Source of the DNA: Anaerolineae bacterium
GTDB taxonomy: Bacteria; Chloroflexota; Anaerolineae; Aggregatilineales; Ch27
Length of the DNA stretch: 64,000 nt
Direction of reading: 5' to 3'
Assembly (NCBI GenBank): GCA_013178165.1
Contig: JABLXG010000001.1
Span: 267,605-331,604 of the forward strand
The notes under the pieces were generated by a model. The model worked only from the letters and a program-made list of their open reading frames with translations, searched no databases and was not told the origin of the DNA. The translations under genes and the position numbers were made by a program. Numbering within the stretch: the first letter of the stretch is position 1; each line of letters opens with the position of its first letter. Of this stretch, positions 1 to 64,000 are shown piece after piece.

Positions 1-443
1 AGCGCCGCTGTCAGCGCCGCCAGCGCCTCGTCGATCTGGCTCAGTCGGATCAGCAGGGCGATGTAGCGGCGCTGGATCGCCACTTCGTCGGGGGCCAGGT
101 CCGCTGCGGCGCGGTAGGCATTGCGGGCGGCTTCCAGCTGGCCTTCCCGTTCCCAGCAACGGCCCAGGTTGGCGTGCGCCTCGGCAAAGCCGAAGTCAAG
201 CTGGATGGCCCGGTTGAACGAGGCGCGGGCGTCGGCCAGCTTGCCCGCTTCCAGCTGGGCCAGGCCGAGCTGGTTATACAGGCGGGCGTCCTCTGGCTCC
301 AGAAGGACCAGCCGCCGGTAAAACGAAACCGGATCCTCGCCGGGGGCGAGGATGTAGACGTATGCGCGCGTGCCGTCAGGTACGTCAGCGGGCGGGGTCA
401 GGTAGATCGCGCCGTTGCCAAAGACGCCGATGTGAAAAGGCAT
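1..443 (-). CDS. TPR-repeat protein, C-terminus outside the window
   Basis: This minus-strand reading frame opens at the ATG at 443 and runs off the left edge with no stop, giving at least 147 residues. After about 45 residues beginning MPFHIGVFGNGAIYLTPP it shows tandem helical repeats with tetratricopeptide spacing: NQLGLAQLEAGKLADARASF (about residues 61-80), then AEAHANLGRCWEREGQLEAA, then a third repeat ending at the border. The alanine/leucine periodicity and Asp/Glu-Ala turns fit TPRs, which usually mediate protein-protein contacts. No signal peptide is seen, so it is probably cytosolic. A TATAAT box lies 38 nt upstream of the start. The partner and process cannot be inferred. Confidence 0.75.
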   Translation of the reverse strand, partial: MPFHIGVFGNGAIYLTPPADVPDGTRAYVYILAPGEDPVSFYRRLVLLEPEDARLYNQLGLAQLEAGKLADARASFNRAIQLDFGFAEAHANLGRCWEREGQLEAARNAYRAAADLAPDEVAIQRRYIALLIRLSQIDEALAALTAA

Positions 444-480
444 AGCGGTTGCGCTCCAGAGTTTTCAGGGTGTAGCGGCG

Positions 481-486
481 ATTATA
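481..486 (-). promoter_or_regulatory. -10 box (TATAAT) for the TPR gene
   Basis: A perfect TATAAT on the minus strand sits 38 nt upstream of the ATG at 443. No good -35 hexamer is visible at 16-18 nt, so the promoter call rests on the -10 box and its position. The rest of the gap 444..589 shows no gene. Confidence 0.45.
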
Positions 487-589
487 CCCCTGCGGGCGGG
501 TACAGGAGAAGAACGATGCCGGGAGGTCGGGAGACCGCCCTTAAGACAGCGACGTCTGGCATGGCGCTGGTGCTGACCAGTCGCCCTGA

Positions 590-1732
590 TCAGCCCGCGG
601 TGACCGCCCTGACCGCATCTTCCGGCAGCGGGGCGAAGGTGTCCAGCATGCGCCAGATATCCCCGTATGCGGAGGCTTCGTCTTCATCGAGCAGGTTAAT
701 AGCCTCCCCGGCCAGCCGCAGGTTGGCGCTGATGATCTGCCCGCCGGGGGTGTTGAGCAGCAGGGCCAGGCCGCCATGCGTCGCTCCGTCCGCGTCGCTG
801 AAGCGGTAGGCGATGGCGTAACCATCCCCGTAGGTGCGTGTCACCGGCTGCACATCCAGCGTCTCCACGCCGGGGCGGCGCTCCACCAGCCAGGTTTCGG
901 CGTCGGCGGGCGCTCCCAGGACGCCAGGCACAGCGGAAAGGGTCAGGGTATCGCCCTCGGCGCTGGTCAGCGTGGTGACGACGCGGCCCGGCCCCCCATC
1001 AGCCAGCGTCCAGCCAGCCGGGTAACGGATGGCGTAGCCCGCCGCTGGATCGACGACCGCCGTCCAGTCCAGCGGGGCGCGCAGGCCATCAGGCAATACG
1101 TGGAAGGAGGGCCGGACAAGCGCTTCCAGAGCGTCCAGCAACGGGGCATTGTTGCCCGGCGCTACCAGCCGCACGACGCAGACCAGCCGGGGGTCTTCTG
1201 GGACGACCCAGGTGATGTGACGGGCCAGGTAAGTATTGCCGGCCAGGTCCAGTGTGAAGTCGATGGTCACGCTATCGGCGTCGATTCGGCGCCCTGTCTC
1301 CCGCCAGCCATCGTATTCCGACCAGGAAGCAGCCAGTGCAGCGGCATCATTGGCGGCGTCCAGCGTCGTCGTGTCCTGGGGAGTGCTATACTCCTGAATA
1401 TAGGCGTGGATCACGCTGTAGCGCCCCCCGTCAACCAGACTCAGGCTGTTGACCGTGCTCCCGCTGGTGGCGCTGGGGGTGAACCCCTGCGGCTGGATCA
1501 GCAGGAAAGTACCCGCCGGGTGGATGTAGACCTGGGCGATCTCCAGCGCCGGGCCGTCCGGGTCGGGCGTGGGGAAAACAACGGCAGGCGCGGTCAGGTC
1601 GAGGGTAGGCTGGTCTGGCAGAGAGGTCGGCTGGCGATCCAGCCCGACCGGCAGGATTGAGGTCAGCAGCATGCTGGCGATGATCATGAACAGGCCGACA
1701 AGGGCGCTGATTCTTCCCAGTGAGCTTTTCAT
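590..1732 (-). CDS. exported protein of unknown function
   Basis: A 380-residue protein. The ATG at 1732 was chosen over the upstream in-frame ATG because GGAG lies about 9 nt before it and it starts directly on a signal/anchor sequence (MKSSLGRISALVGLFMIIAS). The segment after the signal is rich in Thr and Pro (residues 25-50), as in many exported Chloroflexota proteins. Two mixed alpha/beta regions follow, the second beginning near DPAAGYAIRYPAGWTL. That phrase resembles the start of the PsbP-like/DUF1795 folds found in extracytoplasmic proteins, but the match is by eye only. It is probably a membrane-anchored surface protein. It is divergent from the small membrane protein gene at 1802. 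Confidence 0.65.
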   Translation of the reverse strand: MKSSLGRISALVGLFMIIASMLLTSILPVGLDRQPTSLPDQPTLDLTAPAVVFPTPDPDGPALEIAQVYIHPAGTFLLIQPQGFTPSATSGSTVNSLSLVDGGRYSVIHAYIQEYSTPQDTTTLDAANDAAALAASWSEYDGWRETGRRIDADSVTIDFTLDLAGNTYLARHITWVVPEDPRLVCVVRLVAPGNNAPLLDALEALVRPSFHVLPDGLRAPLDWTAVVDPAAGYAIRYPAGWTLADGGPGRVVTTLTSAEGDTLTLSAVPGVLGAPADAETWLVERRPGVETLDVQPVTRTYGDGYAIAYRFSDADGATHGGLALLLNTPGGQIISANLRLAGEAINLLDEDEASAYGDIWRMLDTFAPLPEDAVRAVTAG

Positions 1733-1801
1733 GCCCGGACTCCAGGAAATACGGCAAAGCGCGAATCCACCGGATGATACCGCACAGGAAAAGAGGATGC
1801 G

Positions 1802-2104
1802 ATGATAATCCCGGAAGAACCACCTGAACCGATCGCCCCGCAGGAAGCGCGTCAGCGCCTGGAAGCCGCCATTGCGCCCTATCTGGCGGCGGGCTGGGTC
1901 GTGCGCGCCGAACACGACTATATGGCCCGCCTGACATGCGGGCGGCGCAGGGTGGACTTTTACGTTGACCTGCTGGGAGAGGTCAGTAGCGAAGAGGGTC
2001 AGATCAATCCGGCCCAGGACAGCGGGCGGCTGGTGGCCTGGCTGCTGCTGGTGCTGGCGTTCCTGCTGGCCCTGGCGCTGGCCTCGGCGCTGGGCTGGCT
2101 ATGA
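1802..2104 (+). CDS. small single-pass membrane protein, hypothetical
   Basis: A 100-residue protein with an ATG preceded by AAGAGGA at 7-8 nt. Residues 1-75 are soluble and mixed alpha/beta, with a phrase resembling a short two-layer sandwich (AAGWVVRAEHDYMARLT). The C-terminus is one strongly hydrophobic helix (about 78-99, VAWLLLVLAFLLALALASAL) that would tail-anchor it in the membrane. It is divergent from the exported protein at 590..1732 and convergent with the response regulator at 2128, 23 nt downstream. No named family is recognised. A tail-anchored topology, N-terminus inside, is an inference. Confidence 0.6.
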   Translation: MIIPEEPPEPIAPQEARQRLEAAIAPYLAAGWVVRAEHDYMARLTCGRRRVDFYVDLLGEVSSEEGQINPAQDSGRLVAWLLLVLAFLLALALASALGWL

Positions 2105-2127
2105 AGCCAGCGGGGAGGGTCGGCAGG

Positions 2128-2505
2128 TCAGCGGTTGAAGATCGCCTGCAGGTCCCGGCGCAGTTTGCTGGCGGTGACGGGCTTGGCGATGTAACCGTCT
2201 GCGTCAACCTCCCGGCCATTGGCGGGGAAATAGCTCTGCACGTGGGCGGTCAGGAGCAGCACCAGCGTATACCGCCCGGCCAGCCGGTCGCGCCGCCGGA
2301 TCTCCTTCAATATGTCAAAGCCATCCATGCCTGGCATCGCCAGATCGAGCAAAATGAGGTCGGGCCGCGCCCGCTCGTACTGTTCCAGCGCCTGTGGTCC
2401 GGTCAGGGCGCTGACGGTGGTGTAGCCGTCCTTCTTGAGCATGGTCACGATCAACGTCACGATGCCCGGATCATCGTCAACGACGAGAATGGTTCGGCCT
2501 GCCAT
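2128..2505 (-). CDS. single-domain response regulator
   Basis: A 125-residue CheY-like receiver domain and nothing else. The fold landmarks are all present: the acidic pair after strand 1 (ILVVDDDPG), the phospho-acceptor Asp in LILLDLAMPGMDGFD, the switch Thr in LLLTAH, and the Lys-Pro turn (YIAKPVTA). ATG 2505 is preferred over a GTG 12 nt earlier because AAGGTGG sits 7-8 nt before the ATG. With no output domain it must act by protein contact or phosphotransfer. No histidine kinase is adjacent, so its partner is unknown. It is divergent from the Nudix gene across a palindrome-rich gap. Confidence 0.9.
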   Translation of the reverse strand: MAGRTILVVDDDPGIVTLIVTMLKKDGYTTVSALTGPQALEQYERARPDLILLDLAMPGMDGFDILKEIRRRDRLAGRYTLVLLLTAHVQSYFPANGREVDADGYIAKPVTASKLRRDLQAIFNR

Positions 2506-2567
2506 ACTGCCCACCACCTTTGTTGAGCAGGTTACAGGGTCTCATACGGTTCAATACTAACATTATT

Positions 2568-2597
2568 CAAACGAATAACCGGTTAGATTTTCGTTTG
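2568..2597. promoter_or_regulatory. nested palindrome in a divergent promoter region
   Basis: Between the response regulator and the Nudix gene, CAAACGAA (2568-2575) and its exact complement TTCGTTTG (2590-2597) flank the perfect palindrome TAACCGGTTA (2576-2585). A further TTTCGTTTTGA copy of the right arm follows at about 2600-2610. The stretch is clearly AT-richer than the flanking genes. This is the shape of a dimeric repressor or activator site with an extra half-site. The factor is unknown. Confidence 0.45.
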
Positions 2598-2672
2598 AGT
2601 TTCGTTTTGAATTGAGTGATTTGCAGGGCGGCGGTGGGATTGCTGCCCCCATCGTGGCGTAACGGAGAGCAC

Positions 2673-3275
2673 ATGGAACCATCACAGTACGATCTGGAAG
2701 CCTTGCGCCCGCTGTCGCTGTTTCAGCCAGAAGTGCGCATCCTGCAGGTGGCGCTGGAGGCGGAACCGGTTCAGCTGGGGCGGGTGGGGCGTGGCCGCGG
2801 ACGCGAGGCCGAGGTATTGCTGGCACTGGGCCGGGCCGGGGAGATTCTGCTGGTGCGCCGCGCCCAGTATCCGCCGGGCGTCTTCCGGCTGCCGACGGGC
2901 GGGATTGAGCCAGGCGAAACCCCGGCTGCAGCAGCCTGCCGCGAGGCTTATGAGGAGACAGGCTACCTCATCAGCGCCCCGCGCTTGCTGGGGATGGTGG
3001 AGTATGTCATGTGCTGGCCCGGCACCGGCTGCGCCCCGTTTTTGTCTTACATTTTCGTGGCCGCGGTTCCCGCCGGTCAGGAGCCATATTCGGCCAATGC
3101 CGGCGAGGTCGAAGCCTACCGCTGGCTGCCGGTCGCGGCGCTGGGAGACCTGGCTGCCCACTTGCGCCACCTGCCGCCGGCGTGGACTTACTGGGGGCGT
3201 TTCCGCGCCGCTGCCTATGATTTCATCCGCTGCGGTATAATGGAGCTTGACCTGCTGGACTCTGATCAGGGGTAG
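2673..3275 (+). CDS. Nudix hydrolase
   Basis: A 200-residue protein with an ATG preceded by GGAG at 7 nt. It carries a complete Nudix box, GGIEPGETPAAAACREAYEE followed by TGY, matching Gx5Ex7REUxEExGU. The three Glu residues of the REUxEE core are intact, so it should be a metal-dependent pyrophosphohydrolase of nucleoside diphosphate-linked substrates. The region before the box (EVLLALGRAGEILLVRRAQY) is the usual central beta-strand. The substrate cannot be read from sequence. It ends 14 nt before the receiver/roadblock gene, whose -10 box lies inside this gene's last codons. Confidence 0.88.
   Translation: MEPSQYDLEALRPLSLFQPEVRILQVALEAEPVQLGRVGRGRGREAEVLLALGRAGEILLVRRAQYPPGVFRLPTGGIEPGETPAAAACREAYEETGYLISAPRLLGMVEYVMCWPGTGCAPFLSYIFVAAVPAGQEPYSANAGEVEAYRWLPVAALGDLAAHLRHLPPAWTYWGRFRAAAYDFIRCGIMELDLLDSDQG
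3236..3241 (+). promoter_or_regulatory. -10 box (TATAAT) ahead of the receiver/roadblock gene
   Basis: A perfect TATAAT overlaps the 3' end of the Nudix gene, 48 nt before the ATG at 3290. A -35 hexamer is not convincing. Confidence 0.35.
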
Positions 3276-3289
3276 ATGGAGACCTGCCG

Positions 3290-4477
3290 ATGGCTTCTCC
3301 CTATCGTATTGTGACGGCGGATCGTACGTCACTGATCCCCACTCTGACCCGCGCGGCACTGGACCTGCTGGAGCGCAGCGGCACGGTTATCAGTGTATCC
3401 TCCGGGCAGGCGGCCCTGGCCGAACTGAAGCGCGGCGAAGTCGACCTGCTGATCTGCGCGCCGACGCTGGCGGATATCCGGGGCGCTGAACTGGCGCTGC
3501 AGGCTCATCGCCTCAACACCGAGCTGCCGATCATCATCCTGGCTGGCTCCGATGACCCGGCGGAAGATCAGAGCGCCCTGGAAGGGAGCCTGTTTGTCCA
3601 TCTGGAGCGCCCGGCGGATGGCGAGAAGTTTGTGCGGGTAGTGCGTGCGTTGCTGGATGGCGAGCCGCCGTTTCCGCCGCCGGTCGAAGCCCTGCCTGTG
3701 CCGCTGCCAGTGGCGAGCGTCCCTGTGCCCGATCTGGGGCCGGTGCCGCCGGTGGATGTGGGCGCGTTGGCGGATATCCTGGCCACGCTGCTCAACGATG
3801 TCGGCGCGATGGCTGTCGTGCTTGTGGATCGCACGGGGAAAATTCTGCAGGAGATGGGTGCAGTCGGCTACCTGGATCGCGACCGACTGAGCGCCACGCT
3901 GGCGCCCACCTTCGCTGGCATGGTACGTATCGGCCCTCTGGTGGGCGGCGCCCGGCCCCAGGCGATGCACTTCTATGACGGCGAGGATTTTGACATCTTC
4001 GCGCTGGCGGTCGGGTTGCACCATTTCATCTGCCTGATCTTTGAAGGCACGGCTGGCTCGCGGGCCTTCGGTGCGGTCACCATGTTTGGCCGCCGCGCCG
4101 TCAACGAGATGCTGGCGGTAATTGGCGAGGCGGCGTTCACCATCACCGTGGTACAGGAGGAAGTTGCTCCGCCAGCGCCGGGGACGCGCCGCAAATCTGC
4201 CAAGCGCAAGACGCAGGAGATTCGGCTGGCCGATATCCAACAGGCTCAGGCGGAGAAAGCTGCCCCCTACCAGCCGCCGCCGCCGGAACCCCTGGAGCCG
4301 CTGCCGGAAGATGTTGATCTGGAAGCCGTGTTGAGCAGCCTGGACAAGGTCGATCTTTCCCAGGCGGATGCTCTCTTTGATCCTGAGCAGCTGGCCCGCA
4401 TCGCGGCGGAGAAACTGGCTGGCGAGCGGCTGTCCTATGATGACGCCCGGCAACTGGGCGTGCTCAAACAGGACTAA
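3290..4477 (+). CDS. receiver-like plus roadblock/LC7-like signalling protein
   Basis: 395 residues. Residues 1-115 look like a response-regulator receiver fold (YRIVTADRT, VDLLICAPTLADIRG, LPIIILAGSDD), but the first strand lacks the usual acidic pair and the phospho-acceptor position reads C-A-P, so this is probably a pseudo-receiver. A Pro-rich linker (about 123-150) leads to residues 155-285. There ILATLLNDVGAMAVVLVDRTGKIL and the following strand-helix order resemble roadblock/LC7 domains, which bind small GTPases in MglA/MglB-type systems. The C-terminus (about 290-395) is charged and Pro-rich, ending in helical segments. It lies 54 nt upstream of a Ser/Thr kinase gene, which suggests one signalling module. 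No GTPase gene is in view. Confidence 0.6.
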   Translation: MASPYRIVTADRTSLIPTLTRAALDLLERSGTVISVSSGQAALAELKRGEVDLLICAPTLADIRGAELALQAHRLNTELPIIILAGSDDPAEDQSALEGSLFVHLERPADGEKFVRVVRALLDGEPPFPPPVEALPVPLPVASVPVPDLGPVPPVDVGALADILATLLNDVGAMAVVLVDRTGKILQEMGAVGYLDRDRLSATLAPTFAGMVRIGPLVGGARPQAMHFYDGEDFDIFALAVGLHHFICLIFEGTAGSRAFGAVTMFGRRAVNEMLAVIGEAAFTITVVQEEVAPPAPGTRRKSAKRKTQEIRLADIQQAQAEKAAPYQPPPPEPLEPLPEDVDLEAVLSSLDKVDLSQADALFDPEQLARIAAEKLAGERLSYDDARQLGVLKQD

Positions 4478-4484
4478 CCTGCGT

Positions 4485-4508
4485 GGCCTGGCGGATAACT
4501 GCCAGGCC
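4485..4508 (+). terminator. hairpin between the roadblock gene and the kinase gene
   Basis: GCCTGGC (4486-4492) and GCCAGGC (4501-4507) form a 7-bp stem with an 8-nt loop in the 54-nt intercistronic gap. There is no T-run, so it may be an RNA-processing or attenuation element and not a full terminator. Confidence 0.35.
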
Positions 4509-4531
4509 CCTGACCGAACGTCTAGGTCGGC

Positions 4532-6067
4532 ATGACCGGATTGTCCTCCCCCGATCCCCTGATTGGCACCCGGCTGGGCGATTACATCCTCCAGGACTTG
4601 CTGGGCCGTGGCGGGGTGGCCCGCGTCTATCGTGGCCTCGACCCGAATCTGGGTCGCCTGGCGGCGGTCAAGGTGGTGGAGGTCCCGCCGGAAGATTCCG
4701 GAGAGGATCGCACCATCGAACGCTTCCGGCTGGAGGCGCGGGCCATCGCCCACTTTGAGCACCCCAATATCGTCAGCGTGTATCAGTACGGCGAAGCGGG
4801 TAACCTGTTCTTCATCGCCATGAAGCTGGTCAAGGGCCAGTCGCTGGCGCAGCTCATCCGGGAGGCCCGGCGTAGCGGCCAGGACATTCCCCCGCAGCGC
4901 ATCCTGGAGATTGTGCGCGATGTGGGCGATGCGCTGGACTACGCCCATGCCCGCGGCATCATTCACCGCGATGTCAAGCCCTCCAATATCCTCTTTGACG
5001 CCGAGGCCAACAACCGGGCCATCCTGACCGATTTTGGGCTGGCGATGGAAATCGGCGGGGCGACAACTCTGGGCACCGCCTTCGGCACGCCGCGCTATAT
5101 TTCGCCGGAACAGGCCATGTTCTCCCAACAGGCCGTGCCCCAGAGCGATATCTACTCGCTGGGGGTGGTGGTCTACGAGCTGCTCACCGGCCAGGCCCCG
5201 TTCCAGGACGATTCTCCGATGAGCGTGGCGCTGGCCCATATCACCAAACCACCGCCGCCGCTGCGCAGCCTGCGGGCGGATATCCCCCCGCAGGTGGAAG
5301 CGGTGGTTTTGCAGGCGCTGGCCAAAGAGCCGGAAGCCCGCTATCCCACCGCAGGCGATTTTTACCGCGCCCTGGAGGAAGCGTACTTCAGCGCCGGGAT
5401 CGATTTGCCCACGCTGAACGTGCCGCCGGAACCACCGGGCGCTGATCCCCGGCGCAGTCCGGGCACCGAGGCCCTGCCCACCGCAGCGCTGGGAGTCACG
5501 CCGGTTGTCGCCCCCCTGCGCCGTATCCGCGTCCGCCGTCCACCCCTGCTGACGCTGCTGGTGGCGGTGCTGGCTGGCCTGATCGGGTTCTGGTGGCTCA
5601 GCGGGGGGATGACCGGCGCTGGCGGGGCGTTGCAGGCGGCGCTGACGCGCCTGCTGGGCGATGCGTCCTCGCCCTGGCAGGACATCCCGCCCGATGTGGA
5701 GATCGCCCTGGAACTGATCTATGACGCTGATCGGTTCGCCCTGCATAACCTGACGGCGTACCCCGTCCCGCTGGACGGGTTGACGCTCGAATGGGCAGAT
5801 GATGCACCTTACACACTGCGGGGGGAGATCTTCAACGGGCCGTTGCCGCCGGGCCAGTGTTCGTGGATGCGCCTGTTGCAGGAGGGCAGGCTCAAGCCGC
5901 CGGAGGGCTGCCCGGTGCTGGCCTATCACCTGCGCCTGCTGGCCGCCCCTGAGGATCGCTTCTGGGTGGGGCGGGGCGGCTTTGAGGTGCGCATAAATGG
6001 CGTGACCGTCGCCGCTTGCCCGGCGGAAGCCGGGCGCTGCCGCTTTGTGGTACCCCGCCAGGGCTGA
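4532..6067 (+). CDS. transmembrane serine/threonine protein kinase (PknB type)
   Basis: 511 residues. The kinase domain (about 10-270) is complete: Gly loop LLGRGGVARVYRG, ATP-binding Lys47 (AAVKVVE), catalytic loop HRDVKPSN with Asp147, metal-binding DFG at Asp167, activation segment GTAFGTPRYISPEQA, and DIYSLGVVVYELLTG. A Pro-rich juxtamembrane stretch leads to a single membrane helix (about 334-357, LLTLLVAVLAGLIGFWWLSG). An extracytoplasmic domain of about 150 residues follows (IALELIYDADRFALHNLTAY). No PASTA repeats are seen. It should phosphorylate Ser/Thr targets in response to an outside cue. It follows the receiver/roadblock gene, which is a candidate substrate or scaffold, and precedes a cell-wall synthase gene. 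Confidence 0.9.
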   Translation: MTGLSSPDPLIGTRLGDYILQDLLGRGGVARVYRGLDPNLGRLAAVKVVEVPPEDSGEDRTIERFRLEARAIAHFEHPNIVSVYQYGEAGNLFFIAMKLVKGQSLAQLIREARRSGQDIPPQRILEIVRDVGDALDYAHARGIIHRDVKPSNILFDAEANNRAILTDFGLAMEIGGATTLGTAFGTPRYISPEQAMFSQQAVPQSDIYSLGVVVYELLTGQAPFQDDSPMSVALAHITKPPPPLRSLRADIPPQVEAVVLQALAKEPEARYPTAGDFYRALEEAYFSAGIDLPTLNVPPEPPGADPRRSPGTEALPTAALGVTPVVAPLRRIRVRRPPLLTLLVAVLAGLIGFWWLSGGMTGAGGALQAALTRLLGDASSPWQDIPPDVEIALELIYDADRFALHNLTAYPVPLDGLTLEWADDAPYTLRGEIFNGPLPPGQCSWMRLLQEGRLKPPEGCPVLAYHLRLLAAPEDRFWVGRGGFEVRINGVTVAACPAEAGRCRFVVPRQG

Positions 6068-6101
6068 GCGCCACGCCGGGGCCAGTGCGCGCCGGTTGGT
6101 G

Positions 6102-6107
6102 TATAAT
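6102..6107 (+). promoter_or_regulatory. -10 box (TATAAT) for the PBP gene
   Basis: A perfect TATAAT preceded by TG lies 66 nt upstream of the ATG at 6174 in the 106-nt gap after the kinase gene. The -35 region is weak. Confidence 0.45.
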
Positions 6108-6173
6108 TTTCACAGCGGGATGATGTGGTTACCGTAAACTGAGACAGCTTTTTGGTTAGTTGGAGCAAACCTG

Positions 6174-9100
6174 ATGGCCGACCGCCCCATTGATGACCAA
6201 GAGAAGAAGCCGCTAGACGAGGAAAGCGCGACACCAGCGGCTCCGGAGAGTTCCACGGAAAGCGGCGATGGGTGGCACACCCCGCTGGCGGCAGGCGCCG
6301 AAGACTGGCATGCGCCGGAAAGCGCCGCGGCAGCCCCGGCGGAGCCTGTGCCGGCCAGCGAGCTGGAGGATGTGGATGTGCTACCTGGCAGCTGGTTCAC
6401 GCCAACCGCGCCGGTTCCGGCCCCGGGTGCAGGTTATAAAGACGTGGCGGAGGGTGGCTGGTTTGTCCCGGCGAGCGCCCGCAGCGCCGACCTGCTGGCC
6501 GGTGTAGATCGTACCATTCACCCCCTTCCACTGGCTGAGGCGGCCCCTCAAGAAGCCGCCGCGCCGGAGAAGGCCGCTGCTCCGGCCCCGGAAGAAGAGC
6601 CTCGCCTGGTCGATGACTGGGAACTGGCTGGCGAAGGAGAACTGGGCGCTGGCATCCTGGGCACCGAGGAAGAGCGTGAACTATTCGCGCGGGGCGACGC
6701 CGCAGCCATCGCCGCGGCCATGGCTGCCCGTCTGGCCGGTGAGGGGGAAGAAGAGGCGCCCGGTGAGGCGGCGCCTGAAGAGGCCCGTGTGGAGGACAGC
6801 TTCTTCCGGCAGGGTGAGCCGGGCGCGCTAACCGGCGTTCCCGGCGTGCCCGCGCCGGGGGTGACGGCTGGCCTGGATCGGCTTGTCGCGCAGTTTGACA
6901 ATGTCGAGAGCCAGGTCGGGCATCTGCGCGATCTGTACCATCAGGGGCAGATCAGCCGCGACACGCTCCAGGCCGAGCTGCGCAAGCTGATGATCCTGGA
7001 TGATCAGGGCACCTGGTGGATGATCGGCGTCGAGTCCAACCAGTGGTATCGCTTTGCCGACGGCAAGTGGGTGGCTGCGGAGCGCCCGCGGGCGATTGCC
7101 TCTCTGGGCGAGATCGCCGCCCCGACGCTGGAACCCCATATGCAGGAGACCCAGGCGGCGATCACCCTGGATGAGTACAACATGCCGGTGGTTAAACCTG
7201 CTCCGTATACCGATCCCAGCGCGACAGTGGTCGGCCCGGCTGCCGTGCAGTTTGATCGCCTGCGCTCCGAGCAGGCGACGGTGCTTTCCCCCGCCGCGCA
7301 GGAGGGGATTCCGCGCCCCGGCCAGCCAGATTATGCCCAGGCTTATACCAGCGCGGAGCAATCCGATCTCTACCGCCGGGTACAGGCGGAAAAGGCCCGA
7401 CGCCAGCGCAGCCTGCTTATCCGCCTCTCGCTGGCGGCAGTGTTCGGGTTGCTGGGCCTGCTGTTCGTCCTGTTTGTCGGCTCGGCGCTGTTCTATATCA
7501 GTCGCGTCAACCGCTACAGCGAGCGTATCGCCTCCCTGGCAGAGATCGCCGGGGAGTTCCAGACGACGCGCATCTACGACAAAGATGGCAACCTGCTGAC
7601 CCAGATCAACGATCCTACGGGCGGCACGCGGATCAGCACCACACTTGACCAGATCAGCCCGTTCCTGATCCATGCCGTGATCAGCACGGAAGACGAGCGC
7701 TTCTACCAGAATCCGGGCTGGGACCCGATCGCGATCATGCGCGCTGCCATCCAGAACCTGCAATCGGGGGCGGTTGTTTCCGGCGCGAGCACGATCACCC
7801 AGCAGCTGGCCAGGGCGCTGGTGCTGGAGCCGGAGCGCCGCACGGACATCAGCTACGGCCGCAAGCTGGATGAAGCGATCATCGCGGCGGAGATCGGGCG
7901 GCGTTATACCAAGAACGAGATTCTGGAGCTGTACCTGAACGAGATTTACTTCGGCAATCTGGCTTACGGCGCGGAAGCCGCCGCGGAAACCTACTTCAAC
8001 GTGACCGCCCGCGAGTTGAACCTGCCGCAGGCGGCACTGCTGGCCGGGTTGCTCCAGGCGCCAGCGACCTATGACCCGGTGATCAACCGCGAGGCGGCCT
8101 TTGACCGCATGGACGCGGTGCTGGCCAAGATGGTACAGATCGGCTGCCTGCAATTCCAGCACGAGCCGTACGCCAGCCAGGGGCCATTCTGCGTCACGCG
8201 GGCCGATCTGGACGCTGCCGTGGTACAGAAAGCCGAGGTCGAAATCCGCGAATACGCGCCGCCGACCCGCACAATGCGTTACCCGCACTTTGTCAACTAT
8301 GTCGCCCAGCAGCTTGAGGAGAACTACGGCCTGGCCGATATCTACCGCGCCGGGTTCAACGTCTATACCACCCTCGACCCTGTCCTGCAGGATCAGGCTC
8401 AGCAGGCGGTGACCAGCCAGCTGGCCGCGCTGCGGGCGGCGGGGCGCGGCGGCAATAACGCCAGTGTGGTGGTGATGGATCCGCGCGACGGGCGCATCCT
8501 GGCCATGGTGGGCAGCGCCGACTACAACAACGCTGAGATTGACGGCAAGGTGAACGTGGCCTTCACACCGCAGCAGCCTGGTTCCGCGCTCAAGCCGATC
8601 CTGTACGTGGCCGCTTTACAGGGCAACGCGCAGGGCCAGTACTGGACTCCGGCGACGGTGATCTGGGACGTGCCAACCTGCTGGGGCGGTTACTGCCCGC
8701 GTAACTATGACGGCGCGTATCACGGCCCGCAGTCGGTACGCTCGGCACTGGCCAACAGCTACAACATCCCGGCGGTCAAGACGCTGGATTTCGTCGGCGT
8801 GGATCGCTTTGCCCAGACGGCGCAGGTGATGGGCCTGACCTTCCCCGGCAGTTCACCGCAAGCCGCCGGGCTGGCCGGCGCGCTGGGCGGCTTTGACGTG
8901 CGGCTGTACGACATGGTGGTGGCCTACGCCACGCTGGCCAATGGCGGCAAGCGGGTCGAGCCTTACGCCATCACCCGCATCCTGGACAACGAAGGCCGCG
9001 AGGTGCAGATCCCGCCGCATGCCCAGCCGCAGCAGGTCATCCAGCCGGAGCATGCCTACCTGATCACGCACATCCTCTCCGATGATGTGGCCCGCAGCGC

Positions 9101-10520
9101 CGCCTTTGGCCGCAACTCGGTGCTCAACATCCCCGGGTACACGGTAGCGGTCAAGACCGGCACGACCAATGATAACCGCGACAACTGGACGCTTGGTTAC
9201 ACGCCGAACGTGGTGGTGGGAGTCTGGCACGGCAACACGGACAACTCCCCCATGCTGGGGACAAGCGGCCTGACCGGCGCAGCGCCGATCTGGAACGCGG
9301 TGATGACGGCCGCCATCGCCCGCCTAGGGACGCAGAACTTCCCGATTCCGCCGAATGTGGGCACGATCGAGGTCTGCGCAGATAGCGGCACGCAGCCTTC
9401 GGCGCAGTGCCTCAACCGACGACAGGAATTGGTGGTAACCTCCCAGCTTCCGCCGGGGCCGGAACAGGACATCTACAAGAAGGTGCGGGTGGACACGCTG
9501 ACCGGCCTGCTGGCCAACGACTTCTGCCCCAACTTCACCGAGGAGCGCCAGTTCCTGAATATCAGTGATCCGACGGCGTTTGACTGGATCAACAACACAG
9601 CTGCCGGTCAGCAGTGGGCGGCTCAGCGTAATATCCCGCTCCCGGCCCGCCCGGTGCCGACCGAAGCCTGCAATCCCAATATCCAGCAGCCGATCATCTC
9701 CATGGAGTGGCCGGTTCCCAACGGGCAGGTCCAGGGCGTGGTGGAGGTGCAGGGCCGTGTGTTGGTCTACAATTTCAACCGCTACCAGCTTGAATACGGC
9801 ATTGGCAATGCGCCGCAGGCCTTCCAGATAGTGGATGGTCCGTACACCATCCAGCACGCCAATACAGAGTTTCTGGGCCGCTGGGATGTCAGCCAGTTGC
9901 CTAACGGGCCGTATACGCTGCGGCTGAAGGTCTTCACCAACGATGGCGGATTCGCCAACCTGGATCGGGTAGTGCTGGTCAACAACCCGATTGTCACGCC
10001 GACGCCCAGCCCGTCGCCAACGGTGATGGTGATCACCCAGACACCAACGCCGATCATCATCACGCCGACGCCGTTCATTGAGACGTGGGCGCCGCCGACC
10101 TTCACGCCGATGTTCCCGACAGCGGTCATTGTGACCAATACACCGTTGCCGGTGCCCGGTTCGACTACCCTGCCGCCACGCGATCCCACCTTTGATATCC
10201 CGGTGGTTTATGGCGCGGAAGCGACGGGTGTGGTCAACAGCGTGCAGGTGGCTAACTACTACTGGTTTGACGGCACCGTGGGCGACATCGTCCAGATCAC
10301 GGCGCAGACGACGGCCGGCGACCTGGACACGCTGGTTTACCTGATGGACAGCGGTGGTGGCATCCTGGCGGAGAATGACGATGGCAGCGTGGGCACCGAT
10401 TCGGAGCTGGTTTACACGCTGCCCTACACCGGGCGGTTTACCATCGTTGTGACCCGCTTCGATGTGGGGGCCGGTTATACCAGCGGCGAGTATCGCATGC
10501 GGCTGCTCAAGCTCAACTGA
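6174..10520 (+). CDS. class A penicillin-binding protein with long N- and C-terminal extensions
   Basis: 1448 residues, about twice the usual length of a bifunctional peptidoglycan synthase. The cytoplasmic part (1-410) is acidic and Ala/Pro/Glu-rich, with a small ordered segment near 225-300 (LYHQGQISRDTLQAELRKL, then WYRFADGKWV). One membrane helix spans about 415-440. The glycosyltransferase (GT51) domain has STEDERFY (catalytic Glu about 506), ASTITQQLAR and YLNEIYFGNLAYGAEAAAE. The transpeptidase has SALK (Ser804), SYN (Ser862) and KTGT (994-997), so both activities look intact. A Thr/Pro-rich linker (about 1275-1335) joins a terminal beta-domain (about 1345-1447) with DTLVYLMDSGGGILAENDDG, typical of bacterial pre-peptidase C-terminal (PPC) domains. 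It polymerises glycan strands and cross-links peptides on the outer membrane face. Confidence 0.92.
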   Translation: MADRPIDDQEKKPLDEESATPAAPESSTESGDGWHTPLAAGAEDWHAPESAAAAPAEPVPASELEDVDVLPGSWFTPTAPVPAPGAGYKDVAEGGWFVPASARSADLLAGVDRTIHPLPLAEAAPQEAAAPEKAAAPAPEEEPRLVDDWELAGEGELGAGILGTEEERELFARGDAAAIAAAMAARLAGEGEEEAPGEAAPEEARVEDSFFRQGEPGALTGVPGVPAPGVTAGLDRLVAQFDNVESQVGHLRDLYHQGQISRDTLQAELRKLMILDDQGTWWMIGVESNQWYRFADGKWVAAERPRAIASLGEIAAPTLEPHMQETQAAITLDEYNMPVVKPAPYTDPSATVVGPAAVQFDRLRSEQATVLSPAAQEGIPRPGQPDYAQAYTSAEQSDLYRRVQAEKARRQRSLLIRLSLAAVFGLLGLLFVLFVGSALFYISRVNRYSERIASLAEIAGEFQTTRIYDKDGNLLTQINDPTGGTRISTTLDQISPFLIHAVISTEDERFYQNPGWDPIAIMRAAIQNLQSGAVVSGASTITQQLARALVLEPERRTDISYGRKLDEAIIAAEIGRRYTKNEILELYLNEIYFGNLAYGAEAAAETYFNVTARELNLPQAALLAGLLQAPATYDPVINREAAFDRMDAVLAKMVQIGCLQFQHEPYASQGPFCVTRADLDAAVVQKAEVEIREYAPPTRTMRYPHFVNYVAQQLEENYGLADIYRAGFNVYTTLDPVLQDQAQQAVTSQLAALRAAGRGGNNASVVVMDPRDGRILAMVGSADYNNAEIDGKVNVAFTPQQPGSALKPILYVAALQGNAQGQYWTPATVIWDVPTCWGGYCPRNYDGAYHGPQSVRSALANSYNIPAVKTLDFVGVDRFAQTAQVMGLTFPGSSPQAAGLAGALGGFDVRLYDMVVAYATLANGGKRVEPYAITRILDNEGREVQIPPHAQPQQVIQPEHAYLITHILSDDVARSAAFGRNSVLNIPGYTVAVKTGTTNDNRDNWTLGYTPNVVVGVWHGNTDNSPMLGTSGLTGAAPIWNAVMTAAIARLGTQNFPIPPNVGTIEVCADSGTQPSAQCLNRRQELVVTSQLPPGPEQDIYKKVRVDTLTGLLANDFCPNFTEERQFLNISDPTAFDWINNTAAGQQWAAQRNIPLPARPVPTEACNPNIQQPIISMEWPVPNGQVQGVVEVQGRVLVYNFNRYQLEYGIGNAPQAFQIVDGPYTIQHANTEFLGRWDVSQLPNGPYTLRLKVFTNDGGFANLDRVVLVNNPIVTPTPSPSPTVMVITQTPTPIIITPTPFIETWAPPTFTPMFPTAVIVTNTPLPVPGSTTLPPRDPTFDIPVVYGAEATGVVNSVQVANYYWFDGTVGDIVQITAQTTAGDLDTLVYLMDSGGGILAENDDGSVGTDSELVYTLPYTGRFTIVVTRFDVGAGYTSGEYRMRLLKLN

Positions 10521-10642
10521 GGGCTGGCCGCCCGGCCTCAAGCGGCGGTGAGGGGCGTATTGTCGGGCCTGGAGCCCTGGGCAGTACGCCCTTTTCCTGG
10601 TTCCTGGCGCGTCCCCGGCGCGCGGCAACGGTGGAGTGGGCA

Positions 10643-11380
10643 ATGATCGGCACGATCCTCAACATGATCACGGTGGCGTTGGGCAGCGGCCTCGGCCTGT
10701 TCATCGGTGATCGATTGCCGGAACGGATGCAGGGGTCGGTGGTGACTGGCCTGGGGCTGGTTACCCTGGCGGTGGGCATCTCCAACGCCCTCAAAACGGG
10801 CAACATCATCCTGCCTCTGCTGAGCGTGGGCAGCGGCGTGATCATCGGCGAGTGGCTCAACCTGGACGCCCGGCTGCAGGCCTTTGGCGGCTGGCTGCAG
10901 CGGCGCTTTGTGCCCGGCGCGGATGGGGATGACCCGGCGGGCGAGGACGGCCGGGCGCGTTTCATCAATGGCTTCGTGACGGCCAGCCTGGTCTTTTGCG
11001 TCGGGCCGCTGACGTTCATCGGCTCGATCCAGGATGGCATGACCGGCGATTATCAGTTACTGGCGATCAAGAGCGTGCTGGATGGCTTCGCGTCGCTGGC
11101 CTTCGCCTCAGCGATGGGGGTAGGGGTGGCTTTCAGCATCGTGACAGTGCTGGTGGTGCAGGGCGGGCTGGCCCTGCTGGGGGCGCTGGGTGGCAGCGTG
11201 ATGAGCGAACCGATGATCACGGAGATGACGGCGACCGGCGGGCTGCTGTTGATGGGCCTGGCGCTGATCCTGCTCGATATCAAGCGGCCACGGATGGCCA
11301 ACTTCCTGCCGGCGCTGGTGATTGCGCCGCTGCTGGTGGCGCTGGCGGGCTGGCTGGGCATCCCGATCTATCCGCTGTAG
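10643..11380 (+). CDS. DUF554 family membrane protein
   Basis: 245 residues, very hydrophobic, with about six or seven membrane helices. The ATG at 10643 has GGTGGAG about 7 nt upstream; an in-frame GTG 12 nt earlier is less likely. The sequence has the family's opening (MIGTILNMITVALGSGLGLF, then LPERMQGSVVTGLGLVTLAVG), GSGVIIGEWLNLD, and FCVGPLTFIGSIQDG. The transported substrate, if any, is not established for the family. It converges with rmuC, with only 12 nt between the stops. Confidence 0.85.
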   Translation: MIGTILNMITVALGSGLGLFIGDRLPERMQGSVVTGLGLVTLAVGISNALKTGNIILPLLSVGSGVIIGEWLNLDARLQAFGGWLQRRFVPGADGDDPAGEDGRARFINGFVTASLVFCVGPLTFIGSIQDGMTGDYQLLAIKSVLDGFASLAFASAMGVGVAFSIVTVLVVQGGLALLGALGGSVMSEPMITEMTATGGLLLMGLALILLDIKRPRMANFLPALVIAPLLVALAGWLGIPIYPL

Positions 11381-11392
11381 CGGCGTCGCGGC

Positions 11393-12400
11393 TTACTGCG
11401 GGCGAGGATCAGCTGGTGCGGGGGCGTCGCCGCTGCGGGGCGCGGGGGCTTTGAGGGTGTGGGCGCTGGCCTGGATTCCGCTCAGACCGCCGCGCACCTG
11501 ACCAAGCTGGGCCCGCATCTCCTGCCCGGCGTTGTCCAGCATCCGCAGGGCGCGGGCGTAGCGGCCTTCCAGTTCGTTCTGCAGGGCGTCCAGGTTTTGC
11601 TCCACGCTGTTCAGGTAGGCTTCCAGGCGGTGCAGGTCGATGTGCTGGCTGGTGCGCAGCATGGTCTGGAAGACCAGCAGCAGGTAGGGCACAAACAGGC
11701 TGTAGCTAATCAGCACGACATTCAGGCTGAAGGATCGCGCCTGGATGCCGGCGCACAGATCGTAGATCGCGTCGGGCAGGACGGCCACACCGAAAGGCGT
11801 CGTCAGGCCGGGGTGCAGGTACTGGCGCACCTCGCGGGCCTTGAGCAGGACAGTGCGTTCGATCTCGCGCTTGATCTGTTGCTGCCTGGCGGGGCTATCC
11901 GCCGCCAGGAACTGTTCCAGCAGGTGGGTGGCAGCCCATTTGCTGTCAATAGGCAGGATCAGGTTGTTGGGCAGGCGCATCCCGAATTCAACCGTCCGGT
12001 TGTCCAGGGTAAAGTTGCGCACCTGCCAGGCGGGGGGCAACTGAGCAAAGACCGCCTCGACAATGTTCTCCCCGGCCCGGCCTTTGGTCTGTGTCCCGGC
12101 GATCACGGCCTCCAGTCGTCGGACGGACTCCATGGTCTGGCGCTCCAGGTCCTGGCGGGCGTACAGCGTAGCCCGCAGTTCGGTCAGGCCGTTCTGAAGC
12201 TGGTTGAGGCCAGTCGCCAGCGTATGCGCTTCTGTCTGGCGGTTGTGGGCCTGGAGTTGCAGTTCGGCCAGGCCGAGCTGTAACTGGCTTAAACGCGCTT
12301 CCAGGGCGCGGTTATCCGCGCCACGCCGGACGAGCAGGATGGTAACGATCAGCAATAGTCCGGCGATCCCTCCTGCCAGGGCGATTTCCAGCCCGGTCAT
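11393..12400 (-). CDS. rmuC: DNA recombination protein RmuC
   Basis: 335 residues, somewhat shorter than the E. coli protein. Order: an N-terminal membrane helix (about 5-25, LAGGIAGLLLIVTILLV), a coiled-coil region with heptad Leu and many Gln (about 30-105), then the RmuC core from about 107 (GRAGENIVEAVFAQLPP). The core contains the nuclease-fold phrases VEFGMRLPNNLILPIDSKW and YLHPGLTTPFGVAVLPD. RmuC proteins limit recombination at inverted repeats and are thought to act as nucleases. The gene stands alone with its own promoter and is divergent from the GNAT gene. Confidence 0.9.
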   Translation of the reverse strand: MTGLEIALAGGIAGLLLIVTILLVRRGADNRALEARLSQLQLGLAELQLQAHNRQTEAHTLATGLNQLQNGLTELRATLYARQDLERQTMESVRRLEAVIAGTQTKGRAGENIVEAVFAQLPPAWQVRNFTLDNRTVEFGMRLPNNLILPIDSKWAATHLLEQFLAADSPARQQQIKREIERTVLLKAREVRQYLHPGLTTPFGVAVLPDAIYDLCAGIQARSFSLNVVLISYSLFVPYLLLVFQTMLRTSQHIDLHRLEAYLNSVEQNLDALQNELEGRYARALRMLDNAGQEMRAQLGQVRGGLSGIQASAHTLKAPAPRSGDAPAPADPRPQ

Positions 12401-12447
12401 GCGCCTGCGCCTCCCCCCTGTCCGAACACGTGTGCGGTACGGGACGC

Positions 12448-12475
12448 ATTATACAGCCGAACGGCTAAATACCAA
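12448..12475 (-). promoter_or_regulatory. promoter for rmuC
   Basis: On the minus strand, TTGGTA (12475-12470), a 16-nt spacer and a perfect TATAAT (12453-12448) lie 47 nt upstream of the rmuC start. Confidence 0.55.
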
Positions 12476-12556
12476 ATCCACCCGGCACAGGCCGGTGATG
12501 TGGCTTACAATACAGGGTACGGGCTGCTGCTGAACACCAGGCAGGGGAAGGCGATC

Positions 12557-13444
12557 ATGGCCATAACCTGGGAAGATAAACCGCTGCCAGAGGTGGCATT
12601 GCGCCGCCTATGGCTGGCTGATGCACCGCGGGCGCATGCCCTTTCCCGCCTAGTAGGGTGGAGCCTGACTCTGGCCAGCTGGGAGCGGATGATCCTCTGG
12701 GGTGGGCGCGGCTGTTTCGCCCTTTATCGGGGCGATGCCCTGGTGGCGACGGCGATCGCAACCGTTTACGGGCGGGAACGCGCCTGGATCGGTGGCGTGA
12801 TCACCCATCCGGACCACCGCCGGCAGGGGCTGGCGACGCGGCTGATGACGGTCGCGCTGGATTACCTGCAGGCGCGGTCTGTTCCCCATGTATTGCTGGA
12901 CGCCTCCGAGCAGGGTCGCCCGCTGTATGAGGCGCTGGGCTTTCGCCCGATTTACAGCATCGAAATATGGGCGGGGCGGGCCAGCAGCTATCTTGGCCCG
13001 CGGGCGCGCCCGCTCCGGCGCGGCGATCTGGATGCCGTGGTAGCCCTGGACGCGGAGACTTTCGGCGTGGCGCGCGGGCGCATCCTGCGCCGGCTGGTGC
13101 AGGATTACCCCCACCTGGCCTGGGTAGACGAGGAAGATGGCCGGATCGCCGGTTTTCTGCTGGCTCAGGATGACCGCCAGGATGGCACGCCGGCGCATCT
13201 GGGGCCGTGGATGCATCGTTCCCCTTGGGGGGCGGAAAAGCTGCTACGCACCGCCCTGAGTGTGCTGATTGGCCGTGAGGTGCGCGTGGATATCCCCGAT
13301 CGCAATCCCCATGCCACGGCGCTGGCCTATGCCCACAACCTGCGCCACCGGCGTGTCTGCACGCGGATGCACCTTGGCCCCGGTGATCCGCCGCCTGAGC
13401 TGATCACGCAGCATTACGGCGTGGCGGCGCTGGCGACCGGCTGA
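12557..13444 (+). CDS. GNAT family N-acetyltransferase, two domains
   Basis: 295 residues. The ATG at 12557 has GGGGAAGG at 7 nt, so the upstream in-frame ATG at 12500 is not used here. The first GNAT domain (about 15-150) has the acetyl-CoA loop GVITHPDHRRQGLATRLM, the hallmark V-x-P-x-x-R-x-x-G-x-G/A motif, and the C-terminal LYEALGFRPIY. The second half (about 150-290) repeats the fold in weaker form (ARPLRRGDLDAVVALDAETFG, IAGFLLAQD), like two-domain acetyltransferases of the Eis/YhcD sort. The acceptor substrate is unknown. A TACAAT box lies at 12506-12511. Confidence 0.85.
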   Translation: MAITWEDKPLPEVALRRLWLADAPRAHALSRLVGWSLTLASWERMILWGGRGCFALYRGDALVATAIATVYGRERAWIGGVITHPDHRRQGLATRLMTVALDYLQARSVPHVLLDASEQGRPLYEALGFRPIYSIEIWAGRASSYLGPRARPLRRGDLDAVVALDAETFGVARGRILRRLVQDYPHLAWVDEEDGRIAGFLLAQDDRQDGTPAHLGPWMHRSPWGAEKLLRTALSVLIGREVRVDIPDRNPHATALAYAHNLRHRRVCTRMHLGPGDPPPELITQHYGVAALATG

Positions 13445-13500
13445 ACGCCCCGGGCGAGTTTATGGCCTGCAACTGTTGCGGAACAGACTCGGAAAAATAC

Positions 13501-13530
13501 GCCAAGCCACCCATAGCCGGGTGGCTTGGT
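13501..13530. terminator. hairpin after the GNAT gene
   Basis: CCAAGCCACCC and GGGTGGCTTGG form an 11-bp stem with a 6-nt loop about 58 nt past the GNAT stop. A run of five A's on its left gives a U-tract only in the minus direction. It probably insulates the AT-rich promoter that follows. Confidence 0.55.
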
Positions 13531-13683
13531 CACATCTGTCAAGTCTATCTAGACAAAATATATACTAATGAACTACTTATCTTTTCCCCATGCGCCTCTA
13601 AACTTTCATCTGTATAGTTTAGGTCGTTCAGTATCTATACAAAACAGGTACGGTTTCACAGTTCAATGAGGAGAGTAGTTCAG
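13531..13683 (+). promoter_or_regulatory. AT-rich promoter region of the fasciclin gene
   Basis: This gap is strikingly AT-rich compared with the neighbouring genes. It contains several TATA-like boxes (AAATATATACTAAT at about 13556-13569, TATAGT at 13613) and an inverted pair TGTATAG (13611-13617) / CTATACA (13635-13641). A strong GAGGAGAG ribosome site (13668-13675) precedes the ATG at 13684. It looks like a strong or tightly regulated promoter; the exact start site cannot be fixed. Confidence 0.45.
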
Positions 13684-14184
13684 ATGCGCAAAGTCTTCGT
13701 TACCCTTCTTGCTGTTGGAATGCTGATCGTTACAGTGTTCCCCGCTCTGGCTCAGACTGGCGAGCAGACGATCGTCGAGATCGCCGTGGCTGATGGCCGT
13801 TTCACGACGCTGGTGGCGGCGGTACAGGCGGCTGGCCTGGTTGACGCGCTATCCGGCGAAGGCCCCTTCACCGTCTTCGCCCCGACCGATGATGCCTTTG
13901 CCGCGGCCTTCGCCGCCCTGGGCATCGAACCGGCCGCCCTGCTGGAAGATACCGAGACCCTGACCAGCATCCTGCTCTACCATGTGGTGGCGGGCAAGGC
14001 GATGGCCGCTGACGTGGTCGGGCTGGAGAGCGTGACCACGCTGCAGGGGAGCGACATCAAGATCACCGTCAGCGATGGCAAGGTCTACCTGAATGACACC
14101 ATCCAGGTGATCATCACCGACATCGAGGCCAGCAACGGCGTGATCCATGTGATTGACGGCGTCCTGCTGCCCCCGGCTGAATAA
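13684..14184 (+). CDS. secreted fasciclin (FAS1) domain protein
   Basis: 166 residues: a signal peptide ([24 protein letters not shown], cleavage after ALA-Q likely) followed by one FAS1 domain. The family's two conserved boxes are present: [15 protein letters not shown] (H1 box region) and the late [12 protein letters not shown] box, with LLYHVVAGK between them. FAS1 domains act in surface adhesion. ATG 13684 is chosen over 13666 because GAGGAGAG lies between them at the right distance. A strong terminator follows the stop. It is monocistronic. Confidence 0.93.
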
Positions 14185-14210
14185 GCACCGCAACGCAGGC
14201 GAAGAATGTA

Positions 14211-14245
14211 CGGGCGAGGGAAGTTTTTCCTCGCCCGTTTTGTTT
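14211..14245 (+). terminator. rho-independent terminator of the fasciclin gene
   Basis: CGGGCGAGG and CCTCGCCCG form a 9-bp GC stem, followed directly by TTTTGTTT. It starts 26 nt after the stop codon. Confidence 0.88.
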
Positions 14246-14288
14246 ACCCGGCAGCGCCGGGTTCACACTGTAGCTCCTGCCTGCCAGA

Positions 14289-14927
14289 TTAAACGGCGTA
14301 CAGCGCAACCGCCGCGTAATGCAGGGCGCTGCCGCCCATCACCAGCAGGTGCCATAGCTCGTGGTGGCCGAAGCGCCGACCCAGATTGGGGCGTTTGAGG
14401 GCGTAGATCAACGCCCCTAGCGTGTAGACCAGCCCGCCGCTCACGATCAGGATCAGTGCCCCGGGCGGCAGGCGGTGGAGCATCGCTGGCAGGATGAGCA
14501 CAGCCAGCCAGCCCATGCCCAGGTAGAGAACCGTGGAGATGTGGCGATGATTGTGGTGGCGGAAGGCCAGCTTGTAGATCACTCCCGCCGCCGCCAGCCC
14601 CCAGATCACGACCAGCATGACTGCTCGCCAGGGGTCTGGCAGCAGGCTGACGCAAAACGGCGTGTACGTCCCGGCGATCAGGATGTAAATCGCGGCGTGA
14701 TCCAGTGAGCGCAGCCAGCGTAGGGCGCGCTGCCCGGCGTTGACCAGATGATACACCGTGCTGGCGGTATAGAGCAGGATCAGGCTGATGCCGTAGACGA
14801 TCGCTGCCGCCAACCGGGCCGGTTGATGTTGACTGAGCATAACCAGCACGATCAGGCCGATCGCGCTCAGGATCGCCCCGATCAGGTGGGTGAAGCCGTT
14901 GATCGGCTCGCGCAGGCGTTTGATCAT
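14289..14927 (-). CDS. hemolysin III / PAQR family membrane protein
   Basis: 212 residues with seven predicted membrane helices. The start at 14927 has AGGAA 6 nt upstream; the in-frame ATG 24 nt earlier is less well placed. Family landmarks are present: EPINGFTHLIGA near the N-terminus, STVYHLV, LDHAAIYILIAGTYTPF, and HELWHLLVMGGSALHY at the end. The conserved Ser, Asp and three His residues would form the metal site of PAQR/YqfA proteins. Despite the name, a haemolytic role is not established for most members. It is last in a minus-strand run after the TolB-like gene, and a TATAAT at 14991-14986 could give it its own transcript. Confidence 0.9.
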   Translation of the reverse strand: MIKRLREPINGFTHLIGAILSAIGLIVLVMLSQHQPARLAAAIVYGISLILLYTASTVYHLVNAGQRALRWLRSLDHAAIYILIAGTYTPFCVSLLPDPWRAVMLVVIWGLAAAGVIYKLAFRHHNHRHISTVLYLGMGWLAVLILPAMLHRLPPGALILIVSGGLVYTLGALIYALKRPNLGRRFGHHELWHLLVMGGSALHYAAVALYAV

Positions 14928-14976
14928 GGGTATTCCTGTAAGCTCCGGCACGGCCTGGCGGCCAATGCCTCTGCCT

Positions 14977-16218
14977 CTACCGGCAATTATACTCCCCGCT
15001 GAAGCCCGCCGGACTCCACACCAGCGGGCTATTGCTCAGGCCGATACTTTCCAGCAGGCGCAGGGCGCCGGTTACGGTGTCGTAGATCGCGGCGCTATAG
15101 GCGGTGCGGAAGGCCAGGTAGCGCCCGTCTGCGCTGAAGCGCGGATAGTCGACGGCGGTGGCCTCCGGATGCTCAAGATACAGGCTGGCGTCCCGATCGG
15201 CGAAGCCGGGCAGCGGCACCCGCCACAGCAGGTTGTCATCGTGGCCCTGCCAGTCTTTGACTGCTGCTACCAGCCCGCTGCCGTCGGGCAGCCAGTCGTA
15301 GTCCAGCACCAGCGTCCAGGTTTCGCTCCATTGCTGGACGGCTCCGCCGGAAGCGGGTGTCGTCCAGAACTGGTGGTTATTGCCGGAAGGGGCGTAGATA
15401 AAGCTGATCACATGCCCGTCCGGCGACCAGCGCGGCATTAGTGTGCTGCCACTGGTGAAGTCAGTGAGCGGGTATTTGTTCGCTCCGTCAGCGCTGACCA
15501 CCCACAGGTCGTTTTCCCGCTGGCCGCCTGCCCCTTCCTGGTAGGAAGTGTAGACCAGCCAGCCGCCGTCCGCATTCCAGGCGGGGGAGCCTTCCGTCCC
15601 GCTGGTGCTGTAGAGTACTGGCTGGCCGCCTTCCGCTGCGACCCAGGCCACATGGGTCGTCCGCAACCGCGCTCCATCGCGCTCGTAGTCCCGCCACAGG
15701 ATGAAGGCGATGCGATCGCCAGCGGGCGACCACAACGGCGACCAGGCTCCCCAGCCCAGCACTCCGCTCTCGGCAGTGAAGTCCAGCAGCGGGCGGAGAT
15801 CGGTCCCGTCCAGCCGGACGGTGTACAGGCGCAGGTTGTGGCCGCTGGGAGCACTCATCACGAAGGCAAAGCGGCAGCCATCCGGGGCGAAGCTGCCCAT
15901 CCAGTGCAGGCCGGAGCTAAAGGAAAGGTCGCGCTGCTGGCCGCTGCCCAGATCGTAGATAGAGATACCCGCACCTTCCGGCGCGTTGGCGACCAGCAGC
16001 GGGCCGGTCAGGGGCGGCAGCGGCGTGGGTGTGAAGAAGAGCGGCGGGCTATCTTCCGGTTCGCCCTGAGCGCCAACCATCCCGGCGGCGAGCAGCCCGG
16101 CGCATAGCAGCAGGGCCATCAGAGGCGGAAGGAAATGGCGGAGGCGATTGCAGGTGGCGATGATGTCCATGCGCAGGAGCATATCCCGGCCAGCGGGCGC
16201 GGGCAAATCGACGTTCAT
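14977..16218 (-). CDS. exported TolB-like WD40 beta-propeller protein
   Basis: 413 residues. A hydrophobic helix (about 30-50, LPPLMALLLCAGLLAAGMV) acts as signal or anchor, and a Pro/Thr linker (FFTPTPLPPLTG) follows. Repeated blades then carry the TolB/PD40 phrase W-S-P-x-G-D-R-I-A-F and variants (SFAPDGCRFAFV, SPLWSPAGDRIAFI, MPRWSPDGHVISFI, YPRFSADGRYLAFR), enough for a six-bladed propeller. The start overlaps the stop of the upstream gene by 4 nt (ATGA), implying coupled translation. A later start at 16182 is possible. Such propellers usually serve as binding platforms outside the membrane; the ligand is unknown. Confidence 0.8.
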   Translation of the reverse strand: MNVDLPAPAGRDMLLRMDIIATCNRLRHFLPPLMALLLCAGLLAAGMVGAQGEPEDSPPLFFTPTPLPPLTGPLLVANAPEGAGISIYDLGSGQQRDLSFSSGLHWMGSFAPDGCRFAFVMSAPSGHNLRLYTVRLDGTDLRPLLDFTAESGVLGWGAWSPLWSPAGDRIAFILWRDYERDGARLRTTHVAWVAAEGGQPVLYSTSGTEGSPAWNADGGWLVYTSYQEGAGGQRENDLWVVSADGANKYPLTDFTSGSTLMPRWSPDGHVISFIYAPSGNNHQFWTTPASGGAVQQWSETWTLVLDYDWLPDGSGLVAAVKDWQGHDDNLLWRVPLPGFADRDASLYLEHPEATAVDYPRFSADGRYLAFRTAYSAAIYDTVTGALRLLESIGLSNSPLVWSPAGFSGEYNCR

Positions 16219-16847
16219 GGCCCGATGAGCGTCAGACCGTCGAGAACGAGCGGCAGGTTGACCAGATTGTGCCAGCCGGCTTTTTGGGCGCCCAGGCTGG
16301 TGACGGCGACCACGCGCAGGCTGCTGACCAGCGCATCCTGCGCCAGCGTTGCCAGCGGGGACTCTGCTTCGGCCAGCAGGTAATAGATCTGTTCGGGGCT
16401 ATCTTCCAGCGGACGGTCAGTGTGCAGGCCGTGGCGGTCGCCCAGGGCGGGCACGGGCAGCGGAGGGAGGCGGCGGTAAGTGACCGGCGCGACATGGCCG
16501 ACCAGTTCCAGCACCAGCAGTGGCAGGCCAGCCCATTCCTGCAGGTGGAGCTGTTCCACATAACCGATCAGGGTAGTTGTCCCATCCCAGTCAAGCCGTC
16601 CGCCCCATTTCCAGGGCAGATGGACCAGGACGGGTTCCAGGGATGCGCCCCAGCCGACTGTAGCCACCAGCCGGGCAGAGTCGCCGGAATTAGCGGGTAC
16701 GTTCAGGTCGCAGCGACCGGTAGGGCCTTGCGGCGTGGCACGCAGGAGGGGCGTCTGTGGCCCGGCGTCGCGGTTCCAGACGATCAGGCTCAGCTGGTTG
16801 ACAGCCCAGGCGGGCAGGGTATAGCTGGGAGTGGTCAGTGTGAACAT
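16215..16847 (-). CDS. conserved-looking protein of unknown function
   Basis: 210 residues. The ATG at 16847 has an ideal AAGGAGG about 10 nt upstream, and the codon pattern and 4-nt overlap with the downstream TolB-like gene support a real gene. No family is recognised. It is largely beta (LTTPSYTLPAWAVNQLSLIVW, LVATVGWGASLEPVLVHLPW, LLVLELVGHVAP), with no signal peptide and no obvious catalytic motif. It ends in a helical region (PEQIYYLLAEAESPLATLAQ). It heads the run 16847 to 14289 and is divergent from the peptidase at 16985. Confidence 0.6.
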   Translation of the reverse strand: MFTLTTPSYTLPAWAVNQLSLIVWNRDAGPQTPLLRATPQGPTGRCDLNVPANSGDSARLVATVGWGASLEPVLVHLPWKWGGRLDWDGTTTLIGYVEQLHLQEWAGLPLLVLELVGHVAPVTYRRLPPLPVPALGDRHGLHTDRPLEDSPEQIYYLLAEAESPLATLAQDALVSSLRVVAVTSLGAQKAGWHNLVNLPLVLDGLTLIGP

Positions 16848-16984
16848 CAAGCTATTCCTCCTTGGATGAATGCGGCTCCAGTATGCGCTGTGGTCAGGTG
16901 GTAGGCAAGCCCTTTTGCCCGGAAGGTACGGGTTTTGCGGTACACTTGGGCGCTGCATCGTGAAAACGTGAGGAAAGCCGCGCA

Positions 16985-18643
16985 ATGAGGAACCGTCTCG
17001 CTACGTTTGTGGCGCTGGCCGGGCTGGCGTTGCTGGCGCTTGTAAGCTGCGCTGGCCCGTTCCCGGATCGGCCGCTGCCCACGCTGGCTCCGACGATGAC
17101 CGCCCGGCCTTATGCCACGGCCACCTTCGTCCCCCTGCCAACGCCCGTTCCCCTGCCCCCGGTGGACTGGGAGGATATTGCCATCTTCCGCCAGGCCATG
17201 CGCTCTGGCTTTGAAGGGGATATCGACGCCTTCGCCAACCGCAACCGCTACGCCATCGAGGCTACAGTCGAGCTGGGCGACGCGGCGACCGTGCGCGGTG
17301 CGCAGCGCGTCCGCTACACCAATCACTCCGCCGACACGCTAACCGAGATCGTCTTCCGCCTGTACCCCAACCTGGACGCCTTTTCCGCCCGGATGGCCAT
17401 TCTGGCGGTCGAGGTGGGCGGCGTGCCGGTCATGCCAGCGCTTGAGGAGCGCGATTCGGTGCTGCGCGTGCCGCTGCCATTGCCGCTGCCTCCCGGTCAG
17501 TCCGCCGAGGTGCACCTGACCTTCACCAGCGCCATCGAGCGCGGGTTTTCCGCCAACTACGGTGAATACAGCTACCAGCAGGGCGTGTTCACCGCTCCGG
17601 AATGGTACCCGGTACTGAGCGTGTACGAGGAAGGGCACGGCTGGTGGACGGCCCGCGCCCGCAGTCAGCAGGGCGAGCAGACCTACACCGAGACGGGTCT
17701 GTACGACATCCGCCTGACCGCCGACGCTGATGTGACTCTGGTCATGAGCGGTTCGGAGATCGAGCAGCGGGTCAACGGCGACGGGACGATCACCCACCAT
17801 ATCGTTAGTGGCCCGATGCGCGACAGCATCCTGATCGCCAGCCGTCGCCTGCTCAGCCTGTCTGATGAGGTGGATGGGATCGCGGTCAACCTGTACTACT
17901 GGGATGATGAGGAGAACCTGAGGCGCAACGCCGACGCCGCCCGCGCCGGGCTGGCGATCATCGGTCGCACGCTGCGCGCCTTCAACCGCGCCTTCGGCGA
18001 GTATCCCTTCCGCGAGTTCGATGTCGTCCAGACCAACACCCGCGCTGGCGGGATCGAATATCCCGGCGTGATCGTGGTGGCGGATGCTTACTGGAACGCC
18101 GGGGACCCCTTCTTCGAAGTCGTCCTGGCCCACGAAGCCGGTCACCAGTGGTTTTACAGCCTGGTGGGCAACAACCAGGTGCGCTACCCGTTCCTGGATG
18201 AATCGCTGACCAGCTTCACCGAGTACGTGTACTTCTGGGAAACCGCCGCAACTGAGCGCGATAGCCAGGAAGCCGCCGATTACATCCGCCGCGAACGGCA
18301 GAGCTACAACGCCTATACCGGCGCGGGCAACCCTGATCTGCCGCTGGGCCTCTCGACGGATGATTATGTGGAGGCGCAGTACAGCCTGATCATCTACACC
18401 AAAGGGCCACTGTTCTTCAACGAGATCGCCAGCCAGATCGGGCGGGAGCAGATGTACGCTTTCCTGCGGGAATACTTCCGCCGCTACCGCTACGAGGTCG
18501 CCAGTATCGGCGGCATGTTGGGGACGCTGGAGGATGTGACCGGCCAGCAGTGGGATCAGCTGTTCTACGAATGGGTCGGTCATTTTGAGGGTTTGGACCC
18601 GGCAGTGGTGGCAACGGTTGACGTCCGGCGGCGCGGCAGCTAG
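16985..18643 (+). CDS. lipoprotein M1-family (gluzincin) metallopeptidase
   Basis: 552 residues. The N-terminus is a lipoprotein signal (LALLALVSC with Cys22) and a Thr/Pro-rich tether (PTLAPTMTARPYATATF). Residues 90-230 form the N-terminal beta-sandwich of M1 peptidases (VRYTNHSADTLTEIVFRLYP). The active site is H383-E-A-G-H387 with the third zinc ligand Glu406 in DESLTSF, exactly 18 residues later, as in M1 enzymes. No clear GxMEN exopeptidase motif is seen; the matching stretch reads AGGIEYPG, as in several bacterial M1 relatives. It should be an outside-facing aminopeptidase anchored by lipid. Confidence 0.88.
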   Translation: MRNRLATFVALAGLALLALVSCAGPFPDRPLPTLAPTMTARPYATATFVPLPTPVPLPPVDWEDIAIFRQAMRSGFEGDIDAFANRNRYAIEATVELGDAATVRGAQRVRYTNHSADTLTEIVFRLYPNLDAFSARMAILAVEVGGVPVMPALEERDSVLRVPLPLPLPPGQSAEVHLTFTSAIERGFSANYGEYSYQQGVFTAPEWYPVLSVYEEGHGWWTARARSQQGEQTYTETGLYDIRLTADADVTLVMSGSEIEQRVNGDGTITHHIVSGPMRDSILIASRRLLSLSDEVDGIAVNLYYWDDEENLRRNADAARAGLAIIGRTLRAFNRAFGEYPFREFDVVQTNTRAGGIEYPGVIVVADAYWNAGDPFFEVVLAHEAGHQWFYSLVGNNQVRYPFLDESLTSFTEYVYFWETAATERDSQEAADYIRRERQSYNAYTGAGNPDLPLGLSTDDYVEAQYSLIIYTKGPLFFNEIASQIGREQMYAFLREYFRRYRYEVASIGGMLGTLEDVTGQQWDQLFYEWVGHFEGLDPAVVATVDVRRRGS

Positions 18644-18680
18644 GGACAGGCGTCTGGAAAGCTGCAAACAGGCGGCAATA

Positions 18681-18710
18681 TGCAGGGGCGCAGCATGCTA
18701 CGCCCCTGCA
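18681..18710. terminator. bidirectional hairpin between the M1 peptidase and mutS2
   Basis: TGCAGGGGCG (18681-18690) and CGCCCCTGCA (18701-18710) form a perfect 10-bp stem between two convergent genes. No long T-run is present on either side. Confidence 0.6.
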
Positions 18711-18724
18711 GGGATGCCGTTGGT

Positions 18725-21136
18725 CTAGTTTTGGGCGACAAGGAAGACGACGGTCACCCCGTCGCCGCCTTCGTCAGGCCGGCCACGCTCCCAGCTACGG
18801 GCCAGCGGGTGTTTGTGAACCAGGTCCTGGACGGCTTTGCGCAGCGCGCCGGTGCCTTTGCCATGGATAATCCGCACGAAGGGCAGCCCGGCCATGTAGG
18901 CCGCATCCAGATAGTCCTCCACGCGGGGCAGGGCGTCTTCGACGCGTGTCCCGCGCAGGTCAAGCTCCAGCCCCGGCGAGGCGATCCGCGGCGCAGGGGT
19001 GGCCTGCTCCGGAGCCGGGCGCGGTGTGGGCTTCTCGCCGGCCTTGCGTTCGCTGCGGGTACGGTAGGTCAGGTCGTCCAGCCGGGCGCGCAGGCGCAGG
19101 CGGCCAATTTGCACCTCGGCTTCGGTCTTGCTCAACTCCGTGATCACCCCTTCCGCGTTGAGTGAATACACCCAGACCGGGTCGCCCAGCCGCAATGGGC
19201 GTTCCTCCAGCCCTTCCACCGGTGGGGCGATCACATTGTGCACCGGGGTTTCCAGTTCGGCTTCCAGTTCCTCAGCCGATTCCTCGATTTCCTTCAGGGC
19301 CTCCAGCGGTTGACCGGCGGCCTGCAGGCGGCGGCGCAAGCGGCGCAGTTCAGCCTGTAGGTCCTCCAGCTCGGCCCTGATCTCTTCCCGCGCTTCCTGC
19401 AACAGGTTCCGCCGTTCGGCCTCGATGGCATCCAGGCGGGCCTGCAGCTGGCGGCGCAACTCCTCTGCCTCCTTGCGGATGGCAGCAGCGGCGGCTTTTT
19501 CCCGCCGGATGTCGTCGCGGGTGCGGTGAATCTCGTCCAGCAGGTCATCGGCGATCATGGCCTCGGTCGTGATCATGCTCCGCGCCTCGGCGATGATGGC
19601 CGGGTCCATGCCCAGCCGGGCGGCGATGGCCAGCGCGTTGGAGCGACCGGGCAGGCCGATGACCAGTTGATACGTGGGGGCCAGCGTCTCCAGATCAAAG
19701 ACCACCGAAGCATTCCGCACACCGCGTTGTTCGTGGCTCCACACCTTCAGTTCCGGGTGATGGGTGGTGACGAGCGTGGTTGTGCGCTTGCGCAGCAGGG
19801 CGGAGAGGATGGCGCGGGCCAGCGCGGAACCTTCCGCCGGGTCGGTGCCGGCGCCGACTTCGTCCAGGACAACCAGCGATCGCTCATCACATTCCCTGAG
19901 GATACGGATGGTGTTGGTCATGTGGGCGCTGAATGTGCTCAGCGATTGCTCGATGCTCTGCTCGTCCCCGATGTCGGCGTAGATGCCGCTGAAGACGCTC
20001 AGGACAGCGCCCTGCTGGGTGGGCAGGTGCAGGCCGCACTGGGCCATCAGCGCCAGCAGGCCAACTGTCTTGAGGGCAACCGTTTTGCCACCGGTGTTGG
20101 GGCCGGTGATGACCAGCACATAAGTGTCATCATCCAGGTAGACATCGATCGGGACGACGGTGGCCGGGTCAAGCAGCGGATGGCGCGCCTCCGGCAGGTT
20201 CAATGTGCTGCCGGGATGCTGAAAGCCCTCTTGGGTGGGCATCTCGCGGAAGCCAACCAGCGTCGGCGGGGTGGCAGCGATGGCCTCCGCGTAGCGGGCG
20301 CGGGCAAAGATCAGGTCGAGCTGAGCAAGCGTCTCCACCGTGCGGCAAATGTAGGCCGATTCGCGGCCAATCAGGTCGGTCAGTTCCTGCAGGATGCGCC
20401 GGATCTCGTCCTGCTCCTGGATCTGCAATTCGCGCCAGGTGTTGTTGTAGTCAACGGTGGTCAGCGGCTCGATCCACAGGGTGGCCCCGCTGGCCGACTG
20501 ATCGTGGACGATGCCCTTGATCTTGCCCTTGAACTCTGCCCGCAGGGGAATGACATAGCGGCCACCGCGCTGGGTGATCAGCGGTTCCTGCAGGTATTTG
20601 GCATTGTTGGGGTTGTTGATGATGTTCTGCAGTTTGCTCTGCAGCCGATCAAAGGCGACCCGCAGGTCGCGGCGGATGATCGCCAGGCGCGGGCTGGCGC
20701 TATCGTTGATCTCGCCCCGGTCGTTGATCACGCGGGCGATCTCTTCCTGGACGCGCGGGCACTCCTCGATCAGCTCGGCGATCTGAGCCAGGCGCGGGGC
20801 CTGCCCGCGCAGGCGGGTCAGCAGGCGACGCAGGGTGGTCGCCCGCCGCAGTGTGCTGAGGATATCCAGCAGCGTTGGCGGCTCGACAATCACGCCACGG
20901 ATGGCCGCGCGGGCTGTCTCCCGCACGTCAAAGACGCCGCCCAGCGAGACATTGGTCCCCTGCTCAAGCAACAACCGCGCCTCGGTGGTCTCCTGCTGGC
21001 GCTCCAGCGCCTCATCCAGGTAAAGCGTCGGGCGCAGGGTACGCGCCAGCTCCCGCCCACCGCTGAAGTCGGTGTAGGCGGCCAGCTTTTCCAGAATTTT
21101 GGGCAATTCAAGGACTTCGAAGGTCTTGTCGTTCAT
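18725..21136 (-). CDS. mutS2: MutS2 family endonuclease/ATPase with Smr domain
   Basis: 803 residues, the usual MutS2 length. The ATG at 21136 fits the family start (MNDKTFEVLELPKILEKLA); a longer in-frame extension upstream is not coding. Order: helical clamp/core, ATPase with Walker A TGPNTGGKT (about residues 340-350), LVVLDEVGAGTDPAEG and TTHHPELK, then a long charged coiled coil (about 520-620), and a C-terminal Smr nuclease domain (LELDLRGTRVEDAL ... IIHGKGTGALR). MutS2 proteins suppress recombination or rescue collided ribosomes, and lack the mismatch-recognition domain of MutS. It lies 55 nt downstream of a Nudix gene and is probably cotranscribed. Confidence 0.95.
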   Translation of the reverse strand: MNDKTFEVLELPKILEKLAAYTDFSGGRELARTLRPTLYLDEALERQQETTEARLLLEQGTNVSLGGVFDVRETARAAIRGVIVEPPTLLDILSTLRRATTLRRLLTRLRGQAPRLAQIAELIEECPRVQEEIARVINDRGEINDSASPRLAIIRRDLRVAFDRLQSKLQNIINNPNNAKYLQEPLITQRGGRYVIPLRAEFKGKIKGIVHDQSASGATLWIEPLTTVDYNNTWRELQIQEQDEIRRILQELTDLIGRESAYICRTVETLAQLDLIFARARYAEAIAATPPTLVGFREMPTQEGFQHPGSTLNLPEARHPLLDPATVVPIDVYLDDDTYVLVITGPNTGGKTVALKTVGLLALMAQCGLHLPTQQGAVLSVFSGIYADIGDEQSIEQSLSTFSAHMTNTIRILRECDERSLVVLDEVGAGTDPAEGSALARAILSALLRKRTTTLVTTHHPELKVWSHEQRGVRNASVVFDLETLAPTYQLVIGLPGRSNALAIAARLGMDPAIIAEARSMITTEAMIADDLLDEIHRTRDDIRREKAAAAAIRKEAEELRRQLQARLDAIEAERRNLLQEAREEIRAELEDLQAELRRLRRRLQAAGQPLEALKEIEESAEELEAELETPVHNVIAPPVEGLEERPLRLGDPVWVYSLNAEGVITELSKTEAEVQIGRLRLRARLDDLTYRTRSERKAGEKPTPRPAPEQATPAPRIASPGLELDLRGTRVEDALPRVEDYLDAAYMAGLPFVRIIHGKGTGALRKAVQDLVHKHPLARSWERGRPDEGGDGVTVVFLVAQN

Positions 21137-21191
21137 GCGCGGTATTGTACCTGAGTTCGGGCCAAACTGAAGGGCCAGCCATGGCGGGCGG

Positions 21192-21815
21192 TCAGTCAAA
21201 GTCGGTCGGCCATTCGGGATGGCGGGCGTGCTCAAAGAAACGAGCGATCTGCTCCGGCAGTACACGGCTGGTGGAAAGCTCCGGCAATTCGTCCGGGCCG
21301 AACCAGCCCACGCCGCTGGTTTCCAGGCTGGTGGCCGGCTCCCCGCCGGTGATCTCGCACCGGAAGAACAGCTTATAGGTGTAGTTAGGGTGCGGCGGGT
21401 GAGGCCACTTCTGGCGGTCGTAGACGGCCAGCAACTTGACCGCCCGCGTCCGGTAGCCGGACTCCTCAAAGATTTCCCGCACAACTGATTCGGAGGGCGA
21501 TTCGTAGATATCGGCCCAGCCGCCGGGCAGCGTCCAGCGCCCGCCATCCTGCACTTCCTGCACCAGCAGAATCTTGCCCTCCTGAAAGACGACGCCGCGC
21601 ACGTCGACCTTGGGGGTGGGATAGCCCAGGTCGGCGTCGATCAGCCCGGCGATTGTTGCCATATCCGTAGCGGTGTGGGCCGCCAGAATCTCGGCGGCCA
21701 GTTCAGCGATCTGGTCAAAGCGCTGGCGGTCGTAGGGGTCCCTGGAGTAGGTGCGCCCGGCGGCAGCGATGGCGCGCAGGCGGTTGGCCCAGTTGAGCCA
21801 TTGGGGATCGGGCAT
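21192..21815 (-). CDS. Nudix hydrolase, ADP-ribose pyrophosphatase-like
   Basis: 207 residues. Residues 1-65 form a helical N-terminal domain (WLNWANRLRAIAAAGRTYSR, FDQIAELAAEIL) characteristic of the NUDIX_N-containing family. The Nudix box follows: GGWADIYESPSESVVREIFE then ESGY, with the RExxEE core intact. The phrase LPGGWADIYESPSE is typical of enzymes assigned to ADP-ribose or related nucleotide sugars, but the substrate is not proven by sequence. The stretch YDRQKWPHPPHPNYTYKLFF is also family-typical. It is upstream of mutS2 on the same strand. Confidence 0.88.
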   Translation of the reverse strand: MPDPQWLNWANRLRAIAAAGRTYSRDPYDRQRFDQIAELAAEILAAHTATDMATIAGLIDADLGYPTPKVDVRGVVFQEGKILLVQEVQDGGRWTLPGGWADIYESPSESVVREIFEESGYRTRAVKLLAVYDRQKWPHPPHPNYTYKLFFRCEITGGEPATSLETSGVGWFGPDELPELSTSRVLPEQIARFFEHARHPEWPTDFD

Positions 21816-21991
21816 CGGGTTGTTCCTAGTCTGTCAAGTACTCTCAGGCATCAGAGCTGTGCTGGTGCACAGCCGCGCCCATTATAGCCATTTGCCCGAT
21901 TGCGGGTAAAATACGCCTCCATGATGATGACCTGACGCGATCTTCCGGTGCGGGCTGCCGCGCTGCCGCTTGTTCTGTGGAGTATGCCGCT

Positions 21992-23026
21992 ATGGAATTG
22001 AGACTGGCCCTGCTGGGCTTTGGCAATGTCAACCGCGCTCTGGCCCGCCTGTTGCTGCGTAAAGCGGATGCGCTGCGGGCGGCGCATGACCTGACGCTGA
22101 CCGTCACCGGCATCAGCACCGACAGCCATGGCCGCTGCATCGACCCCGCCGGGATCGACCTGAAGGCCGCGCTGGACGCCTACGCTGACCGGGCGCTCGA
22201 TCGGCTCCATCAGGGTGCGCCGCTGGCGGACACCGCCGCGTTCTTGCAGGCTGTCCCCGCCGACCTGGCGGTGGAGGCCACGTGGATGAACCCGCGCACC
22301 GGTCAGCCAGCCACCGATCTCGTCCGCGCCGCGCTGCAGCGCGGGCTGCACGTCGTTACGGCCAACAAGGGGCCGCTGGCCTACGCGTACCGCGAGCTTT
22401 CCGCGCTGGCCAGGGCGAAGGGGCTGGGCTTTTTCTTCGAAAGCACGGTGATGGATGGCGCACCGGTGCATGCTTTCGGGCGGGAGGGGCTGCCCGTCTC
22501 GGTGATCCGGCGCATCCGCGGTGTGCTCAACAGCACCACCAACAGCATCCTGACCCGCCTGGAGCAGGGGGTGCCTTTCGCCGAGGCGTTGCAGGAGATG
22601 CAGGCCGCTGGCCTGGCCGAGGCCGATCCCTCCAATGACATCGATGGCTGGGACAGCGCGCTCAAGATCACCGTGCTGGCCAATGTCCACATGGGCGCTG
22701 ACCTGCGCCCGGCGGATGTGGATCGCACCGGTATCGGTGGCGTGACCATCGAGCAGGTCCAGGCTGCGCTGAAGGAAGGGCGGCGGATCAAGCTGCTCTG
22801 CGAGGCCTGGCGTGATGGCGAGGCCGTGCGGGCGCGGGTGGCGCCGGTGGCGCTGCCGCTGGATAGCCCGCTGGCGCATGTCATGCGCACCAGCAGCGCG
22901 GTCACCTTTGAGGCCGATACCCTGACTGAATTGACGATCATCGAGGGTGACAGTTCCCCGGATACAACCGCTTTCGGCGTGCTGGCCGATATTGTCAATA
23001 TCGCCCGCGGGCGGCACCTGGCCTGA
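21992..23026 (+). CDS. hom: homoserine dehydrogenase
   Basis: 344 residues. ATG 21992 has GGAG about 9 nt upstream. It has the NAD(P)-binding loop LLGFGNVNRAL, the TANKGPLA motif, the signature GVLNSTTNSILTRLEQG, and EADPSNDIDGWDSALK with the catalytic Asp/Lys region. The enzyme reduces aspartate semialdehyde to homoserine for threonine and methionine synthesis. The protein ends at INIARGRHLA and lacks the C-terminal ACT domain that gives threonine feedback control in many bacteria, so it is the short form. No other threonine-pathway gene is adjacent. It precedes the UGA-containing thioredoxin-like gene by 32 nt on the same strand. Confidence 0.92.
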   Translation: MELRLALLGFGNVNRALARLLLRKADALRAAHDLTLTVTGISTDSHGRCIDPAGIDLKAALDAYADRALDRLHQGAPLADTAAFLQAVPADLAVEATWMNPRTGQPATDLVRAALQRGLHVVTANKGPLAYAYRELSALARAKGLGFFFESTVMDGAPVHAFGREGLPVSVIRRIRGVLNSTTNSILTRLEQGVPFAEALQEMQAAGLAEADPSNDIDGWDSALKITVLANVHMGADLRPADVDRTGIGGVTIEQVQAALKEGRRIKLLCEAWRDGEAVRARVAPVALPLDSPLAHVMRTSSAVTFEADTLTELTIIEGDSSPDTTAFGVLADIVNIARGRHLA

Positions 23027-23058
23027 GCCAATAGGCGGGCGGGAGAGGAGCAAGGCTG

Positions 23059-23625
23059 ATGGCCCGAAGAGGGTGCGTTCTCCCGGCGGCGCTGCTGCTG
23101 ATCCTCCTGCTGGCGGGCTGTGACCTGCTGGCTCCTGGCGGCGAAGCGCTGCCCGCTGCCGAGCGGCCAACCACAATCGCCCCGACCGCCAAGCCGTTGC
23201 CAACCCCCACACCGGAAGCACTGGATGCCGCTACGGCGACCGCCCTGCCGCTAGGCGCGCTGGCCGCCGCGCCAACCTATGCTGCTGCGCCCGCTCCTCC
23301 GGACGATTACCGCTTCGACTCTGCCAGTGTGGTGGGCGCCACCGGTCGCCCGCAACTGGTGGAATTCCTCACCACGTGGTGACCGACCTGCCGCGCGTTG
23401 CGGCCCATGGTTCATGGGCTTGAAGGGGAGTACTGGGGGCGGGTGGATTTCGTCTACCTCGACCGCGAGGCAGCCGCTAATGCCGCTGTGACCGCCCGCT
23501 TCAGCATCCGCAGCCAGCCGGTGTTTGTCGTGCTGGACGCTGATGGAGACGAGATCACGCGGCTGTTCGGCTTTGTTGCGGAGCGCGATCTGCGTGCTGC
23601 GCTGGAGCGAGCGCTGGCGGGCTGA
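23059..23625 (+). CDS. thioredoxin-like lipoprotein with in-frame UGA (predicted selenocysteine 108)
   Basis: Read through the TGA at 23380-23382, the frame is one continuous 188-residue protein; stopped there it would lose the redox site. The N-terminus is a lipoprotein signal (LLLILLLAGC, Cys21) and a TPTP tether. The thioredoxin fold begins at RPQLVEFLTTW, then UGA, then PTCRALRPMV, so UGA stands exactly at the first Cys of WCxxC. The second strand (VDFVYLDRE) and the cis-Pro loop (IRSQPVFVVLD) are intact and in frame after the UGA, arguing against decay. A SECIS-like hairpin follows. It is predicted to be an outside-facing thiol/selenol oxidoreductase. Alternative: a pseudogene by a TGC/TGT-to-TGA change. 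Confidence 0.82.
23403..23419 (+). promoter_or_regulatory. bSECIS-like stem-loop of the thioredoxin-like gene
   Basis: GCCCATG (23403-23409), loop GTT (23410-23412), CATGGGC (23413-23419): a perfect 7-bp stem, with a G-U pair extending it. The loop begins 27 nt after the UGA and starts GU. Bacterial SECIS elements sit within the coding sequence with the apical loop roughly 16-37 nt past the UGA and a G in the first loop positions. This hairpin meets that description. Confidence 0.72.
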
Positions 23626-23632
23626 AGGCCGT

Positions 23633-25678
23633 TCACGCTTCCAGCAAGGCGGCAGTCTCCTCCGGTGTGGTAACCGGCCTGGCGCAGGCGAAGTCCCGGC
23701 AGACGTAGACGGTCGGCTGACCTTCACGCCGGGTGCGGCCACGCAGGAGCGGGATCGGGGCCTCGTCGCCGGCGTCGCCCGGCGTCAGGGCGGTGATGAT
23801 GTTGGGGCGGTATGGCCGCTGGATGACCTCCAGCAGAGCGCCGGTTGCCCCCTCTGCTGGATCACCAGCGACCGCCACTTCTGTCAACCCATTCACCAGC
23901 ATGTCGACGGCACTCAGCGCCGCGCCAAAGGCCAGCGGCACCTGGGCCATCGCCCCGCTGAGCAAAGCCAGCGCGCCGCGCGCGGCTTCCTCGTAATGAG
24001 GCCGCCCGGTGTAGGCCGCCAAGCGGATCAGCACGTGGGCCAGCATGGCCGCGCCGGATGGGGTGGCATTGTCCTCGAAGGTGCGCGGGCGGACCAGCAG
24101 GGTCTCGTGATCGTCACTGGTGTCGAAATAGCCGCCATCCGCCGCCGGGAAGCGCACCAGCGCTACATCCGCCAGCGCCTGTGCTGCCGCAAAGTAGCGC
24201 GGTTCGAAGGTCGTCTGGTATAGCTCCAGCAGCGCATCGGCCAGCATGGCATAGTCGACCAGGTAACCGTTGAGTTTGCTCGTGCCATCTCTGACCACGC
24301 GCCGGACGCGCCAGTCGGGGGTGACGGCTGTGCTCAACAGGGCCTCGGTGGCTCGTACAGCGGCGGCCCGGTAGTCGTCCCGGCTCAGCACGCGCGCCCC
24401 TTCCGCCAGGCTGGCGATCATCAGCCCGTTCCACTCCGTCAGAATCTTGTCATCCAGCGCCGGCGGGACGCGCCGGGCGCGGGCCGCGTACAGGACGGAG
24501 CGAATGGCGGCGATCTTCTTCCGCAGCGTCTCGATGGAGAGGCCTAGCTTCGCGGCGATTGCCGCATCATCCTCCGGCACGTGGAGGATGTTGCGCCCCT
24601 CAAAGTTGCCGTGCTCGGTCACGCCCCAGTAAGCGATGGCGATCCGCGCGTCATCGCCCAGCAGCGCCTCGATCTCGGCTCGATCCCACAGGAAGAACCG
24701 CCCTTCCTGGCCCTCGCTATCGGCGTCAGTAGCGCTGTAGAACAGTCCCTCCGGCGAGGTCATCTCCCGCAGGATGTAGTCGTAGATTTCCTCCACGATG
24801 CGCCGGAAGAACGGGTCGCCAGTGACCTGCCAGGCGTGCAGGTAGAGGCGGCTGAGCTGGGCGTTGTCGTAGAGCATCTTCTCAAAGTGGGGGACAAGCC
24901 AGCCAGCGTCGACGCTGTAGCGGGCGAAGCCGCCGCCGATCTGATCGTAGATGCCGCCGCGGGCCATGCGGGTCAGCGTCAGGCGAACCATCTCCAGCGC
25001 GGATTCAGCCCCGGTGCGGGCATGGACGCGCAGCAGGAATTCCAGGTTCATCGGCTGGGGGAACTTGGGCGCGCCGCCAAAGCCACCGTTGTGCCAGTCA
25101 AAGCTGTGCTGCAGGGCGGTGAAAGCAGCGTCCAACAGAGCGGCGTTGAGTACCTCGTCCTCACGGCGGAAGGGCAGCAGATCGCGGTTGAGGGCGCGCT
25201 GCAGATCGCCGCCGACACGCTCAACTTCGTCCCGGCGGGTGTGGTAGGCGTCGGCCACGCCGCGCAGGATCTGGCGGAAGGCTGGTAGACCGTGGCGCGG
25301 CTCCGGGGGAAAGTACGTGCCGCCGTAAAAGGGCTTGCCATCTGGCGTCAGGAAGACGGTCAGCGGCCAGCCGCCATGGCCGTTGTTCATGGTCTGCACG
25401 GCCTGCATGTAGATGCTGTCCACGTCGGGGCGCTCCTCCCGGTCAACCTTGATGTTGACGAACAGTTCGTTCATCAGGGCGGCGGTTGCCGGGTCTTCGA
25501 AGCTTTCGTGGGCCATAACGTGACACCAGTGGCAGGCGCTGTAGCCAATGCTGAGCAGAATCGGCCGGTCGGTCTCCTGCGCGGCGCGGAAGGCCTCCTC
25601 TCCCCAGGGATACCAGTCAACTGGGTTGGCAGCATGCTGGCGCAGGTAGGGACTGGTCTCGTGCAGGAGGCGGTTCAT
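23633..25678 (-). CDS. DUF255 thioredoxin-domain protein (YyaL/SSP411 family)
   Basis: 681 residues, the usual family length. ATG 25678 is chosen because GAGGGA lies 7 nt upstream; the ATG 6 nt earlier is too close to it. The N-terminal thioredoxin-like domain carries the family signature [16 protein letters not shown] and [14 protein letters not shown] with ordinary Cys codons. An alpha/alpha toroid follows, like those of N-acylglucosamine epimerases and cellulases ([33 protein letters not shown]). The biochemical role is not established. It converges with the UGA-containing thioredoxin gene, 7 nt apart. Confidence 0.92.
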
Positions 25679-25756
25679 GGGCATTCCCTCAATAAAGTAG
25701 ATGATGATCTTTAAAATCGCTCTTGTTTATACCACAGTTCCGGGGATTCCTCCCAA

Positions 25757-25786
25757 CAAAAAACGGAGCAGGGCGGGCCTGCTCCG
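25757..25786 (-). terminator. rho-independent terminator of the LysM gene
   Basis: On the minus strand GGAGCAGG and CCTGCTCC form an 8-bp stem with a 5-nt loop, followed by a run of six T's (25763-25758). It lies about 30 nt past the LysM stop. The remaining gap 25679..25756 holds the promoter of the DUF255 gene and no further gene. Confidence 0.88.
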
Positions 25787-25814
25787 GGTAGATGGTGGGT
25801 GATGGCAGTGCGGC

Positions 25815-26366
25815 TCAGGGCACGAGCAACCGCTGACCGGGGTAGATCAGGTTGGGGTCCCACAGGCCATTGGCGGCGGTGATCGCAGCAACCGTCGAAC
25901 CGTAGGCGCGGGCGATGCTGGCGACCGTCTCTCCCGGCCTGACGGTATGGTAGCGGGCTGCCGGGATCACCAGCCGCTGGCCAACATAGACGCGGTTGGG
26001 ATCGCTGATGCCGTTCAGGGCAGCCAGTGTGTACCAGTCCCAGCCGTAGCGCAGGCCGATGCGGAACAGGTTCTCGCCGGGCTGGACGATATGTACGCTC
26101 CGACCGGCGGGCGGGTAATACGTGCCGCTGCCTACGGGGACGAACAGGTGCTGACCGACGAAAATCCGGCTGGGGTTGGTCAGGCCGTTGAGGGCGACGA
26201 TGGCCTGGGTTGTGGTGTTGTAGCGGACGGCGATGCCGCTGACGGTATCCCCGAACTGAACGCGGTAGACGATGACGTTACCCTGCGCTTGGGCGGTCCC
26301 GAAGCTAACGGCCAGCGCCGGGATGAGCAAAGCAGCCACTACCAACAGTCGAATAAGTAGCTTCAC
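25815..26366 (-). CDS. secreted protein with three LysM domains
   Basis: 183 residues. The start is GTG at 26366, because GAGAGGAT lies 8 nt upstream and the protein then begins directly on a signal peptide (VKLLIRLLVVAALLIPALA ... AQA). Three LysM repeats follow at about 34-80, 92-135 and 140-183: YRVQFGDTVSGIAVRYN, HIVQPGENLFRIGLRYG and HTVRPGETVASIARAYG, each closing with a V-GQ-L-P phrase. LysM binds peptidoglycan or chitin GlcNAc chains. No catalytic domain is attached, so it is a pure binding protein. It has its own promoter and terminator. Confidence 0.93.
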   Translation of the reverse strand: MKLLIRLLVVAALLIPALAVSFGTAQAQGNVIVYRVQFGDTVSGIAVRYNTTTQAIVALNGLTNPSRIFVGQHLFVPVGSGTYYPPAGRSVHIVQPGENLFRIGLRYGWDWYTLAALNGISDPNRVYVGQRLVIPAARYHTVRPGETVASIARAYGSTVAAITAANGLWDPNLIYPGQRLLVP

Positions 26367-26412
26367 CGGGATTATCCTCTCAAATGCTACAACTTTATGT
26401 AGGTGCACCTCT

Positions 26413-26418
26413 ATTATA
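26413..26418 (-). promoter_or_regulatory. -10 box (TATAAT) of the LysM gene
   Basis: A perfect TATAAT in an AT-rich stretch, 47 nt upstream of the GTG start. TTGCAA lies 19 nt further upstream. Confidence 0.5.
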
Positions 26419-26452
26419 CACACAAATTAAGTCTCAATTGCAAGGATTCCTG

Positions 26453-26484
26453 GCCGGGGCGCACAGGTGGCCATACGCCCCGGC
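26453..26484 (-). terminator. hairpin after the sugar ABC permease
   Basis: GCCGGGGCG (26453-26461) and CGCCCCGGC (26476-26484) form a 9-bp stem just after the stop of the last gene of the sugar cassette. No T-run follows, so termination may need Rho. Confidence 0.55.
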
Positions 26485-26489
26485 GCGTT

Positions 26490-27338
26490 CTAGCCCTTCA
26501 CACTACCCGCCAGCAGGCCGCGGATGAAGTACTGCCCCAGCGCGATGTAGACGATCAGGGTTGGGATGGCGGCCAGCAGCGCTCCGGCCATCGGCATATT
26601 CCATTTGACCGCTTCCCCACCGGCCAGTTCGCTTAGCTTGACCGTGATCGGCTGGTTAGCTGTGCTGGTCAGCGTCACAGCGAAGAGAAATTCGTTCCAG
26701 ATCTGGGTGAACTGCCAGATGATCACGACCACAAAACCGGGCAGCGAGATCGGAAACATGATGTGGCGGTAGATGCCAAAGAAGCCCGCGCCGTCGATGG
26801 CCGAAGCTTCTACCATTTCCGTTGGGACCTCGGCGTAATAGTTGCGGAAGATCAGAGTCGTGATCGGCAGGCCGTAAACCACATGGGCGACAATCAGCCC
26901 TGGAATCCCCCCATACAGGTTGATGCTGTTGAGGAACTGGAACAGCGGGATCAGGATCGACTGGTAGGGGATGAACATCCCGAACAACATCAGCGGGAAA
27001 AGCACGTTGGCCCCGCGGAACTTCCATTTGGAAAGCACGTAGCCGTTCATTGATCCCATCAGGGCGGAGATGATCGTTGCCGGGATGACCAGGCTGAAAC
27101 TGTTGCGCAGGTTGGGCAGGAATTCCTGGGCGGCAGTGGTAAAGCCCTGCCAGTCAACCGGGTCGGGCGGCTGCCAGACGGTGTTCAGGTTGATTGTCGC
27201 CGGATTCTTGAAGGCGGTGATCAGCACCATGTAAACCGGGATCAGGTACGCTATGGCCAGCAGAATCAACACCGCATACAACAGGACACGACGGGGCCGG
27301 ATCGTCGGCATGGAGAGGCTGCGGCTCTGAGTGCTCAT
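26490..27338 (-). CDS. sugar ABC transporter permease (MalG-type)
   Basis: 282 residues with six membrane helices. The start overlaps the preceding permease stop by 4 nt (ATGA). The cytoplasmic EAA loop [31 protein letters not shown] is clear at about 190-220 and is the contact site for the ATPase. The family is the carbohydrate uptake type 1 (CUT1). It pairs with the MalF-type permease to form the channel. The ATPase is not encoded here, so a shared multi-sugar ATPase elsewhere is likely. Confidence 0.93.
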
Positions 27339-28486
27339 AGCTCATGCTCCGAACGCAGGGTAGTCCACAGGTACGGGACGATCACCACGGCTACCATCAC
27401 CAGCATGACAATCGCGATCGCCGCACCTTTGGCGAACTGGTTGGCGCGGAAGGAGGTCAGGTACATCAGGATGCCGGGCACGTCGGTGGTGGCGTTATCC
27501 GCACCGGCCATAGCGAAGATCAGGTCGAAGATCTTCAGGGAAATATGGCCCAGCACAATCATGGCGCTGAGGGTGATCGGCTTCAGCAGGGGGAAAACGA
27601 CATACAGGTATGTCTGCAGTTCGCTGGCGCCGTCCACCCGCGCCGCTTCCCGCAGTTCCTCCGGGATGCCACGCAGCCCGGCCAGGTACATCGCCATGGT
27701 GTAGCCGGACATCTGCCACACGGCGGCCAGGATGATCCCGATGAAGGCGACATTGAAGCCGTGCTGCTCCGGGAAGGGGACGGTCTGTACACTGGCCGCC
27801 CCACCCATCAGAACCCAGATCAGGATCAGCGCTGCAATGCCGCCACTGATGACCGCCGCTTGCCGCCGCTTGTCGCGCCAGTAACGGTAGGCCAGCCAGG
27901 CCAGGACGGCAGCAATCACCAGGGCGAAGATGGCCGGCAAATCCTGCCAGTTGAAGCGCCAGATCTGTGTTCGATCGGTCAGCCAGCCCCATTCCAGCGC
28001 CGGCAGCCCGATCAGGGTCGGCAGGCGGTTGATCCCGCCGCCGGGGTTATAGAGCCAGCGCCAGATCGTGCCGGTGACAATGAACGACAATGCCATCGGA
28101 AAGAGGAAAATGGTGCGGAAGATCGTCTCCCCTTTGATGTTCTGGTCGAGCAGGATGGCCAGCAAGATGCCCATACCCAGGCAGCCCACCAGGAAGAACA
28201 CGGTGAAGAAGAACGTGTTGACCAGGTCCTGGCGGAAGCGCACGTCCAGCAGGCCGGTGAAGAGCTGGTTGTAGTTCTCCAGCCCGATGAAGTTGATAAC
28301 CGGGTTGGCGGACAGGCCCTGCCAGTCGGTCAGGGAGGCCCAGGCCGTCTGGCCGATGAACCCGTAGACGAAGATTGCCAGCAGGATGACTGACGGTGAC
28401 AGCATCAGGATGGCCGTCAACCGATCCCGCCTGAGCCTGATGCGTTCCACAAGAGTATTCAGGGTAGTGGTGGTCTGTACACTCAT
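27335..28486 (-). CDS. sugar ABC transporter permease (MalF-type)
   Basis: 383 residues, longer than typical CUT1 permeases because of an insertion of about 100 residues (about 150-240) containing two extra hydrophobic segments ([37 protein letters not shown]). The EAA loop is [31 protein letters not shown]. The start at 28486 gives [29 protein letters not shown] leading into the first helix. It acts with the downstream MalG-type permease and the upstream binding protein. Confidence 0.92.
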
Positions 28487-28792
28487 AAATCAGGCCTCTC
28501 CCACAGGTTTGAGGGACGAGATAAATCATTGAGGCGCTGAGTTGCGTTGCCGCAGTGCAGGCCAGGGGATGCTGCTGGCGCTTTCCGGCGCTCGTCGCCA
28601 GCCCGCTCTGCGCGGTTGCCCATCTCGCCTCAGCGCCACTGGCCTGACCTAAGTATATATCATCTGGCTAACCGGACAGGCGCTCAGACTGAGCCTCTGC
28701 TTGCCTTGTCTGACAGTTTGCGGGCAGGCCCAAACACAGGGGCGGGCCGTACTGCCTGCCCGCCCCTGAAACTGCCTAAAGCATACTATTCA
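28487..28792 (-). other. 306-nt intercistronic region of the sugar ABC cassette
   Basis: This gap between binding protein and first permease contains no gene. Its main element is a perfect 11-bp stem, CAGGGGCGGGC (28737-28747) with GCCCGCCCCTG (28758-28768), 24 nt after the binding-protein stop. There is no U-tract. Such hairpins after solute-binding-protein genes are known to stabilise the upstream mRNA and lower permease expression, as between malE and malF. That role is inferred here. Confidence 0.6.
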
Positions 28793-30055
28793 CTACTTGC
28801 CGATACCGGCCTGCAGGGCAACCGCCTGCGCCGCGTTAGAGGCCTGCTCGCCATTGCGGCCAGCCAGGAAGATCTCCATCACGGTGGCGAAGTTGCTGGA
28901 GAAGCTCTCCGGGGCGACCGCGCCATGTACCAGGCTGCCGACGATGGTGTTGCTCTTCCAGTCCTCAGCAGCGGACCGCAGGTAGGCGTTGTACAGGTCG
29001 GCGTTGGTGACGTCGCCGTTCAGGTTGGCCGGGATCGACCCCTTGAGCGGGTTGAAGATATCCTGGCCTTCGGCGGAGCCGAGCAGCTTGAGCCAGGCGA
29101 TCGTGGCATCGCGGTTGGGCGCGCCAACGGGCAGGCCGAAGCTATCCGACAGCATCATGAACACGCCATCGGTGCCGGGGGCCGCTGCCCAGCCAAAGCC
29201 CTCACCGGGGACGAGGCCGAGCGTGGTCACCATGTAACCCGCCGCCCAGTCGCCCATCACGTTGAAGGCAGCCTGGCCGTTGACCACCAGGTCGGTTGCC
29301 TGCTGCCAGGAGAGCGAAGCGGCGTCAGGGTTGGTGCAGTCCAGAATCTGGCCGAAGGTGTCCCACATGGCCACTACATCGGGATCAGTCCAGGCCTTGC
29401 TGCCATCCCACAGGCCGTTCCAGCCATCGACGCCCAGTTCAGCCAGGGCGACGCTTTCCCACAGGTGGTTGACGGTCCAGTTCTCACCCAGCGCCAGCGG
29501 GGTCACGCCCTTTTCCTTGAGGGTCGGGCAGATCGCCAGGAAGTCGGCCCAGGTCGCCGGGACCTCAACACCCCACTCTTCCAGCTTGGCCGGGACATAC
29601 CATAGCACGTTGGAGCGATGGATATTGACCGGCACTGACCAGATGCCTTCATCCGTGCTGATCAGCTTGAGCAGGCCCTCAGGGAACTGCTCCATCCAGC
29701 CTTCCTGCTCAAAGAGGAAGGTCAGGTCTTCCATACGGTCGGCCACGACCCAGGTGCCGATCAGTTCCTGGCCGGCGTGCACCTGGAACGAATCGGGCGG
29801 ATCGCCGCCGAGCATGCGGGTCTTGAGGACGGCGCGGGCATTGACGCCGGAGCCGCCGGTTACCGTCGCATTGATGACCTCAACGTCCGGATACAGCTCA
29901 TTGTACTTGGCGATCAGCGCTTCCAGGGCGGGGCCTTCGTCACCAGCCCACCACGAGAAGATTTCCAGCTCGCCGCTGGGGGCCTGGGCCAGCACAAGAC
30001 CGGCGATGCTGAGTACCAGGCTGAGGGCGAGCGCAAGGCTAAAGAGCTTCTTCAT
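28793..30055 (-). CDS. extracellular sugar-binding protein of an ABC transporter
   Basis: 420 residues. ATG 30055 has GAGGAGAGG about 7 nt upstream and opens on a signal peptide ([19 protein letters not shown] ... LAQ). The mature part has the family 1 solute-binding fold: [68 protein letters not shown] and [11 protein letters not shown]. It should capture a mono- or oligosaccharide outside the membrane and hand it to the two permeases downstream. The ligand is not deducible. Confidence 0.93.
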
Positions 30056-30151
30056 TGTTCCTCTCCTCAAGAAAACCAGGCGAACTTTAGAACGAACGGC
30101 GTTGCCGGACGGGGTAACTGACTTCCCGGCATACGCTGCGTCCAAGTACAT

Positions 30152-30180
30152 ATTATACACTACTTATTGGTAAGTGTGCA
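30152..30180 (-). promoter_or_regulatory. promoter and candidate operator of the sugar ABC cassette
   Basis: On the minus strand TGCACA (30180-30175), a 17-nt spacer and a perfect TATAAT (30157-30152). The spacer holds the inverted repeat ACTTA-TTGG-TAAGT (30162-30175), flanked by ACAC/GTGT. An operator placed between -35 and -10 would suit a LacI- or GntR-type repressor, but no regulator gene is nearby. Confidence 0.55.
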
Positions 30181-30212
30181 CATTGTTTGTTTCGTTGCAG
30201 GCAGTCGAACAG

Positions 30213-30241
30213 CGTGGGGGCTGGTCTTAGCAGCCCCCACG
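30213..30241. terminator. hairpin after the sdh operon
   Basis: CGTGGGGGCTG and CAGCCCCCACG form an 11-bp stem with a 7-nt loop, 13 nt past the sdhD stop. The U-tract is poor on both strands. It separates the sdh operon from the sugar ABC promoter. Confidence 0.6.
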
Positions 30242-30253
30242 ATCTGTTTGTCG

Positions 30254-30607
30254 CTACGGCAGGCGCAGGGCGGCTTCCCCGACGGCCTGCGGGTTGAAGG
30301 CCAGGATGGTCGCCGTGCCATAGACGAAGGCGACTACGCCCAGCACCACCATGACGACGGCGTGCACCCGGTGGAGGCGGGAGAAGCGCTGAAAGTCGGT
30401 GAAGACCTGATGTGTGCCAGCCAGGGCGTGGACGAGCACCGCCAGCAGAAAGACGATGTCGATTGCCTTCCACAGCGGATCGCCCATGCGGGCGGCGATG
30501 CGGCTGAAGTCAATGTGGAAGGGTGGGTAATGCACCACAATCATGTGAATGGTCAGGAAAACCAGCAGGGCGATGGCGCTCCAGCGTTGCATTTGGAAGA
30601 TACGCAT
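30254..30607 (-). CDS. sdhD: succinate dehydrogenase membrane anchor subunit D
   Basis: 117 residues with three membrane helices. It begins MRIFQMQRWSAIALLVFLTIHMIVVHYPPFHID; His residues in the first helices could serve as haem b ligands, as in other anchors. It is the last gene of the sdhABCD run, 13 nt after sdhC. It anchors the catalytic subunits and helps form the quinone site in complex II. Sequence conservation in this subunit is low, so the call rests on size, topology and context. Confidence 0.82.
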   Translation of the reverse strand: MRIFQMQRWSAIALLVFLTIHMIVVHYPPFHIDFSRIAARMGDPLWKAIDIVFLLAVLVHALAGTHQVFTDFQRFSRLHRVHAVVMVVLGVVAFVYGTATILAFNPQAVGEAALRLP

Positions 30608-30620
30608 GACCTTGTCCCCC

Positions 30621-30971
30621 CTACATCGTTTCCAGCATAAACAGGAAGATCGGCACGCCGCCAGCGATGACCAGGATGGCCGAGACGACCATCACCGCGT
30701 AGAACATGCTCTGGCGGTAGCTGGTCACATCAAAGTAATGGACGATCAGCAGGCGGATGCCGTCAAAGGCGTGGTAGACGACGGCGGCCAGCAGGGCGAT
30801 CTCAGCCAGCTTGAAGACCGGCTGCTGCAGAAAGTTCATAGCCTGGTCAAAGCTGGCCGCCCCCGCGTTGACCGTGCCGATGGCGATGATGTGCAGGGCC
30901 AGGTACAGTACCAGCGCCATGCCGGAAATGCGGCGGAATAGAAAGCTGACAAATCCCGTGGTCTTGTACAT
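30621..30971 (-). CDS. sdhC: succinate dehydrogenase cytochrome b subunit C
   Basis: 116 residues with three membrane helices. The start has the family-like phrase FLFRRISGMALVLYLALHIIAIG, with the Ser-Gly and His of the quinone/haem site. A second His-bearing helix reads LLAAVVYHAFDGIRLLIVHYF, matching the H-x-x-x-G-x-R-x-L/I motif of SdhC/FrdC-type cytochromes. It is 27 nt downstream of sdhB and 13 nt upstream of sdhD. Confidence 0.87.
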   Translation of the reverse strand: MYKTTGFVSFLFRRISGMALVLYLALHIIAIGTVNAGAASFDQAMNFLQQPVFKLAEIALLAAVVYHAFDGIRLLIVHYFDVTSYRQSMFYAVMVVSAILVIAGGVPIFLFMLETM

Positions 30972-30998
30972 AGTTGGCTCCTTATCCGTGTGGGCCGC

Positions 30999-31784
30999 CT
31001 AGCCGGAGGTCACCGGCTTGTCCAGGTGCTTCTGGCGCTCGGCGCGGGCGGCTTCGAACGCCAGGCGTTTCTGGGCCAGCTTGCGCAGCGTTTCGATGGC
31101 CTTGGTCGGGTTCAGGTGCTTGGGGCAGGCGTCGATGCAGTTGAAGATGGTATGGCAGCGGTAGACGCCATCGCTGCCGGCTATCTCAGCCAGCCGCTCG
31201 CCGGGGGCGCTGTCGCGCACGTCCATCACCCGCAGGAAGGCTTTCAGCAGCGCGTGCGGGCCGATGTATTCCTTGGTCGTGCCGACGACCGTGCAGGCGG
31301 AGTAGCACGCCCCGCACATGATGCAGTGTTCGGCGTCCTGCAGGGCGGCGACCTCCTCCGGACTCATCCGGAATTCCTTTTCTGGCACGTTCTCCGGCGG
31401 GATCAGCCACGGCTTGACGCGCATGTACTGCGCCCAGAAGGTGGTGCGGTCCACGACCAGGTCTTTGATGATCGGCAGGTAGGGCAGCGGGCGGATGGTG
31501 ATCTCGTTCTTGCGGTTGAGGTGGGCTTTGATCGGTTGTTCGCAGACCAGCATATTGCGGCCATTGATGTTCATGGCGCAGCTGCCGCAGATGGCGTGGC
31601 GGCACGAACGGCGAAAGGTCAGGCTGCCGTCCTGTTCCGCCTTGATGGTGTGCAGCGCGTCTAGGATGGTCATGCCCTGCTGCCAGGTGACCTTGAAGTC
31701 CTGCAGGTAGGGCTTGCGATCGACATCAGGGTTAAAGCGCTGGATGCGCACGGTAATGGTCAGGGGTGAGCCGTTGTCGGACAT
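30999..31784 (-). CDS. sdhB: succinate dehydrogenase iron-sulfur subunit
   Basis: 261 residues. The N-terminal [2Fe-2S] ligands lie in SCRHAICGSCAMNINGRN plus a further Cys (MLVCEQ). The C-terminal helical domain carries CIMCGACYSACTV and CHTIFNCIDACPKHLNP for the [4Fe-4S] and [3Fe-4S] clusters. It carries electrons from the flavin of SdhA to quinone at the membrane subunits. It follows sdhA by 79 nt on the same strand. As with most complex II enzymes, sequence alone does not decide between succinate oxidation and fumarate reduction. Confidence 0.95.
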   Translation of the reverse strand: MSDNGSPLTITVRIQRFNPDVDRKPYLQDFKVTWQQGMTILDALHTIKAEQDGSLTFRRSCRHAICGSCAMNINGRNMLVCEQPIKAHLNRKNEITIRPLPYLPIIKDLVVDRTTFWAQYMRVKPWLIPPENVPEKEFRMSPEEVAALQDAEHCIMCGACYSACTVVGTTKEYIGPHALLKAFLRVMDVRDSAPGERLAEIAGSDGVYRCHTIFNCIDACPKHLNPTKAIETLRKLAQKRLAFEAARAERQKHLDKPVTSG

Positions 31785-31863
31785 AGGTTTGGGTCTCCTC
31801 GCAATGTCCCCAGCGGTTCAGCGCAGGGCGGCGCTGGCGCGGCTGGGCATCCTGAGCTGGCGC

Positions 31864-33663
31864 CTAATACTTGCGCTCCTGGGGCGGGTACTTCTCCCAG
31901 TTGATGTTCACGTCTTTGAAGCTCAGCACCGGGCCATCCGGGCTTTTGTGCGCCATGGTGTGTTTGAGCCAGTGCTCGTCGTCGCGTTTGGCGTAGTCGG
32001 TGCGGTAGTGGGCGCCGCGGCTTTCTGTCCGGGCCAGCGCGGAGACGACCACCACTTCCGAGAAGGTCAGCAGGTGTTCAGTTTCCAGCGCGCCCAGCAG
32101 GTCGGTGTTGAAGCGGCGGCTGTGATCCATGATCCGCACACCCTGGAAGCGCTCCTGCAGCCGTCTGATGTCGCTGAGCGCCTGGCGGAGCCGGGCGTCG
32201 TCGCGGAAGATACCGGCGTTGTCGGTCATGGTGCTCTTCAGTTCCGCGGCGATGCGCGACCAGGATTCGCCCTGGCCAGCCGGTGCGTCGCTCATCAGCC
32301 GGGCGAGGCGCGCCTCGTTCCTGGCGACAACGTCACTTTCGACCGGCTGGAGCCTGGCTCCGCCCTTGACGAAAGCGGCCATAGCGTAGCCGGCACGGCG
32401 GCCAAACACAGAGGCGTCCAGCAGGCTGTTGGTACCTAGCCGGTTGGCACCATGCACGCTGATGCAGGCGCATTCCCCGGCGGCGTACAGCCCAACGACC
32501 GGCGTGCTCTGCGCATCGGCGATCACCTGCCCGTCCACCGTGGCCGGGATGCCGCCCATGCTGTAGTGGGCGGTAGGCTGGATGGGGGCCAGTTCGTCGA
32601 TGACATCCACGCCGGAGAAATTGAGCGCGATCTCGCGCACCTGGGGCAGGCGCTCCAGGATTTTCTCCCGACCCAGGTGGCGCAGGTCCAGCCAGATGCC
32701 CTGTTTGTCCGGGCCGACGCCGCGACCTTCGTCGATCTCGGTCTGCTCGGAGCGGCTGACCAGATCGCGCGGGGCCAGCTCCATCTTGCCCGGCGCGTAA
32801 CGCTCCATGAAGCGCTCGCCCTTGCTGTTGAGCAGGTAGCCGCCTTCGCCGCGGCAGGCTTCGCTCAGCAGGATGCCGTGGCCGTAGACGCCGGTCGGGT
32901 GGAACTGCACGAATTCCATGTCCATCAGGGGCACGCCGGCGTTGTAGGCGATGGCTACGCCGTCCCCGGTATTGGCCAGGGCGTTGGAGGTGATCTTCCA
33001 GGCCCGGCCATAGCCGCCGGTGGCGAACATCACCGCTTTGGCCCGCATAAGCACTACCTGCCCGGTCAGGATATCCAGGGCGACGATGCCCTTGCAGACG
33101 TTGTCTTCCACGATCACATCCAGGGCGTACCACTCTGAATAGAAGCGGACGCCGTGTTTGAGGGCTTGCTCATGGATGGTGTGCAGCAGGACATGGCCGG
33201 TCCAGTCGGCGGAGTAGCAGGCGCGGGGGGTGCTGTGTCCGCCAAAGCGGCGCTGGGCGACGCGACCGTCCGGCGTGCGGCTGAAGACACAGCCCATGTG
33301 CTCGTACTCGTACACGATCTCGATGGCGTCCTTGACCATGATCTCGATGGCATCCTGGTCGCCGAGCCAGTCAGAGCCTTTGATCGTGTCGAACATGTGC
33401 AGTTCCCAGCTATCGTACGGCTCAGCGTCAGGGGGGACCTGCTCCAGGGGGCCATCAGGGCCGGTGTTGGGGACGGGGCGGACATTGCCCAGCGCGGCAG
33501 CGATGCCGCCCTGCGCAGCGCCACTGTGTGAACGCAGCGGGTGGACCTTGGAGATCACGCCGACGTCAACGCCCTGCTCGCCGGCGATCATCGCGGCCCA
33601 GGTTCCGGCCAGACCGGCGCCCACAACGATGACGTCATGGGTGATGACACTTGGGTTGGACAT
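31864..33663 (-). CDS. sdhA: succinate dehydrogenase flavoprotein subunit
   Basis: 599 residues. ATG 33663 has GAGGGAG about 5 nt upstream; the longer frame upstream is not coding. It shows the FAD dinucleotide fold [17 protein letters not shown], the flavin-linking His in [15 protein letters not shown], the active-site region [41 protein letters not shown] and [21 protein letters not shown]. It oxidises succinate to fumarate (or the reverse) and heads the sdhABCD operon. Confidence 0.96.
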
Positions 33664-34087
33664 ACGCTCCCTCGTGGTCAGATGGCGATCGTGAAGGGGA
33701 AGCCCCCAGGGCTGCGTTGCCCCCGACCGCCAGAAGCGGTTGCAGACGATTCCGGCCACCGTTGTAGGGTTTCAGCCTGAACTAAATCGCCGCACTACAG
33801 AAAAGCGGCGGCCAGTCTTGAGTGTGGGGAAGTTCCGCTTCTCTCTGCCTGGAAGCGAGAATCCCCTGGTCCCCCTGTTTGATAGCCGGATGCGGAGACG
33901 GTATGCGGGCCGTGCTTGACGGACCCTGTTACTACCATAGTGGCCTATAGCCTGGCGGGTTAGTGTCACTCATCACCAATCGACGGGATATGCGTCTATC
34001 GGGCAGGGCGATGGGGAAGAAAGGACGCTGCCCCGGCATTCTGGAGCAGCGTCCGCAGGCGTCAGCCAGTGATGATGTGGTCGGCCT
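33664..34087. other. 424-nt region upstream of sdhA
   Basis: No gene is supported here. It should hold the sdh promoter, though no clear -35/-10 pair stands out. At the far end is the hairpin after the DASS transporter. A short repeat pair CGCCGC/GCGGCG lies near 33788-33812. Open frames on either strand are short and lack ribosome sites. Confidence 0.5.
34018..34054 (-). terminator. hairpin after the DASS transporter gene
   Basis: GGACGCTGC (34023-34031) and GCAGCGTCC (34046-34054) form a 9-bp stem. On the minus strand it is followed by TTTCTTCC, a modest U-rich tail, 34 nt past the transporter's stop. Confidence 0.65.
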
Positions 34088-35590
34088 TTACCACAGGCCG
34101 AGGATCTTCCACCACAGCCCGCCGATGCCCAGCCAGATCACGATGTTGATCACGCTGATGATGAAGCCAAGCCTCCACCAGTCCTGCAGATCCACGTACC
34201 CTGCGCCGAACAGGACAGGCGCCGGGCCGGTGCCGTAGTGGGTCATGCTGCTGAACAGGTTGCTGAAGAAGGCCAGTACCAGCGCGGCCAGCAGGGGCGG
34301 CGTACCGACGGCGATCGAGACGGCCAGGAAGGCGGCGTACATGGCGCTCACATGTGCGGTGTTGCTGGCGAACAGATAGTGGCTGTAGAAGTAAGCCAGG
34401 CTCAGAATGAGGAAGGCCACCACCCAGTTCATGCCACCAACCAGGTTGCCCATCTCCGCGCTGAACCAGGGGATGAAGCCCAGCTTGCTGAGGAAGGAGG
34501 CCATCATGACCAGCGCGGCGAACCAGGTCAGCGTGTCCCAGGCGCCCTTCTCATTCAGGACATCCGTCCACGTGAGCACGCCGGTGATCAACAGGATGCC
34601 CAGGCCGGTCAGCGCGGTGACGGTCGCGTCGACGTTAATGGTGCTACCCAGAATCCACATGGCCAGCAAGAGGACAAAAACACCCAGCATGATCCACTCG
34701 CTGGTCTTGACCGCGCCCATTTCCGCCAGCTTTTCGCGGGCGATTTCCGGGGCCTTGGGCGTCTCAGTGATTTCCGGTTTGTAGAGCCGATACAGCACAT
34801 ATGGCACCACCAGCAGGCTGATGATGCCGGGGACGACCGCGGCAGTGGCCCAGTTGGTCCAGGTGATCTCGATACCCTGGTCGCCGGCCAGCTTCTGCGC
34901 CAGCGGGTTGGCGGCCATGGCCGTCAGGAACATGGCACTGGTGATGATCGTACCCTGGTAGGCGGCTTTGGTCAGGAAGGCACCGATCTTGCGGGCAGTG
35001 CCGTCATTCGGTTCGCTCCCGTAGGCGCTAGCCACCGAGCGCAGGATGGGGAAGATCACGCCGCCGGCGCGGGCGGTGTTACTGGGGATGGCCGGGGCCA
35101 GCACCAGATCGGTAGCGATCAGGCCGTAGCTCAGGCCCAGCGTCTTCTTGCCCAGCACACGCATGAACTGGTAGGCAATGCGCGCACCCAGGCCGGTCTT
35201 GATGAACCCGCGCGAGACGAAGAAGGCGGCCACAATGAGCCAGATGGTGGTGTTGCGGAAACCATCCAGTGACTCGGCGATCTTCAGCGTGCCGGTCAGG
35301 GCGGTGAGCGCGATGGCGATCATCGCAATCGCGCCCATTGGCAGCGGCTTGGTGATCAGGGCCACGATGGTGCCGACGAAGATGGCGAACAGGTGCCAGG
35401 CCGACACTGCGTTATAGCCGGCATCCGGGTTGGCGGCCACAAAATCCACCAGCGTCTGTGGCGGCGGCAGGAACCAGATGATCAGGCCGACGGCGACGGA
35501 GATCAGCGCCGGAACGAGCTTGATGGCGAAAAGCCCCTCTTCCGGCCCGGAAGCGGGCGCGGGCTTGCCGCGCGTAGAAGCGTTAGACAT
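34088..35590 (-). CDS. DASS family (SLC13) dicarboxylate/anion transporter
   Basis: 500 residues, about 12 membrane helices. ATG 35590 has GGAGAG about 10 nt upstream. Landmarks: PLPMGAIAMIAIALTALTGTL, the first substrate/sodium loop in WLIVAAFFVSRGFIKTGLGARIAYQFM, LVLAPAIPSNTARAGGVIFPILRS (the SNT motif), and FASNTAHVSAMYAAF with the second SNT motif. These fit the CitT/2-oxoglutarate-malate type. It should move C4 or C5 dicarboxylates, which suits its place beside succinate dehydrogenase. A perfect CRP/FNR-type palindrome lies 102 nt upstream of its start. Confidence 0.92.
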   Translation of the reverse strand: MSNASTRGKPAPASGPEEGLFAIKLVPALISVAVGLIIWFLPPPQTLVDFVAANPDAGYNAVSAWHLFAIFVGTIVALITKPLPMGAIAMIAIALTALTGTLKIAESLDGFRNTTIWLIVAAFFVSRGFIKTGLGARIAYQFMRVLGKKTLGLSYGLIATDLVLAPAIPSNTARAGGVIFPILRSVASAYGSEPNDGTARKIGAFLTKAAYQGTIITSAMFLTAMAANPLAQKLAGDQGIEITWTNWATAAVVPGIISLLVVPYVLYRLYKPEITETPKAPEIAREKLAEMGAVKTSEWIMLGVFVLLLAMWILGSTINVDATVTALTGLGILLITGVLTWTDVLNEKGAWDTLTWFAALVMMASFLSKLGFIPWFSAEMGNLVGGMNWVVAFLILSLAYFYSHYLFASNTAHVSAMYAAFLAVSIAVGTPPLLAALVLAFFSNLFSSMTHYGTGPAPVLFGAGYVDLQDWWRLGFIISVINIVIWLGIGGLWWKILGLW

Positions 35591-36013
35591 GGTGCGATAC
35601 TCTCCTGAACGGGCAATGGTGAAGGTGCGCAGCGGGCACAATACCCCCTGTATTCCCGTCATTACGATAGGACGAGATCAACCTTGTGAGAAGTGTCACA
35701 AGTCATCTTTTTGCATGAATGCCGCTGAGACTGAGGCAAAGCGGGGGAAGGCTGCAGGGGCTGACGCCGGCGTTTGATGGGCGGCCCGGTGGCGCGGAAG
35801 GCGGCGATCCCGGCCTGAAATTGCAGAAAACTACAAAAGGCTGGCTGTGGAAGCCTCCTCGCAGGGGAACAAGAGGGGCGACCTGAATGCAGATCACCCT
35901 GTCAGTATTGTAGAAGCTCCTGGAGCCGGACAGGTAGTACAAAAGTCATGTTTCACCGCGACGCAGACCTGATCAACGTCACAGAATCGAAGGTGACAGA
36001 TGTTATGTCCCGT
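35591..36013. other. 423-nt gap between feoC and the DASS gene
   Basis: The gap holds the DASS promoter region with the CRP/FNR-type site and otherwise no supported gene. The short minus frame at 35703..35942 has no ribosome site and a composition unlike its neighbours. GTCACAG and GGTGACA near 35980-36000 form an imperfect inverted pair just past the feoC stop. Confidence 0.5.
35683..35702. promoter_or_regulatory. CRP/FNR-type palindrome upstream of the DASS transporter
   Basis: CTTGTGA-GAAGTG-TCACAAG, a perfect palindrome with 7-nt arms matching the TGTGA-N6-TCACA consensus of CRP-type regulators. Its centre is 102 nt upstream of the transporter start. A TAATGA near 35659-35664 would place a -10 box about 31 nt from the centre, close to class II activator spacing. 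Confidence 0.68.
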
Positions 36014-36307
36014 TCAACCGCAGCAGGAGCAGGGCGGTTGTTCCTCCAGGGTGGCGGTGGGGCCGGTCGCCAGTTCGTAGCGGCGCGGCAGCCTGACCAC
36101 AAACGGGCAGGATGGGCGACCGCTGCACCGGATGCACTGGCCGCTATCGTCGTTCACCTCGCGCAGCCGGCCCCGCTGCACCCAGTAGGTCAGCATTTCC
36201 GCCACAACGTCCGGATCGGTGTCCAGAGCGTGGGCCATTTCCGCCAGGGAAAGCGGCCCGTTATGCTGTTCAAAAAGCTGCAGGACCCGGGTGAGCGTGG
36301 TGGTCAT
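36014..36307 (-). CDS. feoC: FeoC-like winged-helix protein with Cys cluster
   Basis: 97 residues. ATG 36307 has GAGG about 9 nt upstream and lies 16 nt after feoB. Residues 1-60 form a small winged-helix fold (RVLQLFEQHNGPLSLAEMAHAL, VVAEMLTYWVQRGRLREV), as in FeoC. The Cys set CIRCSGRPSCPF matches the iron-sulfur loop of FeoC proteins. An unusual C-terminal tail ends PPCSCCG, adding three more Cys. FeoC is thought to stabilise or regulate FeoB. It completes a feoA-feoB-feoC operon. Confidence 0.85.
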   Translation of the reverse strand: MTTTLTRVLQLFEQHNGPLSLAEMAHALDTDPDVVAEMLTYWVQRGRLREVNDDSGQCIRCSGRPSCPFVVRLPRRYELATGPTATLEEQPPCSCCG

Positions 36308-36323
36308 CGCGGTAGCCTCTTCT

Positions 36324-38606
36324 CTATCCCAGCCCCAGCAGCAATCCGCCCTGGTAGACCAGCGTGGCTGCCAGCCAGGCAACACCCAGCGAGTAGCCCA
36401 TCTGGTACAGCGTCCAGCGCGTCCCAAATTCCTGGCGCATGGCCGCCGTAGTGGCCATGCAGGGGACGTACAGCAGCACGAAGATGTTGAAGGCGACAGC
36501 CGCCAGCGGCGTGAAGGCATTGCGCAACGCGGCCTGTAGCGCTGAGGAGTCTTCTCCCTCCGGCGCAGCCGGGATGAATTGCACCGGCGGAATCTCTACG
36601 CCGGGGAGCAGGTTGACCGTGCGCGGCAGGATGTTGATCGCTTCTTGAGCGGTAAGGACAGTTGCCTCCGCGAAACTGCTGACGATAAAGCGCAGGTCTT
36701 CGCCCAGCGATGGCATAGTGACCTCGGCGGTCGGACGCGACGTTTCGTCCAGGTAAAGCTGGCTCAGGGTGGAGATCACGGCTTCCTTGGCCACGAAGCC
36801 GGTCACCAGCGCACCGCTGGCTCCCCAGTTGTCAAACCCCGCCGGCGCAAAGATGGGCGCCATGAGCTTGCTCAGCGCCCCGAACAGGCTATTTTCCAGC
36901 GTCACGGCGTTGAAGCGCCCCGGCGCGCCAGGCGCGGGCACGGCCAGCAGCAGCCAGATGAAGATCGAAGCCGCCAGGATCACCGTCCCCGCCTGGCGCA
37001 GAAAGGCGCGAATCCGTTCCCACATCGGCAGCAGCACATTGCGCAGGTTAGGCAGACGGTAGGGCGGCAACTCCATGACGAACAGCGGCACTGGCCGGTT
37101 CTTGAAGACGACACGGGTTAGCAGCAGGCTGGTCAGGACGGCCACCAGGATGCCAATCGCGTACATGGCGAAGACCAGGTTGCCAGATGACGCGCCGAAA
37201 AAGGCTGACCCGAAGATGACATAGATCGGCAGGCGCGCCCCGCAGCTCATGAAAGTGGTCAGAAAGCCGGTGATCTGGCGATCGATAGGGTTCTCCAGCG
37301 TGCGTGTGGCATAGATGGCCGGGACGTTACAACCAAAGCCAACCAGCATTGGCAGGAAGCTCTTGCCGTGCAACCCCAGCTTTTGCATGAAGCGATCCAT
37401 CACGAAGGCGGCGCGGGCCATATAGCCGCTGTCCTCCAGTGCGGCGATGGCCAGGTAGAGAAAGGCCAGCACCGGCACAAAGACCAGCACGCCACCCACC
37501 CCAGTGATCACGCCCTCCACCAGCAGGCTCTCGATCCAGCTTCCACCCAGGCCAAGCACGCCCAGCAGCGCTGTTGCCCAGTGGGTAACCGGACCGCTGA
37601 CTACCCCGTCCACCCAGTTGATGTACGGCACACTGACGTTGGCCGTGATCTGGAAGATCAGCCACATCACCGCCAGGAAGACCGGCACTCCCCAGACATG
37701 GTGGGTCACGATGCGGTCAAGCCGGTCGGAACGGGTGATGTGCGCTCCGGGCGGTCGGCTGACCACGCCGCGCAGTAACTCGGCAATGAAGCTGTAGCGG
37801 CTGTCGGCGATCAGGACATGCGGCTCTTCCCCCGTGATCGACTGGATGCGTTGCTGAGCAGCGCGCACCGCTGCCAGCAGATCGGGGTATGCCGCTGCTT
37901 CTGCCAGCAGAGGTTCGTCTTCTTCCAGCAACTTGATCGCCAGCCAGCGGGCCGGGTAACGGCTGGTGAGCGCTGTCTCCCGTCCGATCAGGGGCAGGAG
38001 TTCCTCGATCGCTTCTTCAACCGCCGGGGCCAGACGAACCTGCGCCAGCGGTGCGCCCGGCGGCTGCTCGATCGCCTGCAGCATGGCCGCTTTTAGCGCG
38101 TCCAGCCCTACCGCTTTGTGGCCGACGAGGGGGATCACCGGCACGTCGCCCAGTCGGTGGGAAAGCCGGGCGTGATCGATCTGGATGTGGCGGCTTTCGG
38201 CCACGTCGGCCATGCTCAGGCCCAGGATCAGCGGCACGCCCATTTCCATGAGCTGGGTGAACAGATACAGGTTGCGGGCCAGGTTGGCCGAGTCGGCTAC
38301 ACAGACCACAACATCCGCTTCGCCGCTCAGGATGAAGTCGCGGGCGACAAGCTCCTCAGCGGAAAAAGCGCTGAGGCTGTAGGTGCCCGGTAGATCGACC
38401 AGGGTCACCTCATGCCCGGCAAGGCGAAAGTAGCCCTCGTGCTTTTCAACGGTCTTGCCCGGCCAGTTGCCGACGTGCTGATGCGCGCCGGTGAGGACAT
38501 TGAAGATCGTGCTCTTGCCGCTGTTGGGGTTGCCGGCCAGGGCGACGGTGAGTGTCCTGGTTTTTGTGCGGGGTGAGGGATCAGTTTGTGTTAGGGTCAG
38601 GGTCAT
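36324..38606 (-). CDS. feoB: ferrous iron transport protein B
   Basis: 760 residues. N-terminal G domain: G1 [14 protein letters not shown]3 [15 protein letters not shown], then a helical GDI-like domain (about 180-270), then about 9-10 membrane helices with the Gate motifs including [17 protein letters not shown] and [14 protein letters not shown]. It imports Fe(II) across the cytoplasmic membrane, driven or gated by GTP hydrolysis. The chosen ATG at 38606 lies inside the end of feoA (26-nt overlap); an alternative start is at about 38639. Overlap implies translational coupling. Confidence 0.94.
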
Positions 38607-38856
38607 AGGGAGTGACAATGATTTTGTGAGCGACGCCATGCCCAACAGCCAGACGAGCATCTTCCTTGAGCGCGATCAACATCGGACCAAAACTGCTGCC
38701 CTGAATCACCCGTACAGGCAGGCCAACTGTCAGCCCCAGGTCAGCCAGCCGCTTGCGCAGGCGGTAACCGCCATGAATGGCCACCACCCGGACGGTCTCG
38801 CCCGGCTGGGACATGTTTAACGGGTAAGTCTGGAGGGAGGGGGCAGCGTGTTTCAT
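38581..38856 (-). CDS. feoA: ferrous iron transport protein A
   Basis: 91 residues with an SH3-like FeoA fold: [36 protein letters not shown] and [22 protein letters not shown]. Start choice is uncertain among 38919, 38856 and 38814. 38856 is preferred because the promoter -10 box lies at 38923-38918, which excludes 38919. FeoA interacts with FeoB. It is the first gene of the feo operon. Confidence 0.88.
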
Positions 38857-38917
38857 GAATCGGTCCCGATCTGTTATTGCAGCAATGATTGTCACAGATG
38901 CTCTGTCAGGTTGGCTC

Positions 38918-38974
38918 ATTATACCTGATTTAATGCTTCCTGTCTGCTAAATGCGAACTATTCTCAATTATCTA
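38918..38974 (-). promoter_or_regulatory. feo promoter with possible iron-regulator box
   Basis: On the minus strand CAGACA (38946-38941), exactly 17 nt, then a perfect TATAAT (38923-38918), 62 nt before the feoA start. Just upstream, GATAATTGAGAATAG (about 38974-38960) resembles half of a Fur box (GATAATGATAATC). The promoter is convincing. The Fur resemblance is suggestive only. Confidence 0.55.
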
Positions 38975-39080
38975 TCACCTGCGCCGGGACGGTCAGTGAT
39001 GCCCTTCTCCGGAGGTGATGTATTTTGTCATGTTTGCTCCCCGACCTGCTATAGCGGTGGAGCAGGCGCCTGAAAGCAGC

Positions 39081-39086
39081 TATAAT
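39081..39086 (+). promoter_or_regulatory. -10 box (TATAAT) for the lar operon
   Basis: A perfect TATAAT 49 nt upstream of the larE start. No good -35 is seen. Confidence 0.45.
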
Positions 39087-39134
39087 CCCGGCTACACTGT
39101 CGCCATCATTGCCGTACAGACCGGGAGCCTGATC

Positions 39135-39998
39135 ATGACCATATCCAGCGAGCGCCTTGACGTGATCAACCATGCCGGGTTTCTGCCCCCTGACCTGGCC
39201 GCCCGTTACGCCCGCCTGCAGGCTTTGCTGCGGGAAATGGGGCGGGTGATCGTGGCCTATTCCGGCGGGGTGGACAGCACCCTGCTGGCCAGGGTCGCCG
39301 CTGATGTGCTGGGCGGGGATATGCTGGCCGTCATGGCCATCAGCGAGAGCTATAGCGCCGCCGAGTTGCCGGAGGCGCTCGCACTGCTGGAGGAGCAAGG
39401 CATTCCTTACCGCACCGTGCGCACGCAGGAGGTGCACGATCCGCGCTATGCCGCCAACCCGGCGGATCGCTGTTACTTCTGCAAGCAGCATCTGTTCGCC
39501 GAGTTGTTTGCCATCGCCAGGGCAGAAGGCTTCAACGCCATTGTCGACGGTTTCAACGCCGATGATGTGGGCGATCACCGGCCCGGTCGCCAGGCCGGGC
39601 GGGAGCGCGGGGTGCGCAGCCCGCTCTACGAGGCCGGTCTGACCAAGGCTGACATCCGCCATCTGGCCCGCACCCTGGGCCTGCGCAACTGGAACAAACC
39701 GGCGATGGCCTGTCTGTCCAGCCGGGTTGCCTACGGCAGCCCGATCACGCCGGCTGTTCTGGCCCGGATCGATCAGGCGGAGGGCGTTCTTCGCAGCCTG
39801 GGGCTAGGGCAGTTACGCGTCCGCCATCATGACAGCCTGGCCCGGATCGAGGTCTCGTCGGAGGACATCGCGACGGTGTTGGCGCACCGCGAGCAGATCG
39901 TGGCCGGGCTGAAGGCGGCGGGCTATGTGTATGTCACGCTTGATCTGCAGGGCTTTCGCAGCGGCAGCGGCAACGAGGTGTTGACCCGCCATGAGTGA
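39135..39998 (+). CDS. larE: LarE, sulfur transferase for nickel-pincer nucleotide synthesis
   Basis: 287 residues. ATG 39135 has GGGAG about 8 nt upstream; the longer frame starting at 39015 is not used. PP-loop ATPase motif VIVAYSGGVDSTLLARV, then DRCYFCKQHLF and KPAMACLSSRVAYG. LarE adenylates and sulfurates pyridinium dicarboxylate adenine dinucleotide to make the nickel-pincer cofactor. The Cys in ACLSSR corresponds to the sulfur-donating region. Whether this protein is the sacrificial or the cluster-bound type cannot be told from one sequence. First gene of larE-larB-larC, overlapping larB by 8 nt. Confidence 0.92.
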   Translation: MTISSERLDVINHAGFLPPDLAARYARLQALLREMGRVIVAYSGGVDSTLLARVAADVLGGDMLAVMAISESYSAAELPEALALLEEQGIPYRTVRTQEVHDPRYAANPADRCYFCKQHLFAELFAIARAEGFNAIVDGFNADDVGDHRPGRQAGRERGVRSPLYEAGLTKADIRHLARTLGLRNWNKPAMACLSSRVAYGSPITPAVLARIDQAEGVLRSLGLGQLRVRHHDSLARIEVSSEDIATVLAHREQIVAGLKAAGYVYVTLDLQGFRSGSGNEVLTRHE

Positions 39999-40695
39999 TC
40001 ATCACTTCACTTTTGAGGAGGTGCAGGGCTTTGCCCGGCTGGATCACGATCGGGCTGCCCGCCAGGGATTGCCGGAGTTCGTTTACGCCGGGCATAAGAC
40101 GCCGGAGCAGGTAGCGGCGATCATGGCCAGCATGGTCGCGCGGCAGGGGTGCGCCCTGGCCAGCCGCGTTGCCCAGGCCCACGCCGATGCCGTTCGCACT
40201 GCGCTGCCGGAGGCGCACTTTAACGCTACAGCGGGCCTGATCACCGTCGGGCAGATGCCCCGCCAGGCGGCTGGGCTGGCCCGTGTTGTGGCGGCGGGCA
40301 CGTCTGATCTGCCGGTGGCGGAGGAAGCGGTTGGCGTCCTGGAGTTTCTGGGCGACCGGGTGGAGCGCCTGTACGATGTGGGCGTGGCCGGGGTGCATCG
40401 CCTGCTGGCCCATGTTGATGAGCTGGCCGGGGCCGATGTGCTGATCGTCGTGGCCGGGATGGAAGGCGCGCTGCCGACGGTGGTGGGCGGGCTGGTAGCG
40501 CCGCCGATCATCGCTGTGCCGACCAGCGTGGGCTACGGGGCCAGTCTGCAGGGGCTGGCGGCCCTGCTGGGGATGCTCAATAGCTGCGCGCCGGGCGTCT
40601 GCGTGGTCAACATCGACAATGGCCTGGGCGCGGCGGCGGCGGCTCACCGCATCCTCAACAGCCTGCGGCGGTCCTCCGGCAGCGCCGCTTCGTGA
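39991..40695 (+). CDS. larB: LarB, NaAD carboxylase/hydrolase for nickel-pincer nucleotide
   Basis: 234 residues. The C-terminal half has the PurE-like (AIR carboxylase) fold with GLITVGQMPRQAAGLARVVAAGTSDLPVAEEA, VGVAGVHRL, DVLIVVAGMEGALPTVVGGLV and VPTSVGYGASLQGLAALLGMLNSCAPG. LarB carboxylates and hydrolyses nicotinic acid adenine dinucleotide at the first step of the pathway. It is translationally coupled to larE (8-nt overlap) and is followed by larC 13 nt later. Confidence 0.93.
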   Translation: MSDHHFTFEEVQGFARLDHDRAARQGLPEFVYAGHKTPEQVAAIMASMVARQGCALASRVAQAHADAVRTALPEAHFNATAGLITVGQMPRQAAGLARVVAAGTSDLPVAEEAVGVLEFLGDRVERLYDVGVAGVHRLLAHVDELAGADVLIVVAGMEGALPTVVGGLVAPPIIAVPTSVGYGASLQGLAALLGMLNSCAPGVCVVNIDNGLGAAAAAHRILNSLRRSSGSAAS

Positions 40696-40708
40696 TGACG
40701 GAGCACTG

Positions 40709-41893
40709 ATGACGCGAATCGCCTATCTCGATCCGTTCGCCGGGACCAGCGGTGATATGTTGCTTGGCGCGTTGCTTGACGCCGGTTGGCCGCTGGAGGC
40801 GCTGCAAACGCTGGTCGATTCGCTCGGCATCCCCGGCGTAACCGTTTTCGCGGCGCGGGTGGAAAAGCGCGGCCTGGTGGGGACGCACGTCCGTGTTAAC
40901 GCGCCGGAATCCCAGCCGCTGCGTCACCCCGCCGATTTGCTGACGATCATCGATCGGGCGGATGCGCTGCCATCCGTCCGGGCGCGGGCCGCCGCTGTGA
41001 TCACCCGCCTGGCGGAAGCCGAGGCCCGCGTGCATGGCCTGGCGGTGGAAGATGTGCACTTTCACGAGATCGGCGCGGTGGACACGCTGGTGGATGTGCT
41101 GGGCGGCGTGGCCGGGCTGGCGGCGCTGGGTGTGGAACAGATCGTCTCCGCGCCGCTGCCCTGGTCAGGGGGAACCGTGCGGATCGCCCATGGCGTTTTT
41201 CCGGTCCCCCCTCCGGCGGTGGCTGTGCTGCTGGAAGGCTTCCCTGTGACGGGGGTTGACGTGCAGGGCGAGATGGTCACGCCGACGGGGGCGGCGCTGA
41301 TCACCGGCCTGGCGGAGTCGTTCGGCCTACCTCCAGACATGATCGTGCGGCGTGTTGCCTATGGCGCTGGGACGCGCGACTGGCCCGACCGGCCCAACCT
41401 GCTGCGGCTGGTGCTGGGCGACGCCGTTGATGGCGCGGCGGATGCGGTGGTGACCGAGACGCTGACCGTCCTGGCCTGTAACCTGGACGACATGCTGCCG
41501 CAGTGGTACGGGCCGCTGGTGGAAGCAGCCCTGCGGGCCGGGGCGCTGGACGTCTGGCTGACCCCGGCGCACATGAAAAAGAATCGTCCGGCGGTGATCG
41601 TTGAGGTGCTGTGCCGCCCGATGGATGCGGCGCGGCTGCGCGATCTGCTCTTCCGCCAGACGACGACGCTGGGCGTGCGGGAATATAGCGTGATCCGCCG
41701 GGCGCTGCCGCGGGAGATGCGAACCGTACACACGCCTTATGGCGAGGTGCGCATCAAGATCGGGTATCCACAGAATGGCTCGCCCAAGTTCGCCCCGGAG
41801 CATGACGATTGCGTGGCGCGAGCGTCCGAGCATGGTGTCAGCGTGCGGGAGGTCTGGCTGGCGGCGGTGCAGGCGGCCCGGCAGGCAATGTGA
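40709..41893 (+). CDS. larC: LarC, nickel insertase of the nickel-pincer nucleotide pathway
   Basis: 394 residues in one uninterrupted frame. Start MTRIAYLDPFAGTSGDMLLGALLDAG. Further family phrases: VHFHEIGAVDTLVDVLG (His/Glu metal ligands), PLPWSGGTVRIAHGVFPVPPPA, ACNLDDMLPQWYGPLVEAAL, DVWLTPAHMKKNRPA and PYGEVRIKIGY. In Lactiplantibacillus plantarum this protein is made by a programmed frameshift joining LarC1 and LarC2; here it is encoded as a single fused gene. It inserts nickel with CTP. No larA or other NPN-dependent enzyme lies in the window. Confidence 0.94.
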   Translation: MTRIAYLDPFAGTSGDMLLGALLDAGWPLEALQTLVDSLGIPGVTVFAARVEKRGLVGTHVRVNAPESQPLRHPADLLTIIDRADALPSVRARAAAVITRLAEAEARVHGLAVEDVHFHEIGAVDTLVDVLGGVAGLAALGVEQIVSAPLPWSGGTVRIAHGVFPVPPPAVAVLLEGFPVTGVDVQGEMVTPTGAALITGLAESFGLPPDMIVRRVAYGAGTRDWPDRPNLLRLVLGDAVDGAADAVVTETLTVLACNLDDMLPQWYGPLVEAALRAGALDVWLTPAHMKKNRPAVIVEVLCRPMDAARLRDLLFRQTTTLGVREYSVIRRALPREMRTVHTPYGEVRIKIGYPQNGSPKFAPEHDDCVARASEHGVSVREVWLAAVQAARQAM

Positions 41894-42217
41894 GCAGGCC
41901 ATTTGCCCGCCGATCTGGCAATACTCTATAATGAAAGCGGGGTAAAATAACCATAGCTATGATGCTAGCGGGCACGGGAAACATTCCAGGTCGAGCTGTT
42001 CTCGCTCCGGGTGGATGTGAGGCGGCACGATGCTGGACAGGGGCTGCCTGCCGGAAACTGTTATCCCAGACCTTTTTGTCTTAAGTCGTGCCCGGCTGCA
42101 GGTGATTATCCGGAGGGTAGCCGGGGAGTGCTGACACGGCCTCACCGTCGGGGAGTAGTCGGCGTTTGGCGGCGGCACAGCGATTCCGCGTGTTTGACGG
42201 CAGGAGCCTGATCTTCC
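41894..42217 (+). promoter_or_regulatory. promoter and long leader of the FHA gene
   Basis: TTGCCC (41903-41908), 18 nt, TATAAT (41927-41932) forms a fair promoter just past larC, giving a leader of about 280 nt before the ATG at 42218. No riboswitch class is recognised in the leader. It contains several GC stems and a T-rich patch (CCTTTTTGTC near 42072). A 66-codon open frame at 42011..42211 has no ribosome site and is not called. Confidence 0.5.
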
Positions 42218-43585
42218 ATGGAACACGGCAACAGCATCCTGATTTGCCCGGTTTGCCAGCATAAGAATGACGCTCATGCCCTGCGCTGTGCGCAGTGTGG
42301 CGTCTCGCTGGTGCCCAATACCACCACCATTCACGTTTCCGATGAAGCTATTGAGAAGGCGGTGGGGGTACGCCCGGTCTCGCGCGAGGTGATCGGCGAG
42401 GGGGTTGTGTTCTATATTGCCGGGGAAGTCCAGCCGCTGATTGTGCGCGGGCGCAGCGAGATCATCCTGGGCCGCAAGGTGGAAGGCCAGCCGTCTGAGG
42501 TCGTGGACATGACGCCCTACCACGGCCATCTGCTGGGCGTTTCCCGCCGCCATGCCCGGCTGACCATCTCTTCCGAAGGGGCGTTGATCGAAGACCTGGG
42601 CAGCACCAACGGTACCTGGCTGAATGAGAAGCGCCTGACGCCCGATGCTTCGTTTGTGGTGACCAGCGGCGACCAGATCCGGCTGGGCCAGCTCATCCTG
42701 TTTGTCTATTTCGCCAGCGGTTCCACCCGCCAGAAGATCACGCTTAAGCCCAGCCTGGCCGCCCTGGCGGTGATCGAGCCGCCGCTGAGCATGGCCCTCT
42801 ACCTGGCCCGGCAGGCCGTTGCTTACCTGGAAGCGCTGATCAGCATCCAGGAAGTGATCGATCGCGTACAGGCTCGTTCGCAGACAAGGGCAGGCATCAG
42901 TTCGATCGCTGTTCATGGGGATCCAGCGGGTGTCGAAGTGGCAGCGGAAGGGCTGATTGACGCCGTCAGGCTGGTTGAGGAAGTGATTGTCCCCTGGCAA
43001 AAGCTGCACGCTTCCCTGCTAGCCACGTCATGGACCGGGGGACGGTTGCCAGGGCCGCCGGTGCTGTCGTCTGCGCCACCGCCGGCCCGCCCGGCTGAGG
43101 TTTCGCCGGAAGCCGCGCCGCCGGTGGTGAGCGTGTCGCTGGATACTGCCCGGCTTGGCAGCGGGATGGCAGCTGCGCCATCCACGCCGCCGGAGCCTGA
43201 GCCGGAACCGGCTGTTCCCCCGGCTCAACAGACGGTAGAGCTTGCGCCGCAGGATGCAGCAGCGGCGCAGGGCACGGCAGCGGAGGAGTCACCGGCGGCG
43301 GAAAGCATTGCGGATAGCGGGCAGACCCCTGTACCTCCAGCACAGGAGGCGCCAGCGGCGGAGGTGCCCTCGCCAGCGACGCCGGAAACGCAGACGGCAC
43401 AGGAGGATCAGCGCCAGAGGGTGTGGGAAGAGGCGTTGCAGAGTCTGCTGGCGGAGATGTTGAGCGCCATCAAGAGCGGGTTGCTGGGCGTGGAAAGTGA
43501 TGACGCCAGCTACCTGCAGCAACTGCGCCCTCCTGTTGAGGCGCTGGTGTTAAACACGCTGGAAGTGGTCAAAAGCTCGTACTGA
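42218..43585 (+). CDS. zinc-ribbon and FHA domain signalling protein
   Basis: 455 residues. Residues 10-32 form a zinc ribbon (CPVCQHKNDAHALRCAQC). The FHA domain (about 65-165) has IILGRKVEGQPSEVVDMTP, the GVSRRHARLTIS motif with the phosphothreonine-binding Arg/Ser/His, and DLGSTNGTWLNEKRL. A helical region (about 185-270) follows, then a long Ala/Pro/Glu-rich tail and a final helix (about 415-455). FHA domains bind phosphothreonine, so it is a candidate reader of Ser/Thr kinase signals such as from the kinase at 4532. That link is an inference. Confidence 0.87.
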   Translation: MEHGNSILICPVCQHKNDAHALRCAQCGVSLVPNTTTIHVSDEAIEKAVGVRPVSREVIGEGVVFYIAGEVQPLIVRGRSEIILGRKVEGQPSEVVDMTPYHGHLLGVSRRHARLTISSEGALIEDLGSTNGTWLNEKRLTPDASFVVTSGDQIRLGQLILFVYFASGSTRQKITLKPSLAALAVIEPPLSMALYLARQAVAYLEALISIQEVIDRVQARSQTRAGISSIAVHGDPAGVEVAAEGLIDAVRLVEEVIVPWQKLHASLLATSWTGGRLPGPPVLSSAPPPARPAEVSPEAAPPVVSVSLDTARLGSGMAAAPSTPPEPEPEPAVPPAQQTVELAPQDAAAAQGTAAEESPAAESIADSGQTPVPPAQEAPAAEVPSPATPETQTAQEDQRQRVWEEALQSLLAEMLSAIKSGLLGVESDDASYLQQLRPPVEALVLNTLEVVKSSY

Positions 43586-43608
43586 GCATCAACTTACGCA
43601 GATTGCCA

Positions 43609-43634
43609 CGCGCCAGCCGTCACCGGCTGGCGCT
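43609..43634. terminator. bidirectional terminator hairpin
   Basis: GCGCCAGCCG and CGGCTGGCGC form a 10-bp stem with loop TCAC between the convergent FHA and XRE genes. There is only a weak T-rich tail (TGCTATTTC) on the plus strand. Confidence 0.7.
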
Positions 43635-43640
43635 GCTATT

Positions 43641-44243
43641 TCAGGCGCTTTCGGCGGACGACTTCTGACCCTGGTGGGTGGGTTGAATGCTGCGGTCGGC
43701 GTTGAAGGTCACCAGCATGCTGGCCGGGCTGTTTCCGCTGTTCTGAAAGCCGTGCGGCTGGCTGGCCTCAAAAACCAGGCTGTCGCCGGAGGAAAGGGTG
43801 AAGCGATAGTCGCCCACGCGGAAGTCCAGCGTGCCTTCCAGGCAGAAGATAAATTCCTCTCCGGGGTGGCTGATCAATTCGTTCGTCGTGCCTGCGCCGG
43901 GCTCAAGCACGATCAGGAAGGGTTGTACCTGCTGCTGGCGCAGGCCGATACCCAGACTTTCGATCACCATACCCTTGTGGCGGGTGATCAGGCGGTTATC
44001 GGCCCTGACCAGAATGACAGGCTGATTGCTTTCGTCCTCAAAGAAATCCGTGATGGCTACGCCAAGGGCCATCGCCAGCTGGTGCAGGGAAGAAACCGTC
44101 GGTGAATTTTCACCGCGTTCGATCCGGCTGATGGCGTTAATGGACAGGCCGCAACGTTCGGCCAGAGCGCGCAGGGACAGCCGCTGTTTCTCCCGCAGGG
44201 CGCGGATGCGTTGCCCGACGTTCGGCTCTCTCTTGGCAGTCAT
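43641..44243 (-). CDS. XRE-cupin transcriptional regulator
   Basis: 200 residues. N-terminal helix-turn-helix (about 9-65): VGQRIRALREKQRLSLRALAERCGLSINAISRIERGENSP. C-terminal cupin (about 105-190): ELISHPGEEFIFCLEGTLDFRVGDYRFTLSSGDSLVF, then PHGFQNSGNSPASML. These MltR/PuuR-type proteins sense a small ligand in the cupin and repress nearby genes. ATG 44243 has GAGGAG about 8 nt upstream. It is divergent from the UGA-containing redox gene, with a perfect palindrome between them. Confidence 0.92.
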   Translation of the reverse strand: MTAKREPNVGQRIRALREKQRLSLRALAERCGLSINAISRIERGENSPTVSSLHQLAMALGVAITDFFEDESNQPVILVRADNRLITRHKGMVIESLGIGLRQQQVQPFLIVLEPGAGTTNELISHPGEEFIFCLEGTLDFRVGDYRFTLSSGDSLVFEASQPHGFQNSGNSPASMLVTFNADRSIQPTHQGQKSSAESA

Positions 44244-44300
44244 GCCTTACTCCTCACCGCTGTGCGGCGTACCCGGCGCCGCGGTGTCGCTGTACAATGG

Positions 44301-44346
44301 GTAACGCAGCTTGTTACAGGGTCACCACTATAACGCAGTCTGCGTT
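44301..44346. promoter_or_regulatory. operator-like palindromes between the XRE regulator and the redox gene
   Basis: AACGCAG-T-CTGCGTT (44332-44346) is a perfect 15-nt palindrome 28 nt before the redox gene ATG. A further AACGCAG half-site lies at 44303-44309, inside GTAAC-N7-GTTAC (44301-44317). Position and symmetry suit the binding sites of a dimeric helix-turn-helix repressor, most simply the adjacent XRE-cupin protein. Confidence 0.6.
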
Positions 44347-44373
44347 TCTTTGCCGCTTGATTGGAGAAAAAAG

Positions 44374-44799
44374 ATGAGCAATCCCGCAGCGGTGGGACGC
44401 CAGGCCGGAGACTATATGCGGCAGGGCTTCAGTTGATCGGAGGCGATCGTGCTCGCCGTGGGCGAGCATCTATGGGGCAGCGTGGACGAACGCACCCGGC
44501 GCATGACATCCGCCTTCAGCGGCGGGCTGGGTGGCACACATGCCGAGTTGTGTGGGGCGTTGAGCGGCGGCGCGATGATCATCGGCGCTCTCAATGGGCG
44601 GGCCAACCTGATAGAGAGCAACGCCGCCTGCAAGGCGCTGGCCGCCCGTTACCGGGAGGCATTCCTGGCGCGCTTTGGGATGACGATCTGCAGCGACCTG
44701 CGCAGCCATGGCTACGGCGGGGGCGGCATCCCTTGCGCGGTGCTGGTGGAGCAGGCGGTTGAGGTGCTGCTCGACGTCCTGGCCGAAGCCGGCTACTGA
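44374..44799 (+). CDS. C-GCAxxG-C-C family redox protein with in-frame UGA (predicted selenocysteine 21)
   Basis: The ATG at 44374 follows TTGGAGAAAAAAG, a good ribosome site. Reading through TGA at 44434-44436 gives a 141-residue protein: MSNPAAVGRQAGDYMRQGFS, then UGA, then SEAIVLAVGEHLWG. In this family (Pfam Redox-active protein C_GCAxxG_C_C) the first conserved Cys lies in GFN-C-A/S-E-AV, exactly where the UGA stands. The other motifs are intact: FSGGLGGTHAELCGALSGG, NAACKALAARYREAF, MTICSDLR and GGGIPCAVLVEQAVEVLLDVL. A SECIS-like hairpin follows the UGA. Function is presumed thiol redox, with no substrate known. Alternative: a nonsense mutation, or initiation downstream at GTG 44449, which would lose the motif. 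Confidence 0.85.
44451..44467 (+). promoter_or_regulatory. bSECIS-like stem-loop of the C-GCAxxG-C-C gene
   Basis: GCTCGCC (44451-44457), loop GTG (44458-44460), GGCGAGC (44461-44467): a perfect 7-bp stem, extended by a T-A and a G-U pair. The loop starts 21 nt after the UGA and begins GU. Its architecture is the same as that of the hairpin in the thioredoxin-like gene although the sequences differ. Confidence 0.75.
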
Positions 44800-44832
44800 C
44801 CGATCCCGCCGCGGGGCTGCCGGGCCAACGGT

Positions 44833-45966
44833 TTAGCCCAGCAGCCGGTCCAGCGCGCCCAGCAGCGCCAGCACGTTTTCTTCCCGCGCCGAATAGCCCA
44901 TCAGGCCAATGCGCCAGATTCTACCTTTCAACTCGCCCAGGCCACCGCTGATCTCAATGTTCATCTCCGCCAGAAGGCGACTGCGGACGGCAGCTTCATC
45001 GACGCTTTCCGGCACGCGGACGGTGGTCAGGGAAGGCAACCGGTGCTCCGGTGCGACATGCAGCGCCAGACCAAGCGCCTCCAGGCCGTTCCACAGCATC
45101 TCGGCGCAGCGGCGATGCCGCGCCCAGCGTGCTTCCAGCCCTTCTTCCGCCACCAGGCGCAGCGCCTCGTAGAGCGCCAGGCTCAGGTTGATCGGCGCGG
45201 TATGGTGGTAGACACGGCGGCTGTCCCAGTACTGGCGCAGCAATGTCAGGTCAAGGTACCAGCTGGCGACGGGCGCCCGGCGGGCCTCCAGTTTCTGCAC
45301 GGCGCGCGGGCCGAGCGTGATCGGGCCGAGTCCGGGCGGGGCGCTCAGGCATTTCTGCGAGCCGGTGTAACAGACATCGATGTCGAGCGCGTCAACGGCA
45401 AAAGGCACGCCGCCCAGCGAAGCGACCGTATCGACGATCAGGATGCTGTCATAGTCGTGCACTGCCGCCGCGATGCCTTCCATAGGCTGGGCCGCGCCGG
45501 TGGAGGTCTCGCCGTGAACGAGGGCGACGACACGGGCCGGACGTTCCACCAGGGCGGCGCGGATGTCATCGGCGTTGAAGACTTCGCCCCAGGGGCGGGT
45601 GATTATCCGCACGTCGCCGCCGCAGCGGCGGGCCATTTCCGCGATGCGCAGGCCAAAGTACCCGTTGACACAGACCAGCACGGCATCGCCCGGCTCGACC
45701 ATGTTGGCGACGGCGGTTTCCATGGCCGCCGTACCCGTGCCAGGCACGACCAACGTCAGCGCATTTTCCGTCTGGAAGACGTAGCGTAGCAGTTCCTGCG
45801 TGCGATCCATGATTGCCAGGTAGGAGGCATCCATGTGGCCGACGGGGGGTGTGCTCATGACCCGCAGGACGCGTGGAGGAACCATGCTCGGACCCGGGCC
45901 GAGCAGGATGCGCGGCGGTAGATCGATCTCCGGGGAGCTGGCAGGGGGCAGGTTCAGCGGGATCAT
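44833..45966 (-). CDS. class V aminotransferase, alanine-glyoxylate / serine-pyruvate type
   Basis: 377 residues of the fold-type I PLP family. Landmarks: LLGPGPSMVPPRVLRVMSTPPVGHMD at the start, VVPGTGTAAMETAVANM, LIVDTVASLGGVPFAVD with the PLP-contacting Asp, and DVCYTGSQKCLSAPPGLGPI with the Schiff-base Lys. These match alanine-glyoxylate/serine-glyoxylate aminotransferases. It would transfer an amino group to glyoxylate or pyruvate. It may serve glycine/serine metabolism; the adjacent pterin methyltransferase hints at one-carbon metabolism, but the genes are not in one operon. Confidence 0.9.
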   Translation of the reverse strand: MIPLNLPPASSPEIDLPPRILLGPGPSMVPPRVLRVMSTPPVGHMDASYLAIMDRTQELLRYVFQTENALTLVVPGTGTAAMETAVANMVEPGDAVLVCVNGYFGLRIAEMARRCGGDVRIITRPWGEVFNADDIRAALVERPARVVALVHGETSTGAAQPMEGIAAAVHDYDSILIVDTVASLGGVPFAVDALDIDVCYTGSQKCLSAPPGLGPITLGPRAVQKLEARRAPVASWYLDLTLLRQYWDSRRVYHHTAPINLSLALYEALRLVAEEGLEARWARHRRCAEMLWNGLEALGLALHVAPEHRLPSLTTVRVPESVDEAAVRSRLLAEMNIEISGGLGELKGRIWRIGLMGYSAREENVLALLGALDRLLG

Positions 45967-46084
45967 GGCTTTCTCCTTGGCAGGCGGGCGCAGACTTTAT
46001 TGTGGCCCGGCAGGGCCAGACGCGCAACGGGGTATACTAGGGCCGCATTGTGAGGGTTTTGGGTCTCGCAAGGGGGATTTCACT

Positions 46085-46654
46085 ATGTTGTCTGACCTGG
46101 TTCGCAGGAATCGCACGCGCCGCCGCTTTTACCAGGATGTGCCGGTGGCAGAGGCGACGCTGCGTGAGCTGGTTGATCTGGCCCGGCTGTCGGCTTCCGG
46201 CTCCAATCGCCAGCCGCTCAAGTATTACCTCTCCTGGACGCCGGAGAAAAACGCCCTGATCTTCCCACATCTGCGCTGGGCGGGGTACCTGACTGGCTGG
46301 GGCGGCCCGGCGGAAGGCGAACGTCCGGCGGCGTACATCCTGATTCTGCATGACACAACGATCAGCGACGATCCCGGCGTTGATCATGGCATCGCTGCCC
46401 AGACCATCATGCTCGGTGCGACGGAGCGCGGGCTGGGTGGCTGTATCATCGGCTCGGTCAAGGGCGCCGAAGTCAGCCGCGCCCTGGGTCTGCCGGAACA
46501 CTACCGTGTCCTGCTGGCCCTGGCGCTGGGCAAGCCGCGCGAGGAAGTCGTCATCGAGGAAGTCGGGCCGGATGGCGACATCCGCTACTGGCGCGATGAG
46601 CAAGGGGTACATCACGTCCCCAAGCGCCGGCTGGACGACATCATCGTCAGCTAA
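46085..46654 (+). CDS. nitroreductase family protein
   Basis: 189 residues. ATG 46085 has AAGGGGG about 9 nt upstream. The FMN-binding start LVRRNRTRRRFYQDVPVAEATLRELVDLARLSASGSNRQPLKY is typical (R-S-x-R-x-[FY] and S-x-x-N-x-Q-P). GIAAQTIMLGATERGLGGCIIGS and LALALGKPREE complete the fold. It should be an NAD(P)H-dependent flavoprotein; the substrate is unknown. A TATACT box lies at 46033-46038. Confidence 0.9.
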   Translation: MLSDLVRRNRTRRRFYQDVPVAEATLRELVDLARLSASGSNRQPLKYYLSWTPEKNALIFPHLRWAGYLTGWGGPAEGERPAAYILILHDTTISDDPGVDHGIAAQTIMLGATERGLGGCIIGSVKGAEVSRALGLPEHYRVLLALALGKPREEVVIEEVGPDGDIRYWRDEQGVHHVPKRRLDDIIVS

Positions 46655-46661
46655 CATCTGC

Positions 46662-46691
46662 GACCGGCGGCTGAGCGCTCAGCCGCCGGTC
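46662..46691. terminator. bidirectional terminator palindrome
   Basis: GACCGGCGGCTGA and TCAGCCGCCGGTC form a 13-bp stem with loop GCGC. It spans the stop codon of the minus-strand methyltransferase and lies 8 nt past the nitroreductase stop, so one structure serves both convergent genes. Confidence 0.75.
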
Positions 46692-47536
46692 TGTTGTTGC
46701 TGGTGCTGGCGGAAAGTCATGATGTAGTTCATGCCCATTTCGTCGCGGCCCAGCATCAGGTCAGCGGCGCGGACGGCCAGGGCGTTTTTGAGCGGGTTGC
46801 AGATCGGGGCGTTGACCCCGGCCTGGATCAAGCCGGTCAGAAAGACGGTGTTGAGCAGTTCGCGTTCGGGCATGCCGTGGGAGGCATTGCTGGCTCCGGC
46901 GGTCAGGTTGCTGCCCAGCGCGGCGCGGATCATACTGGCGGTGGTCAGCGTGGTCAGGACGGCACGGTGATCAGCGCCAATAGTCAGCACCAGCGGATCG
47001 ATGATCACATCCTGCGGCTTGATCCCGACTGTCTCCGCTCGCTGGAGAATTTTCTCCGCGATGGCGACGCGGGCCTCAGGATCGGTCGGGATGCCGTTGT
47101 CGTCCATGCACAGGCCGATCACGGCTGCGCCATATTCAGCCACGATCGGCAGCACGGCCCGCAGGCGTTCTTCCTCGCCGTTGACAGAGTTGACCAGCGC
47201 CCGCCCTTGAACCACCTTCAGAGCGGCGGCCAGGGCTTCCGGGTTGGGCGAATCGATGCACACCGGCACATCGACCACCTCCTGCACCATCTGTACGGCC
47301 AGCGGCAGCAGCCGGACTTCGTCCACCCCTGCCGCGCCGACATTCACGTCCAGCACAGCGGCCCCGGCCCGCACCTGAGCTATCGCATCCTGCGGGATGC
47401 GGCTCAGGTCGCCAGCCTGCAGTTCTGCGCTGAAGACCTTGCGCCCGGTCGGGTTGATGCGCTCGCCGATGATCACGGTCGGATGATCCGGGCTGATGAT
47501 GACTTCCCGCCCGGTTCCTTTCAGGATGGTTTGCAT
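46679..47536 (-). CDS. pterin-binding methyltransferase (methyltetrahydrofolate:corrinoid type)
   Basis: 285 residues with a dihydropteroate-synthase-like TIM barrel: IIGERINPTGRK (the ER-N-PTG opening), AAVLDVNVGAAGVDE, VPVCIDSPNPEALAAAL, ALVNSVNGEEERL, GLCMDDNGIPTD, and NLTAGASNASHGMPERELLN. These match the AcsE/MtgA-type methyltransferases that move the methyl group of methyl-tetrahydrofolate to or from a corrinoid protein. No corrinoid protein or CO dehydrogenase/acetyl-CoA synthase gene is adjacent, so the pathway is uncertain. A short C-terminal tail is Gln-rich (RQHQQQQTGG). Confidence 0.88.
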   Translation of the reverse strand: MQTILKGTGREVIISPDHPTVIIGERINPTGRKVFSAELQAGDLSRIPQDAIAQVRAGAAVLDVNVGAAGVDEVRLLPLAVQMVQEVVDVPVCIDSPNPEALAAALKVVQGRALVNSVNGEEERLRAVLPIVAEYGAAVIGLCMDDNGIPTDPEARVAIAEKILQRAETVGIKPQDVIIDPLVLTIGADHRAVLTTLTTASMIRAALGSNLTAGASNASHGMPERELLNTVFLTGLIQAGVNAPICNPLKNALAVRAADLMLGRDEMGMNYIMTFRQHQQQQTGG

Positions 47537-47598
47537 GGGCTATCCTCTTTGTCGGGTTGGCGGGCATCAGCACTGACGCCCACGATGCATACCCGTTG

Positions 47599-47604
47599 AT
47601 TATA
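47599..47604 (-). promoter_or_regulatory. -10 box (TATAAT) of the pterin methyltransferase gene
   Basis: A perfect TATAAT 63 nt upstream of the start, without a clear -35. Confidence 0.4.
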
Positions 47605-47702
47605 CCGGAGCGGCGGGCGGCTAGTGGATGGGAGCACAGGTCTGGAAGAAACGCGCCCGACTCCGGGAGGGATTTCCGCCGGAAAGCGCCAGCCCGAACG
47701 CA

Positions 47703-47728
47703 AAGGCCCACCGCAGGGGGTGGGCCTT
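47703..47728 (-). terminator. hairpin after the peptide ABC permease
   Basis: AAGGCCCACC and GGTGGGCCTT form a 10-bp stem with a 6-nt loop, 25 nt past the permease stop, with only TTTG after it on the minus strand. Likely the end of the peptide ABC transcript. Confidence 0.7.
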
Positions 47729-47753
47729 GACGCTTTGCGATGATAGCTGCGGC

Positions 47754-48800
47754 TCAGTCGATGCCGCGCATGCGCGGATCAAGCGCATCGCGCAGGCCAT
47801 CGCCCAGGAAGTTGAAGGCGAACATGACCAGGAACAGGGCGACAGCCGGGAAGATGGCCTGGTTCGGATAACTGCTGATCGTTTGCGCGCCGTCGGAGAT
47901 CATCGATCCCCAGCTTGGCGTAGGCCGGTTGACGCCCAGACCGATGAAGCTCAGGAAGGCCTCGTAGCGGATGTAGACCGGGATGGTGAGCGTCTCGGCG
48001 ACGATCAGCGGCCCAACGACATTGGGCATGACGTGGCGGAACATGATTGACAAGTGGGTGGCCCCCAGCGAGCGGGCGGCGAGCACATAATCGCGCTCGC
48101 GGGCGGAGAGCACTTCGCCACGCGTCAGGCGGGCCAGCCCAACCCAGGAGGTCAACCCGACGCCGATGAAGATGAACAACATGCCGCCCATCGCCCGGTC
48201 GGCCAGGTACAGGCTGTAGCCCAGCGTTCCGGCCTGGCTGGATTCATTGAAGGCGCCCCGGAAGTAGGCCATCATCAGGATGATGATCAACAGGGTGGGG
48301 AAGGCGTAGAAGATGTCGACGATGCGCATGATGATGTTGTCAACCCGCCCGCCGAAGAAGCCGGCGGCCAGGCCCAGCGGCACCCCCAGCAGCATCGAGA
48401 CCAGCGGCCCCACAAAGGCGATGGCCAGGGAAATCCGCGAGCCGTAGATGATCCGGCTGAGGATGTCCCGTCCAAGGTCGTCCGCACCAAGGGGATAATC
48501 GTTGCTGACCTTGACATAGCCGCCATCTTCGATCGACTTCATGACCGGGAAGAGGTCGATGACCCACTGTGGGGCGGCGTTGTTGTCCGTCAGTACCTGG
48601 ACTTCGTAGCTCTTAGGAGCGAGTTGCTCGGCGAAGATCGCCGTCAGGATGAGCAGAAGAATGATCACCAGGCCCAGCACCGCCATACGGTTGCGGACCA
48701 GGCGTTTGATGGCATCCAGCCACAGGTTATCGGCCTGCCTGTGCTCTTCAGCCAGTGTAATGATCTTGCCGGGTTCCTGCCGACTCTGGGTAGCGGTCAT
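47754..48800 (-). CDS. peptide ABC transporter permease (DppC/OppC type)
   Basis: 348 residues. The N-terminal cytoplasmic segment and first helix (LVRNRMAVLGLVIILLLILTAIFAEQLAP) match the OppC N-terminal domain. The core has DDLGRDILSRIIYGSRISLAIAFVGPLVSMLLGVPLG, and the EAA loop RERDYVLAARSLGATHLSIMFRHVMPN. FLGDGLRDALDPRMRG closes it as in the family. It forms a channel with the DppB-type partner encoded 18 nt upstream. Confidence 0.94.
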   Translation of the reverse strand: MTATQSRQEPGKIITLAEEHRQADNLWLDAIKRLVRNRMAVLGLVIILLLILTAIFAEQLAPKSYEVQVLTDNNAAPQWVIDLFPVMKSIEDGGYVKVSNDYPLGADDLGRDILSRIIYGSRISLAIAFVGPLVSMLLGVPLGLAAGFFGGRVDNIIMRIVDIFYAFPTLLIIILMMAYFRGAFNESSQAGTLGYSLYLADRAMGGMLFIFIGVGLTSWVGLARLTRGEVLSARERDYVLAARSLGATHLSIMFRHVMPNVVGPLIVAETLTIPVYIRYEAFLSFIGLGVNRPTPSWGSMISDGAQTISSYPNQAIFPAVALFLVMFAFNFLGDGLRDALDPRMRGID

Positions 48801-48818
48801 GCGTGTTCCTCTGTGAAC

Positions 48819-49829
48819 TTACGAATACTGAATGCGCGGATCCAGCCAGACATAGACCAGGTCCACGAACAGGTTAGCCAGGATGACAAACGTCGCCAGC
48901 AGCAGGGTAGTGCCCATGATCACCGGATAGTCGCGGTTGGTGATGCTGACGACGAAGAACTTGCCCATACCCGGAATGCCGAAGATCAGTTCGGCAACAA
49001 AGCTGCCGGTGGCCAGGAAGGCGAAGAGCGGCCCCAGGGTTGTGACGACCGGGATCATCGCATTCTTGAGGGCGTGAATGCCGATGACAATCCGCTCATG
49101 CAAGCCCTTGGCCCGCGCTGTGCGGATGTAATCCTCGTTGAGCACCTGGAGCAGGCTGGCTCGTGTCAGCCGGGCCAGGCGGGCTGATTCAGCAAAGCCC
49201 AGGGCAAAGGCGGGCATGATCATGTGCTCAAAGCTGCCCCAGCCGGTGGGCGGTAGCCACTTGAGCTGCACGCCGAAGACGTAGCGCAGGATCGGGCCAG
49301 AGATGATGACCGGTACCGAGACGCCGATGATGGCCACGCTCATGGCGGCGTAGTCCCAGCGGGTGTTGCGCTTGAGCGCGGCGATGACCCCCGCCGGGAT
49401 GCCGATGAAGACAGCGACGATCAGCGCACCAGTGCCCAGGGTGGCTGAAACAGGCAAGGTGCTCTTGATGATGCTATTGACTGTCTGGCTGACCGATTTG
49501 TAAGATGGCCCGAAGTTCATCCAGCGCAGGGTTCTATCGATGCCGGGGATGTAGATGTTGATCAGGTAGTCGTTGAGCACCGAAGGCGGCAGCCGGTTTT
49601 CGGTCAGGCGCGGGATGGCGATGTCGCCCATGTAATGCAGGTACTGCATGTAGAGCGGCTCATCCAGGTTATATTTGGCTTCCAGTTGCGCCAGGGCGCG
49701 CGGCGGTAGATTCTTTTCCGTGGAGAATGGCCCGCCGGGTACAGCACGCATGGTGGCGAAGGTTAGCAACGACACCACGAACAGGACCAGGAACATCTGG
49801 AGCAATCGTCGGACAATGTATCTTCCCAT
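48819..49829 (-). CDS. peptide ABC transporter permease (DppB/OppB type)
   Basis: 336 residues, six membrane helices. Start MGRYIVRRLLQMFLVLFVVSLLTFATMRAVPGGPF is family-typical. The EAA loop reads LNEDYIRTARAKGLHERIVIGIHALKNAMIPVVT, and IFGIPGMGKFFVVSITNRDYPVIMGTTLLLATFVILANLFVDLVYVWLDPRIQY ends the protein. It works with the DppC-type permease and the binding protein at 50109. No DppD/DppF ATPase is in the window. Confidence 0.94.
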   Translation of the reverse strand: MGRYIVRRLLQMFLVLFVVSLLTFATMRAVPGGPFSTEKNLPPRALAQLEAKYNLDEPLYMQYLHYMGDIAIPRLTENRLPPSVLNDYLINIYIPGIDRTLRWMNFGPSYKSVSQTVNSIIKSTLPVSATLGTGALIVAVFIGIPAGVIAALKRNTRWDYAAMSVAIIGVSVPVIISGPILRYVFGVQLKWLPPTGWGSFEHMIMPAFALGFAESARLARLTRASLLQVLNEDYIRTARAKGLHERIVIGIHALKNAMIPVVTTLGPLFAFLATGSFVAELIFGIPGMGKFFVVSITNRDYPVIMGTTLLLATFVILANLFVDLVYVWLDPRIQYS

Positions 49830-50026
49830 GATTCACCCTGTGACTATGACGACCCTGCTCACGCTGGAGCGACTGTGGTCGTGTCAATCGGACAAGTGAA
49901 TACTGTCAAAAGCGCGTTAGCACCGGAATGATGCCTCTTGAGAACTATCTTTGTTGCCATCGGGCCTGCTGGCCCGATTATCAAGCTGCATCATTCCGAA
50001 GCTACAACAGTGCACCTGTCATCGGG

Positions 50027-50055
50027 CAGGGAGAGGGGCGACGCCCCTCTCCCTG
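50027..50055 (-). promoter_or_regulatory. strong hairpin between peptide-binding protein and permease genes
   Basis: CAGGGAGAGGGGCG (50027-50040) and CGCCCCTCTCCCTG (50042-50055) form up to 14 bp, 54 nt past the binding-protein stop. There is no U-tract. It repeats the arrangement of the sugar ABC cassette: a stable hairpin right after the binding-protein gene. It likely sets a high binding-protein to permease ratio. The rest of the 279-nt gap shows no gene. Confidence 0.65.
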
Positions 50056-50108
50056 ATTGCTGTTGTCAAGGTATCCCGGCGTTTACTGCCGGGCAATCGG
50101 GGCCAGCC

Positions 50109-51824
50109 TTACGGCTTGGCAGCCAGGTCGATATCCCACTTCTCGTAATACTGCTGGCCGAAATGCGAGTAAGTGCGTGTCACCCACGGCTGGGTCATAT
50201 TCAGGTTGGTGTAGAAGTAGATCGGGATGACCGCCGCACTGGCATTGGTCAGCAGGTACTCAGCCTCGGCGTAGAGGTCAGTACGCTTCTGCAGGTCAGT
50301 CTCAGACATCGCCTGCTCAACCAGCTGGTCAAAGCGCTGGGCATTCTCGTCATGCCAGCTGATGCCCAGTTCGCGGACTGAGCTGTGGAAAACGTCGTAC
50401 AGGAAGTTGTGGGTATCGGTGTAGTCCAGGCACCAGCCATAGCGGAAGACCTGCGGAGCGCTGGTTTCGTTCTTGATGGTCTCCAGGTAGGTGCCCCACT
50501 CCTGGGTCTGGATGGTCACGTTGATACCCAGGTTTTCAGTCCACATCTGCTGGATGGCCTGAGCGATACGAGCGTGGCCTTCGCTCTCATTGTGCATGAG
50601 GGTGATCGGCTCCATCTGCTCCAGGGTGATCCCGCGTTCATCCAGGTACTCCTGCAGCAGGGCCTTGGCGGCGTCAACATCCTCGCTGATCGCGTATTGC
50701 GGATAGTCAGCAGCCTTGGGTGCAGCGGCCAGGATGTCTTCACGCGAGAAGAAGTAGGCCGGCGTCTGGCCACCCTTCAGCACATTGTCGATCAGGGCCT
50801 GGCGGTTGACGGTCATGGACAGGGCACGGCGAACGCGGACATCATCAACCGGCGGTTTGGCGGTGTTGATGCCATAGATGTAGGTGCAGCCGGAGGGGCC
50901 GATGTACAGCGCTTCGGAGAGCGTTGCATCAGCGCGGATGCGGTCGAGATCGGCCAGCGGGACCTGGGCGATATCAGCCGTGCCAGCCTCAAAGTTGGCC
51001 AGCGAAGCACTCTGATCCAGGATCAGCATCCGGACTTCGTCAATCGTGGCAACGGGGATGGTGTCGGTGCCAGGCCAGAAGGGGTTCTTGATCAGGGTGA
51101 CGCTTTCCCCATGGACCCAGTCCTTGAGGGTGTACGGGCCGTAACCCTGGAAGTATTCCGGCTCAGTCCAGAGATCGCCAGCTTCCTCGATCACCCACGC
51201 TGGCTGGGCATAGGCCTGCCACATGCCGAAGATGGAGGACAGGAAGGCGGCGGGCTGGGTCGCGGTGATTTCCAGGGTGTAGGTGTCCAGCGCTTTCACA
51301 CCCAGCTCTTCCACGGGCTTGGTGCCATCGTAGACTTCCTTGCCGTTGAGCACCCAGCCAGCCATGATGCCACCATAGTAGCTACCGAGCTGACCGCCAA
51401 TCGAACGGCGGATGCCAAAGGCGAAGTCTTCAGCGGTCACGTAGCGGGGGTTGCCGTCGGCGTCAAGAACCTGCTCCACCGCGTCCGTCTCCGGGTTGTA
51501 CTTCACCCACGGCACTTCCGGCAGGATGCTGAAGGTGTAGACCAGCCCATCCTCGGAGACTTCCCAGGTAGCCATGCCGGGTTCAGTCACCAGCGTGATC
51601 TCGTTGGTGCGGGTCAGGCCAGGGTTAGTCTCGATCAGAACCTGGATCGAGCTGGTGTCGGTTGCCAGCGAGGGGTCCAGCGTGGGGACGTCGGAAGCAC
51701 CCAGCGCGTTGGCATCGATCAAGACCTTCTTGCCTTCCTGGGCCGTGATCGTGCTGGCCGCGAACGACAGCACCAGCACCACGACGAGGGCGAGGCTGAC
51801 AAAACGAGCGAACTTTCCTGACAT
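50109..51824 (-). CDS. oligopeptide-binding protein of an ABC transporter (family 5)
   Basis: 571 residues. ATG 51824 has GGAGGAG about 9 nt upstream and opens a signal peptide (MSGKFARFVSLALVVVLVLSFAAST ... TAQ). The mature protein has the SBP family 5 pattern: LDPSLATDTSSIQVLIETNPGLTR, WEVSEDGLVYTFSILPEVPWV, YGPYTLKDWVHGESVTLIKNPFWPG, DDVRVRRALSMTVNRQALID and RYGWCLDYTDTHNFLYDVFH. It delivers peptides (or a related solute) to the two permeases downstream. Confidence 0.94.
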   Translation of the reverse strand: MSGKFARFVSLALVVVLVLSFAASTITAQEGKKVLIDANALGASDVPTLDPSLATDTSSIQVLIETNPGLTRTNEITLVTEPGMATWEVSEDGLVYTFSILPEVPWVKYNPETDAVEQVLDADGNPRYVTAEDFAFGIRRSIGGQLGSYYGGIMAGWVLNGKEVYDGTKPVEELGVKALDTYTLEITATQPAAFLSSIFGMWQAYAQPAWVIEEAGDLWTEPEYFQGYGPYTLKDWVHGESVTLIKNPFWPGTDTIPVATIDEVRMLILDQSASLANFEAGTADIAQVPLADLDRIRADATLSEALYIGPSGCTYIYGINTAKPPVDDVRVRRALSMTVNRQALIDNVLKGGQTPAYFFSREDILAAAPKAADYPQYAISEDVDAAKALLQEYLDERGITLEQMEPITLMHNESEGHARIAQAIQQMWTENLGINVTIQTQEWGTYLETIKNETSAPQVFRYGWCLDYTDTHNFLYDVFHSSVRELGISWHDENAQRFDQLVEQAMSETDLQKRTDLYAEAEYLLTNASAAVIPIYFYTNLNMTQPWVTRTYSHFGQQYYEKWDIDLAAKP

Positions 51825-51944
51825 AGTGAGGTCTCCTCCCGAGAAATGTAGTTTGCGTATACGGGACAAACAGCCCTGGCGAGCGCCGCCGCACGACCTG
51901 CGCTGGTGCGGGCAGGCGTCATCCAGAATCACGTGGGCATGGAA

Positions 51945-51973
51945 ATTGTAGCATGTTTTAAAAACTGCCACAA
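51945..51973 (-). promoter_or_regulatory. promoter of the peptide ABC cassette
   Basis: On the minus strand TTGTGG (51973-51968), exactly 17 nt, TACAAT (51950-51945), about 120 nt before the ATG. Upstream of it, ATTGT-TGCC-ACAAT (51993-52006) is a perfect inverted repeat that may be a regulator site. Confidence 0.5.
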
Positions 51974-52012
51974 GAAATTTCTTAATACTGTCTATTGTTG
52001 CCACAATGTCTG

Positions 52013-53857
52013 CTATAAGGATGGCTGATCGCTCGCGGCGGCCAGCGGCAGGGTGACAGTGAAGGTGCTGCCCTGCCCGACCACGCTCTGCACACTCAGC
52101 AGGCCGCCGAACGTGCCCAGCAGTTGCTTGACGATCGTCATGCCCAGGCCGGTGCCGGTGATGTTGGCCTCTCTGGCGTTGGCGGCACGGAAGAATTCCT
52201 GGCCGAGCTTCTCGATATCTTCAGCGGGGATGCCGATGCCGGTGTCGGCTACGCTGACGTGGACGCTTGGCCCTTCCCGCCAGGCGCTGACCAGCACTTT
52301 GCCGCCCTCCGGTGTGTACTTGACCGCATTACCGATCAGGTTTTCGAAGATACGGGCCAACCCTTCCTCGGTGGCCTGGACGGTCAACGGTTCCGGTGGC
52401 AGGGTCAGGCTGAAGTCAAGACCCTTGTGTTGCGCCTGGGGCGCCAGGCGCTCGACAACCTGCTGCAACGTGGTGGTCAGCGGGACGGGGACGAGGGGCT
52501 GCTTGAGGTCGACGGCCTTGCTGGCGGCGAAGGCTAACAGGTCACCGATCAGGGCCAGCAGCAGGTCAAACCGCTTCTCCAGACGGCTGACGATATCCCG
52601 CTGCTCAGGGGTCAGTTCCCCGACAATGTTGCGGGAGAGCAGGCTCACCAGGCTCTGGGCGCCGGTGACCGGGGCACGCAACTCATGGGTAACGGTGCGC
52701 ACGAACTGGGCGCGTTCGTGGTCGGCGCGTTGCAGGGCGTCATGGGCCAGGGCGTTCTCAATGGCGATCGCGCCCTGCTGGGCGATGGCCGTGATGAAGT
52801 CGGCATCTTCGCGGTCGAAGCGGTTCGCCTCCCGGCTATAGACGCGCAGGACGCCCAGGGGTCGCCGCCGCCCCAGGATCGGCACCGCCAGCACGCTCTG
52901 AATGCCTTCGGCGGCCATCTCCGCCGGGTACTGCACGCGCGGGTCGCGCTGGGGATCGTGGACGATCACCGCCTGGCCGGTGAGCGCCTCGCGATCCACC
53001 TGGCTGGCGGAAAGCGCCACCGGACCTTTTTCCAGGTAAACGCGGCTCAGGCCATAAGAGGCGGCCATTTGCAGGGTCTCGCCGCTGGAATCCAGCAGGC
53101 GGATCGACGCCCCGGAGACGGAGAGCGCCAGCGCCGCGTTGATGGCCAGCCGTTCCAGCGTGTCGCCCAGTTCCAGCGTCGCGTTGACATCTTCCGCCGT
53201 CTGGAGCAGGGCGCTGATCTGGCGCTCGCGCAGGCGGAGACGCTGGATGATCGAAGCGGTGATATAGGCTGTGGCGAAGAGTCCGACCGCCAGGAAGAGA
53301 ATCTGCGCCACGGCATACATGGGGTTGGCGCATAGTTCGCAGGCGACACCGGGCAGGGGGCTGTAACGCGGCAGGATACCGGCCCCTTCCAGCATGGCGA
53401 TCAGGACTACGCCCAGCACGGCAATTCCAGCATAAATGTATGGTGACTGCCCCGGCAGCAGGACAGTCACCATCACCACATGGATGAAGAAAAACGTGAT
53501 GCCGGGGCTGGCGATCCCGCCTGTCAGGTGCATGAAGACCCACATGCTCAGCCAGTCCAGGCCGATCTGCCACAGGACAAGGCGCTGGATGCGCTGCCCG
53601 TAGGCGACATCATCGGGGGTATAGGCCCGGCGGGTGAGCCACGCTAACACGGCGTTATAGGCCAGGATGAAGCCGCCAACCAGGTATAGTGGCGCCTCCG
53701 GCAGGGGCAGGCGCAAACCATGCACGGTAAAGGCCGTCGCCAGCAAAACCACCACCCCGGCCAGCCAGCGCGTCAGGATCAGGCGGCGGTTATTGCCCGC
53801 CAATCCCCGCGTGGTGGAGGCGGCAAGCAGGCTGAGGGCGCTGGAGGACGTGCTCAT
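52013..53857 (-). CDS. membrane histidine kinase with GAF domain
   Basis: 614 residues. The N-terminus has about six membrane helices (30-200), unlike the usual two. A signalling helix leads to a GAF domain (about 225-365: ALSVSGASIRLLDSSGETLQMAASYG, VLAVPILGRRRPLGVLRVYSREA). The kinase core has the H-box VTHELRAPVTGAQSLVSLLS, N-box NLIGNAVKYTPEGG, G1 DTGIGIP and G2 GTGLGMTIVKQLLG. ATG 53857 has AGGTGA 5 nt upstream. It is the last gene of the hydrogenase run, 37 nt after the response regulator, which is its probable partner. Confidence 0.92.
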   Translation of the reverse strand: MSTSSSALSLLAASTTRGLAGNNRRLILTRWLAGVVVLLATAFTVHGLRLPLPEAPLYLVGGFILAYNAVLAWLTRRAYTPDDVAYGQRIQRLVLWQIGLDWLSMWVFMHLTGGIASPGITFFFIHVVMVTVLLPGQSPYIYAGIAVLGVVLIAMLEGAGILPRYSPLPGVACELCANPMYAVAQILFLAVGLFATAYITASIIQRLRLRERQISALLQTAEDVNATLELGDTLERLAINAALALSVSGASIRLLDSSGETLQMAASYGLSRVYLEKGPVALSASQVDREALTGQAVIVHDPQRDPRVQYPAEMAAEGIQSVLAVPILGRRRPLGVLRVYSREANRFDREDADFITAIAQQGAIAIENALAHDALQRADHERAQFVRTVTHELRAPVTGAQSLVSLLSRNIVGELTPEQRDIVSRLEKRFDLLLALIGDLLAFAASKAVDLKQPLVPVPLTTTLQQVVERLAPQAQHKGLDFSLTLPPEPLTVQATEEGLARIFENLIGNAVKYTPEGGKVLVSAWREGPSVHVSVADTGIGIPAEDIEKLGQEFFRAANAREANITGTGLGMTIVKQLLGTFGGLLSVQSVVGQGSTFTVTLPLAAASDQPSL

Positions 53858-53894
53858 CGTCACCTGGCCTGTCTCAGGGTTGCCGGTCGCCCGT

Positions 53895-54296
53895 TCAACG
53901 ACGGAGCAGCGCGTTCACCTTGGCCACCAGTACTTCCGGATCGATCGGCTTATCGATGAACTCCTCCACCGGTAGATAATCTTCCTCTGGTCCAAAGCGC
54001 AGCGGTGTGGTGGAGTGAATGGAAGTCAGCATGATAATCGGGATGGTGCTGTATTCTTTGTATTCCGACTTGGGGTCGCGGCTGCGTAATGTCAGCGCCG
54101 TCTGGAAACCGGCGGTAGTCGATTCCATCATCACATCAAGCACGATCAGATCCGGTTTTTCAGCTTTGATCTTGGCCAGGCCCTCGGCACTGCTGCGGGC
54201 TTCCAGCACCTCGTAGCCGGCCTTTTCCAGCACCAGGCGGGTAGCCAGCGCGATGTCCGGATCGTCGTCAATGACCAGGATTTTTGCTTTAGGCAT
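53895..54296 (-). CDS. single-domain response regulator
   Basis: 133 residues, a receiver only: KILVIDDDPDIALATRLVLEKAGY, phospho-acceptor in DLIVLDVMMESTTAGFQ, switch Thr in IIMLTSIHSTT, and FIDKPIDPEVL. There is an insertion around SRDPKSEYKEYSTI between strand/helix elements, as seen in several receivers close to hydrogenase and oxidoreductase operons. With no output domain it would act on other proteins. It is 14 nt past the maturation protease gene and 37 nt before the kinase gene. Confidence 0.92.
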   Translation of the reverse strand: MPKAKILVIDDDPDIALATRLVLEKAGYEVLEARSSAEGLAKIKAEKPDLIVLDVMMESTTAGFQTALTLRSRDPKSEYKEYSTIPIIMLTSIHSTTPLRFGPEEDYLPVEEFIDKPIDPEVLVAKVNALLRR

Positions 54297-54310
54297 CGTC
54301 CCCTCAATTC

Positions 54311-54817
54311 TTAACTGGTGGACTTAAGCTCGTCCAGGATAGCCGCGCACAGCGCCGGGATGGCAGCCCTGACCGGCTCGCTCAGCCCGACTGTCCAATC
54401 AAGGTTCAGGGGCTGGACGCCGTAGATGGTGATCGCGGCGGGCAGGACATCCAGCGCTTCTCCCAGGGCCAGGGCTTCGGCCAGCCCGGCGTAATGGACC
54501 GCTACACGCGCATGCAGGTCATTTGCTGTCAGTGTAGCATCTTTTAAAGTAAAGCGAACCCACTCCCCCGGCGCACGGCCCATTTCCGCCGCATCGACGA
54601 TGATCGCCCGTCCATAGCCCTGCAGCAGCAGGACGGTCTCCAGGCCGGGCGTGCCGCCATCCTGCACGGTCACGTCGGGTGGCAGACTCTCCGCCGCCAG
54701 GCGCTCAACAACCGCCTGCCCCACGCCATCATCGCCACGCAGCGGGTTGCCCAGCGCCAGGACGAGCGTGCGTCCCGGCGCCGGGGAAGGGTCGTGATGA
54801 TCAGACAAACTGCACAT
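54311..54817 (-). CDS. [NiFe] hydrogenase maturation protease
   Basis: 168 residues of the HyaD/HybD/HycI family: TLVLALGNPLRGDDGVGQAVVERLA with the nickel-sensing Asp, DGGTPGLETVLLLQGYGRAIIVDAAEMG, and ITIYGVQPLNLDWTVGLSEPVRAAIP. It cleaves the C-terminal peptide of the large subunit after nickel insertion. The gene overlaps the end of the large-subunit gene by 17 nt, fitting a dedicated protease for this enzyme. Confidence 0.92.
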   Translation of the reverse strand: MCSLSDHHDPSPAPGRTLVLALGNPLRGDDGVGQAVVERLAAESLPPDVTVQDGGTPGLETVLLLQGYGRAIIVDAAEMGRAPGEWVRFTLKDATLTANDLHARVAVHYAGLAEALALGEALDVLPAAITIYGVQPLNLDWTVGLSEPVRAAIPALCAAILDELKSTS

Positions 54818-56093
54818 TCAGCAGGTGAGTCGAGCAGGAAATGCACGGGTCGTAAGCGCGCACCAGCATCTCCAGGGCCCGGGTGATCTGTTCCTGGGTA
54901 CGGTCCAGGATTTCCGGCACCAGTTTGCGCATGTCGGCCTCGATGTTGGCCAGGTTCTGGCCGGTCGGGATGATACAGTTGGCGCCGATCACCTTGCCAT
55001 CTTCGATTACGTAGTTGTGGAAGAGCGTTCCGCGCGGCACGTCGCATGCGCCGACGCCCTCGCCGGACAGGCGGGTGGGCGGGGCTGGTTCTTCCCAGAC
55101 AACGCCGCGGGCCAGTAGCTGGTCGATCAGGCGGATGGCGTCTTCCACACAGTGGACGATCTCCACTACCTGGGCAACGGTGTTCATGTACGGGTTGGTG
55201 TTCTTGGGCTTGAGGCCCAGCGTAGCAGCGGCGGCTTTGGCGCGGGGATGGAGCTGGTCGTAGTTCACGTTGAAGCGAGCCAGCGCCCCGACCATATACG
55301 ACTCGCGCTGGTTGGCTGTGTGCTTGGCGCTGGAATGAGGCACGATGGTTTCGTTGGTCACCCGGCGGTAATCCTCGGTCGGCCAGGTGCCGCCATCCGT
55401 GCTGGCGATCACGCCGTCGATGAAGCAGTATTCGTCCGGCTTGTGCAGGGCGATGTATTCCGTATCGCGGGAGAAGTCCGGTATTGGCAGCGTGCTGAAG
55501 AGTTCAACGGTGGTGTCCACATCGGCGCGCATGGCAACCAGCCGTTCGCGCAGAGCGGCCAATTCCTCGCTGGTTGGGAAGTGGGTGAAGCCGCCAACCG
55601 TCATGGCGATGGGATGCGTGTGGCGTCCGCTAATCGCCTTGCACAGGTCGCCGGCCAGCTTCTTCATCCGCAGGGCGCGCAGGACGACTTCCGGGGCGCT
55701 CTTGGCCAGCGGGATGACGCTGCCGACGCCCAGAAAGTCCGGCGCGACAAGCATATAGGCGTGCAGGATGTGGCTATCCAGGATTTCACCGTGAAAATTC
55801 AGCTTACGCAGCAGGACAGTCTGCTCGCTGGGCTGGACGCCGAGCGCCTTTTCCGTAGCGCGCAGGGAGGCTGTGGCATGGCCGACGGCGCAGATGCCGC
55901 AGATGCGCGAGGTAATGTGTGAGGAATCGCTGTAGGGCCGCCCGCGCAGCATAGCCTCAAAGAAGCGTGGCGTTTCGACGATCTGCAGCTCGCACTGCTT
56001 CAATTCGCCATTCTGAACATCGACAACGATGTTCCCGTGGCCCTCCACACGGGTGAGGTGATGGACATCTACCTTCAGGGATTTGGTGGTCAT
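54801..56093 (-). CDS. group 3b [NiFe] hydrogenase large (alpha) subunit
   Basis: 430 residues. The N-terminal L1 motif is SRICGICAVGH and the C-terminal L2 motif is DPCISCSTH, followed by a short peptide LLNVQFV that the protease would remove. All four nickel ligands are Cys. RVEGHGN near the start is also typical. Together with the beta, gamma and delta genes upstream this is the cytosolic NAD(P)-linked, sulfhydrogenase-type enzyme (HydA/HyhL). It interconverts H2 and protons with NAD(P). Confidence 0.95.
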   Translation of the reverse strand: MTTKSLKVDVHHLTRVEGHGNIVVDVQNGELKQCELQIVETPRFFEAMLRGRPYSDSSHITSRICGICAVGHATASLRATEKALGVQPSEQTVLLRKLNFHGEILDSHILHAYMLVAPDFLGVGSVIPLAKSAPEVVLRALRMKKLAGDLCKAISGRHTHPIAMTVGGFTHFPTSEELAALRERLVAMRADVDTTVELFSTLPIPDFSRDTEYIALHKPDEYCFIDGVIASTDGGTWPTEDYRRVTNETIVPHSSAKHTANQRESYMVGALARFNVNYDQLHPRAKAAAATLGLKPKNTNPYMNTVAQVVEIVHCVEDAIRLIDQLLARGVVWEEPAPPTRLSGEGVGACDVPRGTLFHNYVIEDGKVIGANCIIPTGQNLANIEADMRKLVPEILDRTQEQITRALEMLVRAYDPCISCSTHLLNVQFV

Positions 56094-56096
56094 GGG

Positions 56097-56852
56097 TTAG
56101 CCTGCCTCTTCCAATGCCATGATCTGGTTGGTCAGGAACATGGAGAGCTTCGCGTCGATAGCCTCGTCGGTCAGGCCATGCTCGTGCATGACCTGGCGCA
56201 TGGCCTCGATGTTGGGGTTGGCGATCAGGCCGCGGCAACCCTCGCAACCGTCACCGTAGGTCGGGCAGATGGCGTCGCAACCGGCCAGCGTGATCGGCCC
56301 CAGGCAGACCTTGCCCCGCGTATAGACGCAGATGTTTTCCTTGAGCTTGCACTCCATGCACAGCGGCTGATCGGGGATGAAGGGCATCCGACCCTGCAGC
56401 AGGTGCGTCACCGCCTTGATGAATTCCCGCCGATCGATGGGGCAGCCGGGGATGACGGCGTCAACCTTGATCACGTCCTTGATCGGGCGCGGTTCATAAG
56501 TCTCGAACCATTCGGCCCGATCGCCATAGACGTATTCGCGGACTTCCTGCAGGGGCATGCGGTTGCGGATGGCGTTGACGCCACCCAGATGTGCGCACGC
56601 GCCCAGGGCTACGACGATGGCCGCCTGCTGCCGGATGGCCTGCAGCTTCGGCTCATCGCTGGGCCGTGAGCAGGAGCCTTCGATGAAGGCGATGGCGTAG
56701 TCCTCGCCCTTCTCGCTCATGGCTTCCCGGAACTGGACGATCTCCACCGTGTCCAGCAATTCCGGATGATCCTGCAGCGAGTCAACCACGGTGAGCTGGC
56801 AACCCTCGCAACTGGTGAATTCAAAAAAGGCAACTTTGGGTTTGGCAGACAT
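56097..56852 (-). CDS. group 3b [NiFe] hydrogenase small (delta) subunit
   Basis: 251 residues. Proximal cluster ligands: FFEFTSCEGCQLTV, ALGACAHLGGV and DAVIPGCPIDRREF. Further Cys occur in CMECKLKENICVYTRGKVCLGPITLAGCDAICPTYGDGCEGCRG for two more clusters. No Tat signal peptide, so it is cytosolic. ATG 56852 shares one nucleotide with the stop of the gamma gene (TGATG). It relays electrons between the Ni-Fe site and the gamma/beta subunits. Confidence 0.94.
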   Translation of the reverse strand: MSAKPKVAFFEFTSCEGCQLTVVDSLQDHPELLDTVEIVQFREAMSEKGEDYAIAFIEGSCSRPSDEPKLQAIRQQAAIVVALGACAHLGGVNAIRNRMPLQEVREYVYGDRAEWFETYEPRPIKDVIKVDAVIPGCPIDRREFIKAVTHLLQGRMPFIPDQPLCMECKLKENICVYTRGKVCLGPITLAGCDAICPTYGDGCEGCRGLIANPNIEAMRQVMHEHGLTDEAIDAKLSMFLTNQIMALEEAG

Positions 56853-57703
56853 CAGAGCGCCTCCTCCAGGTGCTTGATTTCGGCATACGAGAAGGAAGGG
56901 CCGTCCTGGCAGGTGTAGATGTGATGCATCTGGCAGTGGCCGCACTTGCCCACACCGCACTTCATGTGGCGCTCAAAGCTGAACCAGATGTTGCCTTCGG
57001 CGATGCCCTTGCCCAGCAGTTCCATCAGGACAAAGCGATACATGACCGGCGGGCCAACGACAACGGCCACCATGTTGCGCGGATGGATCTGGACCTTGGG
57101 GAAGAGGGTGGTCACTACGCCGACATTGCCCGTCCAGCTCTCGTCGGCCCGGTCAACCGTCATGTGGAACTCGATATCAGTCCGTTGTTGCCACTGCGCA
57201 ATCTCATCGCGGAACAGGATTTCGGATGGGGAGCGGGTGCCGTAGAGGATGATCACCCGGCCGTACTTGCCGCGCTCGTCAAGCACCTCGTTGATCAGGG
57301 AGCGCAGCGGGGCCAGCCCCAGGCCGCCCGGCACAAAGAGGATATCCTTGCCGCGGAAGCGCTCCACCGGGAAGCCGCGCCCGAAGGGGCCGCGCAGCCC
57401 CAGCATGGCCCCCGGCTTGAGGGCATGCATGGCGTTGGTCACGCTACCCACACGACGCACACACACCTCAAAGCTGCCGTTGCTGCGGCTGGGCGAGGAT
57501 GAGATGCTGATCGGCGCTTCGCCAACGCCCAGCACGGAGATCTGCACGAACTGGCCGGGGCGGTGATTGAGGGAAAACCCGCTGGGCAGTTCGATGGTGA
57601 AAAGCTTCTCCAGCGCCGTCAGGTCTTTTACAGCGGTGATCCGCGCTGGCGTGGGCATGTAGATCGATGAGTGTTTGAGGGTTTCTTTGAGCAGGGTGGT
57701 CAT
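56852..57703 (-). CDS. group 3b hydrogenase gamma subunit, FAD/NAD(P)-binding
   Basis: 283 residues of the ferredoxin-NADP reductase superfamily: the FAD-domain phrase RPGQFVQISVLGVGEAPISISSSP, the GPFGRGFPVERFRGKDILFVPGGLGLAPLRSLI nucleotide site, and a terminal [2Fe-2S] set CGVGKCGHCQMHHIYTCQDGP. Homologous to HydG/HyhG of Pyrococcus sulfhydrogenases and to PyrK-type subunits. It exchanges electrons with NAD(P)H. The start overlaps the beta-gene stop by 4 nt. Confidence 0.93.
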   Translation of the reverse strand: MTTLLKETLKHSSIYMPTPARITAVKDLTALEKLFTIELPSGFSLNHRPGQFVQISVLGVGEAPISISSSPSRSNGSFEVCVRRVGSVTNAMHALKPGAMLGLRGPFGRGFPVERFRGKDILFVPGGLGLAPLRSLINEVLDERGKYGRVIILYGTRSPSEILFRDEIAQWQQRTDIEFHMTVDRADESWTGNVGVVTTLFPKVQIHPRNMVAVVVGPPVMYRFVLMELLGKGIAEGNIWFSFERHMKCGVGKCGHCQMHHIYTCQDGPSFSYAEIKHLEEAL

Positions 57704-58761
57704 GCTTGCTTGGCCTCCTCCAGAATTTCACCCTTCTTGTGGCGGCGGTACAGTTCATTAAAGGTATCAACAGGGGTAATGTGCACCAGGCAGGCCGCTG
57801 CACAGCGCCCGCAGCCCACGCAGCCGATCAGGCCGTAGGCTTCCAGGTGGTACTTGCCCTTGCGCATAAAGCGGTGACGGTTGCGCAGGGCGCGCGTGGA
57901 GCGGAAGTTATGGCCGCCGGCCACCGTGGCGAAACGATCGATCTGGCAGGAGTCCCAGGTGCGGGTGCGTTGCCCTTTGGTCAGGCTCAGGTCAACCTCA
58001 TCACGCACGTCGAAGCAGTAGCAGGTCGGGCAGACCTTGGTGCACTGCCCGCAGCCCAGGCAGATGTCCCCCAGTTCGTTCCAGAGTGAACTGTTGTTGC
58101 TCAGGGCCAGCAGGTCAGGCAGCTCGGTCACGTCGAAATTGAGCCGGTAGGAGAAGCGCGGCCATTTTTCGGCCATGACCTTGTTGATGCGCTGGTAGTC
58201 TTCGCTGGTGGGGTCCCAGATGGCGGTGAAGCCCTGCAGCAGCGCCTCGCCCTTTTCCGAGCCGACATCGACGCCGTAGCTGTCGCCCAGGTCGGTCAGG
58301 TGCAGGTCGTAGTCTTCCGGCACGGTGAGCGTCCCCATGCTCTTGCAGAAGGACTGTTCCATGCACGGGCTGAGGCATTCGATGCTGACCAGGGTGGTAT
58401 GCTGCCGGTGAGCCTGGTAGTGCTGATCGGTGTAGCCAGTGGCGTGCACCTTGTCCAGCAGCCGGATGGCGTGCATGTCGCAGGTATGTACGCCCAGGAT
58501 CACTGTTGGCTCCCATTCGATATTCGCCTTCATCTGCATGCTCTGCGCATCGAAGGTGAAGAGCGTCTCGCGCTGGGGCAGCAGGTACTTCTTGGGCGGC
58601 AGGACGCTGGTCGGGTAATCGAGGACCAGCTCGTCCGGGCTGGCGATCTCGGCGAATACATACTGGCCCTGGCGGGCGGTGGGGCCGACAACCCGGTAAC
58701 GGTTCTTCAGCCAGGTGACCCAGTCCGGGAGGGCGGCTTTGGGCATGATTTTGAAGCTCAT
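57700..58761 (-). CDS. group 3b hydrogenase beta subunit, 4Fe-4S
   Basis: 353 residues. ATG 58761 has GGAG about 11 nt upstream and starts MSFKIMPKAALPDWVTWL. Two ferredoxin-type clusters are bound by ICLGCGQCTKVCPTCYC and GCVGCGRCAAACLVHITP, and an earlier domain has ILGVHTCDMHAIRLLD and SIECLSPCMEQSFCKSMG. The same arrangement is found in HydB and in anaerobic sulfite reductase subunit A. It heads the operon beta-gamma-delta-alpha, the order known from Pyrococcus hydBGDA. A CRP/FNR-type site lies 107 nt upstream. Confidence 0.94.
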   Translation of the reverse strand: MSFKIMPKAALPDWVTWLKNRYRVVGPTARQGQYVFAEIASPDELVLDYPTSVLPPKKYLLPQRETLFTFDAQSMQMKANIEWEPTVILGVHTCDMHAIRLLDKVHATGYTDQHYQAHRQHTTLVSIECLSPCMEQSFCKSMGTLTVPEDYDLHLTDLGDSYGVDVGSEKGEALLQGFTAIWDPTSEDYQRINKVMAEKWPRFSYRLNFDVTELPDLLALSNNSSLWNELGDICLGCGQCTKVCPTCYCFDVRDEVDLSLTKGQRTRTWDSCQIDRFATVAGGHNFRSTRALRNRHRFMRKGKYHLEAYGLIGCVGCGRCAAACLVHITPVDTFNELYRRHKKGEILEEAKQA

Positions 58762-59293
58762 GATCGTCTTACTCCGTTTTTGGGGCAGTGTCCGGCGGGG
58801 CGTTGAAGCGGCGATGTTCCGGCTGCGCGGATGGTAGGGCTGGAATCGACACTGTATGATTGTGAAAGGCTTCACATCGGCTCAAGGGTAATCGATCTGC
58901 TGATGGCCGGTAACTAATGCTTATCACAAAAAAAGCAGGCGTTAGTCCTGATCAGGCGTTTTGTCCGCCAGGAAGGGAGCATCGTCATCCCCGGCCCGGG
59001 GGCAGGCGTGGCGGAATGGTTTGAGTTTCATAACATCCACCACTTTTTTACCCTTTTTTACCACCCAGCAGGCAAATTGCTGGTAAAACAATCAATAGGA
59101 CTATTAGGCTATTTTTCCGGGCTGTGTTAACGACCCAGGAGACAAAGGGGGAGCCGGCTATACCTGACCTGCCATCAGCCGCTCGGAGAGTGTTTACTGT
59201 AGTGGATGTACCCCGAGCGCGGAAAGTTTGTTGAGGCGCGGGCCTATCTTCGCTTATCCTGCTGCGCCGCTTATTTTATCCGTGAGGAGAAAG
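58762..59293. other. 532-nt divergent region between hydrogenase and nuclease genes
   Basis: No gene is supported in this AT-richer region. It holds the CRP/FNR-type palindrome at 58861, A/T runs near 58928 and 59045-59062, a small stem CCAGCA/TGCTGG (59064-59082), and the strong ribosome site GAGGAGAAAG before 59294. Promoters for both directions must lie here but no clear -35/-10 pair stands out. Confidence 0.5.
58861..58876. promoter_or_regulatory. CRP/FNR-type palindrome upstream of the hydrogenase operon
   Basis: TGTGAAAGGCTTCACA, a perfect palindrome with 6-nt arms matching TGTGA-N6-TCACA. Its centre is 107 nt upstream of the first hydrogenase gene, nearly the same distance as the site before the DASS transporter gene. 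Confidence 0.66.
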
Positions 59294-62200
59294 ATGCTCC
59301 GACCATTTGTGACTGATCGAAAAACGCTTTTCATTGCTGCTGTACTGATGCTGGTGCTTCTTGCCTTACCCGTGGTGGCTGCAATACCTGCCCGCGCCAT
59401 TGGTGGCGATCCGGTCATCAACGAGTTTGTCGCCAACCACACTGGCACTGATACCAGCGAATATGTGGAAATCTTCGGCGCCCCGAACACCTACTATAGC
59501 ACCCTGACACTGCTTCAGATCGAGGGTGACGGCACTGGCGCTGGCACTGTTGATAGCGCCTTTCCGCTGGGCCTGACCGGCCCGACTGGCTTCTGGACGA
59601 CCGGCTTCCTGAACAACCTCATTGAGAATGGCACGCTCACCCTGCTGCTGGTGGAAGGCTTCAGTGGCATTGTTGGCCAGGACCTGGACACCGACAACAA
59701 CGGTGGGCTGGACGTTACACCCTGGACGCGCATCGTTGACGGCGTGGCTGTTAGCGATGGCGGGGTGGGCGACGCGACGTACACCGGGACGGTGCTGGCG
59801 CCCGGCTTTGGCGGATCGGCATTCACGCCTGGCGGCGCATCGCGTATCCCCAATGGCGCAGACACCGACACCGTCGCCGACTGGATGCCCAACGACTTTG
59901 ATGGCGCGGGGCTACCCGGTTTCACCGGCACACCGGCTGTCGGCGAAGCGTACAACACGCCCGGAGGCGTCAACCGGTTGTTTGGCACTGCCCGCCCGCC
60001 GCTGATCAATGAGTTCGTCGCCAATCACACCGGCGCCGACAACCACGAGTACATCGAGATCGCCGGCGACCCGAACACCGATTACAGCGCCTACGCTGTG
60101 GTCCAAATTGAGGGCGAGACGGAGGTCGGCGGCACGCCGGGCGTCATCGACAGTGCCCACCCGCTGGGCACAACCGATCCGCTTGGCCTGTGGTTTACCG
60201 GCTTCCTGACGGAGACGCTGGAAAACGGCACGATGAGCCTGTTACTGGTAGAAGGTTTCGTTGGCACCGTTGGCCAGGACCTGGACCCTGACAACGACGG
60301 CTTCTTGAACTTCATGCCTTGGGCGCGTGTCGTTGACAGCGTTGCTGTCTCTGACGGCGGTCCAGCCGACCGCACCTATGCGGAGACTGTCCTGGCCCCC
60401 GGCTTTGACGGCGTGAGCTTTACACCGGGCGGCGCGTCGCGGATTCCCAACGCAGCGGATACGAACAGCCCCGCCGACTGGCTGCGCAACGACTTTGACC
60501 TGGCGGGCATCTCTGGCTTCACCGGGACGCCCCTCTTCGGCGAGGCGCTCAATACGCCGGCGCAGGTCAATGCAGCCGTGCCGGAGCCACCCAAGTTTGT
60601 CTGCGGCGACCCGGCTACGCCGATTCATGACGTGCAGGGCAGCGGGGCGGCCAGTCCGCTGGCCGGGTCGCCTGACCCGGTGGTGATCGAGGGGGTGGTC
60701 GTCGGCGACTTCCAGGGCACAGCTGCGCTGCGTGGCTTTTACCTGCAGGAAGAACCCGCCGACGCTGACGCCAATCCTGCCACCTCAGAAGGTATCTTCG
60801 TTTTTGACAGTACGTTCGGTGTGAACGTGGCTGTCGGGGATGTGGTGCGCGTCGAGGGCAAGGTCACGGAGTATTACGGCCTGACCCAGCTCGGCAGCAT
60901 CACCAAGCTGCTCGTTTGCGGGACTGACACGGTGGCTCCCACCACCGTTACCCTGCCGATCGCCAGCCTGGCCCTGTGGGAGCAGTATGAAGGCATGTTG
61001 ATCACCGTGCCGGGGCCACTGACGGTCAGCGGCAACTACACGCTAGGCCGCTATGGCGAGGTCGATCTCTCGGTCGGTGGCCGGCTGTACACGCCGACCA
61101 ACGTGGTCATGCCTGGCGCGGCGGCGGTTGCGCTGCAGGATCTTAACAACCGCAGCCGCATCCAGATCGATGACGGTCGCACAGCCCAGAATCCACTGCC
61201 ACTGCCGCCCTATTTCATGGCTGACAATACGCTGCGCGTGGGCGATACCACTTCTGGTGTGACCGGCGTCCTGAGCTACAGCTTCGATGCCTGGGAGATT
61301 CACCCGACGCAGCCGGTGGTCTTCACCCGCGTCAATGAGCGTCCCATCACGCCGATCCCCGTTGGCGGTGATGTACAGGTGGCCGCCTTTAACGTGCTCA
61401 ACTACTTCAACACGATCGACACCGGGGCCTGGATCTGTGGTCCAGCGGGCAACATGGAGTGCCGTGGCGCGGACAGCGCGTTCGAATTTACGCGACAGCG
61501 GGATAAGATCATCAGTGCGCTCACGACCCTTGACGCAGATGTGATCGGCCTGATGGAGATCGAGAATGACGGTTACGGGCCGGAGAGTGCAGTGGCCGAC
61601 CTGGTCAATGGCCTCAATGCTGCGACTGTCCCCGGCACATACGCCTATATCGATCCGGGGCGGCCTTACCTCGGCACGGACGCCATCGCGGTGGCTCTGA
61701 TCTATAAGCCAGCTGTCGTGACGCCCTATGGCAGCGCCGCCATCCTTGACTCGTCGGTTGACCCGCGCTTCATCGACACGCGCAACCGCCCGGCGCTGGC
61801 CCAGACGTTTGAGGAAATAGCGACCGGGGCGCGCTTCACCGTAGTGGTCAACCATCTCAAGTCGAAAGGTTCGGCCTGCGACGATCTGGGCGATCCGGAT
61901 ACCGGCGACGGGCAGGGCAACTGCAACATTGTCCGCACCAACGCTGCCGACGCTCTGGTTGACTGGCTGGCGAGTGATCCGACGGGCAGTCAGGACCCCG
62001 ACTTTCTGATTATCGGCGACCTGAACGCCTACGCGATGGAAGACCCGGTCCGGCTGCTTAAGGGTGCGGGCTATGTGGACCTGATCGAGGCGTTCGCCGG
62101 CCCGTATGCCTACTCCTACAACTTCCAGGCGCAGTCTGGCTACCTCGACCATGCCCTGGCGATCGCCAATCTGGCGCGGCAGGTGACCGGCGCCGGTCAC

Positions 62201-63007
62201 TGGCACATCAACGCTGATGAGCCGGTTGCGCTGGACTACAACAACTACAACCAGGCGGTGCTCTACAGGCCGGATCCGTACCGCTCCTCTGACCATGACC
62301 CGGTCTTGCTGGGTCTGGTGCTGGATTTTGAGGTGCCGTTCGATGTCAAGCCGGGCGCGGATGTCAGCCCGGTCAACCCGAAAGCGAAGGGTACGCTACC
62401 TGTGGCGCTGCTGAGTACACCGTACTTCGATGCAACACGGGTCGACCCGGCAACTGTCCGGGTGGCGGGCGCGCCGGTGGCGATGCGCGGCAATGGCTAC
62501 ATGATCCAGATCCGCGACGTGAACCATGACGGGCTGGATGACCTGTTCATGCACATCGAGATGTCGCTCATCAGTCTGCCGGATGGCGCGACGGAGATGC
62601 CGGTCGAGGCCATGTACGGCAACCGGCGTGTCTATGGTGCAGACGCCATCCGGCTGGTTCCGGCAGCGCAGGCAGCAGCGTGTGCGATGGACGAGACGAC
62701 CCTGGCGGTCTTGGGGCTGCGGGGCGGTCATGAGGTCTTCCTGTGGGGCAAGACGTATGCTGAGGTGCTGGCGGCGCCGGGTCGCGGCCAGCTGTGGTTC
62801 GATCTGGCGCGGGCGTATATCGGCGCGCAGGCGCATATCCTCAACGGCGCGCCGGTGCCCGGTGATGTGGACTCGTCGATGACACTGGCCTACAACCTGC
62901 TCAGTGCGACTGATCCCGATCGGGGCATGGGCCGGGCCAACCGCGTGCTGTATGCCCAGTTGACCGCCATCCTTAACAGCTATAGCGCCGGTCTCTGTGT
63001 ACCGTAA
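59294..63007 (+). CDS. secreted multidomain nuclease (lamin-tail domains plus endonuclease/exonuclease/phosphatase domain)
   Basis: 1237 residues. ATG 59294 has GAGGAGAAAG just upstream and opens a signal sequence (LFIAAVLMLVLLALPVVAAIPARA). Two lamin-tail-like domains, about 40-232 and 236-422, begin with near-identical PVINEFVANHTG and PLINEFVANHTG phrases. An OB-fold region (about 436-680; VVIEGVVVGDFQGTAALRGFYLQEE) precedes the nuclease (about 694-1012; VAAFNVLNYFN, LMEIENDGYG, VVNHLKSKGS, IIGDLNAYAMEDPV, SSDHDPVLLGL), as in ExeM/NucH-type extracellular nucleases. The remaining C-terminal region (about 1015-1237) contains Asp-rich DVNHDGLDDLF. It would degrade extracellular DNA or RNA for nutrients. 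A strong terminator follows. Confidence 0.9.
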   Translation: MLRPFVTDRKTLFIAAVLMLVLLALPVVAAIPARAIGGDPVINEFVANHTGTDTSEYVEIFGAPNTYYSTLTLLQIEGDGTGAGTVDSAFPLGLTGPTGFWTTGFLNNLIENGTLTLLLVEGFSGIVGQDLDTDNNGGLDVTPWTRIVDGVAVSDGGVGDATYTGTVLAPGFGGSAFTPGGASRIPNGADTDTVADWMPNDFDGAGLPGFTGTPAVGEAYNTPGGVNRLFGTARPPLINEFVANHTGADNHEYIEIAGDPNTDYSAYAVVQIEGETEVGGTPGVIDSAHPLGTTDPLGLWFTGFLTETLENGTMSLLLVEGFVGTVGQDLDPDNDGFLNFMPWARVVDSVAVSDGGPADRTYAETVLAPGFDGVSFTPGGASRIPNAADTNSPADWLRNDFDLAGISGFTGTPLFGEALNTPAQVNAAVPEPPKFVCGDPATPIHDVQGSGAASPLAGSPDPVVIEGVVVGDFQGTAALRGFYLQEEPADADANPATSEGIFVFDSTFGVNVAVGDVVRVEGKVTEYYGLTQLGSITKLLVCGTDTVAPTTVTLPIASLALWEQYEGMLITVPGPLTVSGNYTLGRYGEVDLSVGGRLYTPTNVVMPGAAAVALQDLNNRSRIQIDDGRTAQNPLPLPPYFMADNTLRVGDTTSGVTGVLSYSFDAWEIHPTQPVVFTRVNERPITPIPVGGDVQVAAFNVLNYFNTIDTGAWICGPAGNMECRGADSAFEFTRQRDKIISALTTLDADVIGLMEIENDGYGPESAVADLVNGLNAATVPGTYAYIDPGRPYLGTDAIAVALIYKPAVVTPYGSAAILDSSVDPRFIDTRNRPALAQTFEEIATGARFTVVVNHLKSKGSACDDLGDPDTGDGQGNCNIVRTNAADALVDWLASDPTGSQDPDFLIIGDLNAYAMEDPVRLLKGAGYVDLIEAFAGPYAYSYNFQAQSGYLDHALAIANLARQVTGAGHWHINADEPVALDYNNYNQAVLYRPDPYRSSDHDPVLLGLVLDFEVPFDVKPGADVSPVNPKAKGTLPVALLSTPYFDATRVDPATVRVAGAPVAMRGNGYMIQIRDVNHDGLDDLFMHIEMSLISLPDGATEMPVEAMYGNRRVYGADAIRLVPAAQAAACAMDETTLAVLGLRGGHEVFLWGKTYAEVLAAPGRGQLWFDLARAYIGAQAHILNGAPVPGDVDSSMTLAYNLLSATDPDRGMGRANRVLYAQLTAILNSYSAGLCVP

Positions 63008-63029
63008 CCACGTGGGTTAATAGCGTTTC

Positions 63030-63061
63030 GGGGCGGGGGCTGAACACCCCCGCCCCTTTTT
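63030..63061 (+). terminator. rho-independent terminator of the nuclease gene
   Basis: GGGGCGGGGG (63030-63039) and CCCCCGCCCC (63047-63056) form a 10-bp stem followed directly by TTTTT. It lies 23 nt after the stop. Confidence 0.92.
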
Positions 63062-63106
63062 GATGCTGTCTGATCGGTTGGGAAGCCTCGCTGCGCCGCA
63101 AACTGG

Positions 63107-63236
63107 GAGGCCCCCGCCATGCGGCGAGGGCCTCTTCTTCCAGCAGGGGGTAGGCCAGCCTGGAATCGTCCCGTAAAGCCTCTTTGGCGTGCTCAGGATC
63201 AAGGGCTTGAACCCCTTGTCCTGAGTCTTGTTGGTG
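63107..63236. repeat. two inverted repeats in the 63.1-63.2 kb gap
   Basis: GAGGCCC and GGGCCTC flank CCGCC-ATGC-GGCGA (63107-63134), followed by TTCTTCC. Further right, CTCAGGA-T-CAAGGG and CCCTTG-TCCTGAG (about 63192-63225) form a long imperfect stem. One or both may terminate the minus-strand membrane-protein gene, or be copies of a dispersed repeat. Confidence 0.45.
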
Positions 63237-63248
63237 TTGAGCAGGCGC

Positions 63249-64000
63249 TTAGAAGGCGAAGTGAATGGCCTGCCCGGCAACGATATACCACGTGATCAGG
63301 ATCGCCACCAGGAACGCGCCGGTATAGACACGCCCGGTCTTGTAGAAGAAGAAGGTCAGCACCAGACCGATGATGACCATCAGCGGCACGATCTGGATGG
63401 CGACGATCGTCAGCAGCGGTTCGGCCAGCGGCATCGTCCCGCCAGCGAACAGCGGCAGGTACTGGATCAGCAGCAACACCACGAAGCCGATGGCCAGGAT
63501 GACCGCGCTCAGTGGCAGGGCCTTGTCCAGCGCTTGCGGCTGGCCCTGGGCGTCCACCCGGCGCAGCTGGCTGGTTAGCGTGGTGCTCAGTACCAGGAAG
63601 AACAGCCCGAAGAACGGCAGGTAGGCCAGCATGATCTGGAAGTGCAGTGTGCTCATCGGCTTGAAGGCCAGCACCCACAGACGGAAGTCGATCATGAAGA
63701 TCAGATTGGCCAGGATCAACAGCAGGTAGGTCGGGATGAAGATAGCAATGGCCAGCAGCAGCGACTTGCCGATCTTGGCCCAGTTCAGACCGCCCTGCCA
63801 GGTCAGGCCATAGTTGTCGGCGGTGGCGCCCTTGTTCAGCAGGAAGTGCCACAGCAGGAAGAGCACCAGCGAGATCACGGCGTTGCCCAGCGCCCAGGTG
63901 ACCAGCCCGGTGGTGATGTTCTGTGGCCAGAAGGAACCGGCCGGGAACCAGCTATTGCCCTGATGCTGCAGCCAGTAGTAGGTGACGATGGGAATGCCGG
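63249..64000 (-). CDS. polytopic membrane protein, N-terminus outside the window
   Basis: The frame is open to the right edge (at least 249 residues). It reads GIPIVTYYWLQHQGNSWFPAG, then helix after helix: TTGLVTWALGNAVISLVLFLLWHFLL, IGKSLLLAIAIFIPTYLLLILANLIFM, LHFQIMLAYLPFFGLFFLVLST, AVILAIGFVVLLLIQYLPLF, LLTIVAIQIVPLMVIIGLVLTFFF and a last helix ending QAIHFAF. About seven membrane helices are visible. No transporter or enzyme motif is recognised. A soluble N-terminal domain may lie beyond the edge. Confidence 0.75.
   Translation of the reverse strand, partial: GIPIVTYYWLQHQGNSWFPAGSFWPQNITTGLVTWALGNAVISLVLFLLWHFLLNKGATADNYGLTWQGGLNWAKIGKSLLLAIAIFIPTYLLLILANLIFMIDFRLWVLAFKPMSTLHFQIMLAYLPFFGLFFLVLSTTLTSQLRRVDAQGQPQALDKALPLSAVILAIGFVVLLLIQYLPLFAGGTMPLAEPLLTIVAIQIVPLMVIIGLVLTFFFYKTGRVYTGAFLVAILITWYIVAGQAIHFAF

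Follow-up and report, generated by a model that had tools for sequence, protein, structure and literature searches.

Selenoproteins of the C-GCAxxG-C-C family are already known as a kind. The family is described by PF09719 and by TIGR01909, named 'C-GCAxxG-C-C family (seleno)protein', and two selenoprotein forms, 1 and 2, have been catalogued (PMC9312934, PMC13188914; examples MGD8741185.1 and WP_012158890.1). An earlier note on the DNA studied here had mentioned such annotations, and both the NCBIfam name and the reviews bear this out. As far as the accessible passages of the two reviews describe them, forms 1 and 2 share with the protein considered below their Pfam family and a single selenocysteine (Sec); these passages give no Sec column. 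The terms 'Chloroflexi' and 'Chloroflexota' are absent from the two reviews, and the family name does not occur in the main text of the GOS paper, which is cited by the review for form 2. Two families with a related domain are the HUGP/GUXX-star fusion selenoprotein (NF045501) and the DVU_1555 family (NF045669).

Members of the C-GCAxxG-C-C family have been reported within an aldehyde oxidoreductase cluster of Clostridium ljungdahlii (PMC5640608) and among the proteins induced by acetone in Desulfococcus biacutus (PMC4103992). These two cases suggest a role in anaerobic redox metabolism, and they name no partner. We found neither an assigned biochemical activity nor a matching solved structure for the family, which therefore is a reasonable target.

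The window, by which we mean the whole 64,000-nucleotide stretch of DNA that was analysed, carries on its forward strand a gene (44374..44799, +) that matches this family over its full length and has all of the defining cysteine positions, the first as UGA. Specifically, the frame translates as MSNPAAVGRQAGDYMRQGFS-UGA-SEAIVLAVGEHLWG..., or at greater length as MSNPAAVGRQAGDYMRQGFS-UGA-SEAIVLAVGEHLWGSVDERTRRMTSAFSGGLGGTHAELCGALSGG...FGMTICSDL...IPCAVLVEQ..., and ends at a TGA terminator (44797-44799). The predicted product would comprise 141 amino acids with Sec at residue 21 (UGA at 44434..44436, +), followed by Cys60 of the CGAxxG motif (here CGALSG; 44551..44553, +), Cys106 (44689..44691, +) and Cys121 (44734..44736, +). 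The protein scores 73.9 bits against PF09719 over residues 19-132 (cut-off 27) and 67.6 bits against TIGR01909 (curated cut-off 47.4), with four conserved cysteine positions including CGAxxG, namely 21 (UGA), 60, 106 and 121. It is a member of neither family with a related domain, reaching 31.2 of 325 bits for NF045501 and 44 of 103 bits for NF045669. A paralogue in the same genome (G000 C11:109684-110052) belongs to the same Pfam family but differs from the window protein, to which it is only 35% identical, in that its first conserved position is Cys (GLYCAES).

Compared with the C_GCAxxG_C_C family at large, the window gene lies in a divergent branch with the motif G-[YF]-H/S-U-[SA]-E-A..LAVGEH, most sampled members of which carry Sec. 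What sequence comparison adds to the known kind is a further member, in a mostly Sec-bearing branch with a covarying selenocysteine insertion sequence (SECIS), for which the comparative evidence is strong.

Homologues were sought in 396 genomes of the same bacterial class (presumably Anaerolineae, phylum Chloroflexota), and matches were obtained in 114 of these, many with a single in-frame TGA. We read 62 homologous loci. The earlier note had proposed an alignment to see whether Cys or Sec occupies the UGA column; when this was carried out, column 21 proved to be UGA in 50 homologues, TGT or TGC (Cys) in 12 and any other codon in none. Because similarity to the Sec protein guided the choice of loci, and several distant members were included for carrying TGA, 50:12 is not a family-wide ratio; most PF09719 matches in a phylum-wide sample contain no stop at all. 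Positions 21, 60, 106 and 121 are Cys or Sec in 62/62 homologues, and the only remaining invariant columns are G51 and G61. The UGA thus occupies the first conserved cysteine of the family, and Cys60, Cys106 and Cys121 are conserved in the same frame, much as the earlier note had read from the bare letters. Three members (L090, L092 and L096) initially appeared to have Cys at the column through an indel artefact; on realignment their UGA falls three codons further. Also, an apparent UAG in homologue L022/L055 was considered as a second recoded stop and was rejected, because it is a normal terminator; column 21 of this protein is Cys.

The same codon recurs in independently obtained genomes. 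A same-genus genome (G001; record JAIOAT010000063.1, 'Chloroflexi bacterium isolate S1bins113') has a copy that is 96% identical and carries the same TGA, a same-family genome (G003) has TGA at column 21, another (G004) has TGT (Cys), and 47 further homologues have TGA. A sequencing error at 44434-44436, which the earlier note had raised against its own reading, is excluded by these occurrences. Between the window and its same-genus relative, the 20 codons 5′ of the UGA have undergone 2 synonymous changes and no non-synonymous ones, compared with 15 changes in the 200 nt that precede the ATG. The N-terminal part is therefore coding, and this purifying pattern of change also argues against a pseudogene.

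Could the UGA nevertheless be a true stop, with the functional product beginning at GTG 44449 and lacking residue 21? An open frame of 116 residues does begin at this GTG (44449..44451, +), as the earlier note had foreseen in predicting that simple gene callers would start there and lose the active-site residue, and its product still scores as a family member, with the PF09719 match falling to 62.5 bits. This explanation is very improbable when set against the exchange of UGA and Cys across the 62 homologues, the exclusively synonymous differences that the two same-genus genomes show in the codons 5′ of the UGA, and the GGAG box (44363..44366, +) that lies 7 nt 5′ of the upstream ATG. The box, which had been noted at the outset as a good ribosome site, is shared with the same-genus relative (L025). 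Furthermore, GTG 44449 itself sits within a conserved hairpin.

This SECIS-like hairpin (44449..44469, +) has a stem of 8-9 bp, composed of a 5′ arm GTGCTCGCC (44449-44457, +) and a 3′ arm GGCGAGCAT (44461-44469, +), and a GTG (GUG) loop (44458-44460, +) that begins after the 21 nt following the UGA. A published model for bacterial SECIS elements calls for a loop of 3-9 nt with G and then G or U as its first nucleotides, a distance of 16-37 nt from the UGA and a minimum free energy (MFE) of -7.5 kcal/mol or lower (PMC13188914). The window hairpin conforms to this model, with its GUG loop, its distance of 21 nt and a local MFE of -15.2 kcal/mol. No Rfam model matched at gathering thresholds anywhere in the window, so Rfam lends the hairpin no support. 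The GTG at 44449-44451 forms the first codon of the stem, and hence the truncated annotation and the recoding signal coincide.

We scored the hairpin as present when the GU loop was accompanied by 7 or all 8 of the core pairs. In the main clade, this holds for 41/41 UGA members, in contrast to 1/9 Cys members. Standard pairs fill 92% of pair cells in the 41 UGA genes that share the register and 55% in 12 Cys genes, and the GU of the loop is invariant in those 41 genes. Four stem pairs exhibit changes on both sides, and the resulting covariation score was matched by 0/500 shuffles and exceeds that of the best slid register by about twofold or more.

Because the amino acid conservation of LAVGEH shares part of the hairpin signal, it is important that stability be assessed with the protein held fixed. 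When synonymous codons were redrawn at the GC3 of each gene, the 50 UGA genes exhibited stability beyond codon choice (mean z -1.80), compared with a mean z of -0.28 for the 12 Cys genes (Mann-Whitney p 7e-5, a value that, like the other p-values relating hairpin and UGA, ignores relatedness). Of the four phylogenetically independent pairs in the main clade, three are informative; all agree with the expectation, but their number is too small for significance. In L055, the closest Cys relative (from G004, a genome of the same family as that of the window), the SECIS-like hairpin is still perfect although the UGA is gone, which may reflect a recent change from Sec to Cys or a constraint at the protein level. 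Eight of nine distant UGA members (L102-L108 and L110) have no hairpin in the register of the window; some of them fold other local hairpins.

The genome (4.19 Mb, 98.6% complete) encodes selA (545 bits), selB (353 bits) and selD (372 bits), together with a tRNA-Sec whose anticodon is UCA, and it is thus equipped with all of selA, selB, selC and selD. ARAGORN detected no tRNA in the window, and selC resides on another contig. The selD gene (L114, C32:61473-62408 of the same genome) has its own in-frame TGA (ALASCAG-U-ASKLG), at the usual Sec position of SelD. Just past this UGA lies a hairpin of 6 bp; its 7-nt loop is approximately 13 nt from the codon, nearer than the published 16-37 nt.

Across the class sample, we counted selA by hand in those genomes whose members were read. 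Matches above the cut-off were found in 45/47 UGA genomes versus 8/11 Cys genomes (Fisher p 0.04, uncorrected for relatedness). One UGA genome (G229, 82% complete) yielded a weak selA match only, and selA was not detected in another (G305, 93% complete, UGA member L106), where a missing contig, contamination (7%) or a non-functional member may be responsible.

These genes also bear on the idea that the UGA arises from a sequencing error or a pseudogene, or from an altered code in which UGA means Cys or Trp throughout. No evidence supporting any of these three was found, and together they are extremely improbable. The same UGA is present in independent genomes, as described above; TGA terminates most of the neighbouring genes that were checked and the selenoprotein gene itself; and a proper tRNA-Sec(UCA) is encoded along with selA, selB and selD.

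The comparative data, coupled with the presence of the machinery genes, indicate that the UGA at 44434-44436 is almost certainly read as selenocysteine in this C_GCAxxG_C_C gene. Translation would begin at ATG 44374 and meet, at 44434-44436, a codon that is normally a stop for the ribosome. The hairpin at 44449-44469 would then recruit SelB carrying Sec-tRNA(Sec), with the result that Sec is inserted at residue 21. We infer this step from established bacterial Sec biology; the genes for the machinery and the signal are what we see here. Standard gene calling would cut the window protein short at what is likely its active-site residue, and the same probably applies to many related proteins.

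Exchange between Sec and Cys appears to have occurred repeatedly within the branch, which is largely Sec-bearing among the close relatives sampled by sequence. Seven Sec/Cys changes are placed on the maximum-likelihood tree, and at least six are forced by well supported branches. Moreover, the residue has been exchanged between loci that keep the same neighbours. One such group has UGA in L082, L084, L086, L088, L097 and L098 and Cys in L087, L095, L099 and L101, beside genes that resemble those for galactokinase and Xaa-Pro peptidase; a second has UGA in L056 and L067 and Cys in L071 and L077, beside Yip1-like and PHP-like genes (in both groups the neighbours were named from their sequences and not by a database result). 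Such naturally recurring Sec/Cys exchanges, combined with a clearly covarying SECIS, make the branch useful both as training material for selenoprotein finders and for asking what Sec adds. We consider it possible, albeit doubtful, that Sec is ancestral in a distinct and unrecognised Chloroflexota selenoprotein subfamily with a function of its own, in which several losses to Cys would have been accompanied by SECIS decay and whose all-helical Sec/Cys3 centre has no match among solved folds.

A predicted model of the protein, of very high confidence (mean pLDDT 96.5, pTM 0.91), is compact and all-helical, with helices at residues 4-16, 21-34, 39-51, 61-74, 84-101, 106-111 and 121-138. Since helices start at 21, 61, 106 and 121, the model would place each of Sec21, Cys60, Cys106 and Cys121 at the N-terminus of a helix or immediately beside it, a location that stabilises a thiolate or selenolate. 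A search of PDB folds gave no significant match, and a phmmer search returned none; the sole hint from sequence comes from split-Soret cytochrome c (1h21), whose profile matches weakly (E 0.0015) across the CGAxxG region.

Exchange of Sec and Cys at position 21 alone points to residue 21 as the reactive residue. The product is most likely a selenol-based oxidoreductase. Its reactive nucleophile would be Sec21, and the selenenyl-sulfide would be resolved by one of the three cysteines. The main competing proposal, which we regard as unlikely, accepts Sec but makes Sec21, Cys60, Cys106 and Cys121 a metal or iron-sulfur site, so that the protein would be an electron carrier or a cofactor-delivery protein. 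Four invariant sulfur or selenium ligands at helix starts are compatible with such a site, as are the weak cytochrome match, the ferredoxin-type, MobB and other cofactor-related neighbours found at a few loci, and the location of the C. ljungdahlii member beside an aldehyde oxidoreductase (PMC5640608). However, one position swaps Sec and Cys repeatedly and the other three are always Cys, which is typical of a catalytic residue. Sec is also rare as an iron-sulfur ligand, the enrichment among neighbours is weak, and no solved structure matches the fold.

Gene context was examined for 26 loci, and their 86 neighbouring proteins include ABC transporters (6), metallo-β-lactamase folds (5), phosphotriesterases (4), ferredoxin-type proteins (4), MobB (3) and URO-D (3), with no dominant partner family found. 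Because neighbourhoods vary outside close relatives, context names no substrate for the probable oxidoreductase. Upstream of the window gene is a divergent gene for a helix-turn-helix and cupin regulator (43641..44243, -), and the two genes possibly share a promoter region. Beyond the regulator lies a gene for an FHA-domain protein, an apparent homologue of which (43% identity, mixed alignment) is directly upstream in G003 too. The convergent gene downstream encodes a class V aminotransferase.

Elsewhere in the window, adjacent genes at 39991-41893 encode an AIRC-domain protein and a nickel-insertion protein (PF01969, 439 bits); the pair probably corresponds to larB and larC, which belong to the pathway for the nickel-pincer cofactor. 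Also, four genes at 54801-58875 (-) resemble, from their translations only, those for the large, small, FAD/NAD-type and 4Fe-4S subunits of a [NiFe]-hydrogenase.
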